This document shows, piece after piece, positions 1-64,000 of a stretch of 64,000 nucleotides of DNA. Both the position numbers and the translations under genes were made by a program. The DNA is from Thraustochytrium sp. TN22. Taxonomy: Eukaryota; Sar; Bigyra; Thraustochytrida; Thraustochytriidae. The stretch is taken from contig JABLUY010000125.1 in assembly GCA_013306675.1 (NCBI GenBank), positions 42,814 through 106,813 on the forward strand. The letters run 5' to 3'. The notes under the pieces are model-generated. The model searched no databases. It was not told the DNA's origin and worked only from the letters and a program-made list of their open reading frames with translations. Position 1 is the first letter of the stretch. Each line of letters opens with the position of its first letter.

Positions 1-72
1 GAGGGTTAGCCCGCTGACGCTGGAGGAGAGAGTTTGGTCCTTCGTGCTCAGCACTGGGATGCTTTTCCTCAG

Positions 73-198
73 AACCCGACATGTGGGCCAGAGGACGCGG
101 ACGATTCGCTGCACGTGGTGACGGCGCTGACGGCGAACCGCGTCAAGGAGGGGCGCGCCTCGCTGTCGTCGACGTGCAACGGTGGTGATGAGACATGA
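73..198 (+). pseudogene. Glycosyltransferase-related fragment at window edge
   Basis: Read from base 73, this frame gives a stretch beginning NPTCGPEDADDSLHVVTA and ending at a TGA at 196-198. It aligns with the intact glycosyltransferase encoded at 3935-5488, where the matching part reads NPVCRDQ, then ESLHVVTAVSANHL. About 25 residues can be compared, after which similarity fades. The homologous block starts just after a pyrimidine-rich stretch ending in CAG (64-72), so it could be an exon rather than a relic. The gene is cut off by the window edge. A pseudogene fragment of a second copy is the simplest reading. Confidence 0.5.
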
Positions 199-289
199 GC
201 GAAGACGTGGGAATTATTCTAATTTCTAGCTTTGATCTTGAGGTAGGCACGCGCGCGCCAGAGATTGGCGTGGTGCGGACAACAAAACA

Positions 290-352
290 CACTTTGTCGA
301 TCAACAAACACAGTGAGACCCACTCTGTCGATCAACAAACACAGTGTGACGC
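290..352. repeat. Two-copy direct repeat
   Basis: The segment around 294-316 (GTCGATCAACAAACACAGTG) recurs at about 327-347, separated by about 10 bases. It lies 3' of the SH2 gene that ends at 583. No function is visible. Confidence 0.6.
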
Positions 353-582
353 AAAAAGTCCAGGCGAATCCACCTCTGCCTTACTACCTCCAAAGGTAGC
401 TCGAAGTTGCTGGTGATTTGTTTTCGATTTCTGGAAAATAGCATACACTCTGTCTTGACCGTGTCTGTTGCAAATCGCACGTCATGCCCCAGACCGCACC
501 GCCTCCTAACCGCCTCTCAGTTGCCCGGACCTGGCCGCCTCTCAGTTGACCGGACTTGACCGAAGCACCGCCGTCGCACGTC

Positions 583-2416
583 TCACTTGTCCTTCGCAGC
601 GTACGAACCGACTGGGCCTTCAGCGCCCGCGTCCGGGAGGGAGTCATAGCCCGCGGCGTAGCCGCCCACGTCGAGGCCAGGCGCCCCAAAGACATGCGAG
701 CCGGGCCCAAGGCCGGCGGAGTCATCGAGCATGTCATAGGCCGAGTTGGCGGCTTCCCCAAACTGGCCGCCGAGGCCAGGAGCGGACGGGGGCGCGTAGC
801 CCTCGTCCAGGTAGGTGCCGTACTGCACCGGGTGCAGAATCGGACCTCCCGGAGGAGCAAAGGGCATCATACCCGGATCGATGTCGGGCAAGACACCGTA
901 GCGACCAGGGTCGATGCCCCCGAGCGGACCGAGGCCGAGCGCCTGGTCGGCGAGCGAGGCCGGCAGCGCCTCGTAGCCGAGGTAGAGCGGGGCGAGGTTC
1001 TCGTCGCGCGCGTCATCGTTGGGGTCGCCTAGACTCTCGAGCGTGTCGTCGACCGCGAGTGGGTACGTGAGCCGGTCGTTATTCTCGTGAACCAGCGAGG
1101 CAATCCGCTTGTACACGAGGCCGCCAAGAATGAACCCACGCGAGGCGTCCGTGAAGATCTTGGACTGTAGCACACCCTTGTCAGCCGTGACATAGGCAAC
1201 GACAAGGCAGCCGTCCTGGCTCTGGCTGAAGCGAATGAGAAAGGTCCCTGGGGGCTTGTCCTCGAGCATGAGCTCCGCCTGCTCGTAGGTGAGAAAGCCG
1301 CGAAAAACGCGCGAGGGGCCAATGTCGTGAAGATCGGGCGCCGGCTGGCGCAGCTGCGTGCCGTGCGAGGCAACGAGCTCGGCGAAGGAACGGTAGGTGC
1401 GCTGGCCGCTGACAAAGACGCTCTCTTCCTCCTCGCTCGGGGCAAAGGCGCGTACGAGCGCGTGATTGACCACGCCTGTGTCAACATTAGCGTAGCTGAC
1501 GGCCCACGTGCAGACGGAGCTCTCGCTGAAGCGAACGAGAAAGGTGCCCGGCGGGTGTGGCATGAGCACGCAGCACGCCTCCTCGAGGGTCAACGCACCG
1601 GCGAACCACGCCGGGCTGTTGGTGGACGCCTTGAGCTGCACGAGCGCCACTCGCAGACCCGGCCCAAAGGAGAACAAGAGGTCGTCGAGCTGGCGTACAG
1701 TGACGGCCCTACGGTTCTTTGGGTCGGCCCGCGCGCGCAGCTCCTCGCGCAGCTCCGTGTCGCGCATGAGCTCACCGACCCTACCGTCCTCGTGCCGCTC
1801 GAGCCCGCGCGCAAAGGCGTCCCATGGCACGGCGTAGCGATTGCCAAAGTGGGCCGTCCACCAAGAGCGGCCGTCCTCGTCCTCGATGAGGTGGCCCACG
1901 GCCATCACGCCGCCGTCGGACGCCAGGCTGGCGGCCAGGTCGGTCGCAACCGCGCTGGCGTGTGCCGGATCTGCCGCCCTGCCGCCCTGCAGAGTGCGCA
2001 GGTGCGGCTGCAGCAGGTCGACGTGCGCGATGAGCTTGCGCTCGCAGCGCGTGAAGAAGAGCCGCAGTCGCGGGCCCTCGAGTGTCGTGGCCAGCGTCCT
2101 GTGCAGCACGCAGTGGTTCAGCTTGGCGCGCAGCGCCGACAGCAGCTCCAGCAGCACGAGCACCCAGCTCTGGAAGCCCGCGTCGCGCACAAAGGTCGTC
2201 ACGAAGCGCGGGTCGAAGACCGTCGCCAGCGCTGAGGCGCCCAGCGTCACCGCCACGCGCAGCCCGGCCACCTGCTCCTCCTGCCGGTGTGTGTCCAGGT
2301 CGCTCTCCACGTCGCGCGCAATCTCCGCGCACGCGCGCAGCAGCTGCAGGCACGTGCGCGCGTGCGGCGTCAGCTCCTCCTCCTCCTTGCCTTCGCCGCC
2401 GCGGCCTACCGCAGCA

Positions 2417-2448
<32 letters not shown>

Positions 2449-2514
2449 CGTCGGTGCCGTCGCCGCCGCTGCCGCGGGGGCTGCGGCTGTCTCGCGCGCC
2501 GACGCGGCCAGCAT
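583..2514 (-). CDS. Cbl-TKB-like protein with tandem SH2 domains
   Basis: Likely a phosphotyrosine-binding signalling adaptor of 643 residues. The frame is open further upstream to 3147, but that part is Arg-rich and GC-driven, so the ATG at 2514 was chosen. After a Thr/Ala-rich start (about residues 12-45) comes a predicted helical bundle (about 60-200). Next is a WWTAHFG...AVPWDAF segment (about 218-230), strongly reminiscent of the EF-hand part of the Cbl TKB domain. The first SH2 domain carries FLVRFSES (about residue 323). The second carries PPGTFLIRFSQSQ (about residue 415). Both keep the FLxRFS phosphotyrosine-binding Arg. The tail (490-643) is Gly/Pro/Tyr-rich with several isolated tyrosines. 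No RING finger, kinase or STAT DNA-binding segment is visible. The domain calls are strong for SH2 and moderate for TKB. Confidence 0.8.
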
Positions 2515-2749
2515 CGTCTCCTCCTCCTCCTCCTTCTCCTCCTCCTCCTCCTTCTTGCACTGCCTGCGGCCGCCCGTCCCGGTACTGCCGCGCGCGCGCG
2601 CTCTCCACGTCGCGCCCGCGCGCGTACGCGGGCCTCGCCGCCGCGGTTCTGCTCGCGTGCCGCGCCGCCGCTCTCTGCACGCTCCGCCGCGAGCGCTCCG
2701 CCGCCGCCGCGCCGCGCGCCGCGTGCCGCCGCGCCGCCGTGCGCAGCGC

Positions 2750-2783
<34 letters not shown>

Positions 2784-3934
2784 GCGCGCGAGTGGAGCGG
2801 CGTCGGGCGAGTGGCCGGAGGAGTTGCGGGCTTGGCGCCGCGCGCCGCCGCAGCAGGCTCCGTTCGACGCTTGTTCCGCGCACGCGGCGCCGCCGCCGCC
2901 TCCGACGCGCGGGCGGCCGCGGCGCCGGGCCGACGTCGGCGCGCCGCCGACGTCGCGCTCGAGGTCCGGCCCCCTGACCCGGCGGCGGTGCAGTGGTTGG
3001 GATGGGAAGGGATGGGATGCCGAGGCGAGGCGAGGCGAGGCGAGGCTGGGACGCCGCCGTGCGCGGGACCCTCCCTGCCGGCGCGGGGCGCCGCGAGGCT
3101 CGGAGAGGCCGCGGGCGGCGAGGAGCAGGCTCCAGCTCAGCTTGCACGGGGAGTTTGGTCGGGGTTTGCGTTGGCTGCGCTGCGCTGCGCTGCGCTGCGC
3201 TGAGGTGGCTCGGGTTTCTGTCTTGCTAGCTAGCTAGCTACTTAGCTGAGGAGAACAGCATCAACCTGCGCCGCGCGGGAGCGTCGTGCTCTAGCACAGC
3301 AGCGTGAAGACGAGCTGTTCGAAGTGCGTGTCCAACTTGCTGGCGGGCGGCCAATCGTCTGGTTGCTTGCTGCCTGCGGCGCTTGCCTGGCGGCTGTGCC
3401 TGCCTCTATGGCGTCGTTGTCACTCAGCTTCCGCGCGCTTTGGAGCGCAAGCCAGCGTACGTGCGCTGCTCAGGGCACACAATGGTGGGCGTGGCCAGGG
3501 GCGTGGCGCGAGAGGGCCGTGCTTGCCATGGCAGTGCCAGGCTCTGGCACGTGCAAGCCGCGGCCGTGCGCAGCGCAAGGCGCGCCGCGGTGCCGCCGCC
3601 GCTGCCGGCGCCCGGACCGCCGCGCTGCAGGTGGCGAAACGGCTTGCGATGCGTTCCGCCAACCGCCCGCGGTTTCAGGGCCCAGGCCGCGGCGTGCACA
3701 ACTTTTACAACTTTTACTTTACAAGGCCTGGCACTCACAAAAGTTCGAGGTGGCGTCCGAGTCCGCGCAGTCCGCGTAGCTCGGAGGCCCCGCGCAGCGG
3801 GCGCCCACGGGCTTGGAGGGGGGGCGGAGGAGAGAAGGGGCTTTGGCAGTGAGTCTCGCGCCCGTGTTCGTCGGGGGCGACCCGGAGGCAAGGCTTCACG
3901 AGGACTTGGAGAGCGACGGCGAAAGAGTGAGGCC
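2515..3934. other. Divergent intergenic region
   Basis: This 1.4 kb lies between the divergent SH2 gene (-) and glycosyltransferase (+) and should hold both promoters. Simple repeats seen: a CGAGG run at 3021-3045, a GCTGC run at about 3174-3202 and GCTAGCTAGCTAGCTA at 3225-3240. Long open frames in both directions are Arg/Ala/Pro-rich GC artefacts. Confidence 0.6.
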
Positions 3935-5488
3935 ATGGCGCCGCGGAGGGCCGCGCTCATGGTCGAGAGCAGCCGCAGCAACAGTCGCAGCGTAAGAGGA
4001 CGCGTGATGTTGCAGGTGGTGTTGTGTGTAGTGGGCGTCTGCGTGTTGTACTTGGCCAGAATAAGGACGTGGAGGGGCGGGGGCGGGAAGGAGCTGTGGC
4101 CCGGGGTGTCCATCGCGGGCACGACGTACAAAGAGGGCGCCGAGGAGGAGCTGCGCAGATATGAGCTGGGTGAGCTCGCGGAGGCCATAGCGTCTGAAAA
4201 GGCGCTGCAGAAGGCGTTGGGAAACGCCGCTTTTGCTTCCGTGGAAGAGCGATTGAAGAAGAAGGCCGGGAGGGCTCCGCGGACGAAAGGTCTCGCCACG
4301 GTCAAGGCGAGTGCGAACGCGGTCACCAGGACACCATCCCATCCGCTGGTGGATGGAAGGGGCGGAGCTGGTCAACTGCCCGAAGAAGGCGCCGCTCCGC
4401 TCCTGGATGACGAGTGGTGGCAGCGCTTTGCGGGGCACTTTGCAAAGGACCCCCCTCCGCTGGCGCTGGAAGCGAACCCGGTCTGCCGAGACCAGGATCA
4501 AGCGAGCGAAAGCTTGCACGTGGTGACGGCAGTGTCGGCCAACCACCTGTTGGAGGCTGCGACGATGCTGATGTCACTCCAGACGATGGCGAACCTGGCC
4601 CGGCAGTCGGCGCCCCTGAGGGTTGTGGTGCACGTCTTTTTCCTCAAAGACGATGCGGAGCCGCGCGACGTGGAGCAGGAGCTGCTCGGAATTTGTGGGC
4701 TCGAGATTTCGATCAAGCGCTATGATTGGCGGTGGCTCGGCTTTGGCGAGTCGAGACTGACGCCGGAGATCGAGGCGCAAATCATGGGTCTCTCCAACAG
4801 CTTGTGGAAGCCCGTGCTCATTCGCCTTGTGGCACGCAACGTGGGCCCGTGTCAGCACGTCCTCTGGTGTGACGCGTCGGTGCGCTTTCGAGCGCAGTTC
4901 GCACTGGAGCGTGTATGGCGGCAGTCGCACATCAACGGGCTGCTGGTTGATCAGGAGAGGTCCGACCTGATCGGGAAGACCACACACCCAACGACATTCT
5001 ACATTTTGTCGCAAATTACCAACGGAGCGGTGCCTTCCAATATCAGGAGCTTTATGAGCACTCGCGGCGTCGCTGCGACCAGCACGCTTTGGTACACGGG
5101 CAACGCGCGCGCCATGCGCCTCCTTGACACGTGGGCCAACTGCGCAGTCTCGATCAAGTGCATGGCTCCAGACGGCGCCTCTGGTTTTAGAGGCTCAGCC
5201 ATCAGCGAAGACTGTGTCAAGAGCGACAAAGGCACATGCCACCGCGGGGACCAGTCCGTGCTCGGCATCCTCACCTGGGTGTACGCCAAGGAGCTCCGCG
5301 ACGAGGGCGCCGTGGGCCGCTACGGCGCAAATGGACTGCTCTTCCCGACCTTCCGTGACCCGGAATCCAAGCATTCCTCCGTGACCTTTAACCGCGATAA
5401 GCAGGGCCGCAAACCGCAAAAGTGCCCGCCCGGGAGCTACACGCCTCGCCTCATAAACATCACGGACCCCATGCGGATCCTCCTGTAG
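3935..5488 (+). CDS. Putative type II membrane glycosyltransferase
   Basis: A 517-residue protein. The ATG at 3935 was chosen because the frame upstream has no convincing ATG and looks non-coding. Residues about 24-42 (MLQVVLCVVGVCVLYLA) follow a basic N-terminus and form a signal anchor, so the protein is probably a Golgi type II membrane protein. A stem region is followed by a globular domain starting at SLHVVTAVSANHLLEAA (about residue 190). It contains LWCDASVRF, which resembles the nucleotide-sugar/metal-binding Asp motif of several eukaryotic glycosyltransferase families (often seen as LWxDSSIRF). Several Cys residues in the C-terminal half (CHRGDQS, KCPPGS) may form disulfides. The exact family and sugar are not identifiable by eye. 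A partial relative lies at 73-198. Confidence 0.65.
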   Translation: MAPRRAALMVESSRSNSRSVRGRVMLQVVLCVVGVCVLYLARIRTWRGGGGKELWPGVSIAGTTYKEGAEEELRRYELGELAEAIASEKALQKALGNAAFASVEERLKKKAGRAPRTKGLATVKASANAVTRTPSHPLVDGRGGAGQLPEEGAAPLLDDEWWQRFAGHFAKDPPPLALEANPVCRDQDQASESLHVVTAVSANHLLEAATMLMSLQTMANLARQSAPLRVVVHVFFLKDDAEPRDVEQELLGICGLEISIKRYDWRWLGFGESRLTPEIEAQIMGLSNSLWKPVLIRLVARNVGPCQHVLWCDASVRFRAQFALERVWRQSHINGLLVDQERSDLIGKTTHPTTFYILSQITNGAVPSNIRSFMSTRGVAATSTLWYTGNARAMRLLDTWANCAVSIKCMAPDGASGFRGSAISEDCVKSDKGTCHRGDQSVLGILTWVYAKELRDEGAVGRYGANGLLFPTFRDPESKHSSVTFNRDKQGRKPQKCPPGSYTPRLINITDPMRILL

Positions 5489-5580
5489 TTGAGAGCAATT
5501 CCAACAACATACGACAAGACGGTGCGCGTGTGGGACGCTCACACCGGCCAAATGCTGCACGTGCTCGAGGGGCGCACGCG
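5489..5580 (+). pseudogene. Isolated WD40-repeat fragment
   Basis: Immediately after the glycosyltransferase stop, the frame reads TYDKTVRVWDAHTGQMLHVLEG, the core of a single WD40 blade with the typical DKTVRVWD signature. No second blade is found in any frame nearby and the similarity stops after LEGRT. It is best explained as a relic of a WD40 gene moved here by duplication or rearrangement. Confidence 0.6.
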
Positions 5581-6660
5581 ATTGACCGGAGTCCAACAGA
5601 GTCCAACAACCTTTATTCGCTCGCCAGAGCTCCAGCCAAAGGCGGATGATACAGGCCGTCGGCCCCACTGCCGGCAGCGCCGCAGCGGGGAAGGTACTGG
5701 CTGGTAACTCAGCCTTAGTAGTAGTAACAAGGACACGGGCTCAGCACCATACCAAGCTTCACGTAATACCACCACCCCCACCACGGCCCATAATTACTAC
5801 TGCAGCCGGCTGCCTGGCAGGACCACTCACTCACCCAGGTCCCAGGAAACAGAGGCCACGTCCAGCTCGCTGGCAGCGGCGCTGGAGCCAGCAGGCTGAG
5901 CCAGCACTTCCTGCCAGCCTGAGACCGCCCAGCTGCAGTGCGCTGCTGACTCGAGCGTGCTCCGGTCGACGTCACCGACCTGGCGGCGGTCACGGCAGCT
6001 GAGCTCATCTCAGCTCTCTCTCTCTGAGATGATGAGTCAAGATGCGGCGATGATGATGGTGATGATCGCGCGAGGCCGGCGGCTCTGGGATCCGCCGGCC
6101 ACGATGGTATCCCCGCCAAGAGAGGCCCGCGTGCCCCCGCGACGCGACGCCGCCACGTAGTCGTGGGGCGCCGCGCGCGGCAGGGGGGCGGCGCGCGAGT
6201 CGCGGCGGCGCGGGCGCGCCGCGGGGCGGTTTCCCCGGCGAGGCGCGGCGCCGCAGACCTGGTCGGCGAGCGTGCTCGCGACCTCGGCGGAGCGCGGCGG
6301 AGCGCGGCGCAGGCGAGGGCGCGGCGAGGAGCGCGGCGCGACCGGGCCGGCCTGCACTGGCCTGCGCGCGCACGCGCGAAGGCGCGACCCGCGGCGGGCG
6401 GGCGGGCGGGCGGGCTGGACGCGGGCGGAGACCCTTTTCGCAGGTTTGAACGTGGCCAACCAGCTCGCGCGAAAGCCCGTACGAGCGTACCGGCGCGGAG
6501 ACGACCTGCAGACGGAGTCGTGACGGAGGCTGGGCAGCTTGCAAGCGTGCGTGTTTGCGGGCTCGATCGCCTCGCGCAGCTCCTTATTGCGTCCTCGTTC
6601 AAGGGGCGAGTAAATAGCATCTGAGGTTTTCGTGCACGTGCCGCACAGACCGTGATCATC
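5581..6660. other. Intergenic region upstream of methionine synthase
   Basis: About 1.1 kb upstream of the methionine synthase ATG. It contains a CT run at about 6010-6026 followed by GATGATG-type repeats (about 6027-6065) and a very GC-rich 6160-6420 segment. No gene is supported; the promoter and 5' leader of the methionine synthase should be here. Confidence 0.5.
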
Positions 6661-9600
6661 ATGACGGCCGAGGAGAAGCCGCGCGTGCAGTTTGAGTGGA
6701 ACTCGGGTGACGCCGCCAAGCCCAAGCCGCAGACGGACGGCCCGCCGCGCCCCTGCTCTGATGCCGCGCGCAACGCCACCCCGAACCCGTACAACTACGA
6801 GGAGTTCGCCAAGCTCGAGCAGATCGCTTCGCTGCGCAAGAACGCCGACAAGCTCGACTGGTCCCAGGCGCCCGACACCTACCCGGAGAACTACCCGGCC
6901 TTCGTGCGCGCCCGCGACAGCGTGCGCACCTACATCGCCCAGCTCTTCATGGAGGAGATCGCCATGTACGACGGCGCCATGGGCACCATGATCCAGAACT
7001 ACGCCAAGGAGAACACGCTTGAGGAGGAGCAGTACCGCGGCGAGCGCTTCAAGGACTGGGAGTGCCAGGTCAAGGGCAACAACGACCTGCTGTCGCTGTC
7101 GCAGCCCGGCATCATCAAGAACATCCACAAGGCCTACCTTGACTCGGGCTCCCAGCTCATCGGCACCAACACGTTCTCGTCCACCACCATCGCGCAGGCC
7201 GACTACAAGATGGAAGACCTCGCGTACGAGCTCAACTACGCCGGCGCGCGCCTTGCTCGTGAGGCGTGTGACGAGGCCACCGCCGCGGACCCGACGCGGC
7301 CCCGCTTCGTGGTGGGCGCTCTGGGCCCGACCAACCGCACGGGCTCTATCTCGCCCGACGTGGAGGACCCGAGCGCGCGCAACGTGACCTTTGACGAGCT
7401 CGTGGAGGCGTACTTTGAGCAGGTGGTCGGTCTCATGGACGGTGGCGCCGACATCCTCATGGTGGAGACCATCTTCGACACCCTGAACGCCAAGGCGGCG
7501 CTCTTCGCCATCACCGAGTACCTCGAGCTTACCGGCCTGGATGTGCCTGTCTTTATCTCCGGCACGCTGGTGGACCAGTCCGGCCGCACGCTGTCCGGCC
7601 AGACCGGCGAGGCGTTCTACGCCTCGGTGCGCCATGCCAAGCCCATGTGCGTGGGCCTGAACTGCGCGCTGGGCGCGCAGCAGATGGCGCCGTTCCTGGA
7701 GCGCCTGAGCAAGGTGGTGGAGTGCTTCGTCCACGTGTACGCCAACGCGGGTCTGCCGAACGCCATGGGCGGCTACGATGACACGCCGGCGGACATGGCG
7801 TCGTACAACAAGCCGTTCTTCGAGAACAAGTGGGTGAACATGGTGGGCGGCTGCTGCGGCAGCACGCCGCCGCACATCGCGGCCCTGGCGCAGGCCATCA
7901 AGTCGAACGGCTACAAGCCGCGCGAGCTGCCGGCGCTGGGTGTGCCCAAGATGTGGCTGTCCGGCCTGGAGGACCTTGTGGTGGATGACGTGCACAACCA
8001 GCACGGCATGCCGTTTCTGAACGTGGGCGAACGCTGCAACATCGCCGGCTCGCGCAAGTTCAAGCGGCTGATCATGGCCGGCAACTACGGCGAGTGCATG
8101 GACATTGCCAAGGCGCAGGTCGCTGACGGCGCGCACGTGATCGACATCAACGTTGACGACGGCATGCTGGACGGCATGGACGCGATGCAGAAGTTCGTCA
8201 AGATCGCCATTACCGAGCCGGAGGTCTCCAAGGTGCCCTTCATGCTGGACGCCTCAAGCTTCGACATCGTTCTGGCCGGCCTCAAGTGGTGCCAGGGCAA
8301 GCCGATCGTGAACAGCATCTCGCTCAAGGTCGGCGAGGCCAAGTTCAAGGAGCAGGCGACGCTGCTGCGCAAGCACGGCGCTGCCGTCGTGGTGATGGCG
8401 TTCGACGAGGAGGGCCAGGCCGCGACCGAGGACGAGAAGGTGCGCATCTGCAAGCGTTCGTACGACATTCTGGTGAACGAGGTGCGGTTCCCGCCGGAGG
8501 ACATTGTGTTCGACCCGAACGTGCTGACGATCGGCACGGGCATGGAGGAGCACAACGCGTACGGCGTGGACTTTATTCGCGCGACGCGGCGCATCAAGGA
8601 GGTGTGCCCGTACGTGAAGATCAGCGGCGGTATCTCGAACCTGAGCTTTGGTTTCCGCGGCGTGTCGAAGATCCGCGAGTCCATCCACGCGGTGTTCCTG
8701 GAGCACGCCATTCTAGAGTCTGGCATGGACATGGGCATCGTGAACGCGGGCGAGCTACTCTGCGCCGACCAGGTCGAGCCGGACCTGCGCGAGCTGTGCG
8801 AGGACCTGGTGCTGAACAAGATCCCGGAGGCAACCGAGCACATGCTGGAGGCCACTGCGTACGAGCGATCGGTGCTCGACGCGAAGAAGCAAGGCTTGCC
8901 GCCCCCGAAGCGGCCGCGCATCAAGGTGGTCAACAAGCCTCGCGTGGAGTTCGAGTGGAACTCGGGTGACGCCGCCAAGCCCAAGCCGCAGACAGACGGC
9001 CCGCCGCGCCCCTGCTCTGATGCCGCGCGCAACGCCACCCCGAACCCGTACAACTACGAGGAGTTCGCCAAGCTCGAGCAGATCGCTTCGCTGCGCAAGA
9101 ACGCCGACAAGCTCGACTGGTCCCAGGCGCCCGACACCTACCCGGAGAACTACCCGGCCTTCGTGCGCGCCCGCGACAGCGTGCGCACCTACATCGCCCA
9201 GCTCTTCATGGAGGAGATCGCCATGTACGACGGCGCCATGGGCACCATGATCCAGAACTACGCCAAGGAGAACACGCTTGAGGAGGAGCAGTACCGCGGC
9301 GAGCGCTTCAAGGACTGGGAGTGCCAGGTCAAGGGCAACAACGACCTGCTGTCGCTGTCGCAGCCCGACATCATCAAGAACATCCACAAGGCCTACCTCG
9401 ACTCGGGCTCCCAACTTATTGGCACAAACACGTTCTCGTCCACCACCATCGCGCAGGCCGACTACAAGATGGAAGACCTCGCGTACGAGCTCAACTACGC
9501 CGGCGCGCGCCTTGCTCGCGAGGCGTGTGACGAGGCCACCGCCGCGGACCCGACGCGGCCCCGCTTCGTGGTGGGCGCTCTGGGCCCGACCAACCGCACG

Positions 9601-12600
9601 GGCTCCATCTCGCCCGACGTGGAGGATCCGAGCGCGCGCAACGTGACCTTTGACGAGCTCGTGGAGGCGTACTTCGAGCAGGTGGTCGGTCTCATGGACG
9701 GTGGCGCCGACATCCTCATGGTGGAGACCATCTTCGACACCCTGAACGCCAAGGCGGCGCTCTTCGCCATCACCGAGTACCTCGAGCTCACGGGCCTGGA
9801 TGTGCCGGTCTTCATCTCCGGCACGCTGGTGGACCAGTCTGGCCGCACGCTGTCCGGCCAGACCGGCGAGGCGTTCTACGCCTCGGTGCGCCACGCCAAG
9901 CCCATGTGCGTGGGCCTGAACTGCGCGCTGGGCGCGCAGCAGATGGCGCCGTTCCTGGAGCGCCTGAGCAAGGTGGTGGAGTGCTTCGTCCACGTGTACG
10001 CCAACGCGGGTCTGCCGAACGCCATGGGCGGCTACGATGACACGCCGGCGGACATGGCGTCGTACAACAAGCCGTTCTTCGAGAACAAGTGGGTGAACAT
10101 GGTGGGCGGCTGCTGCGGCAGCACGCCGCCGCACATCGCGGCGCTGGCGCAGGCCATCAAGTCGAACGGCTACAAGCCGCGCGAGCTGCCGGCGCTGGGT
10201 GTGCCCAAGATGTGGCTGTCCGGCCTGGAGGACCTTGTGGTGGATGACGTGCACAACCAGCACGGCATGCCGTTCCTGAACGTGGGCGAACGCTGCAACA
10301 TCGCCGGCTCGCGCAAGTTCAAGCGGCTGATCATGGCCGGCAACTACGGCGAGTGCATGGACATTGCCAAGGCGCAGGTCACTGACGGCGCGCACGTGAT
10401 CGATATCAACGTCGACGACGGCATGCTGGACGGCATGGATGCGATGCAGAAGTTTGTCAAGATCGCCATTACCGAGCCGGAGGTCTCCAAGGTGCCCTTC
10501 ATGCTGGACGCCTCGAGCTTCGACATCGTTCTGGCCGGCCTCAAGTGGTGCCAGGGCAAGCCGATCGTGAACAGCATCTCGCTCAAGGTCGGCGAGGCCA
10601 AGTTCAAGGAGCAGGCGACGCTGCTGCGCAAGCACGGCGCTGCCGTCGTGGTGATGGCGTTCGACGAGGAGGGCCAGGCCGCGACCGAGGACGAGAAGGT
10701 GCGCATCTGCAAGCGTTCGTACGACATTCTGGTGAACGAGGTGCGGTTCCCGCCGGAGGACATCGTGTTCGACCCGAACGTGCTGACGATCGGCACGGGC
10801 ATGGAGGAGCACAACGCGTACGGCGTGGACTTTATTCGCGCGACGCGGCGCATCAAGGAGGTGTGCCCGTACGTGAAGATCAGCGGCGGTATCTCGAACC
10901 TGAGCTTTGGTTTCCGCGGCGTGTCGAAGATCCGCGAGTCCATCCACGCGGTGTTTCTGGAGCACGCCATTCTAGAGTCCGGCATGGACATGGGCATCGT
11001 GAACGCGGGCGAGCTGCTCTGTGCGGACGATGTGGAGCCGGACCTGCGCGAGCTGTGCGAGGACCTGGTGCTGAACAAGATCCCGGAGGCAACCGAGCAC
11101 ATGCTGGAGGCCACTGCGTACGAGCGATCGGTGCTTGACGCCAAGAAGAAGAACCTGCCCCCGCCTCGCAAGCCTCGAATCAAGGTCACGAAGAAGCCGC
11201 GCAAGCAGTTCGAGTGGAACTCAGGTGACGCCGCCAAGCCCAAGCCGCAGACGGACGGCCCGCCGCGCCCTTGCTCTGATGCCGCGCGCAACGCCACCCC
11301 GAACCCGTACAACTACGAGGAGTTCGCCAAGCTCGAGCAGATCGCTTCGCTGCGCAAGAACGCCGACAAGCTCAACTGGGCCCAGGCGCCCGACACCTAC
11401 CCGGAGAGCTACCCCGCCTTTGTGCGCGCCCGCGACAGCGTGCGCACCTACATCGCCCGGCTCTTCACGGAGGAGATCGCCATGTACGACGGCGCCATGG
11501 GCACCATGATCCAGAACTACGCCAAGGAGAACACGCTTGAGGAGGAGCAGTACCGCGGCGAGCGCTTCAAGGACTGGGAGTGCCAGGTCAAGGGCAACAA
11601 CGACCTGCTGTCACTGTCGCAGCCCGACATCATCAAGAACATCCACAAGGCCTACCTCGACTCGGGCTCCCAGCTCATCGGCACCAACACGTTCTCGTCC
11701 ACCACCATCGCGCAGGCCGACTACAAGATGGAAGACCTCGCGTACGAGCTCAACTACGCCGGCGCGCGCCTTGCTCGCGAGGCGTGTGACGAGGCCACCG
11801 CCGCGGACCCGACGCGGCCCCGCTTCGTGGTGGGCGCTCTGGGCCCGACCAACCGCACGGGCTCCATCTCGCCCGACGTGGAGGATCCGAGCGCGCGCAA
11901 CGTGACCTTTGACGAGCTCGTGGAGGCGTACTTCGAGCAGGTGGTCGGTCTCATGGACGGTGGCGCCGACATCCTCATGGTGGAGACCATCTTCGACACC
12001 CTGAACGCCAAGGCGGCGCTCTTCGCCATCACCGAGTACCTCGAGCTCACGGGCCTGGATGTGCCGGTCTTCATCTCCGGCACGCTGGTGGACCAGTCTG
12101 GCCGCACGCTGTCCGGCCAGACCGGCGAGGCGTTCTACGCCTCGGTGCGCCATGCCAAGCCCATGTGCGTGGGCCTGAACTGCGCGCTGGGCGCGCAGCA
12201 GATGGCGCCGTTCCTGGAGCGCCTGAGCAAGGTGGTGGAGTGCTTCGTCCACGTGTACGCCAACGCGGGTCTGCCGAACGCCATGGGCGGCTACGATGAC
12301 ACGCCGGCGGACATGGCGTCGTACAACAAGCCGTTCTTCGAGAACAAGTGGGTGAACATGGTGGGCGGCTGCTGCGGCAGCACGCCGCCGCACATCGCGG
12401 CCCTGGCGCAGGCCATCAAGTCGAACGGCTACAAGCCGCGCGAGCTGCCGGCGCTGGGTGTGCCCAAGATGTGGCTCTCGGGCCTCTCGGATCTCATTGT
12501 GGATGACGTGCACAACCAGCTCGGCATGCCGTTTCTGAACGTGGGCGAACGCTGCAACATCGCCGGCTCGCGCAAGTTCAAGCGGCTGATCATGGCCGGC

Positions 12601-15249
12601 AACTACGGCGAGTGCATGGACATTGCCAAGGCGCAGGTCGCTGACGGCGCGCACGTGATCGACATCAACGTTGACGACGGCATGCTGGACGGCATGGACG
12701 CGATGCAGAAGTTCGTCAAGATCGCCATTACCGAGCCGGAGGTCTCCAAGGTGCCCTTCATGCTGGACGCCTCAAGCTTCGACATCGTTCTGGCCGGCCT
12801 CAAGTGGTGCCAGGGCAAGCCGATCGTGAACAGCATCTCGCTCAAGGTCGGCGAGGCCAAGTTCAAGGAGCAGGCGACGCTGCTGCGCAAGCACGGCGCT
12901 GCCGTCGTGGTGATGGCGTTCGACGAGGAGGGCCAGGCCGCGACCGAGGACGAGAAGGTGCGCATCTGCAAGCGTTCGTACGACATTCTGGTGAACGAGG
13001 TGCGGTTCCCGCCGGAGGACATCGTGTTCGACCCGAACGTGCTGACGATCGGCACGGGCATGGAGGAGCACAACGCGTAACNNNNNNNNNNNNNNNNNNN
13101 NNNNNNNNNNNNNNNNNNNNNNNNNNNNNNNNNNNNNNNNNNNNNNNNNNNNNNNNNNNNNNNNNNNNNNNNNNNNNNNNNNNNNNNNNNNNNNNNNNNN
13201 NNNNNNNNNNNNTTCCTGGAGCACGCCATTCTAGAGTCTGGCATGGACATGGGCATCGTGAACGCGGGTGAGCTGCTGGGCGCGGACGAGGTGGAGCCGG
13301 ACCTGCGCGAGCTGTGCGAGGACCTGGTGCTGAACAAGACCCCGAACGCGACCGAGCGCATGCTGGAGGCGACGCAGCGTGAGCGTGAGCGTCTGAAGCA
13401 GCTCAAGGAGGGCGGCGGCGCGGCCGCGGCCGCGGCCAAGCCGACGGACTGGCGCGCCAAGCCGGTCAGGGAGCGGCTCTCGCACGCGCTGGTGAATGGC
13501 ATCACCAAGCACATTGACGAGGACGTCGAGGAGGCGCGCCTCGCCTCGGACAAGCCGCTCGAGGTGATCGAGGGTCCGCTCATGGACGGCATGGGCATTG
13601 TCGGCGACCTCTTCGGCGCCGGTAAGATGTTCCTCCCGCAGGTCATCAAATCGGCGCGCGTCATGAAGAAGGCCGTCGCGTACCTGGAGCCCTTCATCGA
13701 GGCAGAGAAGGATGAGAACCTTCGCAAGATGGGCATCAACCCGGAAGACGCGGACCCGGACGAGGTCTCGCAGGGCACCTTTTTGATCGCCACCGTGGCC
13801 GGCGACGTGCACGACATCGGCAAGAACATCACGGCCGTCATCCTCGGCTGCAACGCCGTGCGCGTCATCGACATGGGTGTCATGGTTGCCTGCGACGACA
13901 TCGTCAAGGCGGCCAAGGAGCACAAGGTCGACGCCGTGGGTCTGTCGGGCCTGATCACGCCCAGTCTCGACGAGATGGTCACGGTTGCCAAGGAGATGAA
14001 GAAGGCCGGTCTTGACGTGCCGCTCCTGATCGGTGGCGCCACGACCAGCAAGCGCCACACGGCCATCAAGATCGCACCGCACTACGCCACGCCCGAGCAC
14101 CCGGTCATCCACGTGCTGGACGCCAGCCGCGCCGTCACAGTTGTGCAGTCGCTCCTGTCCGAGGACGACAAGCCGGACTTCGTTGCGGAGATTCAGGAGG
14201 AGTACGTGGACATCGTCGAGGACTACTACGCCGGCCTCGAGGAGCGCAAGTTCTTTTCGCTCGACGTCGCCAAGGAGAAGCGCTTCAAGATCGACTTTGA
14301 CGAGCAGCCGCCCGCGCCCGCGCCCAGCGCCGGCACTGGCGCGCGCAAGGCGCCGACCTGCCCGATCGAGGAGGTCATCCCGTACATTGACTGGGGCCCC
14401 TTCTTCCACACCTTTGAGCTTCGCGGCCGCTACCCGAACCGCGGCTACCCGAAGATCTTCAACGACAAGACTGTGGGTGCCGAGGCGAAGAAGCTCTTTG
14501 ACGAGGCTCAGGCCATGCTGCAAAAGATCATGGCCGACAAGTCGCTTTGGCTCGAGGGCACCTACGGCATTTTCCCGGCCAACCGCAGCGACGACGGGGA
14601 GGACGTCGTCATCTACGAGGACGATACCCGCACCGTCGAGCGCGGCAAGCTCTGCATGCTGCGTCAGCAGGCGCAGACCGAGGCTGCCAACATGTTCAGC
14701 CAGGCCGACTTTATTGCCCCCTCTGGCCATGATGACTTCATCGGTGGCATGGCCGTCGCCTGCCACGGCGTCGAGGAGCTCGCCAACAAGTACAAGGCCG
14801 ACAACGACGACTTCAACGGAATCCTCGTGCAGGCCATTGGCGACCGCCTCGTGGAGGCCTACGCTGAGAAGCTGCACCGCGACATCCGCGTCGAGCTTTG
14901 GGGCTACGCCAAGGCCGAGGCCCTCAAGCACGAGGACCTCCTCAAGATCAAGTACGACGGCATCCGCCCGGCGCCCGGCTACCCGTCGCAGCCTGACCAC
15001 ACCGAAAAGGCTTTCCTCTGGGACCTTATCGAGGCCGAGAGCAATGCCCATATGACGCTCACCTCTAGCTACAGCATGGTACCCGCCTCGAGTGTTTCTG
15101 CGCTCATCTTCGCGCACCCCTCGGCGGAGTACTTTGCCGTCGGCCAGATCCAGAAGGACCAGGTCCAAAGCTACGCCGACCGCAAGGGCGAGTCCGTTGA
15201 GTACGTCGAGAAGTGGCTTGGTTCTAACCTCGCCTACGACAGCGCCTAA
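6661..15249 (+). CDS. metH: Methionine synthase with three tandem Hcy-folate modules
   Basis: Cobalamin-dependent methionine synthase (5-methyltetrahydrofolate plus homocysteine to methionine). One frame runs from the ATG at 6661 to the TAA at 15247-15249, about 2,862 codons against about 1,230 in E. coli MetH. Three modules of 753 codons each carry a roughly 90-residue N-terminal extension, a homocysteine domain ([12 protein letters not shown], zinc Cys in GLNCALG and GGCCGS) and a pterin domain ([20 protein letters not shown]). Then come one cap/B12-binding domain ([10 protein letters not shown] with the cobalt-ligand His, [20 protein letters not shown]) and one AdoMet-binding activation domain ([16 protein letters not shown] near the end). 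A TAA at 13078-13080 touches a 131-N gap (13082-13212). The frame is conserved across the gap, so the stop is probably a base error. Whether triplication is real or partly an assembly product needs long reads. Confidence 0.85.
6691..8949 (+). repeat. MetH module copy 1 (2259 bp)
   Basis: First of three tandem in-frame repeats, from [14 protein letters not shown] to the linker ending [20 protein letters not shown]. It encodes the extension, homocysteine domain and pterin domain. The exact period to copy 2 is 2259 bases (753 codons). Confidence 0.9.
8950..11208 (+). repeat. MetH module copy 2 (2259 bp)
   Basis: Second repeat, nearly identical to copy 1, with scattered mostly silent changes and a distinct linker ([19 protein letters not shown]). 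All three zinc Cys of the homocysteine domain and the ERCNIAGSR pterin motif are kept. Confidence 0.9.
11209..13467 (+). repeat. MetH module copy 3, with assembly gap
   Basis: Third repeat. It carries a few private replacements ([35 protein letters not shown]) and contains the N gap near its end. After the gap it diverges ([22 protein letters not shown]) and runs through an Ala-rich linker into the unique cap/B12 half. The repeat end is approximate because of that divergence. Confidence 0.85.
13082..13212. other. Assembly gap (131 N)
   Basis: Unresolved bases inside the third MetH module. In copy 1 the distance between the same flanking bases (8561 and 8695) is 133 bases; here bases 13080-13212 also make 133. 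The gap length therefore fits the missing repeat sequence exactly and keeps the reading frame. Confidence 0.95.
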
Positions 15250-15639
15250 GCAAAAAGCCGACCCCTACCACTCGCGGGTTCGAGTGCGATTGCGAGTTCC
15301 AGAGCTACCACCCACTTTCTTTACAAAACCAAGATTTCATGATCAAGCTCCTTGCATGAAGATAAAGACACATCCTAAAAGGCTAGATCGCGCGTGGAAA
15401 ATGTGTTCTGTAAGCTGACAGGGCGTCCAATCTGCAGCATCAGCGTCCACCACGATTGCTGCAATTGACCGAGACTCACAACATCAAATGCGTGCACCGC
15501 CGCAGCCGCGCCGCAGCCGCCGCAGCCGCCACTGCCGTCTTCGCCGCCAGCGCGCCGCCGCTCTCGCCTGAGTCGGGCTGTCACAATGAAGATCACTCAC
15601 AGTCGAGACACACCAAAACAGGAGACAAGCTGGTCACAG
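15250..15639. other. Convergent intergenic region
   Basis: 390 bases between the 3' ends of methionine synthase (+) and the transporter (-). Only a CCGCAGC-rich simple stretch (about 15499-15531) stands out. No gene is seen; it should hold both 3' UTRs. Confidence 0.5.
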
Positions 15640-16899
15640 TCAGTGCCCGCCCGCGTTCACAGTCTTCATGGGCGAGACGTGCGCATCGGCGATAAGGCCA
15701 AAGTCAGACCCAGACAGGCTGCGCGCATCGTCGTATTCGTCCTCGAAGCCGGTCTCGTCGAATGTGAAGAGGCCTTCCTCGTCGATGGCGGTGGCGTGAT
15801 AGTGCGCTCCGGCGGCATGAGCGCGCTCGCGCTGCTTCACATACGCATAGCCAGCCATGCCGACGATTGTGAGGAAGAAACCCAGGACGTTGAGTGGGTT
15901 GAGCACGTCGTGGAAGAGCACCACGGAGAGGGCAATCTGCAGGAGCTGCTTGATGTAGCTGATCACGCCGACCGTGACAGGCGACGTGCGGCGGAGGAGC
16001 TCGAGCTCCACGAGGATCATTGAAAAGGCGAAGATGCCACTCAAGAGCAGATTGAGCAGCGTGAGCGGCAGCAAGTCCGGCCCGAGGAACTTGGAGCTCC
16101 ACAGGCGCGGCCCATCGACCCAAAGTCCGAGCGGTACGAGCGAGAGCGCAGAGGCGGGCGAGATCAGGTAGATGGTCAGAATAGCGTCCAGGCTGCAGCG
16201 GATCTGCTTCATGAGCACCTGGGTCAGCGTCCAGCGGAAACCGCCCACAGAGGAGGAGCCCAGCACGAGCAGCAGCCCGACGACGCTGAGCTCCACGTCG
16301 CCCAAGGACGCAAGCGCCACGCCTGCCGAGATGACCAGCACGGCCACCATGACGTTCACGTTGCAGCTCTGCAGCTTGTACAGAATGGAGAAAAACAAGG
16401 TGAAGACGAGGCTTGAGCTCTTGACAATGGTGTAGAACGTCACGCTCACGTACACGTACGAGGCGTTGCTCGCGGCCACGTCCAGCGCCGTCGCGACGCC
16501 CACCGGCACGGCCGAGAGCCACCAGACCGAGCTCGGGATCTCCGGGATGGCCAGAGAGTTCGCGCGCACCACCACCAGCGACAGCACATACTTGAGCACC
16601 ATGTGCACCACCGTGATGGCCACGGGAAAGTCGAAGCCGCCTTGCCAGCTGTGCAGCAGCCACTTGTTGTACACCACCATGGACACCGAGAAGCCGAACC
16701 ACAGCATGCTCCAGAACGACACATCCAGTGCCTCCGCCGTCGCCGCGCGCTCGCGCCTGGCCGCCACGTTGCGCCCCGCGCGGCAGCACGCCGCCGCCGC
16801 AAAGAGCGCCGCGGCGTTGAGCGCCAGCCCGGCCAGCTGCGCGCCGCTGTCGTCCGGCGCCGCGTCCGGCGCCGCGTCGGGCGCAGCCGGACCCGCCAT
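15640..16899 (-). CDS. SLC35/TPT-family nucleotide-sugar or sugar-phosphate transporter
   Basis: A 419-residue polytopic membrane protein of the drug/metabolite transporter superfamily. The ATG at 16899 opens an Ala/Pro/Asp-rich N-terminus, followed by about ten hydrophobic helices. Family-like features include MVVYNKWLL in the first core helix, NASYVYVSVTFYTIVKSSSLVFTL in the middle, the Gly/Ser-rich half-repeat GGFRWTLTQVLMK, and SPVTVGVISYIKQLLQIALS near the end; these match the TPT/SLC35C2-like subgroup. The cytosolic tail is acidic (FDETGFEDEYDDA), with a possible sorting role. Location is probably Golgi or ER. The substrate cannot be told from sequence: GDP-fucose, other nucleotide sugars or phosphorylated sugars are all possible. 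Confidence 0.85.
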   Translation of the reverse strand: MAGPAAPDAAPDAAPDDSGAQLAGLALNAAALFAAAACCRAGRNVAARRERAATAEALDVSFWSMLWFGFSVSMVVYNKWLLHSWQGGFDFPVAITVVHMVLKYVLSLVVVRANSLAIPEIPSSVWWLSAVPVGVATALDVAASNASYVYVSVTFYTIVKSSSLVFTLFFSILYKLQSCNVNVMVAVLVISAGVALASLGDVELSVVGLLLVLGSSSVGGFRWTLTQVLMKQIRCSLDAILTIYLISPASALSLVPLGLWVDGPRLWSSKFLGPDLLPLTLLNLLLSGIFAFSMILVELELLRRTSPVTVGVISYIKQLLQIALSVVLFHDVLNPLNVLGFFLTIVGMAGYAYVKQRERAHAAGAHYHATAIDEEGLFTFDETGFEDEYDDARSLSGSDFGLIADAHVSPMKTVNAGGH

Positions 16900-16903
16900 G
16901 CCG

Positions 16904-16939
<36 letters not shown>

Positions 16940-17711
16940 CCGCCTGCGCTCTCGGGCTTTGCCGCCGCCGCGCCGCGTGGCGGCCGTGGTGGCGTGGGGC
17001 AGGAGGGAGGACCTTCATCAGCCTAAACGCGCGAGGTGAGGCGGGGGACAACTGCGCGCCCTCCAGCCCTGGCGGGGCGTGGCGGGCCGTGGCGAGGCGG
17101 CGCGAGGGGCGCGAGGCGGAGCCCCTCGCGGCCAGGCGCGACCCCATGGACCCTGGCTCGTCGCACCCGAGCTCGCGATTTCCTGTCAGCGACTGAGTCA
17201 ACGAAGGCGCGCACGGATGCCGGGTGTCCCGTCCAGATCGAGGGTGAGCCTGCATGCTCAAGCTCTACTACAACGTTGGAGAGGAGATTGGAGGTGAAGG
17301 CGCACGGCGCGAGGAAGGGTGCTTCTGCACGTGTGAGTTCTTCACAAGGCTTGGCTGTTATTGTCACTTGTTGAGACAGACTTTGGTGCTTCGAGACCGC
17401 GGCACGTCCGTGACTTCGGCCCACCACTTGGCAAGGGAGTGGTGTGAGGGAGAAGAGGCGCTGACACGGTTGTTGCTGGTGTTAGGAACACATTCTTTAT
17501 TACAATCGGTGCGAGAGAACGTCCGTGTCAGAAAAATAGTGCCTGGGTCGCTGCAAGGATAACTTCACAAGCCGTGAAGTAGGTTGATCGCAGTTTGAAA
17601 GCCTGGCTCGGCCCGTGACGCCCAATTCCAGTAGAGCTGCACAAGAGAACACTTCACAGTCAGCTCATCCAGCTTGGGTGAACCGCCTGCGCAACCTTGT
17701 GCGTTTGCAGC

Positions 17712-17756
17712 GAGTGCGCCGAGTGCGCCAAGTGTGCCAAGTGTGCCAAGTGTGGT
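17712..17756. repeat. Nine-base tandem repeat
   Basis: Five degenerate nine-base units, GAGTGCGCC twice followed by AAGTGTGCC-type units. Intergenic; no function visible. Confidence 0.7.
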
Positions 17757-19102
17757 CGCTCCACGTGCGTGTGCCTTGTACGGCGCCACGTGCGCCATGG
17801 CCTTCAATAGTGAAGTCCAAGCAAGGTTTGGTACCAGCTGCACGCCTGCATTGCCCGGTGCCCTCTGGTTGATGAAATGGAGTGCAATCCCTTTCGGCAA
17901 TGCCAATCTCAGCTGAGCTACTGGCAGCGCACATGACTGGGCGCGGGGCCTCGGTATTCGGGTACAAGCATTGGGCCACACGTGGCTCGTGCCACGAAAA
18001 TCCCGGTCGGAATTAATCGCCGTGATTCAGGCTCTCGCTCAGCTCAGGCTCACCTGGGACCGCAATGACCGTTACGTTGACGTCGATAACTGTCGCTTGT
18101 TTACCAAGGCCCGTGCCAGGCCCGGCCGCACTGCCACAAGACAAGGTCCCATTGCTCACTCTGCACTGACAGTGAGCGAGCGCCGAGGCTTCACTGCCTC
18201 GTCCTCGGTCCAGACCGAGGGGACATGTGCCGTGTTCCGTGGGCGGGGAGGCGGTGCGCCCGCACTGCAGCGCGAGCAGTGCTGTGCGTTTCACCTGGCA
18301 ATGAATACTGCGCCGTACCGCCGGCACCGCACCTTGCCAACGCAGCGCGCTGCTCGCTCCACAGCCAGGCCAGCTCGGCGCTCGGCCCTCCCTCCCTGAG
18401 CCGTCGCCCAAGACCTCCTCGCTCACGCCTTGGCGAAAGCCGAGCAAGTCATCCGAAGTTCCAAGCGTACGTGCAGCCGGTCTGGCGCCGCAAGCCGCCA
18501 TCCCGCGTCGAGTCTCGCTCTCGGCGCGCCTCCCTTCCTGCGCTCGGCGATCCTGCGTCCCTCCTCCATCTCCACCGCCTTGTGCGCGCTCCCCCACGCC
18601 TCCGTAACCGTAGCCGCTGTCCATGGACCTCCATGAAACTTGAAAGACGCGCATCGCCGAGCTCCGCGCGGGCGCCGCCGCTGCCGCTGCCAGCGCGCGC
18701 CAAGGCTGCTTGCAGCTCGCCGCCCCGCCCTCGCTCGGCCTGCTTCTCGCCGCCGCAGGCAGCCTCGCGCCTTCGATTTGATTTGATTCACTCCTCCATG
18801 CCTCCCTGAGGCTCCCTCGATCCTCTGCTCTCCGCCGCCGCCCGCTTCCCCGCCTCACCGAACCGCGCGGAACCCGCCTCCCCCCTTACGCCCCTCTTCC
18901 GGCGCCCTGTCTGGACCGCGGCGCTTAAGGCGCCCCGGCGCGAGAAACCGCCTCGCGGCGCCGGGGGGCAGAGACGGCAGCGGCGCGCCAGTTGGCGCCG
19001 CGGCGCCTGCTCGCCCCTCGGGACAGGCGGCGGGCGCGCGCGCGGGGACGCGCAGGCGGACCCCCGGCGGCGGTTGCACGGTTCTGGCCGGAGAGGAGAG
19101 GA

Positions 19103-19147
19103 AATTCAAATTCGAATTCGAATTCGAAAACTGTTCGAATTCAAAAC
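19103..19147. repeat. AATTCG palindromic array
   Basis: An AT-containing island of overlapping TTCGAA/GAATTC palindromes inside an otherwise GC-rich region, about 240 bases before the TPX2 start. It could be a promoter element or a simple-sequence tract. Confidence 0.65.
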
Positions 19148-19387
19148 TGGCGGCGGGCGGCGGCGGCGCGGCAGACCGGCATCGCGGCGCGGCGCGCGGC
19201 GCGCGGCGGCGACGGCGCGTGCTGCGGCGCTCGAGGCGGCGGGCGGCGGGCGCGGGCGGCGGCGCGGCGCGGCGCGGCGCGGCGCGCGGGCCGGGCTGTG
19301 CTCGGCGAGCGGCGGTTTGCCTTGAGGAGGAGGAGGGAGAGCAGGAGGTAGACGCGGCCGCGCGGGGCGCCGGCGCGCGCGGCGAGC

Positions 19388-20658
19388 ATGGAGACGCAGG
19401 CGCAGGCAGGCGCGGCGGCGGCGACGGCGAGCGGAGCCAAGACGCGGGAGGAGCGCGACGAGAGGTACGAGTTCGACTGCCCGCAGTTCACGGACTTTGG
19501 CGCGGAGGGAGACGACGACTGCTTCAGCGAGGTGTCGAACAGCGACAACTACTTCGCGGTGCGCAACGACACGGTCGTGGAGGACAGCGCGCTGCCGGAG
19601 AGCTGGAAGCAGGCCGTCGCGGAGAAGCTGGGGGGCGGCAGCGGCGCGGGGGACGACGCCGCCGGCGATGAGAATTGCCCGAACCAGCTCAACATGAGCG
19701 CCGACCGCAGCCTGGCCAAGAAGAGCCGCGCGCCGTTTCAGTCATCCACGCCAATGTCCGAGGCGGCGGCCCTGCAACAGCGGCAGGGCAACAGCGATGC
19801 CCTCGACGACCAGGATGGGGACGAAGAGGAGGAGGAGGAGCTCCTCCTGGGCGGCGAGGAGCTCGTCGTAGACGAGGTCGTGGTGGACGAGATGAAGCTG
19901 CCTGGCGCGGCGCTCTCGCAGGAGTCTCCCGTACCGGACCTGCTGAGCCCTCCGGACGACGAGGACGACGTAGAGGGCGGCGCCGAGGAGGACGTGGACC
20001 AGCTCGACCTCACCGACGCGGCTGTCGTGGCGGCCATGGAGCAGCTCGACCTGGTTGACGCAGGCGTCAGCCCTGAGGCCGCGTCCTTTTTGAGCGAGGC
20101 CGAAGAGTCTCATCAGCAGCATGAGGAGGATCAGCTGCAGGACGACGAGGAGGAGCTTCGGGATGAGCTCGTCCTGGAGCAGCAGGCCGAGCCGGAGCAG
20201 CAGACCATGGTCGCGGGGGCCATGACGCCGCCCGTCGCGCCCAAGCCGCAGGAGAAGCAGAAGCAGCCGTCTGCCAAGGCGCTTGCGGTTCAGGCCAAGT
20301 TCCAGCAGCAGCAGCAGCAGGAGCACTCCATTCAGGATGTGACCAAGGCGCGCTTCCTGGTGGCGCAACAGGCGGCCGCCAAGGCCAGCCCGCAGTCCAA
20401 GACCAAGACGCGGGCGCAGGCTGCCAAGCCCACCACCGTCGCGTCCAAGCTTGCCAAGCCCACCGCCGCTGTCAAGGCACAGCCTGTTGTAGAGCTCAAG
20501 GCGAATGACGTCGAGGCCGCGGAGACGCAGGCGCAGCCGCTGCAGCAGTTCGCCGTCCCGCCGCCGCCGGGCGCCGCGGAGTCGCGCATCCCGCGGCTCA
20601 GCACGTCGTCAGCTGGCGCCCTCCCCTCTGGAGGCGACGACAAGAAGGGCGCGGCTCC

Positions 20659-20702
<44 letters not shown>

Positions 20703-22636
20703 GCGGGCGGTCCATCACGCGTCGTGCGTCGCAGGAGCGCAGCGACAGCCTGCGCAGCAACCGCAGCGCCATTGGCGCACCCCGGCGGCGCGGCCAGACG
20801 CCTTCGTACTTGCTGCCCACGACAACGTGGGCCTCCAAGCACCAGCCAGAGGAGACGGGCGCCGCCGGCGCGGGCGCCGCCCTGCGCGGCAACACGCGCA
20901 GTGTGAGCGCGACGCGGACCGGGCCGTCGCGGCTCACCGAGCCGCAGTCTCCCCACTTTAGCACGTCGCGCCGGTACCGGCGCGCCCCCGTGGCAGACAG
21001 CACGACGCTGGAGCTGGAGCGGTCAAAGCGCGAGCAGGAGGCGGCGCAGCGCGCGCGCGAGGAGGTGATTGCGCGCGCACATCGGCTCGCGAACGAGCCG
21101 CCTGCGCTCCTGGATCGGCCCGTGCTTACCAAGCCGGAGACGCCCGCCTTCACGACGAGCAAGCGCTTTGGCGCGAAGGAGATCCCGGAGGCCGGTGCCG
21201 CCAAGCGCGCGGCGCAGCAGAAGCGGCCCACGGCCGTGGGCAAGGGCCCGGTCAAGCTGACGCGCGCGTCGGGGCCCAAGTTCCAGACGGACCAGCGCAT
21301 CGCCGCGCGCCACGGCGGCAAGGACCCGCGCGACGCGGCGCCGGCCTTCCAATCCATGGCCTCGCTCGTGCACAACTTCTCGCACAAGACGCCGGCGCGC
21401 TTCCGCTACAAGAAGGAGGTGCAGCTGCCCAAGAAGGAGCCCATGCACCTTACCGAGCCCGTCGAGGTGCGCTTCCGTTCGGACGAGCGCATCCGGCCGC
21501 ACCACGTCAAGTCGCAGGCGGAGATCGAGGAGGAGGAGCTCAAGAGCCGCAAGCCCTTCAAGGCGCGCCCCCTCCCGGAGAACGTCCTGCACAGCAACGG
21601 CGAGCTCGGCGTGCCCAAGGTGGCCAAGAAGGCGCCCGTTGTGCCGCAGGAGCCCAAGTTCCTCACTGACGAGCGCATCACGCGCCGTCACCTCAACGAC
21701 CCGCTCCCCGAGCAGCAGCAGCAGCAGCAAGTCAAGACGCGCGCTCGCCGCGCCACGCTCGACGGCGCTTCCAGCGCTGAGCACGCTGCGCCCAAGCCCA
21801 AGCCAGAGCACGTGCGGCCTTTCCAGCTGCGCACGGACCTGCGCGCCGCGACGCGCCCGCTGACGCCGAGCTCGGTCAAGACCGACCCGGAGGTGAAGCC
21901 CTTCCACGCGCGGCCCATGCCGGACTTTAGCAAGCCGCCGCAGTTTGCCCTCGTCGAGCCGCGCGCGCACGCCGACGTGAAGCCGTTCGAGCTCGAGAGC
22001 TTGCGCCGCCACGAGGAGGCCGTGCGCAAGCGCGAGGAGGCGCTGCGTCGCGAGCAGGAGGAGGAGGAGCGCAAGCGCCACTTCAAGGCGCGCCCCATCA
22101 CTGTTCCGGTCAGCGAGCCGGCCGTGCTCGCCAGCGAGAAGCCGCTCACCGAGCCGCACACGCCCATGGCGCTGCGCCGTTCCATCGCCTACCGCGAGGA
22201 GCTCCAGATGCGCCTCGCTCGCGAGGCCGACGAGGAGCGCATGCGCCACCAGTTTAGGGCGCGCCACGTGCCCAAGAGCACGTACGGCAAGGGCTTCTCC
22301 CCCGTGCTCCCCGGCCGCGTCTCGGGCATCTGCGAGTTCAACCTCGAGAGCGACAACCGCGCCGAGCGCCGCCGCGAGTACGACCAGCGCGTCAACGAGA
22401 AGCTCCGCCTTCAGGAGGAGGAGAAGCTCCGCGAGCAGGAGCTCAAGCGCCTCCAGGAGGAGGAGGAGATCCGCGAGTACCGCAAGTCCCTCGTGACCAA
22501 GGCGCGGCCTCTGCCTACCCACGTGCGCTCTGGCGCCGTGCCCACCCACATGCCGACGCCGCCGCGCCTCACGCAGCCCGAGTCGCCCTTTCTCGTGACC
22601 AAGTCGCGCCTCGGCCCCAAGGACACTGTACACTAA
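19388..22636 (+). CDS. TPX2: TPX2-like spindle assembly factor
   Basis: A 1,082-residue protein related to TPX2, which activates Aurora A and nucleates spindle microtubules under RanGTP control. The N-terminus has YEFDCPQFTDFG (residues 27-38) followed by an acidic stretch and DNYF, matching the Aurora-binding YxxDAPxxFxxF...W/YF arrangement of TPX2. The middle is acidic, then Gln-rich (a 14-residue polyQ at about 20659-20700). The second half repeats an LTxPxxPxFxTxxR pattern (LTEPQSPHFSTSRR, LTKPETPAFTTSKR, LTEPVEVRFRSDER, LTQPESPFLVTKSR) and FKARPLP/FHARPMP motifs typical of TPX2 repeats, with charged helices between them (about 850-1010). It is longer than human TPX2 (about 750). The ATG at 19388 is the first in frame after a GC-rich leader. 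Confidence 0.85.
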
Positions 22637-22971
22637 TTGCGCGGACCTCTCAGCCAGCGCCTGCACCCCATGAATCCCTCTCCCTTCCTCTCTTTTCCTC
22701 TCGTGTCCTTCTTGCTTGTGCCCAAATCTCATCTTGACATCGTCGCATTCACATTCAACAGCAAAAGAAGATGATGGAGAGGGAAGGAGTGCTATCTCTG
22801 CAGATCGGTGGATGGATGGATGAATGGATCGATCGACTGCGCGCGCAGGAGAGAAGGCTCAGCGCGCGCAGGAGAGAAGGCTCAGCCCTACCTAGGACGG
22901 CCCTTGGGGGCCTACTAGCTAGCTAGGCAGTGTCGGGAAATGACGAAAGGCAACACAGGTGATGCGCTCGG
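22637..22971. other. Convergent intergenic region with short repeats
   Basis: 335 bases between TPX2 (+) and a small gene (-). It contains GGATGGATG units (about 22808-22830), two direct copies of GCGCGCAGGAGAGAAGGCTCA (about 22840-22885) and a CTAGCTAGCTAG run at 22913-22925. No gene. Confidence 0.6.
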
Positions 22972-23631
22972 TCAATTGATACTTGCTCGTCGCATGTGCA
23001 CATGCGCCGCAGGTGGGGCCTGGCCAAGACGCTCCTTGGTGCGTTGGACCTCCTCCTGGAGCTTGGCCTTGCGCACCTTGTCCGCAATCGCGGAAGAGTG
23101 CACCCGTAGACGCTCCCAGTTCTGGTATTCGTTCGAGCCACGCACGAAGTTCTTGGCTTGAGCGCCGCTTGAACGGGTCTGCATGCGGTTCACCACCGCC
23201 TGAGCAATCGAGAAGCGCCGCAGATTATTGTCAATCGATTCCTCCACGTTCTCGCTCATGGTATGAAACTCCCTCAGATTGTGGAAGAGGTCGCGCTGGC
23301 TGCGTCGCACATCCATCACCGACGTCTGCAGCGCCGCGAGGGAGCCCCGGCGCATGGCGGCTGCGCCCGTGCGCTGGATCTCCTCGAAGGCCTCATCAAC
23401 GTTGCCGGCCGCGACGCCGTCCAGGAACGCCTTGGCGCGCTCCCCGGGCGACTTGGGCGAGGTCACCGCAGCGAAGCGCTCGCCTGTCTTGATGTCATCC
23501 ACCTTTCGCGACACCGAGCGCGTAGAAGTTGGCGACGTCGGCGACGTCGGCGACCGCCCGATTGCCTTGATCTGCAGGTCCATGCCGCGGCTAGCGCCAA
23601 GCTCCTCGCGTCCCGCCCCGGCGGACGCCAT
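22972..23631 (-). CDS. Small predicted helical protein, unknown
   Basis: A 219-residue protein from the ATG at 23631. I do not recognise the family. The N-terminus has short Ser-Pro repeats (SPTSPTSPTSTRSVSR, residues about 27-43), likely phosphorylation sites. From about residue 60 it is predicted to be mostly helical: GERAKAFLDGVAAGNVDEAFEEIQR, then a region rich in heptad-like hydrophobics (LFHNLREFHTMSENVEESIDNNLRRF). It ends in a charged helix (KVRKAKLQEEVQRTKERL) suggestive of a coiled coil. No signal peptide or membrane segment. Balanced amino-acid composition and a clear stop argue that it is a real gene. Confidence 0.6.
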   Translation of the reverse strand: MASAGAGREELGASRGMDLQIKAIGRSPTSPTSPTSTRSVSRKVDDIKTGERFAAVTSPKSPGERAKAFLDGVAAGNVDEAFEEIQRTGAAAMRRGSLAALQTSVMDVRRSQRDLFHNLREFHTMSENVEESIDNNLRRFSIAQAVVNRMQTRSSGAQAKNFVRGSNEYQNWERLRVHSSAIADKVRKAKLQEEVQRTKERLGQAPPAAHVHMRRASIN

Positions 23632-24393
23632 CCTCCTTTTTCGCTTTCGCCCCCCTCGAACAAGCGGCGATGCAGCGCGCGTAGCGCAAGAATGTCGAGA
23701 GAAGTCTGCTCGCCTAGCTCAGCCGGCTCAGCCTGCTCGTCTGGATCAGCTTGCTCGCCTGTCGCAAACCTTCCCGGCTACTCTCTGGCTGAGCCCCGCA
23801 TTGCGGTGTGTCGCACCATGATGGCCGCGGGAAGCTCTGGTTCTCCAAACCACAGCTCCTGCACTGCAATTTTGGCACGTAACGAACACGTGTGTACCAG
23901 GGTTGCGACCAAGTTTTTTTTTTCCAAGTGCCGTAGTGCAGGGCCACCGGGACGTGTCAAGCGTCTGTGATTCCATACTTGTCGATACCACCACCGTTCA
24001 CGTGGCCGTGGCGACCATGACTGTAGTGGGGCTGCACAACTACTGTGGCGCCCTTCACTTTGCACAACGACAACACGCCCTTGCCTCCGATTAATCGAGT
24101 CAAACTTGATCGGCGGCCAGCGTGCGGTGGCTTACCTCGCGTTCGGACTGTACCTGCCGCACCTGTCGATGCAATGTCCATCATTTTGTTGTTGTTGTTG
24201 TTGTCGTTTGGAATCAGCTGACCTCAAGTTCGGACTACACTTGCGGCAGCGGCAATTTGGGGATGTACCTGTCGACGAAATGTCCATCCTTTTGTTGTTG
24301 TTGTTGTTGTTGCTTTTCAATCGATCGGCTGAGCCGCTTGCAGAGTCTGTGTTTTCAGTTTTAGTTTTCTGGTCTGGTAAAAGAGAAAGAAGC
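23632..24393. other. Intergenic region downstream of TAF1
   Basis: 760 bases between the TAF1 stop (24394) and the start of the small minus-strand gene (23631). It has lower GC than the coding flanks, a T run at about 23913-23921 and a degenerate two-copy element described separately. No open frame with coding character. Confidence 0.5.
24144..24318. repeat. Two-copy element with TTG runs
   Basis: Two diverged copies (about 24144-24209 and 24230-24318) share CGGACT, a TGTACCTG(C/T)CG stretch, ATGTCCATC and a terminal run of TTG triplets. On the TAF1 strand this is downstream of the stop, so it would appear in the 3' UTR as CAA runs. Confidence 0.65.
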
Positions 24394-27300
24394 TTAGATA
24401 ATTTCCTCCTCCTCTTCTTCCTCGACCTCAACGGCGTTGTTGAGCTCGATATTGAAGAGATCGCTGGTGGCCTCCGGGCTGGGCACCGGGAGCGGCGTGG
24501 TGCCGGGCCCAGGGGAAGGCGAGGGCAGCGGGAAGGAAGACATGCCGGGGGAGGGGCTGGGCTTGGGCATGTCCGGGCTGGGGCTTGGCGAGGCTGAAAT
24601 GTTGCTGAAGAAGTCATTGCCCGGCGTGGCGGAGGGCGCGGCCATGTCGTCGGCGAAGGGGTCGAAACTGTTCATGGAGCTCTGCGAGACGAGCTGCGGC
24701 TTGTTCGAGGACGAAAAGCTGGCGCCGGCCGCGCCTGGAATGGAGGTGGGCGGCTTGGACATGTTCTTGAAGAGGGAGTTCGTCTTGCGGCGCTTGGCAG
24801 GCTGCGCGACAGGCGCAGCCGCGGCGGGCGCCTCCGAGTGAGCGCCGTCAGACTCGACGACCTGCTTCTCGATCTGCGCGTAGGTGTCTGCCTCGCGGGC
24901 AAAGTGATCCTCGGCGGTGGTCTTGAGGAGGCGCGCCTTGCGCGTGATCTCGTTTTCCGCGCCATTGAAGGTGGCAGAGTTGTTTACCATGAGCTGGAGG
25001 TCGTTCAAAAAATCGGCGCGCGAGCTGTACTGGAGGCCCTCCATCTTGGCCTTCATGCGGTTGAGGTACATGGGCTTCTTGATGACATCGTAGTACTGGG
25101 GGATTTGGATCTTGTTGACCTTCTTTTGGAAGATGGCAGCCTCGGGCATCTTGTACAGCTGCTGCCAGACGAGCAGGAGCTTCTCGTTGAGGTCGGCGAT
25201 GGGTCCAACGCGGCGTGTGCCACCACGCTTCTGACGCTTGCTGGACTTGCTGCCGCCGTCGCCTCCGCCTCCGCCGCCGCCGCCGCCGCCGCCGCCCTCG
25301 CGCTGACGCTTGCGCTGCTGCAAGAAGCTCTTGACGCCGGTGCGATTGCTGATGCGACTGACGGGCAGGGCCTGGCTGCTGCTGTTCATGATGGTGAGCT
25401 TGAGCCCCTTCATCTTGACCTGGTCGTTGTCCTTGAGTTCGACGTAGCTCAAGGGGCAGATCTTCGCGTTGCTGACGTGGCCGGGCAAGGAGCAGGTCCG
25501 GTAGCGCTTCTGGTCGCCCTCGCAACTGATCGAAAGCGGCCACTCTGGCCCGTACTTGCGGCGGTTGGCCTGGTACTCCTCGTAGCGCCTCTTGCCCTCA
25601 ATGCGGTCGTGCTCGGTGATCTTGGGCGCCGGCACGACGCGCGAGCGCGCCTTGCTGTCGAGCGCCGGGCGGATCATGCGGCGGGAGCTCTCGAGCACAT
25701 CATCGCGGCGTTTGATCTCCTCCCGCACCTGCCGCACGACGTCGGCCGACTTGATGTAAACGACGCTGACCTCAGTGTCGCCGTTGGGGAGGTTGGTAAT
25801 GACGGTACGGCGCACGATCTGCAATTTTTGCGACGGAGGCGGCTGGCCCGGCAAAGTCTCCGGGATTTGGCGCAGCTTGGCGCGTGCCTCGGCGGCCTTG
25901 AGGATCTCTTCGGTCTTGCGCTTCTCGTCCTCGCTCGGCTTGTTGTTGGACAGCATCTTCGTGAAGAGCTCAAGCTGGTGCTCCTCTCCCTGACTCTTGC
26001 CACCCGGCCCGCCCTTGTCATTGCCGCCCATGCCACCGCCCGCCTGCGACGGATTAGCCAGACTCTGCTTGAAAAGATCCAGGCCGGCGTCGCCGCCGTC
26101 GTCGCTGTCGTCGCTCTCGTCCGAGTCATCGTCCGAGTCCGTGCTCTTGGTGGCCTTCTTGGACGCCTTGCCGGCGGCTTTGACGTTGGCGTTGGCGCTG
26201 GCATTGGCATTGGCCTCGGCCGTGGCCTTGACCTTGGCGTTGCCATCGGCGGCCTTCTTCGTCTTCTTGGCGTCCTTGGCCGCCACCGCGTCGCCCCCCT
26301 CGTTGACACTGCTGGCGTCCGAGTCGTCCGAGTCGTCCGAGTCCGAGTCGCTGTCGAGATCCTCCAGAATCGCCTTGTCCTCCTGCTCCTGTTTGGCCGT
26401 GGTCTTGCCGTCGGCATCCTTGGTCTTGGCACCGCCGTCCTCGTCCTCGTCCTCATCTTCGTTCTCGTTGTCATCCTCGTCTTCATTCTCGTCATCGTCG
26501 TCGTCGTCGTCGTCATCATCATCGGCGTCGTCGTCGGCGTCCTCACCGTCGGCATCTTCGCCGTCCGCGCCGGCGCCGTCTGCGCCGGCGCCGTCCTTCG
26601 CCTTCTTGCGCTGCAGACGGCGCTGGGCCTTCTTGCGCGCCTTGCGCTCGCGGCGCTTCTCCTCCTCCTGCACGTAAGCGGGCGGCTCGTGCTGGCTGAT
26701 GGCCTTGATCTGGTTCTCGAAGAGCGCGTTGACGCGCTTCTGCACAACGTCGCGCTCGCGAATGTCCTTCTCCGTGAGCTTGGGCGCGTTACGCGCGAAC
26801 TTGGAAAGGACCGTGAGGAAGATGTCGTCCCCGGGCCCGCCAAAGCCGCCATACGCGGAGGCGTACTCCTCGACGAGCATGATGCGGTCCCAGCGGTCGA
26901 GGAGCTCGATCTCCTCCTTGTCGTGGCCGAAGATGGAGAGGATCTTCGCGCCGGCCTCGAGCGTGAGGCCGCGCAGATCGCGCTCGGTGCCGCCGTAGCG
27001 GTCGCTGCGCTTCTTCTTCTCCTCCTTATCCTGCTGGCGATCCTCGGCGTCGGCCTGCTTGACGGCGCTGAGCGCGGCAGCCGTGGCAGCGGCGCCCGCG
27101 TTGAGGCGGTGGCGGAACTTGTTGCGCGCGCCCTTGCGGATCGAGCCCTCGATCGACTCCGGCAGATAACTGATGGCCTCGTTGCGGCCGGACGGGTTGC
27201 CGAGGCCCATGAGCTTGAGCTTGGGCTGCTCCGCCTGGCGGTTGTTTAGGTAGCTCTGCGTCAGGTACCAGGGCGTGAGCTGCAGCTCATCAACGACGAA

Positions 27301-30264
27301 CTGCGCGGCACGCAGCTCTTCCTGGGCCGCGGCCGGGAGCTCGTTGCGCTGGTGCGCGATGTCGCGCTCGTGCTGAGAGCCCTCCACGACACCGGCCGTG
27401 CCACCGGAGCGCACAGCCTCTCTGAGCGCAAAGGCGGCGCGCTCCTTGAGGTGGTAAAAGTCCATGAGCACGGCCTGCGCGTGCATGACGCGCGTCACCT
27501 CGCACATGGCCGTGTGCACAATATTCATGTCGCGCAGCTTCTGCAGGCCGGCCTGCAGGCTCTCGTACTGGCACATGCCCGGGCCCGAGATCTTGTCGCG
27601 CAGGTCGTCCAGGTTGCTGGCCGCCTCCGGGTTGAGGACGACCTTGTTCCGGTTCACATGCGCGACGCGCTTGATGGACTTTTGCACGATGGCCGGCGCG
27701 ATGAGGGTGAACATGCCCTCGAGCGTCTTGGAGTCCAAGGCCACCTGCAGGTGCGTGTTGCGCTTGCGCTGCTCGCGGTTGAAGCGACGAATGATCTGGT
27801 AGTCCACGAACCAATCCAAAAAGTCGCGCATCTTGGCGCGCTTGTTGGCGCGCGTCTCGGCCGTGCCCGGGTGGAAGACCTCGCGCTGCGGCTCGGTCTG
27901 GCCCACCAGGTAGAGCGACTTGATGTTGCGAATGTAGACCTCCTCCTTGAAGCCGCCCTCGGCGCCGGGCCCCGGCGCGGCGCCCTTGGCCCGCTTGGGC
28001 CGCACGAGCAAAAAGTCCGTCTTGCTCACCTCGTGCTCGCATACCGGCGCCACGATGAGGTCGTTCACGATGGATGGATAAATCTCCTTGGGCCGCAGAA
28101 TCGCAAAAAACGGCGAGCGGTCGCCCGGCTGCAGCACCACGGTGCGCCCACCGCCCGGCGGCGCCGGCGGGATGAAGCTGTCCTCTGTAGGCTTGTCAGC
28201 CTGGTAAAAGTTGCACAACATCGACGCCATGCCCACGTTGCACAGGAGCGGCGGCCGCTCCTCCATGTACTCGAAAAGGCAGACGGCGCCCGTGGCGCCG
28301 CTAATGTCGGCGCGCGTCCAGTGGTTGCGATTCTGGCGGATGCCGCCGCCCACGCCCGCGGTAATGCCACCCGGCTTGCTGAGCTCCAGCGGCGCTGTGG
28401 GTTCCATCATGAGCTCGGGCCGGTGCAACCGGCGCGCGTCCAGCGTCTTGAGCTCCGGCTTGTACTCCTGCACGATGATCTTGGGCGGGATGTTGGGCAG
28501 GCGGCGGCACCGCAGCCGCTCGCTGATGCCGCGGCCCATCTCGTTGTTGCTCTCATTCTTCTCATCGATGAAGCGGAAGTAGCCGTTCACGCGCAGCTTG
28601 GTGCGCCGCTCGTCCTTACTGATCTTCTTGAGCTGCTTGAGACCCAGGGATCCCTTCTCGAAGACCTCCTTCTTCTTCTTTTCCACCACCATGAACTCGC
28701 GCGCCAACACGGCGCCCGGCCGCACGTCATTGCCGTAGGCATCCACGATCTCCTCGCGCGTCAGGCAGCCGGTGTCGTTGGCAGACTTGACCAGGGGCGC
28801 GCCGAACGACGTGTCGATCACCACGCGGTCGTCCAGCAGACTCTCATCCCAGCACACCTGGTCCAGCCACACGCACGACGCCAACTCCTGGTTCATGGGC
28901 GTGCGCAGCCGCTTCTCGATCGCCAGGTCCTCGGCGCGCAGCTTGGGCGCCTCGGCCACCAAAGGATCGTCCACGAGGGCGCCCCAGGCGCCTCCGCCCG
29001 CGGCAGCGGCGGGCTGCGCGGCGGCCGCGGCGGCCGCGACCACCGGTTGCGCGGCGCTCGCCGCAACCGCCTTGGCACCGTTCGCAGGTGCGGTCGCGGC
29101 GCCGCCCGTCCAATCAATGTCGTCGTCCTCGTCGTCCGAGTCCTCCTCCATGGCGTCCGGCTTCTTGGCCTCGGTGCTCGCAGCGCCGTTGCCCGCCGGC
29201 TTGGAGGCTGCGCTGCTGGGCGAGGCCTTGATCACGACCTTGGGGACGCCGTTGGCGCCCTTGGCCGCGTCCGCCGCCGCCGCCGCCGCCGCCGCGCCGC
29301 CCACCGGCCGGATCATCTCGTCCACCGTCAACATCTTCACCGCGGGCTTCTTGCCGCCGTCCTTGCCCTTGGTTGGCGACTTGGGTGGTGGCGACTTGGA
29401 CGACTTGGCCGGTGCGCCTGGATCCTGCGGCGACTGCTGCGGTGGACGCGTCGCAGACGACGCGGACGCCTGCACAGTCGCGGCGACCGGGCCGTTGTCC
29501 GTCGTGGCCCTTGCAACCTCCGACTCGTCGTCCTCCTCTTCACCCCACGCGATGGCATTCTCCCAAGCTGTGTCGATGACAGCCGCGACGGAGTCGCGCT
29601 TGGGCGCCGCGCTCCCGGCGCTCGCGCCGGGCGGCGCCACCACGCCGCCCAGGAGGCTCACGGGCAGCTCGCTCGCAAGCGGCTCCGTGCCGCTGGAGGA
29701 CGACGAGCTGCGGTCCGACAGAGGCCGGGGAGCACCGCCGTCGGAGGCAGCGAGGGTCGCGGCCCCGGACTTGGTGCCGGCAACGGCCGCCGCATCCTCG
29801 GCGCGGTCCGCGTACGAGGAGTTGTCCGAGTCCGAGTCGTCCTCGCCGTCCGAGACATCCTCGAGGATGTGGCCCACCTCGAGCTGCTCCGCCGGCGTGC
29901 CCATGAGCGAGAAGCCGACCGAGTGGCAGAGCACCTGCACGCGCTCCAGCGCCTCTCGCTCCCACGCCTCCTCGTCCACCTTGACGGTGCGCTTGTTGCG
30001 CTTGGCGGCGGCGCCCTGCGCCACTAGCGGGTGCTGCTTGCCAGTTTCTGGCGGAAGCAGCGTCGAGAACCGCAGCATGGCGCCGTCCGCCGAGTCCACG
30101 AGCTTCGGGAAGCGCTGCAGCGCCTCGCGGCCCATGCGCTGCACCTCCTCCTCCGTGAACCTGCTCATGATCCCGCGCGGCGCATGCCGGTTGTCATCTC
30201 GCGACGGGGCGGGCCCGCTGTTGTTCGCCGCGCGGCCCGCGGCCGTCCACCGCGCCAGAGACAT
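24394..30264 (-). CDS. TAF1: TFIID subunit TAF1
   Basis: Largest subunit of TFIID, the general transcription factor that binds core promoters. One intronless frame of 1,956 residues. Start ATG at 30264; a second ATG at 30168 (MSRFTEEEVQRMG) is also plausible because the preceding 32 residues are unlike family sequence. Order: acidic N-terminus (GHILEDVSDGEDDSD, about residue 125); the conserved central DUF3591/HAT-like domain (about 490-1090, with FRFIDEKNE and LHRPELMMEPTAPLEL); long acidic Asp/Glu tracts (about 1230-1310); a CCHC-type knuckle (YRTCSLPGHVSNAKICPL, about residue 1588); and one bromodomain (about 1690-1800, with IPQYYDVIKKPMYLNRM and NSATFNGAEN). Animal TAF1 has two bromodomains and yeast none, so one is an intermediate layout. 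The C-terminus is Ser/Pro-rich then acidic. Confidence 0.95.
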   Translation of the reverse strand: MSLARWTAAGRAANNSGPAPSRDDNRHAPRGIMSRFTEEEVQRMGREALQRFPKLVDSADGAMLRFSTLLPPETGKQHPLVAQGAAAKRNKRTVKVDEEAWEREALERVQVLCHSVGFSLMGTPAEQLEVGHILEDVSDGEDDSDSDNSSYADRAEDAAAVAGTKSGAATLAASDGGAPRPLSDRSSSSSSGTEPLASELPVSLLGGVVAPPGASAGSAAPKRDSVAAVIDTAWENAIAWGEEEDDESEVARATTDNGPVAATVQASASSATRPPQQSPQDPGAPAKSSKSPPPKSPTKGKDGGKKPAVKMLTVDEMIRPVGGAAAAAAAADAAKGANGVPKVVIKASPSSAASKPAGNGAASTEAKKPDAMEEDSDDEDDDIDWTGGAATAPANGAKAVAASAAQPVVAAAAAAAQPAAAAGGGAWGALVDDPLVAEAPKLRAEDLAIEKRLRTPMNQELASCVWLDQVCWDESLLDDRVVIDTSFGAPLVKSANDTGCLTREEIVDAYGNDVRPGAVLAREFMVVEKKKKEVFEKGSLGLKQLKKISKDERRTKLRVNGYFRFIDEKNESNNEMGRGISERLRCRRLPNIPPKIIVQEYKPELKTLDARRLHRPELMMEPTAPLELSKPGGITAGVGGGIRQNRNHWTRADISGATGAVCLFEYMEERPPLLCNVGMASMLCNFYQADKPTEDSFIPPAPPGGGRTVVLQPGDRSPFFAILRPKEIYPSIVNDLIVAPVCEHEVSKTDFLLVRPKRAKGAAPGPGAEGGFKEEVYIRNIKSLYLVGQTEPQREVFHPGTAETRANKRAKMRDFLDWFVDYQIIRRFNREQRKRNTHLQVALDSKTLEGMFTLIAPAIVQKSIKRVAHVNRNKVVLNPEAASNLDDLRDKISGPGMCQYESLQAGLQKLRDMNIVHTAMCEVTRVMHAQAVLMDFYHLKERAAFALREAVRSGGTAGVVEGSQHERDIAHQRNELPAAAQEELRAAQFVVDELQLTPWYLTQSYLNNRQAEQPKLKLMGLGNPSGRNEAISYLPESIEGSIRKGARNKFRHRLNAGAAATAAALSAVKQADAEDRQQDKEEKKKRSDRYGGTERDLRGLTLEAGAKILSIFGHDKEEIELLDRWDRIMLVEEYASAYGGFGGPGDDIFLTVLSKFARNAPKLTEKDIRERDVVQKRVNALFENQIKAISQHEPPAYVQEEEKRRERKARKKAQRRLQRKKAKDGAGADGAGADGEDADGEDADDDADDDDDDDDDDDENEDEDDNENEDEDEDEDGGAKTKDADGKTTAKQEQEDKAILEDLDSDSDSDDSDDSDASSVNEGGDAVAAKDAKKTKKAADGNAKVKATAEANANASANANVKAAGKASKKATKSTDSDDDSDESDDSDDGGDAGLDLFKQSLANPSQAGGGMGGNDKGGPGGKSQGEEHQLELFTKMLSNNKPSEDEKRKTEEILKAAEARAKLRQIPETLPGQPPPSQKLQIVRRTVITNLPNGDTEVSVVYIKSADVVRQVREEIKRRDDVLESSRRMIRPALDSKARSRVVPAPKITEHDRIEGKRRYEEYQANRRKYGPEWPLSISCEGDQKRYRTCSLPGHVSNAKICPLSYVELKDNDQVKMKGLKLTIMNSSSQALPVSRISNRTGVKSFLQQRKRQREGGGGGGGGGGGGDGGSKSSKRQKRGGTRRVGPIADLNEKLLLVWQQLYKMPEAAIFQKKVNKIQIPQYYDVIKKPMYLNRMKAKMEGLQYSSRADFLNDLQLMVNNSATFNGAENEITRKARLLKTTAEDHFAREADTYAQIEKQVVESDGAHSEAPAAAAPVAQPAKRRKTNSLFKNMSKPPTSIPGAAGASFSSSNKPQLVSQSSMNSFDPFADDMAAPSATPGNDFFSNISASPSPSPDMPKPSPSPGMSSFPLPSPSPGPGTTPLPVPSPEATSDLFNIELNNAVEVEEEEEEEII

Positions 30265-30408
30265 GGCCGCCGCCCGCGCGCGCGCGCGCGCCGCGCGCGC
30301 GCCCGCGCCCGCTGCGCCTCTCGCGCGCGCCCTGGCCCGCCGACGCCGCCGCCGCGCGGCGCCGCCGGCCGGGCTGCTGGCGCGCCGACTGCCGACCGCG
30401 CGGCCGCT

Positions 30409-30449
<41 letters not shown>

Positions 30450-31112
30450 GCGCGCGCCGCCGCCGCCGCCGCCGCGCCGATCTGCTCCAACTCCAACTCG
30501 CGCCGCGCCTTTTTCAAAATCGCCTTCCGGACGCGCCCAGGGTTTCGGACGCCCTTTCGGACGCCGTTCCGCGGCCGAGCCGCCGCCGTTCCGCCGCCAC
30601 ATCAGCTGCGAAGCGCGCCGCTTCCTCGTCTCCTCGTTCGAGCGCGAGCTGCCTCGGGCTGGCTGGCTGCGCAGGAGCGACCGCTGGCAGGCGCGACTGC
30701 AAGCAAGTGAATGATCCTGGCCAAGGACGAGCTTTTGAGTCTGCCTCTGGTGCGGACGCCACGCGCAGAATTTTTCGCTGCGCATACGGATCCCATCACT
30801 GGGCTCTGAGCCGTGCCGCGCGCTCCCTCCCTCGCCCCCGCCTCCGCCTCTCTTGGCGGCGGCGACCGCGGGCGAGTCGGCCGGCGGGTCGCTGGCGAGG
30901 CGAGCTTCTCCACGCGCGACCTGCTCACCTATTTGGACAACGGCCATTACGACGTGGTCAACATCGTTGCGTTGCCCAAATCACCCTCCGGACTCACTGA
31001 TCATCAAACCAGAAACAGAAAAATCTTCCAATGACATCAAACATCTTCAATCAAACATTTCCAAAGACATCAAACATCTTCAATCAAACAATACCAGCGG
31101 CGCAAGAAGAGC
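30265..31112. other. Intergenic region with duplicated flank
   Basis: Promoter side of TAF1 and 3' side of the family gene at 31113. Roughly 30745-31112 is homologous to 33610-33927, next to the second family copy. A part at about 30640-30710 resembles 35035-35105. The shared block includes a plus-strand frame reading RDLLTYLDNGHYDVVNIV here. The 30265-30480 part is extremely GC-rich with no gene. Confidence 0.6.
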
Positions 31113-32345
31113 TCAAACCAGACGCTCGAGCACGTCTCCGAGGACGCGGATGTGCGCAACGGCGCCTTCGACGTCGGCGCGATCAAGGAGGACGCGGGCT
31201 TCGTGCACAAGCTTCTGCGCGAGCGCAACATCCTCCAGCGGGACACGTGCCTCGGTGGCGATCGAGCAGACGCTGCTGCTCGACAAGCTCGTGCGAGTCA
31301 GGCGCCGCGCCGACTTCAGGGTCGTCTCCGACGCCACGTTGGAGTCGGCGCGCGCGCGCTTCGACCTGCGCTCCGCCACCATCGGCGGCGAGGCCTTGTC
31401 CAGAATGTGCGCTGTCATGGCGGCGTCGAAGAGGACGGGCTCGCCGCCCTGCGGCCCAAAGCTTGCCTTGGTCGCCGCGACATTGCTCGCGTACGCGTCC
31501 ATGATGGCCTTCTGGTTGACGGCCGGGTTGCTGTACTTGTTGTTCTTCTTGGACCGCACGCGGAAAGTCCACGAGGTGATCTGCAGGTCGCCGCACGACG
31601 CGCGCACCGTGTAGGCGCCAGTGAAGTGCTTGCGTTCGGCCGTGGCCTCCAGCATGACCAGGCACGGGTCGCACGAGTGCCGCACCAAGCCGCACTTCTT
31701 GAAAGGCAAGGTGGTGCCCGGCGACGCGGCCGTCCTCTCGGGGCACTCCAGGCTGATCTTGTTGCCCACCGCGGAGGCCTTGGGGATCAGGGTCTGCACG
31801 GCTTTGGCGTCGGCCAAGAACTTGAGTTTCAGGTCGGCCAGGGCCTCCGGGCACGGCAGGCGCAGCACCATGAGGGTGTCGGCCAGCTTGCAGACCTCCT
31901 TGCAGAGGAGGCGCGTGGGCTGCTGCAGGATGCTCAGCTGCGGCAGAGACGGCGGCGATGGCGGTGCGCGCGGCAGTTCGTCCTCCAGCTGGTGCGGGAA
32001 GTGCTGCAGAGCCTGCGGCAGCAATTCCTCGAGCAACTCATGCACCTCGCTGCCCAGACAAGACTGCGGCGGCATTGCCTGGCGCAGCGGCTCCTCATAC
32101 GGCGGCATCGTCTGCGGCAGCAGCTCGTCATTCGGAGGCATCCTCTGCGGGAGCAGCTCATCCTGCGACGGTATCGTCTGCGGCAGCAGCCCCTCATACA
32201 GCTGGTCGAACGACATTTCGTCCAAGAAGGGATCCTGCATCATCGGCAGCGGCGACGATGGCGGCATGGAGCAGCCGAAGTCCGGGAGGTCTTGGAGGAG
32301 CGAGATGTCAATGGCGCCACCGCCCACCTTGATGCCAGAAGCCAT
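31113..32345 (-). CDS. Unrecognised lineage-specific family, full-length copy
   Basis: A 410-residue protein of no family I can name; it is the longest of three copies in this region. The N-terminus (SLLQDLPDFG, residues about 15-24) is hydrophobic/acidic, followed by four spaced repeats of (D/Q)xELLPQxMPP (about 50-100), resembling a transcription activation segment. The core (about 140-265) is mixed strand/helix with many Cys and His: LECPER, FKKCGLVRHSCDPC, ERKHFTGAYTVRASC, then the basic SWTFRVRSKKNN. A Ser/Arg-rich basic linker (RRSKRARADS) could be a nuclear signal. The C-terminus (VPLEDVALAQKLVHEARVL) is a predicted helix pair that may oligomerise. A transcription-factor-like role is inference only. 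About 110 bases of 5' flank are shared with the copy at 33928-34650. Confidence 0.65.
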   Translation of the reverse strand: MASGIKVGGGAIDISLLQDLPDFGCSMPPSSPLPMMQDPFLDEMSFDQLYEGLLPQTIPSQDELLPQRMPPNDELLPQTMPPYEEPLRQAMPPQSCLGSEVHELLEELLPQALQHFPHQLEDELPRAPPSPPSLPQLSILQQPTRLLCKEVCKLADTLMVLRLPCPEALADLKLKFLADAKAVQTLIPKASAVGNKISLECPERTAASPGTTLPFKKCGLVRHSCDPCLVMLEATAERKHFTGAYTVRASCGDLQITSWTFRVRSKKNNKYSNPAVNQKAIMDAYASNVAATKASFGPQGGEPVLFDAAMTAHILDKASPPMVAERRSKRARADSNVASETTLKSARRLTRTSLSSSSVCSIATEARVPLEDVALAQKLVHEARVLLDRADVEGAVAHIRVLGDVLERLV

Positions 32346-33927
32346 GAGCGCCTTCTCTATCCTTTCGACTTCTTGAATTGCCTGCGGTTGCCTTGCGGTT
32401 CTTGGTTTTTGGCAAGAGCTCCTTTTCTTTTGCTAAGATGTGTTGCGGGTCTGCCTGCCCCGCTGGGCCTCCCATTGGCCGACATTGCCTCGTCCAGTGG
32501 GCAAGAGTGGGAGGTGCGGGAAACGGGGTGCACTGCGGGGGTGGCGGGCCATGGCGTTCCGCCCCGCACTGCGGGGAGAACAAAACCTTCCCTCCACTCA
32601 TCAAGCTTGACAAGCTCGGCGCGAACGGGAGAGGGAGGCAGGGGTCGCCCTAGTAGCGGACTCGGGTCATTGCGGTAGTAATTTGGTGTATTTTACACCT
32701 CACGAGGGTATAGTACGTAGGTAGGAGTAGGTAGCTTGGGTCCGGGCGTACTGTAGAAGTAGATACTTGTAGATCGACGGTGCAGCGTGCCAGAGGCCAG
32801 GTAGGTAGCTGTAGGAGAGGCGAGCTGGGAGTAGAAGTAGTATAACAATCTGTAGAATTAACTGTTTTCGTTTCATGAGATTACCGGGGTACCGGACCCG
32901 GCCCAAGTGTAGGTAAGTAGGTAGAAGTAGCCGGACGCGTCCAAAATACTGGTAATACTCCGGTAGATTCCCGTAAATAATACCCACCATGGCCACTTTT
33001 CTACCGAGGGCGACCCTGGATCCTGGAGGGTCCGAGGGTGCACTCCTTCGCTCTTGATCTCTCCCTAAGACTCCTTTCCACAACAGCGGCGCGCGCAGCG
33101 CGCTGACCCGGCCTGACCGCGCTGCGGCGCGCCGCGCGCTCCCTTCGCTCCCTTCCACAACAGCGGCGCGCGCCGCGCGTGCCCCGTGCGTCGGGACCGG
33201 CCTCGCCTCCCGGAGGTGGGTTTGGCCGCAACTTTGGCGAACTTCACGCCAGCGGAGCCCGCGGGATCGCGCGGGTGCCCGACGATCGACTCCGATGTCG
33301 TGCGTCATCGTCGCAACGCGCCGCGCGTCGGGACCGCCGGGTCCGGCGCCGGGCGCCAGAGCCCGCGGCCTCCCCACCCCCTCCCCCCAACCCAAAAAGA
33401 AGCGCGCGCGCGCGCGTGCTTTTTCGTGCGTGCATTTTGCCCCAGAGCGAGGAGCGCGCAGCCACTGAGCTAAGGCGGCCGCTGCCGCGATGCCGCGATG
33501 CCCGCCAGGGCGAAAACCTACTACGGCCGGGGGCAGCGAGCGGGTGCCCCCTGCAGCAGCCCATTTTTGCATGAAGCAAAGCCCTGCGCTGAATTTGGGT
33601 GAAAGGGTGGTATGTCACGCTCAGAATTTCTTCGCTCAAAGTCAGTCCCAGCACTAGGATCCCATCACTGCGCTCCGAGTCGTGCCGCGGGATCCCTCCC
33701 TCGCCCCGCGGCCCCCGGCCCACCTCCGCCTCACTTGGCGGCGGCGACTGTGGGCGAGTCGGCCGGCGGGTCTCTGGCGAGGCGAGCTTCTCCATGCGCG
33801 ACCTGCCCACGTACTTGGACAACGGCCATTACGACGTGGTCAACATCGTTGTCACCCTCCGGACTCATCAAACCAGAAACATCAAAATCTTCCTCAATCA
33901 GACAGTTACCATGGGCGCAAGAAGAGC
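32346..33927. other. Intergenic region between family copies
   Basis: About 1.6 kb. The first 110 bases and the last 260 are duplicated flanks of the family genes. The 32700-32960 part is rich in GTAGGTAG-like motifs. CTTCCACAACAGCGGCGCGCGC occurs twice (about 33074 and 33152). No domain-bearing frame was found. Confidence 0.5.
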
Positions 33928-34650
33928 TCAAACCAGACGCTCGAGCACGTCTCCGAGGACGCGGATGTGCGCAACGGCGCCTTCGACGTCGGCGCGATCA
34001 AGGAGGACGCGGGCTTCTTGCACAAGCTTCTGCGCGAGCGCAACATCCTCGAGCGGGACACGTGCCTCGGTGGCGATCGAGCAGACGCTGCTGCTCGACA
34101 AGCTCGTGCGGCTGCACGTGAGGCACCGCGCCGACTTCAGGGTCGTCTCCGACGCCACGTTGGAGTCGGCGCGCGCGCGCTTCGACCTGCGCTCCGCCAT
34201 CATCGGCGGCGAGGCCTTGTCCAGAATGTGCGCTGTCATGGCGGCGTCGAAGAGGACGGGCTCGCCGCCCTGCGGCCCAAAGCTTGCCTTGGTCGCCACG
34301 ACCTTGCCCGCGTACGCGTCCACGATGGCCTCCGGGTTGCTGTACTTGTTGTTCTTGCGCAGCACTTCGTCCTCCAGCTGGGGCGGGAAGGGCTGCATCG
34401 GCGGCAGCAGTTCCTCAAGCAGCTCAGGCAGCTCGTCGCCCCGGCAAGAAGGCTGCGGCAGCATCACCTGCGGCAGCAGCTCCTCATCCAATTGGTTGAA
34501 GCGTGCGTCGTCCGAGAAGAGTTCCTGCATTGGCGGTAGCGGCGACGATGGCGGCACGGAGAAGGCCAAGTCTGGGAGGTCTTCGAGGAGCGAGCTGTCC
34601 ATGATGCCACTGCCAAGCTTGATGCCAGAAGCCACGAGCGTCTGCTCCAT
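33928..34650 (-). CDS. Family copy 2 lacking the Cys-rich core
   Basis: A 240-residue relative of the gene at 31113-32345. The N-terminal activation-like part (SLLEDLPDLAFSVPPSSPLP) and the whole C-terminal part (from KKNNKYSNP equivalents to the final VLGDVLERLV) are present. The roughly 125-residue Cys/His-rich core between PQLEDE and KNNKYSNP is missing. The junction keeps the frame, so the product would be an activation-like segment joined directly to the C-terminal helices. The start is uncertain: the ATG at 34650 gives MEQTLVASGIK, while the position matching the start of copy 1 is GTG. It may be a decayed gene that stayed open by chance, or a functional short regulator. Confidence 0.5.
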   Translation of the reverse strand: MEQTLVASGIKLGSGIMDSSLLEDLPDLAFSVPPSSPLPPMQELFSDDARFNQLDEELLPQVMLPQPSCRGDELPELLEELLPPMQPFPPQLEDEVLRKNNKYSNPEAIVDAYAGKVVATKASFGPQGGEPVLFDAAMTAHILDKASPPMMAERRSKRARADSNVASETTLKSARCLTCSRTSLSSSSVCSIATEARVPLEDVALAQKLVQEARVLLDRADVEGAVAHIRVLGDVLERLV

Positions 34651-34945
34651 TCTTTCGACTCCTTGAACTGCCTTGAGTTGCCTTGCGGTCCTTGGTTCTT
34701 GGCGTGAGCTCCTCCTCTAGCTAGATGTGTTGCGGGTTTGCCGCTGCGGCGTACCCGACACTTGTCGCGTTGACTTGTCGTCGATCGGCGGCGCCGTCGA
34801 TCCGCGGCGCCTCGATTGCCGCGCCCCAGTTTGCCGCGCTCTGGTTCCGGGTCTGCCGGTGCGGCGGCGGCGGCGCGCGCGCGAGGGCGACAGCGTCGTG
34901 CCGCCGCCTTGCCGCCCGCGCGCCGCCGCCTGGGCCCCCGCATGG
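34651..34945. other. 5' flank of family copy 2
   Basis: The first part matches the 5' flank of copy 1 (shared TTGCCTTGCGGT and GATGTGTTGCGGGT). The stretch at about 34917-34960 matches 41590-41650, beside family copy 3 (GGCCCC then CATGGCTACCGCC). No gene is seen. Confidence 0.5.
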
Positions 34946-35699
34946 CTACCGCCGGACTCCCCGTTTTGCGATGGGCTTCGCGCTAGCTCGCCCGCCCCTC
35001 TGTGGGCTCCCGAGGGCGGCGAAGCCATGGCCTGCGCGGCCTCGTTCAAGCGCGAGCTGCCTCGGGCTGGCCGCGAGCTGCTCGCAGGCGCGACCGCTGG
35101 CAGCATTGGCGTTCCCGCTCGAGTCGTTCTGAAGAAAGATGGGCGGGATGGCACGACTGAACTCGCTCTGGACGATGGACTTCTTGATCATCTGCAGGGA
35201 CCGGTGCTCGTTGATGGTGTTGCACATGACGCGGGGAATTAGGTTCTCGTTCGCCAGCAGTGACGCGTCCGTCAGCAAGAACGTGTAGATATCCTTGCGC
35301 TCCGACCTCAGGTCGTCTGTGTAGTAGTGGAAATTGGATGAGAGCTTCTTCGTTTCCACCACCAGATACGCGTTGACGAACTCCACCGGAACCACCTCCG
35401 GCACGATGATGGGCATGCTTGACCTTCTTCACGCGCCGCGGGCACCACCCCAGCACGAACAGCGAGCGCAACATGCGCCGGAAGAACAGCAAAACGTACT
35501 TGTCGAGATACTGGTTGAGCAGCGTCTTCGCGCGCTGCACCTCGACCGCCTGGAGCAGAAAGCGGTCCAGCAGGTCTACGCAGAAATCAACTGCCGGCGA
35601 CGAGTCAAAGAAGGAGCAGAGCTCGCGGTAAAAGCCCACATTCAGCGAAAACACCACCTTGTCCTTGTCGCTGGCACTGCTGAAGAGCTTGCTCGCCAT
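34946..35699 (-). pseudogene. Frameshifted gene remnant, possibly viral portal-like
   Basis: Two frames together encode one protein. From the ATG at 35699 a well-composed 94-codon stretch (FSLNVGFYRELCSFFDSSPA, then FFRRMLRSLFVLGWCPRRV) runs to about 35418. It continues one base out of frame from 35416 (IIVPEVVPVEFVNAYLVVE, later NEHRSLQMIKKSIVQSEFSR and AIPPIFL) to about 35095. Base 35417 looks like a single inserted base. Beyond 35095 the frame enters sequence shared with 30640-30710, so the 3' end is truncated by that duplicated block. The layout (helical N-terminus, RSLFVLGWCP, VPEVVP, then an Arg/Ser helix with IPPIF) recalls portal-type proteins of large DNA viruses of protists, but only weakly. 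I can support a broken gene; the identity is a guess. Confidence 0.5.
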
Positions 35700-35799
35700 G
35701 GTAGCTCCTGGCCAGAGGCCTGAGCAAGCGAGCGAGCGAGCGAGCGAGGAAGCAGACGAGTGAGCAAGGCCGCAGCAGAAGCAGAGAAACAACCATGAT

Positions 35800-38700
35800 T
35801 TATGTATCGCGAGACAGGGATGCCACCTGCGAAGCCGACGCCTTCGTCAGCGGGTGCCCCGCGCCCAGCTTGGACCGACGCGTCGCCAGCGCCTGCGCCG
35901 CGAGCGACGCATCGTGCGTCACCTCGGCGACGTAGTACTGCGAGGCGGCCGTCTCTGGGTGGTCCGAACCCAAGCACGCCTCACGGATGGCCAGCGAACG
36001 CTGCAAAGACGCAACAGCATCCCCATCGCGACCGAGACCCAGCAACGCGCGCCCCTGGGCAAGGTACGCGAAGCCAAACTGCGGGTGCTGCGCGTCCGCA
36101 CCGAGGGTCTCCATGAGGATCTCCAGGGCACTCGCCGCGAACGGGAGCGCCTCTCCGAAGCGGGCGAGGTCGCAGAGAGTCAGCGCGATGTTGCGGCGCG
36201 TAATCGCAACGAACTCGTGCGTCGGCCCGAGCTGCTCCACATATCCCTCCAGCACTTCCTTGAACTGCGCCAGCGCAGCCTCGTACTGGCCCATGTCCCG
36301 CAGCAGGCCGGCGATGTTGGACTTCGTCGCCAGCACGGACGGATGCGTCGGCCCGAGCTGCTCCACGTCTTGCTCTAGCACCTCGCTGAACTGCGCCAGC
36401 GCCGCCTCGTACTGGCCCATGTCCTGCAGCAAATTGGCGATGTTGTGCTTCGTCGTCAGCACGTCAGGGTGCGTCGGCCCGAGCTGCTCCACGCGTTGCT
36501 CCAGCACCTCGTTGAACTGCGCCAGCGCCGCCTCGTACTGGCCCATGGTCTGCACCACGCCGGCGATGTTGTGCTTTGTCGTCAGCACGGACGGGTGCGT
36601 CGGCCCGAGCTGCTCCGCGCGTTGCTCCAGCACCTCGTTGAACTGCGCCAGCGCCACCTCGTACTGGCCCATGGCCTGCACCACGCTGGCGATGTTGTGC
36701 TTCGTCGCCAGCACGGACGGGTGCGTCGGCCCGAGCTGCTCCACGTGTTGCTCCAGCACCTCGTTGAACTGCGCCAGCGCCGCCTCGTACTGGCCCATGG
36801 CCTGCAGCACGCAGGCGAAGTTGTGCTTTGTCGCCAGCACGGACGGGTGCGTCGGCCCGAGCTGCTCCACGCGTTGCTCCAGCACCTCGTTGAACTGCGC
36901 CAGCGCCGCCTCGTACTGGCCCATGGCCTGCAACACGCAGGCGAAGTTGTGCTTTGTCGCCAGCACGGACGGGTGCGTCGGCCCGAGCTGCTCCACGCGT
37001 TGCTCCAGCACCTCGTTGAACTGCGCCAGCGCCGCCTCGTACTGGCCCATGGCCTGCAACACGCAGGCGAAGTTGTGCTTTGTCGCCAGCACGGACGGGT
37101 GCGTCGGCCCGAGCTGCTCCACGCGTTGCTCCAGCACCTCGTTGAACTGCGCCAGCGCCGCCTCGTACTGGCCCATGGCCTGCAACACGCAGGCGAAGTT
37201 GTGCTTTGTCGCCAGCACGGACGGGTGCGTCGGCCCGAGCTGCTCCACGCGTTGCTCCAGCACCTCGTTGAACTGCGCCAGCGCCGCCTCGTACTGGCCC
37301 ATGGCCTGCAACACGCAGGCGAAGTTGTGCTTTGTCGCCAGCACGGACGGGTGCGTCGGCCCGAGCTGCTCCACGCGTTGCTCCAGCACCTCGTTGAACT
37401 GCGCCAGCGCCGCCTCGTACTGGCCCATGGCCTGCAACACGCAGGCGAAGTTGTGCTTTGTCGCCAGCACGGACGGGTGCGTCGGCCCGAGCTGCTCCAC
37501 GCGTTGCTCCAGCACCTCGTTGAACTGCACCAGCGCCGCCTCGTACTGGCCCATGGCCTGCAGCACGCCGGCGATGTTGTGCTTCGTCGCCAGCACGGAA
37601 GGGTGCGTCGGCCCGAGCTGCTCCACGCTTGGCTCCAGCACCTCGTTGAACTGCGCCAGCGCCGCCTCGTACTGGCCCATGGACCACAGCAGGCCGGCGA
37701 AGTTGTGCTTCGTCAGCACGGACGGGTGCGTCGGCCCGAGCTGCTCCACTTCGTGCTCCAGCACCTCGTTGAACTGCGCCAGCGCCGCCTCGAACTGGCC
37801 CATTTTCCGCAGCAGGCCGGCGATGTTGGCCTTCGTCGCCAGGACGTCAGGGTGGCTGGGTCTTTGCTTGACCAATGTGATCTCGAGCGACTGCCGGTAG
37901 AGGTCGAGGGCGTCCTCGTAGCGACCTTGGTCTTCCAGCAGCCAGGCGACGTCGTGCATGAGAGATGCCACTCCTAAAGTCTTCCCTTCACTCTGAACGC
38001 GAGAGGCCACGATGCGCCGCGCGGTTTGTGCGAGCCAGACGCGCAGCTGCTCGAGGACGACGCCGTTGAGGTGGTGAAAGCCGCCGGGCAGGGCTTGGAC
38101 GGCCTCCGTGATCATCTTGCGATCGGCGTCGGCGTGGCAGTCGGCACTGGCGAGGTCGAACTTGGAGAGCGCCTTGGTGACAGCGTCGGGAGTCTCATCC
38201 TCCATGAGCTGAACAAAGCGCTGGTCCTGGCCAGGCGCGAAGATGAGCTCGAGGGCCTTGCCGCAGTTGACGGCGCCGTAGACCTCCCAGACGCACCACA
38301 TGCGCGTGAGGGGCGTGGGGTTGTCCCACTTGTCGAAGAAGATGAGACGTTCGTCGAAGCGCTCGATGGCGGCGTGGAGGCCGCGCGTGAGGAGGTCGTC
38401 GCGCTGCTGGTAAATCTCGGGCGAGAGGTCTGCGTCCTTGTTCGCGAGCTTGGGCTGGTTGGCGCAGAAGATGTCGAGCCAGACGAAGGTGGTGCGGAGG
38501 TTCCTGCGCTGGTTTGTGTAGTGCGCTACGAGGGCTTGGACGAGGTCGCCGAAGCTGCACATGCGCGCTTGGCTGACGAAGGCGCCGTCGAAGGGCTTGC
38601 CGACGAGGTCGTCGGCCTCCTCGAGCAGGACGTCGAGGTAGAAGAGGCTGTCGCGAAAGGTGTCGGCGAGCACGAGGTGTTCGCAGACATCTTCGATGGT

Positions 38701-39150
38701 CCAGTCGGCCCTGTCCTTGGGCGTGGCTTGGTGGGGTGAGATGAGGACTTGACCGTCGACGTAGGCGACGTTACCCTTGAGCTTGCCATCGGGGTGGGGT
38801 CGCCGTGCCGCGGCGGTGCAGCCAGCGTTGGCAGTACCGGTCTTGTTCCCCCTGTCGTCAGTAGCGTCGACGTCCTCCGTGAGCACGGCGAGTTCGACGC
38901 CGTGCGCGCGTTCGCCGGCGAGGGTGCCTTGCCAGATGGCCTGCAGCGCGGCGACGCTGAGTCCGCGGTACCACACGATGTCGTTGCTCAAGTCGTCCAC
39001 CTGGTCCTCGGGCTGCTGCTGCTGCTGCAGCTGCTGCACGGCCTGCAGGCTCGCCCTGGCGGCGCTGGATGCGCGCCGCGCCACCGCGCCGGTCGCGCCG
39101 CTGGCGCGCCGCGCGAGGCGGCCGAGGCTCTTTCGCGCGCTGCGCCGCAT
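35800..39150 (-). CDS. TIR-like domain protein with near-identical TPR array
   Basis: A 1,116-residue protein from the ATG at 39150. After a basic N-terminus, residues about 45-330 form a domain with VDGQVLISPHQA, TFVWLDIFCANQP, LIFFDKWDNPTPL and TRMWCVWEVYGA. The WLDxFCxNQ and RxWCVWE signatures recur in large protist families and resemble a TIR-like fold (inference). Residues about 400-1080 are kinesin-light-chain-type tetratricopeptide repeats of 42 residues, roughly sixteen in a row. Six consecutive repeats carry the identical KHNFACVLQAMGQYEAALAQ core (126-base period, 36800-37450), with more diverged ones at both ends. No NB-ARC or NACHT ATPase is visible between the domains. It is likely a cytosolic protein-recognition or signalling protein; an immune-receptor-like role is speculation. 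The frame is intact although neighbours are broken. Confidence 0.75.
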   Translation of the reverse strand: MRRSARKSLGRLARRASGATGAVARRASSAARASLQAVQQLQQQQQPEDQVDDLSNDIVWYRGLSVAALQAIWQGTLAGERAHGVELAVLTEDVDATDDRGNKTGTANAGCTAAARRPHPDGKLKGNVAYVDGQVLISPHQATPKDRADWTIEDVCEHLVLADTFRDSLFYLDVLLEEADDLVGKPFDGAFVSQARMCSFGDLVQALVAHYTNQRRNLRTTFVWLDIFCANQPKLANKDADLSPEIYQQRDDLLTRGLHAAIERFDERLIFFDKWDNPTPLTRMWCVWEVYGAVNCGKALELIFAPGQDQRFVQLMEDETPDAVTKALSKFDLASADCHADADRKMITEAVQALPGGFHHLNGVVLEQLRVWLAQTARRIVASRVQSEGKTLGVASLMHDVAWLLEDQGRYEDALDLYRQSLEITLVKQRPSHPDVLATKANIAGLLRKMGQFEAALAQFNEVLEHEVEQLGPTHPSVLTKHNFAGLLWSMGQYEAALAQFNEVLEPSVEQLGPTHPSVLATKHNIAGVLQAMGQYEAALVQFNEVLEQRVEQLGPTHPSVLATKHNFACVLQAMGQYEAALAQFNEVLEQRVEQLGPTHPSVLATKHNFACVLQAMGQYEAALAQFNEVLEQRVEQLGPTHPSVLATKHNFACVLQAMGQYEAALAQFNEVLEQRVEQLGPTHPSVLATKHNFACVLQAMGQYEAALAQFNEVLEQRVEQLGPTHPSVLATKHNFACVLQAMGQYEAALAQFNEVLEQRVEQLGPTHPSVLATKHNFACVLQAMGQYEAALAQFNEVLEQHVEQLGPTHPSVLATKHNIASVVQAMGQYEVALAQFNEVLEQRAEQLGPTHPSVLTTKHNIAGVVQTMGQYEAALAQFNEVLEQRVEQLGPTHPDVLTTKHNIANLLQDMGQYEAALAQFSEVLEQDVEQLGPTHPSVLATKSNIAGLLRDMGQYEAALAQFKEVLEGYVEQLGPTHEFVAITRRNIALTLCDLARFGEALPFAASALEILMETLGADAQHPQFGFAYLAQGRALLGLGRDGDAVASLQRSLAIREACLGSDHPETAASQYYVAEVTHDASLAAQALATRRSKLGAGHPLTKASASQVASLSRDT
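36200..37860 (-). repeat. 126-bp tandem TPR-coding repeats
   Basis: Direct repeats of 126 bases coding for 42-residue TPR units. The copies beginning near 36800, 36926, 37052, 37178, 37304 and 37430 are almost identical at DNA level; outer copies diverge. The pattern indicates recent unit duplication or gene conversion. Confidence 0.9.
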
Positions 39151-39407
39151 GCTGTCGCCACCGCTCCCCTCCCCGCCGCGCGCTCGCCTTTGCTCGCCTC
39201 CACGTTGCTGGTCTGGTGCTGGTCGCGGCGCGTGCCGCGGGCGAGCAAGGTGGGCGGTCCGGCCGGCACGCGCGGCGGGTGCGGGTGCGCGCGTGTACAG
39301 AAGTACTCCCAGTCACCACTGGCAGCCCGCACCTCCCCGGGGTTGTGGTAGACGTAATCGTTGTGCAGGACTCGGACGAAGTAGTGGCGCGGTGCAACAT
39401 CGGCCTC

Positions 39408-40098
39408 CTACAGCCCGGAGCAGCCAAAGCCGCCGTCGGCGCGGTCGGTGGTGGCGCTGAAGGGCGTCCGTCTCCTCCGCGAGCACGTGGTACTGGAGGC
39501 GGGGCACGAGCTGGGCGATGCGGCACGGGAGCTCGAGGTCGGGGGCGGCCGGGCCCGTCTTGTCGTGCGCGACGATGAAGTTGCCCCTGTAGCTCGACTC
39601 GATGATGCCGGTGTTGTTGGCGAGGTGCAAGGGCGTCTTGGAGATGGAGGGGCGCGGGTGGATCTCGGCGTAGAAGCCGCCGGCGGGCTTCATCTGCACA
39701 CCAGTGTCGTAGATGTTGACGGAGCCCACCGTCTTGAGCTTCTTGACCACCGTCAGGTCCCAGCCGATGTCGGACGCGCGATTCTTGGATGGCAGGACGG
39801 CGTCATCGGGAGTCCTCTTGAACTGGAAGCGGCCGAGGGGGCGGTAGTGGCGCTCGAGGCGATCGTCAACGGGGATGGGCACCAGGTCCCAGCCATCGAT
39901 GAGGAGCGCGCTAAAGTCCTGCAGAGAGGCGCAGCCAAGGACGTGGAAGCCGGGGTCAGTCTGCTCCACGGCCACTCCCGCCTGCCGGACGGCGTGCACG
40001 ACGAAGTTACTCAGAGCGCGGGGCACGTCCACGTGCATGCTGTGAACCTCGTTTAAAAACTCGCGCTCCGTGTTGGTGGTGAAGGTGACGTGGGACAT
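39408..40098 (-). pseudogene. dUTPase-like gene with 3' frameshift
   Basis: From the ATG at 40098 (MSHVTFTTNTERE) a roughly 100-residue extension precedes a trimeric-dUTPase fold. Motif I is SDIGWDL (about residue 104), followed by the GFYAEIHPRPSISK segment (motif II), NTGIIESSYRG (motif III) and RIAQLV (motif IV). The last motif, GGFGCSGL then TAG at 39408-39410, is in another frame. One extra base near 39456 separates it from the rest, so the main frame runs past it to 39313 without the motif. In motif III the usual catalytic Asp (GxID) is replaced by Glu (IIES), so activity is doubtful even if the frame were intact. dUTPases hydrolyse dUTP to dUMP and are common in large DNA viruses. The neighbourhood makes a viral origin possible, but a host origin is not excluded. 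Confidence 0.65.
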
Positions 40099-40212
40099 GA
40101 TCAAGACGGCGCGCACCAGCGTCAGTGCCAGAGTCTCCGGGAGAGGCTGGTGAGGGTGGCGACCGTGTCGAGGGCAACGGTGGCGCAGGTCTTGAGCCAC
40201 GACCGGGAAAAG

Positions 40213-40395
40213 TGCATCAGGTGCAACAGGTGTGCACGGGTCGCCTCGTATTGCTACCATTGCTGTCCAAGGGAGTACATCTGTAGCGCTCCGTACTGCG
40301 TCAACGTCCGCCTCGCCGTGAACATGCGCAACGAGGTGATGCGCTCCCATGGCCAACTGGAGGGCGCCAGCGAGTTCTGTGAGAGGCACGCGCGC
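40213..40395 (+). other. Cys-rich coding relic
   Basis: A plus-strand frame, open from about 40090 without a good ATG, contains KCIRCNRCARVASYCYHCC and then YICSAPYC. Eight or more Cys are spaced as in a zinc ribbon, followed by a helical NMRNEVMRSHGQLEG. The spacing looks protein-like rather than compositional. It lies head-to-head with the dUTPase-like gene. It could be a relic of a zinc-binding protein, or chance. Confidence 0.3.
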
Positions 40396-40572
40396 GAGGC
40401 GGAGGCGGCGAGGCTCGCATCGAACAGACCGAGAAGCGGACCAACACGTCCGCGGCCCTGCTCAAGATCCTCCTCCTCAGCAAGTCGAAGAGTGAAAGCT
40501 TTCAATCAAACAGTTTCCATTTTATTATTCACGACAAGAGCGGCGCGGCGGCGCCGGCGCGGCGAGAAGAGC

Positions 40573-41570
40573 TCAGACCAGACGCTCGAGTGCGGCCTGC
40601 AGGACGCGAAGGTACGCGACGACACCCTTTTGATCGCCGCGCTCAACGAGATCGCCGATCTCGCGCGCGAGCTTCTGCGCAAGCGCAACATCCTCGAGCG
40701 GGATGCGGGCCACCTCCGAGGCGGTCGGGCGGACACTGCTCGTGCGGCTGCGCGTGAGGCGCCGCGCCGACTTCAGGGTCGTCTCCGACGCCGCGTCGGA
40801 GTTGGCGCGCGCGCGCTTCGCGCTGCTGCGCTCCACCACCACCGGCGGGGGGCCTTGTCCAGAATGTGTGCTGTCATGGCGGCGTCGAAGAAGAAGGGCT
40901 CGCCGCCCTGCGGCCCAAAGCTCGCCTTGGTCGCCGCGACCTGGTCCGCGTACGCGTCCATGACGGCCTCCTGGTCGACGGCCGGGTTGCTGTACCTGTT
41001 GTTCTTCTTGGACCCCACACGGAAAGTCCACGAGGTGATCTGCAGGTTGCCGCACGACGCGCGCACCGTGTAGGTGCCGGTGGAGTGCTTGCGGTCGGCC
41101 GTGGCCTCCAACATGACCAGGCACGGGTCGCGCGAGTGCCGCACCAAGCCGCACTCCTTGAAGGGCAAGGTGGTGCCCGGCGACGCGGCCATCCTCTCGG
41201 GGCACTCCAGGCTGATCTTGTTGCCCACCGCGGAGGCCTTGGCGATCAGGGTCTGCACGGCGTCGGCGTCGGCCAGGAACTCGAGCTTCAGGTCGGCCAG
41301 GGCCTCCGGGCACGGCAGGCGCAGTACCATGAGCGTGTCGGCCAGCCTGCGGAGCTCCTTGCAGAGGAGGCGCGTGGGCTGCTGCAAGATGCTCAGCTGC
41401 GGCAGAGACGGCGGCGACGGCGGTGCGCGCGGCAGTTCGTCCTCCAGCTGGGGCGGGAAGGGCTGCGGCGGCAGAGCCCGCGGCAGCTGTTCCATCTCGT
41501 CGCCCGGGCAAGCCAGCAGCGTCATTGCCTGCGGCAGCAGCTCCTCATGCGGCAGCATCGTCTGCGGCAT
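40573..41570 (-). pseudogene. Family copy 3, N-truncated and frameshifted
   Basis: Third relative of the gene at 31113-32345. The Cys/His-rich core (LECPERMAAS, FKECGLVRHSRDPC, SWTFRVGSKKNN) and the ELLPQxM repeats are present. The conserved first 30 residues are missing, and only an internal ATG at 41570 (MPQTMLPHEELL) is available. Near 40847-40852, in a run of six G, one base is missing relative to copies 1 and 2. The frame that encodes the core therefore ends early, while the C-terminal part (VVVERSSAKRARANSD to ALERLV) lies in the adjacent frame down to 40573. One Cys of the core (SCDPC in copy 1) is Arg here. Both defects suggest a pseudogene, though a sequencing error in the G run is possible. 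Confidence 0.7.
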
Positions 41571-41930
41571 CAGCTCCTCACGCCGCCCGCGCGCCGCCGC
41601 CGCGCGCCCGCGCGCCGCCGCCTGGGCCCCGGCATGGCTACCGCCAGACTCCCGGACTGGCCAGACGGGCTCCCGCGCGCTCCCGCGCTCCCGCGGGGCG
41701 CGCTGCGCTGCCTCGGTCGGGCTCGAAGACCTCGGCGCGCGCGCTGGCGCTCGCCTCCTGCTCGCGCTGCGCAGCGCCGGCTGCGTCGGGCTCCCGCTGC
41801 GCTCCTGGCGCGCCGCTCGCTGCGCTCCTGGCGCGCCGCATGCACGCAGAACCAGAACGCGAGCAGGTACAAGGCGAGCGACAGCAAAGCAAAGGTGGAG
41901 CACAGGAGCCTGAGAGACCTGAGCGAGATC
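41571..41930. other. Divergent region upstream of small membrane gene
   Basis: 360 GC-rich bases between family copy 3 (-) and the small membrane protein (+). The part at 41590-41650 matches 34917-34960. No gene. Confidence 0.5.
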
Positions 41931-42419
41931 ATGGAGGGCAGGGGCGGCTGCGTGGTGCGAGAGCACGAAAGGACGCTGGCCCGGTTGGCGAGCTCCGTCA
42001 AGGACCCGCGCTTCGTGCTGCGCGGCCTGTGCGCCGTGGCCACGCTGGGCGCGGTGGCGCGCTTCGCCAAGGACCCGTACTCGGACCCGGTTGGAGGCCT
42101 CGTGGACGATGCCCTGGCCGCGCTGGGCCCAACCGGCTTCGTGCGCGCCTGGCAAGGCGTGTGCCTGGTCGTGCTTTCGCTCCTCCGCGCAGTGTCGATC
42201 CGCGAGCCTCTCATGAACGGTCGGCTACATGTGGTGCCCAAGGACGATGCCTCGGCTGCCGCCATGGGTATGGCGCTTGCGCTAAGCGCAGTCCTTGTGC
42301 AAGAGGTTATTGGGCCCACGCTGGCGGCATACCTGATGGTGCTCGGCATCGGTACGACGCTCATCTTTGGCACTCTGGCCACATGCACTTTTCTTCGAGC
42401 TGCGATTCGTTCGCACTAA
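41931..42419 (+). CDS. Small membrane protein, unknown
   Basis: A 162-residue protein from the ATG at 41931 to the TAA at 42417. The N-terminal half is soluble and basic/acidic mixed (CVVREHERTLARLASSV, FVLRGLCAVATLGAVARFA). The C-terminal part has two hydrophobic helices separated by a short loop (AAAMGMALALSAVLVQEVIG; LAAYLMVLGIGTTLIFGTLA). A weaker hydrophobic stretch (RAWQGVCLVVLSLLRAV) lies before them. No signal peptide cleavage site is obvious. The family is not recognised. The composition is balanced and the stop falls just after the last helix, which supports a real gene. Confidence 0.55.
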   Translation: MEGRGGCVVREHERTLARLASSVKDPRFVLRGLCAVATLGAVARFAKDPYSDPVGGLVDDALAALGPTGFVRAWQGVCLVVLSLLRAVSIREPLMNGRLHVVPKDDASAAAMGMALALSAVLVQEVIGPTLAAYLMVLGIGTTLIFGTLATCTFLRAAIRSH

Positions 42420-42564
42420 CGACGCAAAATTGATGTTTCGTGGTTTTCCCACTGCCGCTGCTGTCTGTCCTGCACGTTTTCGCCACGAGACTGCCTCGAA
42501 GTCCCATCGCCTTCAAGATTGTCGAGCATGATCGCGCGGGCCAGCTCACAATGCAAAAGCTTGC

Positions 42565-43195
42565 TCTGCCAGCGCAGCCAGCGCAGCCGCCCTGCTGCAC
42601 AAAGTGCTCCCCGGAGCGCGACGTGATGGAGAAGTCAACAAAAGGCCTCGGCATTGGTCGGATGGATGCCAAGGACGCGGCCGAAGAGTTCCGAGGTCCG
42701 CGACCTCCGGGTCGCGTCCGGTGCCAAAAGAGCACCGTGTCGAAGGTCTCTTCGGTCAGCGAGCCGTCCGCGGCGCGCAGCTCGACCCGCACGGCGGACC
42801 CATCGCGCTCCAGACGCGTCGGCTTCACCTGTGCGACGCGCACGCCGTGCGCCTGCAGCAGCTCGACAACCTTGGCGACGCACTGCGCGTCAAAGCCCGG
42901 CCCGCGCAGGGCGCGGCTGCGGATGGCCACAGTCGTCGGGAAGCCCAGGCCGGCCAGGAACCCGGCGATCTCCAGCGACATGTTGGACCCGCCCACGCAG
43001 AGCGAGCGGCCGGACGGCGCGGCGAGCGAGAAGATATCATTGCTCGTGATGCCGAGCTCCGCGACGCCCGGTACGCTGCCTGGCGCGCGCAGACGGCCGC
43101 CTGTGGCAAGGTACAATGCTCTTCGGCCGCCGGCTCCGCGAACGCAGGTGCTTCTGCACCGTCTGCACGAGCGTGTCCCAGTCCGCAGTGGCGGG
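42565..43195 (-). pseudogene. Thioredoxin reductase pseudogene
   Basis: Remnant of a eukaryotic high-molecular-weight thioredoxin reductase. Pieces in order: DWDTLVQTVQKHL (about 43160-43190, one frame), then in another frame ALYLATGGRLRAP, GVAELGITSNDIFSL, CVGGSNMSLEIAGFLAGLG and AIRSRALRG. After a large internal deletion come GIHPTNAEAF and, one base out of frame because of an A-run at 42640-42643 (+ strand), SITSRSGEHFVQQGGC. The N-terminal FAD and CxxxxC redox-centre region and most of the NADP/dimer region are missing. The tail reads GGCAGCAG and continues without the Cys-Sec-Gly stop seen in selenoenzymes. It is clearly non-functional. Confidence 0.8.
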
Positions 43196-44648
43196 CCTGC
43201 GCGCGTCTGCAGCCTGACTCGGACTCGGACTTGGCGAACTTCAGGTTGAACTAGAACGTGCTCGCAGGCTCGGCGGTCCTGGCAGCGTTGAGGCAGATCC
43301 TCGAGGGAGCGAGCCCATGGCTGGGGAAGGGAGGCTGCGGCGCGCAAGTCTTATGACCGAGTCAGCTTTGGCGTCTGTGTAGGAAGAAAAGAGAGAAAGG
43401 ACGAAGGAGGAGAGGAGAGCCTGGGAGGGAGGCTGGGCTTTGCCGAGGCTTTGGTGCCTGACGGAGCCGTATCCTGGTCAGTCCTCGTGCCGCCGCGCTC
43501 CTGTTCATGATGCCACCTGATCTCAGAAATCGGAAGGCTGCCGTTGCCAGGCTCGTGTGGATCGATTGGAGTCACATGCGCCGCCTGCGGCAACCTGCGA
43601 GAGCCCCTGCCAACTCAGGGCGTGTTTTCGTCTCGCTGCGCACGCGGTCTCCGGGATAACACGTTACTTGGCGGTGCTCGCCATGGTCACAACTGTACTT
43701 TTACTTTGCAGTCTGCGCCAGTCAGAGGCTGCTGTTCCGCTGCAGTGCTTCCTGTTTGCTGCCCCGCCAGCTTGCATCCGGTTGCAAAGACAAGACGTAG
43801 CGCCGAAATTGCGACAGAGGATCAACGGCGGCACGTTCGCCGCTTGTGCGGAGGGACAATAGTATGGTGACACTCGCGTTCGCCGGACGATCCCTGCACG
43901 CCTGCGCCTCGCGCCCTGCACGCCCCGGCGCCAGAATTCTCTGCCGCGCGGCAGTGCCGGAACATGGCAAGATGACGAACTAATCGAGGACGTTGCTGCA
44001 AGCATCTGTGCCCCACCCGGTATGAGCACCATGACTTTTCCAAATACTAGCTTTCCGATTGCCTGGCACTCGACGAACACCCGCGTCTCCGTACAAGTAG
44101 TGGCCACGCCGGCTCAGGCGCCCACCACGCTTTAACGCAAGCCCGTCATCGAGCTCTGGTGCGATCCATCAGCGCCTACCCTTACCCAGCGCCGACCCGC
44201 TCAAGTGCGAGCGCACTCGTCCGAGTGAATCATCGTGCACGCCACAGCTCTAAAGAGAACCTCGTCAACCGCAGCAGCGCTCGCGTTGATCGCCACAGTG
44301 CGTCGTAGGACCCTCGGAGCCCGCCCTCCTGGAATCCGAGCGCGTAAGCTCGACCTCCGCGTCTTGCTTGCGCCGTCGGTTTGCCAGCCCGAAACTTAGC
44401 TCGACGACCACCTCTCCTGGACCTCGACCTCCAGCTTGAGCTCTCAAGTCCACGCACCGGGCCTGTTCCGAGCTCAAGCTCAAGCTCGGGCTCAAGCTCA
44501 AGCTCAAGCTCGAGCTCAAGCTCAAGCCCAAGCTCAAGCTCAAGCTCAAGCCCAAGCTCAAGCTTGAGCTCGACCTCGAGCTCAAGGTGGGTTTCTTCAA
44601 GCTCCTCAACCTCGAGCACGTCCTCGAGCACGCCCTCGTCCTCGAGCA

Positions 44649-44680
<32 letters not shown>

Positions 44681-44811
44681 ACGCTGTGGCAGGCCTTCCT
44701 GCCGAGAGGTCACGGTCCAGTTCCGCTTGTGCTCCGCTCCGAGACCTCCGCCTTGCGCGCGCGCGCGCGCGCGGGCGCGGCGGCGCGGCGGCGCGGCGGC
44801 GCGGCGGCGCG
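43196..44811. other. Intergenic region, no supported gene
   Basis: About 1.6 kb between the thioredoxin reductase relic and the GTPase gene. Only short frames without recognisable domains are present. The last 350 bases hold a hexanucleotide array (listed separately) and GC-rich leader sequence. Confidence 0.5.
44470..44586. repeat. CTCAAG hexanucleotide array
   Basis: About 117 bases of CTCAAG/CTCGAG/CCCAAG units in direct orientation, some 230 bases before the GTPase ATG. It lies in the probable promoter or 5' leader. Two of three frames read as simple Leu/Glu or Ser repeats. Confidence 0.8.
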
Positions 44812-46920
44812 ATGGAGGAGAGGATAGCGTGGCGGCGCGGCGGCGCGGGCGGCGCGGGCCATGCCGAGGGCAAGCGGCATGGCCGCGGCGCGGCGCGCGG
44901 CGCGGCGCGCGGCGCGGCGCGCGGCGCGCGCGGCGGCGCAGTGCAGGTGCGGCACTACCCGGCGGAGGTGGAGTCCGGCAACTGCGAGTACAAGCTGCAG
45001 CTGGCGACGTGCTCGGAAGAGCGCCTGGGCCGGCTGACGTCGCAGCTGGCGTGGCGGCTCGCGGAGGGCGGCGGCGAGGCGCGGTACCTGCTGGGCGTGG
45101 AGGACGACGGGCGCGCGGTGGGCATCAGCAAGGCGGAGATGGCGGAGTCGCTCAAGAAGCTGCGGCGCATGGCAGCCGCACTCGAGTGCGAGTTTGCTGA
45201 CGTCCAGATGCGGCCCGGGGAGCAGGGGCGCACGGCCGAGGTGCGCGTGCGACGACAGCGGCTGGACGCGATCCCGCGCGAGACCGAGGTGCTTGTGATG
45301 GGCGCGAGCCGCGTCGGCAAGACGACGCTGGTGGGCGTGCTCAAGACGGATGAGGGCGACGACGGCGAGGGCCTGGCGCGCTTGCACATCCTCAAGCATC
45401 AGCACGAGATGGACCACGGGCTGACGACGGCCATCTCGCGCCACGTGCTGCGGTACGACGCGGCGGGCGCACCACTGCTGGGGTCGGAGGCGGATCAGGA
45501 TGTACCGTCCAACATCTTCACGGACCTGGACGAGCACGACGCGCGCGAAATGGACGGCGTGGCCGCGACGGTCTCGCTGATCGACTCGGCCGGCCACCCG
45601 CGCTTCTTCAAGACTGCCGTCTATGGACTGTCGTCCATGGCGCCGGACCACGTGCTGGTGCTGGTGGACGCGCCCGCGCTCGAGCTGTCTGCCGGTGCGG
45701 GCGGCGTGGGCCTGGGCGACCTTGACGCGGCTTCTGGCGCGAGCGACGCTGGGTCCGGCACGGGCTGCTCGGCAGGCGGTTTGAGCACAGGCTCCACGAG
45801 CAGCCCCGCGGGAAGCCCCGGGGGCGGCCGTCGGGCGGACCCGGCTGACCTGGTCGCGGCCGAGAGGATACGCATGGCCGTGGACCTGCTCCATGTGTGC
45901 AAGTTGGCCGGCCTGCCGTGCACGGTGGTGGTGACCAAGGCGGACCTGTCGTCAGAGGACCTGTCGTCAGAGGTGGAGGGCGCAGGCCGGGACGGCGATT
46001 GCGACGCGTTGGAGGCGCTCGCGCGCCGCCTGGTGCTGCTGGGCGCCGGCTTCGAGGAGGCTTGGGCTGCCGCTGTGGACGTGCTAGTATGCTCCAGCAC
46101 CACCAAGGCCGGCGTCCGCGGGCTGCGCGAGTTCCTGGGCCGCCTGGCGTCGCGTCGCGCGCCGCCGCGGGCGCAGAGCCGCGCCGGCGCTACGCCGCTG
46201 GCCGGAGGCGGCTCCCGCCTGTACGTGCGTGAGGCCTTTGACGCAGCGGGCTTCGAGGGCGTCGTCGTGGGCGGTCGCGTGGATACGGGTCTCGTCTCGG
46301 TGGGCGACCGCCTCCGTCTGGGGCCCGACCTGCAGGGCCGGTTCGTGGACGTCGAGGTGCGCAGCATTCGCACGGGGTACGGTGCCGACCTTCACCACGT
46401 TGCGGCGGGCCACACGGTCACCGTGGGTCTCGCGCCGGTCCTTTGTGACGCCGACACCGACAGCGAGAGCTCCGGTTCGGGCACGGCGAGCTGCACCGTG
46501 GGCGGCGGTGGTGCCTTCTTTGGAGCCAAGGGCAAGCCAGTCGCGGAGGGGCATGAGGAGGAGGACGAGGACGCGGAGCAGCGCGTGAAGCGTGCCGCGC
46601 GCCGAGGTGCCTGCCTCTGTTCGGCGAGCCTGGAGCTCCCGGCGCGAAGCGCAGTGACGCTTCGCGTGCTGGCGAGCTTGGATGTCACAGCCGGCCCGGT
46701 GCCGCTCGAGCTGGATGCCGCCAAGCAGCATCAGTTCACGCTCCGCGCCAGCACTGTCAAGCAGCGCGTGCTCTGCGCCTCGGTGGACGCTGACAAACTG
46801 CACGTGCAGTTCCTAGACCACCCCGAGGTGCTTCCAGAGCAGCTTTGTGTCTACTTGCAGCGCGGCACCCACCTCATCCTGGCCCGCCTCGAGCCCCGCC
46901 ATCGCACCCGCACCTGCTGA
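44812..46920 (+). CDS. GTPBP1/2-like translational GTPase
   Basis: A 702-residue GTPase of the GTPBP1/GTPBP2 branch of the EF-Tu/eEF1A superfamily, which acts in ribosome-associated quality control and mRNA turnover. The ATG at 44812 was chosen; the frame upstream is the CTCAAG repeat. After a Gly/Arg-rich start come a family-like N-terminal domain (YKLQLATCSEERLGRLTSQ, YLLGVEDDGRAVGISKAEM) and a G domain: G1 GASRVGKTTL, the switch-like segment ILKHQHEMDHGLTTAIS, G3 DSAGHPRFFKT and G4 VTKAD. A Gly/Ser-rich insertion (about 45,690-45,840) lies between G3 and G4. A beta-barrel follows (EGVVVGGRVDTGLVSVGDRL, AAGHTVTVGL) and a third domain interrupted by an acidic loop (HEEEDEDAEQ). G3 has DSAGH where DxxGH is expected, so GTPase function is plausible. 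Confidence 0.85.
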   Translation: MEERIAWRRGGAGGAGHAEGKRHGRGAARGAARGAARGARGGAVQVRHYPAEVESGNCEYKLQLATCSEERLGRLTSQLAWRLAEGGGEARYLLGVEDDGRAVGISKAEMAESLKKLRRMAAALECEFADVQMRPGEQGRTAEVRVRRQRLDAIPRETEVLVMGASRVGKTTLVGVLKTDEGDDGEGLARLHILKHQHEMDHGLTTAISRHVLRYDAAGAPLLGSEADQDVPSNIFTDLDEHDAREMDGVAATVSLIDSAGHPRFFKTAVYGLSSMAPDHVLVLVDAPALELSAGAGGVGLGDLDAASGASDAGSGTGCSAGGLSTGSTSSPAGSPGGGRRADPADLVAAERIRMAVDLLHVCKLAGLPCTVVVTKADLSSEDLSSEVEGAGRDGDCDALEALARRLVLLGAGFEEAWAAAVDVLVCSSTTKAGVRGLREFLGRLASRRAPPRAQSRAGATPLAGGGSRLYVREAFDAAGFEGVVVGGRVDTGLVSVGDRLRLGPDLQGRFVDVEVRSIRTGYGADLHHVAAGHTVTVGLAPVLCDADTDSESSGSGTASCTVGGGGAFFGAKGKPVAEGHEEEDEDAEQRVKRAARRGACLCSASLELPARSAVTLRVLASLDVTAGPVPLELDAAKQHQFTLRASTVKQRVLCASVDADKLHVQFLDHPEVLPEQLCVYLQRGTHLILARLEPRHRTRTC

Positions 46921-47729
46921 CGCCGCGGCACGCCACCTCAGGCTCGTAGAGTAGTAAAATAGCAAATCACCTCACCTCAGCAGGCTCAAGCCTCAACCTA
47001 CCAGTAACCGGCCGGCACAACTTGAAGGCGGAATCAAGCTCGCTGGACGCGCGGCGCGCAGAGCTACTCTGCTTCCTGGCAGCTTCCCTCGCTCCGCCGG
47101 ACCGCCGCAGCTTGGCTTGGAAGCCTTGGCAGCCCTGCCAGGCCTTCAAGTTGTCGTGGGCTTCAGCTCCGCTTCCCGGCGTTTTGCGCTGGCCCCACTC
47201 CGCCGCCAGCGATCGCGCCGCGTCAACCTGAAAAAAACCTGGCGACCGGCCGCACCGGTCGCTGCGCGCCGCCGCTGCCAGCGCCCGCGCCGACGCGCCG
47301 CCCCTCCATCTCGATTCTCGCCGCCGTCTCGGGCTCCAAGGCCTCGTCCGTGGCCGCAGCGCGCTCGTGGGAATGGCGGCGCGGCTCTCCAGCGGCCGAG
47401 GGGACCGCGAGCGCGTGTCCCGCGGCGTTGGGCGCCGAAAGCGTGGCGGGCGCTGGGAACTTGAAGGTTGGCGCGCTTGGCGGCCTTGCGCGGCAGGAGC
47501 TGGCGAGGGAGGGCGAGGCTCGGCCTCCGCGCTGGAGGCCGGCAGTCGTGCAACGTAGACTTCGGAGCGAGGCCAGCGGCGGTCAGCGTCGTGCAGCGTC
47601 GTGCAGTGCGGCGCGGCGCGGCGCGGCGAGGCGAGGCGAGGCGAGGCGAGGCGAGGCGCAGGCAACGGCGGCGTCAGGCAACGGCGAGGCCAGCGCGAGC
47701 GCTTGTAGAGCTGCTCGGAGGACGAGACC
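46921..47729. other. Intergenic region upstream of tetraspanin
   Basis: About 810 bases with GC-rich composition and a GCGAGGCGAGG-type run at about 47625-47657. No coding frame is convincing. It should contain the promoter of the tetraspanin at 47730. Confidence 0.5.
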
Positions 47730-48551
47730 ATGTGGGGCTCCTTCTTGTGCGCGTCTTATGTGACGATGGTGCACGTGCTGACGGCCATCGGCGGGCTCGT
47801 CATCGCCGGCCTGTCGGCGTGGCTCATCGTGGAGGACTTTCACTTGAACGTGTTCACGGCGGACGAGTGGGTCGTCTACGTGGTGCTGGCCGCCGGAATC
47901 CTCATCTTTCTGCTGGGATGCGTGGCGGCCTGGAAGACGGAGCCGGGCCAGTTTAGCTGCAACATCATCTTTGGATTCCTGCAGCTGCTGCTGGGCCTCG
48001 CCGTGGGTTGCCTGGGCGCCTTCATCCTCGTCACCGCGCGCTACATGCGCGACGCCTCGGACGAGTCGGCGGCCTCGCTCGCCGGCGGCCTCGCGGACTA
48101 CCGGCGCTACACGTCCGACTACTCGCTCGGGCTCTACGGCGGCTGCTGCAGGCCGGACGACCTGCCGGAGGGCTTTGACGTGCAGTGCAACGAGGTCGCC
48201 AGCCCTACCGCCGACACCGTGTGCTACTGGGACGAGACCGCCCTGCAGAACGGCATGCACAACGTTACGGATGACGCCTGCGACAGCATCCAGGCCCTCG
48301 ACTTTTGCGTGCTCTCCACGGACTGGAAGGACTTCCAGACCCGCCTCGCCGATTGGCTCCAGGACTACGGCTTCCCGACCGGCATCGCCTTCACTGGCTA
48401 CGGTGGTCTCCTCATCATCGCCTTCTTCGGCAGCTGCTTCCTCGCCGCTAGGCGCATGCGCGCACAGAATGCCGACCCTGGCACGGACATGGTTCCTGCC
48501 GACGGCGCGCCCGACCAGGATCCCAACGTCAAGGTCCAGGTCTTCGCTTAG
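47730..48551 (+). CDS. Tetraspanin-like membrane protein 1
   Basis: A 273-residue four-helix membrane protein. Helix 1 (MVHVLTAIGGLVIAGLSAWLIV), helix 2 (WVVYVVLAAGILIFLLGCVA) and helix 3 (IIFGFLQLLLGLAVGCLGAFIL) are close together. A large extracellular loop of about 120 residues follows, then helix 4 (GYGGLLIIAFFGSCFLAARR) and a short acidic tail. The loop holds GGCCRPDD, the CCxx motif position of tetraspanins, plus further Cys (QCNEV, TVCYW, DDACDS, DFCVL) that fit disulfides. Tetraspanins organise plasma-membrane microdomains; partners are unknown. A related gene lies 1.2 kb downstream on the same strand. Confidence 0.8.
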   Translation: MWGSFLCASYVTMVHVLTAIGGLVIAGLSAWLIVEDFHLNVFTADEWVVYVVLAAGILIFLLGCVAAWKTEPGQFSCNIIFGFLQLLLGLAVGCLGAFILVTARYMRDASDESAASLAGGLADYRRYTSDYSLGLYGGCCRPDDLPEGFDVQCNEVASPTADTVCYWDETALQNGMHNVTDDACDSIQALDFCVLSTDWKDFQTRLADWLQDYGFPTGIAFTGYGGLLIIAFFGSCFLAARRMRAQNADPGTDMVPADGAPDQDPNVKVQVFA

Positions 48552-49799
48552 AAACACGAGAGAGAGAGAGAGAGAGAGAGTGTCTCACCTCGAACACCAA
48601 ACCAACCCAACAACAAACCCGTGTATCCTATTTAGAATAATGTCCTCGCTTTTCAAGTTCTCTCTGGCTGATCAGCTGGCCAAGGCTCTGTTGCCGGCTG
48701 GCTCACCATCAACTTGGCAACTTATGGCAAGCGAGCGAGCAGAGAGCAAGTTCTCCCCGTTCGTCTCCAGCGTCGGTCGCCTCGATCACGAGCTGGACGG
48801 CCGTCAAGCGGCGCGGCAGCGAGCAGCCAGCCGTGTCGCACGTCTTTCAGCGTTTCTAGCCCGTACTACGCTGCGTAGCCGCGGCGCCTGGAGGCCACGC
48901 CGGGACGTTCTGCCAGCCAGCCCGCCAGCGGCCAGCCAGCCTCTGCATCTTGTTCATAAAGATCCTGGCGATCCCTCTCTCGTCTCTCTCCCTCTCCCTC
49001 TCGCCTTGAACCGCGTCGCCACGTCGGTCCGGCCGGCGGCCATCACCACCTCCAGGCTCCACCAGTGACAGCAAGCATGCATGCATGCAAGCTGTGATCT
49101 GATCAGAGAGCAGCTGCTCGACGGCCGGGACGCAGGGCCCGCCGGCGCCTCGCCCTGCCTTGCCGCGGCCGCGCGGCGTCGGCCACAGCCTCCGAGAGCA
49201 GAGCCTCGCGCGGCCTCTGGCTGACGCCCGCGCCGCGCAGCACGGCCAGCCGCCGGCCGCCGCGCGCCGACTCGGCGCGGTCGCGACCACGAGCGCTGGC
49301 GCACCGGCGGGCGCACGCCAGCCGGCGCGGCGCACGGGTGCGCCGGCCGGGTTCCTGGCAGCCAGGGGAGAGTCGCAGATGATGAACTTGATGAGGCGAA
49401 GCGCTGGGGGGGTCGAGCGCGGGCTGGCGGCGCGCCTGCGGGGCACTTGATCAGCCCGAGTCCGAGCTCAGGCCGGCCGAAGCAGCAGTGGCGATGGCTG
49501 GCCGACGGCTTGCGACCAGCACTGCCCACTGCACGGGCCGAGATACTTGACTCGCGCGCCGCCGGCCGGTTGGCGCAGCGGCGGCGCTGGCCAGCTGAGC
49601 CGGGCCGCCTGATCTTCACGTCGTCACTTTCTCCGTATCTGCCCCGGTGGCCCAGGCATCGGCAGAGCAGCAGACCTGCAACAGCTTGCGAAGCGAGCTC
49701 ACCGGCAGCGAGGCGCAGGCGCGCAGCAGGCGCAGCAGACGCGGCAGGCGCGGCAGGTGCAGAGGGTGCGCGGCGGCGCGTGGTGGCGAGCAAGGCAAG
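48552..49799. other. Intergenic region between tetraspanins
   Basis: About 1.25 kb. A GA dinucleotide run follows the first tetraspanin stop (about 48560-48580) and GCATGCATGCATGC occurs near 49073. Other frames are compositional; no gene is supported. Confidence 0.5.
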
Positions 49800-50633
49800 A
49801 TGGGGTGCCTCAAGGGTCTGCTGGCGACCCTTAACGCGCTCGTGATCGCGGTGGGCCTGGGCGTGCTGGGCATCGGTATCTACCTGGTGGTGGAGTACTA
49901 CGATGGCAACAGCAACATCGTGGAGAACTACCCGGCGTGGGCCAACTGGGTGGCCGTGGCGCTGGGCGTCGTGATCGTGGTGACAGCTGCCATCGGCTTC
50001 TGCGTGACGCTGGCCGAGAACCGGTGCATGCTGGGGTTCTTCGGCACGCTGCAGCTCATCATGGGCATCGTGCTTGTCGTGGCTGGCGCCTTCATCATCC
50101 TGTACACGAACTACCTCGAGGATGTCAGCGGCAGCTCGGTCGAGGACCTCGACGGGGGCATCGCCGGCACCAAGCAAGACCTGTACGACTACCTCGCTGG
50201 CGTCTTCACCACGTGCTGCGGCGCGCTCACGCCGGCCATCGCCGAGTGCCCGCCCGATGCACAGACCAACCTGGCCGCTACGCTGCGCTACTGCTACTTT
50301 GACTTTGACGTCTACAGCACGGGCCTCAACATGACCGACGAGGGCTGCTCGGAGTTCGAGTCCGGCGGCGCGCTCGGCTGGTGCCCGGACACCGTTACGG
50401 GCCCGCAGGACCTCAAGGACTTCCAGAACGACGCCGCGACCTACATGCGTGACTACGTCTGGCCTGCCGGCGTCGCGCTCACCGTCTTTGGCGGCGTGCT
50501 CATCCTGGCCTGCATCGCCTCGTGCACCATGGCCTGCCGCTCCAAGCGCGGCAAGGACGAGGGCCACTACGAGCACGTGCCCTCGGGTGGCCAGCCGCAC
50601 AAGGACGACCACCAGCATATGACCATGGCCTGA
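49800..50633 (+). CDS. Tetraspanin-like membrane protein 2
   Basis: A 277-residue tetraspanin. The ATG at 49800 (MGCLKGLLATLNALVIAVG) gives the usual short N-terminus with a Cys that may be acylated. Helices: residues about 7-30, 48-70 (WVAVALGVVIVVTAAIGFCV), 78-100 (LGFFGTLQLIMGIVLVVAGAF) and about 228-252 (GVALTVFGGVLILACIASCTM). The large loop has TTCCGAL at the CC-motif position and later Cys (AECPP, LRYCYF, EGCSEF, GWCPD). The tail is charged with His-rich HKDDHQHM. Layout and loop size match the neighbour at 47730-48551, but the sequences are well diverged, suggesting an old local duplication. Confidence 0.85.
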   Translation: MGCLKGLLATLNALVIAVGLGVLGIGIYLVVEYYDGNSNIVENYPAWANWVAVALGVVIVVTAAIGFCVTLAENRCMLGFFGTLQLIMGIVLVVAGAFIILYTNYLEDVSGSSVEDLDGGIAGTKQDLYDYLAGVFTTCCGALTPAIAECPPDAQTNLAATLRYCYFDFDVYSTGLNMTDEGCSEFESGGALGWCPDTVTGPQDLKDFQNDAATYMRDYVWPAGVALTVFGGVLILACIASCTMACRSKRGKDEGHYEHVPSGGQPHKDDHQHMTMA

Positions 50634-50794
50634 TTTGAACGAACAAGACAGTAAGTAGTAGTAAAAACACCCGCCTGCCCGGGCAAGCACATGACAAAGA
50701 CTGTTGTGGAGTGCAAGCAAGTTGGAGTGAGTCGACCTGCGACAAGCCAGCCCCACTTTACATGATGATTCAAGTTGGCAGCCAGCCCACTTTA

Positions 50795-52174
50795 CTACAT
50801 GTTTTCTGTTAGAGGCCACCGCGGGCGCGCCTCGACGGCCTCAAGGTCGTCGGAGGCAGTCAGGAGGCAGCTTGGGTCGCGGGCGACGAGCTCGGCGCCG
50901 GCCCAGGCGATCATGACCCCGTTGTCGGTGCACAGCCGGGGCGGAGGGAGGTAGAGCGGGATCCCAAAGGCAGACGCGAGGCGCTGCAGGCGCGCACGCA
51001 AGTCCGCGTTGGCCGCGACGCCGCCGCAGACCACCAGCGAGCGCGGCGGCGAGGCAGCCCAGAGCGGGCTCGGGACGCGGCCTAGCTCCTTTAGGTAGCG
51101 GCGGCGCACCGTGGCGTCGTCCGCATCGTCACGCAGCTCGCAGCCGGAAAACACGAGCGCGCGGCGCACGCTGTTCTCGATGTGCGAGAAGGCCGCGTGC
51201 TGGAAGCTGGCAGCCACGTCGGCGCGGCGCGCGTCCAGGTCGCCGGCTGCCTCTCGCTGCTTGCAGTAGCGTCGCACAGAGGCCTTGAGTCCGGAAAAGG
51301 AAAAGTCCGCCGACTGCACGTTGTGCGACCGCGCCAGCGGCACGCTGAAGGGGACCGCTTGCGGGTCGCCCTGCGCGGCGAGAGCCTCCACGAGGCGGCC
51401 GGGGTGGCTATTACCCGCCTGACCGCCGCCACCGCCGCCGGGGCTGCCGCCTCCCAGCGAGAGCATGCGCGCCACCTTGTCGAAGCACTCGCCCACGGCG
51501 TCATCCAGCGACTGCGCCACCATGCGGTAGCGCCGCACGCCCTCCACGTGCACCAGCACCGTATGACCGCCCGAGGCCACCAGTGTCAGGTACGGGAAGG
51601 CGGCCGCCGCATCTGGAAACAGCCGTGTCACCAGCGCGTGGCCCTCGAGGTGGTTGACGCGCACGATGGGAACCCCGTGCAGCGCCGCCTGCTCGCGCGC
51701 CGCGTTGATGCCGGCCCACAGGCACGGCGACAGGCCCGGGCCGGTCGTCACGGCCAGCGCCGCCACCTCTCCCCAGCCCACGCCTGCCTCCTGCAGTGCG
51801 CGCTGCAGCACGCGCGGCAGGTTCTCGCGGTGGGCGCGAGCCGCCAGCCGCGGCACGATGCCGCCATACTCCTGATGAATCTCAAACTGCGAGGACACCA
51901 CGTTGGCGAGCACCTCCGCCTCGATCTCCGCCTCGCCCTGGCCTCCAGCCGCCTCGCGCCCTGGTGGCGGCCGCCCGCGCCGCGCCACGCGCAGGACCCC
52001 GGCGGCCGTGTCGTCGCAGCTCGTCTCCACGCCCACCACCACGCCGCCCGCCCACGAGGAGCTCGCCCGCCGCCCGCCCGCGGCGCCGCCGCCGGCGCCC
52101 GCCGCCCTTCCCCGCTTGCGCCGCGGCGCGCCGCGCGCGGCCGCCGCGCGCGCCGCGCGCGCCGCCGCGCGCAT
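50795..52174 (-). CDS. OSGEPL1: OSGEPL1/Qri7-like tRNA t6A transferase
   Basis: TsaD/Kae1/Qri7-family enzyme that transfers threonylcarbamoyl to A37 of ANN-decoding tRNAs. About 459 residues from the ATG at 52174; the frame is open further upstream but is compositional there. The first 45 residues are Arg/Ala-rich with almost no acidic residues, typical of a mitochondrial presequence, so the mitochondrial (Qri7/OSGEPL1) branch is likely. Motifs: GVETSCDDTAAGV near the start of the fold, the metal-binding HLEGH, VASGGHTVLV, DDAVGECFDKVARML, FSFSGLKASVRR, and CGGVAANADLRARL and CTDNGVMIAWAG towards the end. All catalytic motifs are intact. A Gly-rich insertion (GGGSPGGGGGG) follows LSL. It shares a short divergent promoter region with the TPR nucleoporin gene. 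Confidence 0.9.
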   Translation of the reverse strand: MRAAARAARAAAARGAPRRKRGRAAGAGGGAAGGRRASSSWAGGVVVGVETSCDDTAAGVLRVARRGRPPPGREAAGGQGEAEIEAEVLANVVSSQFEIHQEYGGIVPRLAARAHRENLPRVLQRALQEAGVGWGEVAALAVTTGPGLSPCLWAGINAAREQAALHGVPIVRVNHLEGHALVTRLFPDAAAAFPYLTLVASGGHTVLVHVEGVRRYRMVAQSLDDAVGECFDKVARMLSLGGGSPGGGGGGQAGNSHPGRLVEALAAQGDPQAVPFSVPLARSHNVQSADFSFSGLKASVRRYCKQREAAGDLDARRADVAASFQHAAFSHIENSVRRALVFSGCELRDDADDATVRRRYLKELGRVPSPLWAASPPRSLVVCGGVAANADLRARLQRLASAFGIPLYLPPPRLCTDNGVMIAWAGAELVARDPSCLLTASDDLEAVEARPRWPLTENM

Positions 52175-52794
52175 CGCCGCCGCCGCCGCGCGCTCCCTGT
52201 CTGTCTGCCGCCGCCGCAGCGCGCCGCGCCGGCGAGCGAGCGCTCCGCGCGCGAGCGAGCGCTGCGGGCGCGCCGCGCGAGGAGACACAGAGAAGGAGAC
52301 CGAGGCGCGCAGATGCCAACCGGAGCAGCGGGCCGCGCGCTGCGGCGCGAGCGCCGCAGGCGCCGCCATGCGCATGGCAGCCGCCGCCAAGCGCTCCAGG
52401 GCTGCCGCCAAGCGCCGCCAAGCGCCGCGCCGGCGAGCGAGCGAGCGCTCCGCGCGCGAGCGAGCGCTGTGCGGCGCGCCCGGTGGAGAGAGAGAGAGAG
52501 AGAGAGAGAGATAAGAGGGAGATAAGAGGGCCGGGAGAGCAGATACCAACCGTGGCGGCGCGGGCGGCGCGCGGGCGGCGCGCGGCGGCGGCGCGGCCGG
52601 CGGGCGGCGGGCGCGGCGCGGGAGCGGGCGCCGGCGCGCGGCGGCGGGCCGCGACGCGGCGGCGGCGCGACGCGCGGCGGCGCGGCGCGGCGCGGCGCGG
52701 CGGCGGGGATTTTTGAATTGGCGAGGCCTGGGCGCTGCGCGGCGGCGCTGCGCGCGAGAGGGCGGCGCGCGCGCGCGCGGCGGGGAGGAGCGAG
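52175..52794. other. Divergent promoter region of OSGEPL1 and TPR
   Basis: 620 very GC-rich bases. A block of about 50 bases beginning GCGCCGGCGAGCGAGCG occurs twice (about 52227-52275 and 52428-52480), and a GA run lies at about 52487-52511. No TATA-like element is obvious. Confidence 0.5.
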
Positions 52795-55614
52795 ATGGCG
52801 TTCCTGAGCGAGGAGGAGCGCGCGCGAGCGCTCAAGGATGAAGCAGCGACCGGGTGGCTCGTGCGCAAGGCCGAGGAGGCGCTGACGCGGCTGGAGGCGC
52901 GCGCGGAGGAGCAGTCGCAGGCCACGGCGACGCTGCGCGAGGAGAATGGGAGGCTGCGCGAGCAGGCGCAGCGCGCGCAGCGCGCGGAGGAGCTGGAGGC
53001 GAAGGCGCAGCAGCTAGAGACGCAGGTGCACGGGCTGCGCGTGGAGCTCGCGGAGCGCGACACGAAACTGAAGCGCGAAGCAGACAAGGCCTCGCACGCC
53101 GAGCAGACTGCCGAGCACTTCAAGACGCGCACGGCGGAGCTGCGCGAGCAGGTTGAGCAGCTCAATGCGCGGTACCTGGAGCAGCAGAAGCGCGCGCTCG
53201 AGAGCGAGGAGCTGCGGTCCGAGGACCAGACGCGCATGGCCAAGGAGGAGGTGGCGATCTGGGAGCGCAAGATGGAGCTCAAGGACCGTGAGATCCGCTG
53301 GCTGCGCGCCTCCTTGGAGGAGCGCAGCGTCGAGATGCGTGAGATGCGCAGCGCGCACGACGCGGCCTTGCGCGAGCTGGACATGCGCCTCCAGGAGGCG
53401 CTCGGCGAGCTGCGCGCCAAGGAGGAGCAGATCGTGCGGCTCAACGACAAGCTGGACGGCGAGGCGGTCGCCCAGACTGAGACCCAGCGCGCGCAGGAAA
53501 AGCAGCTGCTGGACTTGCGCGAGAAGTTCGAGGCCGCCGAAGAGTACGCTCGCAAGCAGGCCGAGATCAACGACCAGCGCGCCCAGGTCATGAAGGAGGA
53601 CGAGGAGCGCATCCGGGACCTGGAACAGCGCCTCGAGGAGTCCGACACGGCGCGCGAGGAGCTTTTGGAGCAGCAGGTGATGCGTCTCGAGGAGCTGCGC
53701 AAGGAGCACGAGAAACAGATCGACGACCTGCAGCAGCACCACAAGGCCGACCTGGAGGCCAAGGAGCAGGAGATGCGCGACGCCAATGTGGACCTGCGCC
53801 AGCGCGCCTCGGAGGCGCTCGATGTCGCCAGCCTGTCGAACTCGAGCGTGAGCGAGGCGCTCGCCAAGAAGGGCATCTCGCTGACAGCCGCCTTTGAGGA
53901 GCTGGAGCGCGCGCGCGAGCTGCGCCGCGCCGACCAGGACGAGATCCGCCGCCTCAAGGGCCACATGGCGCGGATGCTCGAGGAGATGGAGGCCACAGCA
54001 CCCCGCGTCAAGGAGATCAACGAGCGGTACAGGCTGCAAATGGACGAGATCGAGCAGCTCAGCTACGCAAACAGCAACAGCATGGATGAGATTGCCAAGC
54101 TCCGTGAGGATCTGGAGGCCGCTCACTCGCGTGCCGACCGCGCCGAGACCGCGCTGGACAAGCGCGACCGCGAGGCGCAGGACCTGACGCGCCAGGTGCG
54201 CCAGCTGCTGCGTGCGCAGCAGGAGGCGCGCCGCGGCCGCGGTGCCGCCGACCACCCGCTCGCGCCGCCGGCGCGCGCCGCCGGCTACCTGAGCAAGGTC
54301 GGCGCCACCTCGGCCGCCGACCTCGTCTCGCAGGAGCTCGCCGCCTACAGCTCGGTGGACGAGCTGCAGGAGAAGCACATGAAGCTGCTGGCCGTCGTGC
54401 GCGATCTCATTGTGCGCCTCGAGGAGGCCGAAGCCAAGGAGCAGGAGCGCATCAATGACGCCACCGAGCAACTGCTCGCGGAGAGCAACAAGGAGCTTGA
54501 GCGCAGCCGCGAGGACCGCAAGCGCCAGGAGGCCGTCATGCGCGCCATCATCATGCAGCGCAACATGTACCGCACGCTCTGCATGCAGAACAACCTTGGC
54601 GGGGCCGAGGTCGGTCTGCTCGAGGACGGTTCCTCCTCCAAGGACGGCGCCGTCGCGCTGCTCAAGGATGCGCCGCCCTCCGCCCTCCGCCTCGCGCGGA
54701 CGCCGCAAACGCCGGCGCCCAAGACGCCGCAGCAGACCGCCGGCGCCGGTGCCGGCGTCGGCTCGCCCATGCAGCTCTCGTCGCTGCAGAGCCCGGCGCG
54801 CGCCGAGGAGGCGCTCGCGGAGATGCGCAAGGAATTTAGCGACTACCGCGACCAGGCCCGCAAGGACGCGCAGGTGCTGCAAGTCCAACTGGACGAGCGA
54901 CGCGCTGAGCTGTCCAAGGCGCGCGCCGAGGCCATCGAGGCGCGTGCCGACGCCCAGGTCTCCAAGAAGCAGGTGGCCTCGCTGGAGCGCCACGTGGAGG
55001 ACCTGCGCTCCGACCTCGCCCGGGCTCGCGAGGCGCACCAGACCGTCTCGCAGCAGCTCATGGACGCCTTCAAGAACAGCGCCAGCAGCGCCGACCAGCT
55101 CACCGAACTGCGCGAGCAGGTCTCGTGCTTCGACGAGGAGCGCTCGCAGTGGGAGGCCGCCCGCGCCGCCAAGGAGGCCGAGATGGACTTCTTGCGCCAG
55201 CAGGCGGACCGCATGCGCGAGCAGCTCAGCACGCAGGAGAAGATGATCTCCACCTACTCTGCCATGGAGGACGGCCGCGTCGCCGAGCTCTCGGCCGCGA
55301 ACCGCCAGCTCACCAAGGAGAACGAACGCATCCAGGAGCTCCTCCAGGAGTTCCGCGCCAACTCCAGCTCCGACCGTCAGGACGCCATGCAGGCCAGCTT
55401 CGATCTCTCGCAGCGCGTCAAGACGCTCGAAGACGCGCGCTCGCGCCTCGAGGAGCGCGCGCACCAGGCCGAGACGCGCGCCGCCGAGTCCAAGGCTGCC
55501 CTTGAGGCCACCTCGGCGCGCGAGGCCGCGCTGCAGGACCAGCTCAAGGACCTGCGCGAGCTGCTGCGCGCGCGTGGCGGCGCTCCTTCCTCTGCCTCGG
55601 GTGCCTCGCTCCCC

Positions 55615-55648
<34 letters not shown>

Positions 55649-58600
55649 CCGCCTCCTCGAGCGCCATCGCTCAGGGCGAGGGCGAGGGCGACACCGCCGC
55701 CCGCCTGGCCGCGCTGCAGCAGGACCTGCAGGCGCGCGCCAAGGACGTGGAGACCTACCGCGCGATCGCGGCAGAGAACGAGCGCGCGCTCAGCAAGCTG
55801 AGCGAAGCGAGCGAGAAGCTCAAGCAGGAGAAGGAGCAGACCATCGCGGCGCTCACCGAGGAGCGCAACTCGCTCAGCGCACAGCTGGCAGCCGCCACCA
55901 ACGAGGCCAGGAACAAGGCCTCCTCGCTCACGGCGGAGGTCGCCTCGCTCAAGAAGGCTGCCGAGGACGCGCAGCGCGCCGCCTCGCAGGCGCAGGCCGA
56001 CCTGCAGGAGGCGCAGACTGTGCGCGTGGCGGCCGAGGCCGAGGCGGACCGCCACCGCAAGGACGCGGCCAGTGCCAGGGAAACCTACGACCGCGAGCTG
56101 CAGCTTCACGCACAGGCCAAGCGCGACCTCGAGGAGGCGCGCGCGGTCGCGCAGACGGCCAAGGACGAGCGCGCCAAGGCCGTCGCTGAGCTGGACGGCC
56201 TCAAGTCCGCGCTCGAGGGTGCGCGCAAGCTCGCCGAAGAGCGCCGCACCGCCCTGGAGACGCAGCAGAAGAGCACCGAGGCGGAGCTCACCGACTACAG
56301 CCGCCAGAACAAGCTGCTCGCGGCCCAGCTCGACCAGCTCCGCAGCCGCGTCCGCGAGTTGCAGGCGGCCGGCAAGGCTGCCAGCTCGTCCGAAGAGGCC
56401 AAGGAGGCCGGCGCTCCGTCTGAGGAGGCCAAGGAAGATGCCGGTCCCACCGTGAGCGAGGAGGACCGCCTGCGCGAGCTTTTGCAAATCACGCAACGCC
56501 AGCGCGACCGCAAGCTGATCGAGGCGGAGGAGGTGGCCCTGGAGCTTTCGCGTGCGCAGCAGGACCTGGCGCGCACCAAGGAGGAGCTCAAGAGCACCAA
56601 GGAGCGCCTTCGCAAGGAGCTGGACCGCCTCGGCGAGGAGGGCCGCGCCGTCTCCGTGAACGAGCTGCGCCGCCTGCAGACCGTGGACAAGGACATGACC
56701 ATGCTGCGCAAGCTCAACACCATCTTGCAGCAGGACGTCGACGAGCAGCAGCGCGCCCGCGAGCGCGCCGAGGCGCGCGTGAGTGTCCTCGAGGCCGAGC
56801 TGGCGCCCTCGTCCACGGAGAGAACCAAGCAGGCCGGCCGCATCGCCGCGCTCGAAGCCGACAAGGCGGCGCTCGAGAAGGAGTGCAAGGCACTCACGGA
56901 CCGCTACAACAGCCTCACGAACCGCTTTGGCGACAAGGTGGACTCGGCCGACCTGCAAAAGGCTGTCGCCGAGCGCCAGCAGCTCAGCCAGTCCGTGGAT
57001 GCGCTCAAGGGTGAGGTGTCCAAGCTGCGCTCCGAGCTCGCCTCGGTGCGCGCCGAGACCGTCCAGCTCCGTTCCGAGAAGCAGGCCGCCGAGTCGGCCG
57101 CGGAGGAGGCCCGCTCGAAGCGGGACAAGATCCGCGACCTCGCTGTCAAGTACCGCGACTCCGCCAAGGAGCTCGAGTCCACAAAGGCCGAGCTGGAGGA
57201 GCGCGTCAAAAAGCTCGAGGAGGACGCCGGCAGCAGCGCTGGCGGCGCCGCGCAGTCCTCTGCGGCCCTCGACGCGCTGAAGAAGCAGCTTCAGGACAAG
57301 GACGCGCAGCTTGCCAAATTGCGCCAGCAACTGTCTCAGCAGCAGTCCGGCTCGGCCTCGGCCTCGGCCTCGGCCGTGTCCGGCAGCGGCAGCGGCGGCG
57401 GTCCTGCCGTCACCAAGCCCCCGGCGGCTGGCGCAGCGTCCACCCCGGTGCGCAGCGGCACGCCCGTGCCGGCGGCCGCTTCGCAGGCCTCGGAGGTCGC
57501 GGCCGGCAAGCGCAAGCGCGATCTCAACCCGGAGGCGGCGGAGTTCACGCCGGGTGGCTCGCCGGCCGCCGGCGGGGCGCAGGCTGCCGCGGCCTCGGAC
57601 CCGCCCGTGAAGAAGGTGCGCTCCACGAGCGAGGCTTCGGGCGGCGCCGAGTCCAAGGAGCAGATCCAGGCCAAGATCGAAGCCATGAAGCGTAAGCTCA
57701 TGCAGAGCAAGCAGCAGAGCAAGCAACAGCAGACTGCTGCACTTAAGCAGTCTCTGGCTAAGGCGAAGGCTGCGGCTGCAGCCTCTGCGGCCGCCTCCGC
57801 GACCGGAGGCGCCGGCGTCGAGCCCAGCAGCAGCAGCAGCTCGTCGACTCCGCCTCCGGGCCTGGCTGGTGAGCAGGACCGGCTGGCCGCTCGCGCCGCA
57901 CGCTTCGGTACCGGAGCTGGCCCGAGTACCGTGGGCAAGCAGCAGCAGCAGCAGGAGGAGGATGAGGAGAAGAAGAAGGAGACCTCTGACGCCAAGCCCG
58001 CGGAAGCGACCACTGGCAGCGGCTTCGGTTCGGGCGCCGGCAAGGGCGGCTTTGGCTCGGGCGGCTTTGGCTCGGGCGGCTTTGGGAGCGGCACGGGCGC
58101 GCGGACCTCGTCCGTCGGCTCTGGCGCGTCCTCATCCACCCCGGGCTTTGGGAAGCCTGCTTCGGGCGAGGCTGCGCAGACGTCTGCCTTTGGCTCCTCG
58201 GGCTTCGGCTCCTCGGGCTTCAAGCCGTCCACCACGTCCGGTTTTGGCGGCTTCGGTGGCGGTGGTGGCGCCTCGTCCTCCTCCTCCTCCTCCTCGAGCG
58301 GCGCGAGCGCGGCCGGTGCGACCACGGGTGGCTTCGGCGCCTTTGGCAAGCCGCAGGCGACGGCCGAGGGCAGCGGTGCCGCTCCTGCGACCTCATCGCC
58401 GGCGCCCGGTGGCGGGTTTGGCTCGTCGTCCTCCGGCTTTGGCGCGCCTTCGGGCTTTGCCTCCTCAACGTTTGGCAGCTCGGCCTTTGGCGCGCCCTCT
58501 TCGTCCTCGTCCTCATCCTCGACCTCGACCTCGTCGTCCGGCTTTGGCAAGCCGTCCACCGGGGGATTTGGCTCCAGCTCCTTTGGCGGCTTCGGTCAGC

Positions 58601-59166
58601 AGGCCGTGGGCCAGCCGCAGGAGCAAGCCGTCTCGGGCGGCTTCGGGAAGGGCGTCGCATCCGGCGCTGCCGCCGGCCGTGACGACAATGAGACTGGGGC
58701 GCCTGCAGGCCAGTCGCAGCAGCGCGTGGTTGACGCGGTTACCGACCAGGCCGATGAAGATGCCGATAACGGCGACGAAGGCGACGACAATGATGGCAAC
58801 TACGTCGACGACGGCCAAGGCGACAACGGCGGCGACGATGATGGAGCCGATGATGACGACGATGACGACGACGACGGCAATCCTGGCACGCAGGGCCAGC
58901 AGGATGACGAGAACGTCGACGACGAAGCCGACGAGGCGCAGCACAACCAGCAGGACGCCGAGGTCCAGGACGAGGACACTGGCGCTGACAACAACCAGGA
59001 TGAGGCCGCCGCAGACATGGACGACGATGAGGAAGACGAAGACGAAGACAACGACGAAGACGCGGGCGGCGCCGACGACGACGAAGACGAAGACGAAGAC
59101 GAAGACGAAGACGAGGAGGACGAAGACGAGGAAGACGACGACGACGTGGTTGTTGTCGTCGACTAA
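52795..59166 (+). CDS. TPR: Nuclear-pore basket protein TPR/Mlp with FG and acidic tail
   Basis: A 2,123-residue protein in one frame from the ATG at 52795. Residues 1 to about 1515 are almost continuous coiled coil. Two landmarks tie it to the Tpr/Mlp family: IIMQRNMYRTLCMQ (about residues 585-600), matching the family's QRDMYRxLL block, and LQTVDKDMTMLRKLN towards the C-terminal coiled coil. Tpr/Mlp forms the basket filaments on the nuclear side of the pore and acts in mRNA export and checkpoint control. A Ser/Ala/Gly linker with a basic KRKRDLNPE signal (about 1572) follows. Then come roughly 200 residues of FG-type repeats (GFGSGGFGSG, FGSSGFGSSGF; about 1740-1955) and a highly acidic Asp/Glu tail (about 1980-2123). 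The FG segment is not part of the usual Tpr layout. A homopolymeric Ala stretch lies near residue 940. Confidence 0.9.
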
Positions 59167-59392
59167 CCGTCGCCGCCGAGGACAGAGTGCAGACACTCAG
59201 ACGAACACGAACAGACAGAAGTGGTAGCGAAACAAATTGACTTTCAAGCGACGCATTCGTGACGCCCAGTCTCGTGACCTGGCTTGCAGGCTTGTTGTTG
59301 TTGGTTGATGAAGAGCGCCGATCCAAGCCGACAAGGGGAGAGACCTGGAGAGAGAGGAGAGCCTGAGCAAAGCCGCAAGCGCGGCAGGTAGG

Positions 59393-60718
<1,326 letters not shown>

Positions 60719-61024
60719 CGCGGCACCAGCGTGTGCGCACCGGGCCGCGGGCCAAAGGCACCTTCAAGTTGCCGGAAACGAACCGACCATGGATGGCGCC
60801 GCGATACGGGAAAGTCGCGGCGCCCTCCGGGCGATGAATGGAAAACGAAACGAAACGATGAACTTTTTTAGCACCAAGAGCAAGCGGCCCGTCGCCGTAG
60901 CTCGGTGCGATTGACTTGTCCCCTTCTAAATAATGGCGTAGTGGTAGGCAACTTTGGCGTTCCACGACGACAGGGAGGGAGGGCTTGCAACTTTGCGTTC
61001 TTCTGCGGCGCTGCTTTCTGCCTT
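60719..61024. other. Convergent intergenic region
   Basis: 306 bases between the polyQ gene (+) and the PqiA-like gene (-). GAAACGAAACGA occurs at 60845. No gene is seen. Confidence 0.5.
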
Positions 61025-62521
61025 TTACGGGTCAACGACGAGCTCTACAAGACCAATCCAAGCAAGCAATCGCCAGACCGGCAGCGGCAGACCGGCGTAC
61101 ACGTAGCCAGGGACCGCCGAAGCGAGGAAGTAGCGCGCGGTGGGGCTGATCAGCGCGAGTTTATCCCTGAGGACGAACGCCGAGGGCGGCGAGTTGCCGC
61201 GCTGTTGCTCCAGCTGGTGCATGACGAGCGCGAAGCGGCGCGACTGTCGCACCACCTCCGCCATGCCCCGGCGCTCTGCTACCATGGTTGCAAAGAGAAG
61301 CTGGAGCATCTGGCCCAGCAGGCGCTGGAGGAGAACGGCGGATACCAAGAGCCCGTATCCTGGAAGTATGCGCTGTCGCTGGATCGTGAAGGCGCCCACA
61401 GAGGGCAGGAAGCGCGCGAGCACGCGGTCGAGGTCCAGGAAGCCGGAGCTCTCGATGAGCTGCGTTGTGTACTTTTCCAGGTCCACGTCCGTGCAGAGCA
61501 GCGAGACGCAAAAGATGTCGAGTGCGCTCCAAGCGCTAACGACCTCCATCGCCCACATGGCGCGCAGCTCGTTGCGCGGTGACCACGGCACAAGCCAGAG
61601 CGCTCCAGCGGCCGAGACGTGCACGAGGGGCGCTGCAATCACAAAAACCACGACCGCGAGGCTCAGCGCGATTGGCGAGGTGCCCTCGAGACCGGCGCCT
61701 GCGACGCGCTCTGGCATGTCGAGGATGGACAGAGTCACGTTGCGCTCGCGCGCCGAGATGAGGATGTCGCCGACAATGCCTGACCGCTCGAGCGTGAATA
61801 TTGGCACGGCCAAGGCTGCCGCGGTCGAGACTAGCGCGCCGGCAAGCAGCACCAGCACGACGGCCCTGCCGAGACGGCTGCAGCGATATGAGCGGTTCGG
61901 CAGCGGCGAGAAGACGTAGCGCGAGGTGGCGACCCTGCAGGTGCTGGCGTCTGGGTCCGTGGTGCCGGCGGGGTGGTGCCGCATTCGCGACGACGACGGC
62001 GCGGGGCTCGGCTCGGCGTCCGGGTCGAGCGAGAAGCCGGGCGCACTTTCTTCCATCATCTCTGCGGGCGGCACTTGCCGTAGGTATTCGTCATGCGCGT
62101 GCGCCATGGGCAGGTATGGCGTATCGAGGAGCGAGAAGCGCGTGAGCTCGTGGTGGTGGTGGTGGTTTTCCCGGTGGTGCGAAAGTGGACGGGCGACCTG
62201 CGCCGCCTCGTGGTCGCGCGCGCGCGTCTCGGCCAGCGCCTCTCGCTGCCAGGCGTCCTGTTCCTGCTCGCGCCGCTTCTCCTCCCAGGATTTGGCGTAG
62301 CGATGCGCCGCGACGTTGGCCTGACCGAGGAGCATGGAGAGCACGAAAGAGACGACGAAGCCGTAGGTGCCGAAGCCGGGCTGCACCGAGTTGCCCACGT
62401 TGGAGTTTGAATTTGAATAGACGACAAATTGATCAGCTTGTGCTTTGCTTCGTGTCATTGCCGCCGCCGCCGCCTCCGCCGCCGCCCGGGCTGCCTCGCC
62501 GCTGCCACTGGCCGCCGGCAT
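61025..62521 (-). CDS. PqiA-like multi-pass membrane protein
   Basis: About 498 residues from the ATG at 62521; ATGs at 62608 and 62458 are alternatives. After an Ala-rich start comes a hydrophobic segment (YGFVVSFVLSMLLG) and a charged helix (KSWEEKRREQEQDAW). A His/Pro/Ser-rich soluble part (HHHHHELTRF) follows. Then come four to five membrane helices: VVLVLLAGALVSTAAALAV, PIALSLAVVVFVIAAPLVHV, the WAMEVVSAWSALDIFCVSL block, LVSAVLLQRLLGQML and VWRLLAWIGLVELVV. The pattern of a helix ending in PL, a short loop, then an amphipathic segment with W-S-A-L-D-x-F is the signature of paraquat-inducible protein A (PqiA) domains, which bacteria use with MCE lipid-transport proteins and which also occur in some protists. 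A role in lipid handling is inference. Confidence 0.65.
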   Translation of the reverse strand: MPAASGSGEAARAAAEAAAAAMTRSKAQADQFVVYSNSNSNVGNSVQPGFGTYGFVVSFVLSMLLGQANVAAHRYAKSWEEKRREQEQDAWQREALAETRARDHEAAQVARPLSHHRENHHHHHELTRFSLLDTPYLPMAHAHDEYLRQVPPAEMMEESAPGFSLDPDAEPSPAPSSSRMRHHPAGTTDPDASTCRVATSRYVFSPLPNRSYRCSRLGRAVVLVLLAGALVSTAAALAVPIFTLERSGIVGDILISARERNVTLSILDMPERVAGAGLEGTSPIALSLAVVVFVIAAPLVHVSAAGALWLVPWSPRNELRAMWAMEVVSAWSALDIFCVSLLCTDVDLEKYTTQLIESSGFLDLDRVLARFLPSVGAFTIQRQRILPGYGLLVSAVLLQRLLGQMLQLLFATMVAERRGMAEVVRQSRRFALVMHQLEQQRGNSPPSAFVLRDKLALISPTARYFLASAVPGYVYAGLPLPVWRLLAWIGLVELVVDP

Positions 62522-62805
62522 CAGAGAATGTAGTACACACGCGTTTCTCTTTGTTTGTATAGTGGGAAAATCGGGGGGTTCTCGGCTGTGGGAAAGGATT
62601 AGCAGCAAGCTGAAGGTCAGGAAAACGGACTGTGGTAGTGGAGACTATGTAGAGGGGGTGTGTACTGCGGGGGAAAAGTTTTGCCATACTAATCCTTTAA
62701 TCGAGTGTAGGTCCTTGCTTGGAACCTCCAAAAGCATCAAAAAGTTTTGCAGCTGTGGGGCGGGGGTGGCGGTTGCTAGGCTAGCTTAGCTAGTTAGGTA
62801 GGCTG
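62522..62805. other. Intergenic region
   Basis: Nearly 300 bases upstream of the PqiA-like start, with lower GC. It ends in TAGCTAGTTAGGTAGG and runs into the CTCTG array. No coding signal. Confidence 0.4.
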
Positions 62806-62874
62806 CTCTGCTCTGCTCTGCTCTGCTCTGCTCTGCTCTGCTCTGCTCTGCTCTGCTCTGCTCTGCTCTGCTCT
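62806..62874. repeat. (CTCTG)13 pentanucleotide array
   Basis: Thirteen perfect CTCTG units plus a partial one, ending inside the stop codon (62873-62875) of the minus-strand gene that follows. On that gene's strand it would be the first sequence of the 3' UTR. Confidence 0.9.
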
Positions 62875-63637
62875 AAGCCGAGACCGGCGGGCCTGTCGGG
62901 GTGTCGATGCGCCGGATGGTGATGACGCTCCCGCCCGTGACTCGCGCATTGCAGCCGTCCGTCACATAATTGATCAAGAAATCCAACGCCGAGTCTGCGT
63001 TCGTGAACAAGATGAAGCTTCCTGCCGCCTCGACTCGGCGCTGGTCCGTCTGCGTGTCGAGCTGCATCGAATGCCTACTGAGCTGAAGCCAGCCGCCGCT
63101 GGTTTGCTTGAGTGCAAAGCCCAACTCAGCGTGCAGCGCGGTCCCGGCATTCGTCGGCGTGCCGTTGATCACCGCGCGGATGATGAAGTCGACCATGTAG
63201 ATTCCAGCGGTGCCAAATGTGATCGCCTTTCTCGAGTCGTTGATCAGGGGCCCGCCGTTGCCGGCCACGTCGCCGAAGGTGTAGGGGTTCAGCCACGTGC
63301 TTGTTGTGAAGCCAAAGTACGCGGTGCCGCTCATGGGGTCCAAGTAGCTCAGGTTCGGTCTGAACACACTCACCAGCGTGACACCCTCCAGCCAGTCGAG
63401 GCGTGCCGTCAGGTCTGTCGCGTCAGCCAGTGTTGCAATCGACGGCGACGACGAACCCGCCGGCACTGCCGCCGAGGCTGGTGGAGTCGTGCGCAGGGCC
63501 CAGATCCCGACTGCAAGGAAGACGAGGGTGGCCAGGATCATTGCCATGTGAAGCATCTGCATCTGCTGCTGGCGTCGCGGTCGCCGCGGCCGCCACACTT
63601 CCTCCTGCATCATCAATTCCTGCATTGGTGCATACAT
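62873..63637 (-). CDS. Membrane-anchored beta-rich protein, virus-like
   Basis: A 254-residue protein from the ATG at 63637 (MYAPMQELMMQEE) to a TAG at 62873. A short basic/Gln-rich N-terminus (RPRRPRRQQQ) precedes one hydrophobic helix (MAMILATLVFLAVGIWAL, about residues 34-52), so it is probably a single-pass protein. The remaining 200 residues are predicted mostly beta strand (AITFGTAGIYMVDFIIRAVI, GGWLQLSRHSMQLDT, GSFILFTNADSALDF, GGSVITIRRI). The spacing recalls C1q/TNF-like jelly-roll proteins, which are frequent in large DNA viruses of protists as well as in hosts. The fold and origin are inference. The frame remains open upstream but is compositional beyond the chosen ATG. Confidence 0.5.
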   Translation of the reverse strand: MYAPMQELMMQEEVWRPRRPRRQQQMQMLHMAMILATLVFLAVGIWALRTTPPASAAVPAGSSSPSIATLADATDLTARLDWLEGVTLVSVFRPNLSYLDPMSGTAYFGFTTSTWLNPYTFGDVAGNGGPLINDSRKAITFGTAGIYMVDFIIRAVINGTPTNAGTALHAELGFALKQTSGGWLQLSRHSMQLDTQTDQRRVEAAGSFILFTNADSALDFLINYVTDGCNARVTGGSVITIRRIDTPTGPPVSA

Positions 63638-64000
63638 GCGAGGAAGAAAAACCTCCGGCGGCCCGCCCGGCCCACCCTGCCCGGCCCGCCCACCTTTGCA
63701 GCTGCCCCGCCGCCCGCCCTCCCTCGGCGGCGGCGCTGCCCGGCCGCGCCGAGCCCGCGCCGAGCCGTCTCTAAGCGGATCCCATCCCCGGACGACAACG
63801 GCGCCGACGACTCTTGGTCCGTCACCACGGAGGGCCGCCGCGTCATACACCGCGAGACCGAGTTCACGCGTACGCCACAAACTCTGCCAAGGGCAAGAAG
63901 CCCACCAGGACTGCTGACGCGCTGCATGGCCACTTCTGCCGCCCACAACCATCGTCTCTCGACAGTCCCAGCGTCGCCAAGCAGGCAGCACCAGTATCGC
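63638..64000. other. Right edge, possible coding fragment
   Basis: The region upstream of the beta-rich gene. On the plus strand about 63771-63890 reads SPDDNGADDSWSVTTEGRR in one frame and continues with IHRETEFTRTP. This has protein-like composition but no start and no recognised family. The window ends before it can be judged. Confidence 0.3.

What the first reader, a model, noticed from the sequence alone, without database searches (positions are those of the whole stretch)
6661..15249. Methionine synthase with triplicated substrate modules
Seen directly: three tandem 753-codon modules, each with intact homocysteine zinc Cys (GLNCALG, GGCCGS) and pterin motif (ERCNIAGSR), followed by a single B12 and activation half. 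Known MetH has one of each. If real, three homocysteine/folate modules would share one cobalamin domain, raising questions about module access, local substrate concentration or dosage.
Basis: partly seen in the sequence, partly recalled or inferred. Interest (0 to 1): 0.88.

Follow-up and report, generated by a model that had tools for sequence, protein, structure and literature searches.

The report
Methionine synthase with repeated substrate modules
A protist's vitamin B12-dependent methionine synthase carries three near-identical copies of its substrate-binding half but only one B12-carrying half, and database searches show the same kind of layout, with two to four copies, in many algae and related protists.

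Summary
Window 6661-15249 encodes a MetH with three tandem 753-codon modules (N-extension, Hcy barrel, Fol barrel), catalytic motifs intact in each, then one Cap-Cob-Act half. An assembly error is unlikely: the two junctions differ (dS about 0.4), one Act domain was found in the genome, and differences between copies are patchy.

The layout is not unique. Of 248 MetH records examined (searches favoured long proteins), 159 have 2-4 full Hcy domains: thraustochytrids, diatoms, a pelagophyte, green algae, dinoflagellates. None has two full Cob or Act domains; none of 80 prokaryotic loci has tandem modules. Modules usually resemble each other more than any other protein's (78 of 96). An inter-module linker motif (95 of 99 versus 1 of 162 Fol-Cap linkers) suggests, in stramenopiles, an old duplication kept uniform by gene conversion. 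The listings of ten paper searches showed none naming this.

Best function guess (untested): several substrate modules serve one cobalamin, raising turnover per B12. A neutral ratchet is the main rival. New variant of a known kind.

The parts
6661..8919 (+). Module 1: N-extension, Hcy barrel (6952-7971), Fol barrel (7972-8796) and the start of linker 1
8899..8919 (+). Inter-module linker 1 core (PPPKRPR)
   Evidence: linker listing; same motif type in 95 of 99 stramenopile/other inter-module linkers
8920..11178 (+). Module 2: N-extension, Hcy barrel (9211-10230), Fol barrel (10231-11055)
11158..11178 (+). Inter-module linker 2 core (PPPRKPR), distinct from linker 1
11179..13437 (+). Module 3: N-extension, Hcy barrel (11470-12486), Fol barrel (12490-13314, with gap) and the different Fol-Cap linker
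13082..13212 (+). 131-N gap inside the Fol barrel of module 3, with a TAA at its 5' edge; unread sequence
13438..14217 (+). Single Cap + cobalamin-binding (Cob) region
   Evidence: PF02607 and PF02310
14341..15249 (+). Single reactivation (Act) domain and stop codon
   Evidence: PF02965; only one found in the genome

Best explanation
Shown: this is a cobalamin-dependent methionine synthase by sequence, whose N-half (N-extension, Hcy barrel, Fol barrel) is present three times in tandem while the cobalamin half is single. It belongs to a widespread class of MetH with 2-4 such modules. Inferred from sequence: the duplication is old in stramenopiles, and the modules are kept nearly identical in most lineages by gene conversion, with purifying selection on the copies. 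Inferred, not tested: all modules are catalytically live. The single Cob domain takes methyl from any folate-loaded Fol barrel and gives it to any homocysteine-loaded Hcy barrel. Several modules per cofactor then shorten the wait for substrate and the lifetime of oxidisable Co(I), so turnover per scarce B12 rises.
For: Architecture and motifs. Of 248 records, 159 have 2 or more full Hcy domains and 0 have two full Cob or two full Act domains, so only the substrate half multiplies. Of 412 modules that passed my length rule, 409 keep the Cys motifs and GERxN; of all 428 Hcy domains of 250 aa or more, 421 keep both Cys motifs. In the window's barrels dN/dS between copies is about 0.02-0.14. Private differences come in patches: 58 sites, 18 runs against 39.1 expected, 0 of 20000 shuffles as low. 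dS is 0.02-0.08 in the core but 0.19-0.68 at the module ends, where synonymous sites are few (12 and about 30). Modules are more alike within a protein than to any other protein in 78 of 96 proteins. In 21 proteins chosen for a tree, each protein's modules form one clade: 23 groups need 22 changes, the minimum. The linker motif P-x-[KR]-P-[RK] is in 95 of 99 inter-module and 1 of 162 Fol-Cap linkers. Two multi-module records are MMETSP transcripts (P0007, P0053). No MetE was found in the genome. From passages of PMC10567725: Hcy and Fol move as one rigid body, the Fol-Cap linker is mobile, and Co(I) is oxidised about once per 2000 turnovers.
Against: There are no kinetics, and nothing shows that Cob can reach module 1. 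Gene conversion alone can keep redundant modules alike. Single-module relatives exist (oomycetes, Pinguiococcus, some diatom records), so extra modules are not required. The ancestry test on module C-ends favours an old duplication in stramenopiles (65 of 88) but not in greens (26 of 73). 18 of 96 proteins fail the within-above-between test, 7 of them without a near-identical partner record to explain it. Some modules lack catalytic motifs: 7 of 428 Hcy domains of 250 aa or more and the first Fol of P0083. The linker motif was widened after I had seen the linkers: a narrower pattern had matched 54 of 137 inter-module and 0 of 185 Fol-Cap linkers over all groups. The genome has five stand-alone homocysteine methyltransferase domains, so MetH may not be the only route to methionine. 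As recalled, Chlamydomonas reinhardtii has METE and yet has a multi-module METH record (P0096), so the layout is not confined to B12 auxotrophs.
Confidence: 0.5

Rival explanations
1. Neutral ratchet: tandem module duplication is easy (a 2.2-kb in-frame unit bounded by permissive linkers), copy number drifts by unequal crossing-over, and conversion keeps copies alike. The extra modules fold and may react but give no advantage.
For: Copy number is labile between close relatives: window 3 and Hondaea 2; Volvox africanus 3 and V. reticuliferus 2; Chlorella sorokiniana 3 and C. vulgaris 2. Conversion patches are seen. Another tandem array lies in the same window, 13 x 126 bp at 93% matches. Some first modules in greens have diverged (P0083, P0086, P0091).
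Against: Motif retention in 421 of 428 Hcy domains of 250 aa or more and 409 of 412 modules that passed the length rule; dN/dS of 0.02-0.14 in the window's barrels; no second full Cob or Act in 248 records; no tandem modules in the 80 prokaryotic loci sampled.
Confidence: 0.3
2. Only the module next to Cob works with it in cis. Distal modules serve another role: docking or oligomer scaffold, folate or homocysteine holding, or serving a neighbouring chain's Cob in trans.
For: Linkers between modules are conserved in stramenopile-type proteins and differ from the Fol-Cap linker. The AlphaFold model of Fol1-linker-Hcy2-Fol2 gives the linker and N-extension block-mean pLDDT 77-95, so they look ordered, not floppy, which could limit reach.
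Against: Catalytic motifs are kept in nearly all distal modules, which are usually homogenised with the proximal one. A pure scaffold would not need zinc cysteines.
Confidence: 0.15
3. Assembly artefact: collapsed or expanded repeats, alleles, or two genes joined.
For: A 131-N gap with an edge stop lies in module 3; the nearest relative, Hondaea, has two modules.
Against: The two junctions differ strongly (C-ends of modules 1 and 2 dS 0.45, N-ends of modules 2 and 3 dS 0.40, on few sites), too much for alleles. One Act domain found in the genome. Copies carry private patches. Three-module MetH also appears in independent records: P0001 (1.38-Mb contig), Chrysophaeum P0003, greens, dinoflagellates.
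Confidence: 0.05

Closest known systems
Human methionine synthase MTR (PDB 4CCZ, 9SSP and related entries) and bacterial MetH (8SSC, 8G3H, 9CBP)
   Same: Module 1 aligns along its whole Hcy-Fol length (query 91-733 on 4CCZ, E 6e-234). Same zinc, pterin, Cap, Cob and Act domains in the same order.
   Different: One Hcy-Fol pair instead of three; no N-extension repeated per module; no inter-module linker. Which species each entry is from is recalled or from a passage of PMC13376404.
Hondaea fermentalgiana MetH (P0004, order Thraustochytrida) and Mucochytrium quahogii MetH (P0007)
   Same: Same module, N-extension and linker type; the window pairs with Hondaea at 100% local support on the Cob-Act tree.
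   Different: Two modules instead of three.
Three- and four-module MetH of Chrysophaeum taylorii, Chlamydomonas incerta, Volvox, Myrmecia, Polarella, Haematococcus lacustris and Bryopsis sp.
   Same: Tandem Hcy-Fol modules with one Cob-Act half; nearly identical modules within a protein in most.
   Different: Different N-extensions and linkers in greens and dinoflagellates, so possibly separate origins; up to four modules.

Membership tests
Cobalamin-dependent methionine synthase (MetH) | Hcy barrel with three zinc cysteines | tested here: met
   PF02574 x3; GLNCALG and GGCCGS x3
Cobalamin-dependent methionine synthase (MetH) | Methyltetrahydrofolate-binding Fol barrel | tested here: met
   PF00809 x3; [10 protein letters not shown] x3. 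About 44 residues of Fol3 lie in the N gap
Cobalamin-dependent methionine synthase (MetH) | Cap and Cob domains with the DxHxxG base-off cobalamin motif (motif recalled) | tested here: met
   PF02607, PF02310; DxHxxG once
Cobalamin-dependent methionine synthase (MetH) | C-terminal SAM-binding reactivation domain | tested here: met
   PF02965 E 1.5e-104; RPAPGYP once
Cobalamin-dependent methionine synthase (MetH) | One of each domain, as in characterised enzymes | tested here: not met
   Three Hcy-Fol pairs. I treat this as the usual layout rather than as a defining feature, because 159 of 248 homologue records share the departure
Cobalamin-dependent methionine synthase (MetH) | Methionine synthase activity | not testable with these tools
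   No biochemistry available
Concerted evolution by gene conversion | Copies more alike within than between species, with mosaic patches | tested here: met
   78 of 96 proteins; one module clade in each of 21 chosen proteins; in the window, runs 18 vs 39.1, 0 of 20000. DNA mosaics were tested in the window only
Concerted evolution by gene conversion | Duplication older than the species splits, seen in unconverted flanks | tested here: inconclusive
   Stramenopile-type linker motif 95/99 vs 1/162 and 65 of 88 C-ends support it; greens 26 of 73 do not

The most novel reading that the evidence does not exclude
Algae and their kin run a multi-site methionine synthase: one tethered cobalamin shuttles among two to four equivalent substrate modules, so that methionine output per B12 molecule is raised. 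It would be a B12-sparing enzyme design, kept by gene conversion, and overlooked because assemblies and gene predictors can collapse or truncate the repeats.
Probability: 0.35. Interest if true: 0.85.

Novelty: new variant of a known kind. Interest (0 to 1): 0.68.

Why it matters
B12 limits growth of many algae, and MetH is the main reason they need it (established knowledge). If each B12 serves several substrate modules, the enzyme cost and B12 quota of phytoplankton are not those of E. coli or human MetH, and models built on one-module kinetics would be wrong for them. It also gives a natural series (1, 2, 3, 4 modules) for asking how one swinging cofactor domain serves several active sites. 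In practice, single-module MetH records in databases should be re-checked: by my rule 31 of 195 records with a complete Cob-Act half begin inside the remains of an upstream module (at least one of the 31, P0162, looks like a false call).

Tried and rejected
Assembly artefact: weighed and set low because the junctions differ at dS about 0.4, one Act domain was found in the genome, and other records show the same layout.

Recent independent duplication in each lineage: fits the near-identical modules, but not the inter-module linker motif shared by thraustochytrids and diatoms (95 of 99) or the high dS at the window's module ends. For greens it is not excluded (26 of 73).

Bacterial origin of the layout: none of 80 prokaryotic loci had tandem modules. 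One (L031) had a second, divergent Hcy match on the other strand; one (L021) showed two Cob matches that are adjoining pieces of one domain.

B12 auxotrophy as the cause: MetE was not found in this genome, but five stand-alone homocysteine methyltransferase domains are present, and the layout also occurs in a species with METE (recalled for Chlamydomonas).

Structure search of the model against the PDB was not obtained; the machine was busy each time. I have no coordinates or PAE, so the placing of one module against the next is not known.

Exceptions (18 of 96): 11 have a near-identical partner among the records (P0009, P0010, P0012, P0013, P0025, P0026, P0053, P0056, P0057, P0059, P0096). 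Seven are real exceptions with more divergent modules (P0021, P0036, P0042, P0049, P0072, P0083, P0091). None of the seven was in the tree.

Limits of the sample: could only return proteins of about 1180-3750 aa, of about 1170-3710 and of about 1510-4800, so single-module greens could not appear. Records are not species; several are near-copies (such as P0212-P0220). The 412 modules passed a length rule; pieces dropped by it include some without the motifs (P0077, P0080, P0089, P0090, P0093, P0095, P0100, P0101, P0239, P0244).

Full report
Observation. The window lies in a 37.9-Mb, 453-contig genome. Its neighbours include ORFs with TAF1-like (DUF3591 plus bromodomain), TPX2 and nucleoporin TPR/MLP domains, so it is nuclear DNA of a eukaryote. 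At 6661-15249 (+) there are three direct copies of 2259 nt in exact register, each an N-extension, an Hcy barrel and a Fol barrel, followed by one Cap-Cob-Act half. The catalytic motif strings occur three times in the modules and once in the C-half. One flaw was not in the finding: 131 N at 13082-13212 inside Fol3, with a TAA touching the gap. The register across the gap is exact, so I take the stop as a contig-edge error, without proof. The assembly therefore shows three modules, one of them partly unread.

Is it real? Module ends and junctions have diverged far more than cores: between modules 1 and 2, dS is 0.36 and 0.45 at the two ends (only 12 and 29 synonymous sites) but 0.02-0.07 in the body. 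Two alleles of a two-module gene would not be expected to differ so. Within the body, 58 private differences fall in patches (18 runs against 39.1 expected, 0 of 20000 shuffles as low; thinned set of 39 sites 13 against 26.8, 0 of 20000). That is the mark of gene conversion between old copies. Only one Act domain was found in the genome.

Is it unique? No. A search with the three-module part, one with the Cob-Act half of the Hondaea enzyme and one with a Chlamydomonas three-module enzyme listed 120 proteins each. Together with the window's own this makes 248 distinct records. Of these, 137 have two full Hcy domains, 20 three, 2 four, 86 one and 3 none; 0 have two full Cob or two full Act domains. 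favour long proteins; could not return single-module greens at all. In the list from the C-half query alone, 40 of 120 have two or more. Named holders include the thraustochytrids Hondaea and Mucochytrium, the diatoms Nitzschia inconspicua and Epithemia, the pelagophyte Chrysophaeum (three), many green algae including Mesostigma and Chlorokybus (two; names read from record prefixes, recalled), Chlamydomonas and Volvox (three; V. reticuliferus two), Haematococcus and Bryopsis (four), and the dinoflagellates Polarella and Prorocentrum (three, partial records). Two records (P0007, P0053) come from MMETSP transcriptomes, so two-module mRNAs exist. Of 80 prokaryotic MetH loci, 0 have tandem modules.

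Single-module records need care. Of 195 records with one complete Cob-Act half, 109 have two or more modules, 43 look truly single, 31 begin inside the remains of an upstream module by my rule (P0162 probably wrongly), and 12 cannot be judged. Such starts can come from cut contigs or from gene models. Oomycete enzymes look truly single: they lack the N-extension.

Evolution. Modules within a protein are usually 95-100% identical, while the nearest other protein is mostly 80-93%: 78 of 96 proteins satisfy 'all within above all between'; of the 18 others, 11 have a near-identical partner record and 7 are real exceptions. In a 54-row module tree of 21 chosen multi-module proteins and two single ones, each protein's modules form one clade (support for P0007 only 81). 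Yet the linkers tell of older copies. In stramenopile-type proteins the linker between modules carries P-x-[KR]-P-[RK] in 95 of 99 cases and the Fol-Cap linker in 1 of 162; thraustochytrids and diatoms share it. I widened this motif after seeing the linkers; a narrower one had matched 54 of 137 and 0 of 185 over all groups. Module C-ends give the same answer in 65 of 88 stramenopile-type proteins and 2 of 3 dinoflagellates, but in only 26 of 73 green ones, where the matter stays open; a first-module residue (LN[RK]R, 38 of 73, against 1 of 73 at the last) hints at position-specific descent there too. Groups were assigned by me from names or closeness to named records. On the Cob-Act tree (FastTree, 98 rows) the window is sister to Hondaea (100%), and greens plus dinoflagellates (40 of 40 multi, but sampled by a search that left out short proteins) are parted from stramenopiles, so two or more origins are possible.

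Selection. 409 of 412 modules that passed the length rule keep the zinc and pterin motifs, and 421 of 428 Hcy domains of 250 aa or more keep both Cys motifs. In the window's barrels dN/dS is about 0.02-0.14 for the three pairs. Both are what live enzymes show, though conversion can help.

Structure. AlphaFold2 on Fol1-linker-Hcy2-Fol2 (window 7972-11055, 1028 aa, 45 rows) gave mean pLDDT 87.3 and pTM 0.75. The linker and N-extension have block means of 77-95, with one 20-residue helix and several short ones, so they are probably ordered rather than loose. Relative module placing is not known.

Mechanism. From passages of PMC10567725 and PMC13376404: Hcy and Fol form one rigid body, the C-half is joined by a flexible linker, Cob must visit the sites in turn, and Co(I) is oxidised about once per 2000 turnovers. 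With several modules per Cob, a loaded Fol or Hcy site is more often at hand. I infer higher turnover per B12 and less inactivation. This is untested. No MetE was found in the genome (controls ring in 10 and 9 of 14; six-frame search without introns), so MetH matters here, but five stand-alone homocysteine methyltransferase domains exist.

In print? The listings of ten searches of the open PMC library (titles and starts of abstracts of at most 20 papers each, of up to 1,044 hits) showed no paper naming repeated Hcy-Fol modules. The passages I saw of PMC4523565, PMC11439496 and PMC7027972 do not mention it. I read no paper whole. Subscription papers, supplements and preprints were not searched.

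Noticed in passing
window 36217-37846: A tandem array of 13 copies of a 126-bp unit, 93% matches, inside a TPR-repeat protein ORF (35800-39150, -): another homogenised repeat in the same window.
   Followed up: no
window 59596-59766: A perfect run of 57 GCA triplets inside an ORF (59393-60718, +).
   Followed up: no
proteins: By my rule 31 of 195 MetH records with a complete Cob-Act half start inside the remains of an upstream module (P0162 probably a false call), so public records under-count modules.
   Followed up: partly
G000 contigs C42, C407, C199, C425, C151: Five stand-alone homocysteine S-methyltransferase (PF02574) domains in the window's genome besides MetH, with no MetE found.
   Followed up: no
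P0123 and P0124: Two records begin with an inter-module-like linker; they may be truncated multi-module MetH from another lineage. Organism not established here.
   Followed up: no
P0091, P0083, P0086 (greens): Module 1 has diverged (80-87% to the others) while modules 2 and 3 stay 94-99.5% alike; P0083 module 1 lacks GERxN. Possible escape of the first module from conversion.
   Followed up: no
L031: A Gemmatimonadetes MAG has a second, divergent Hcy methyltransferase match next to metH on the opposite strand.
   Followed up: no
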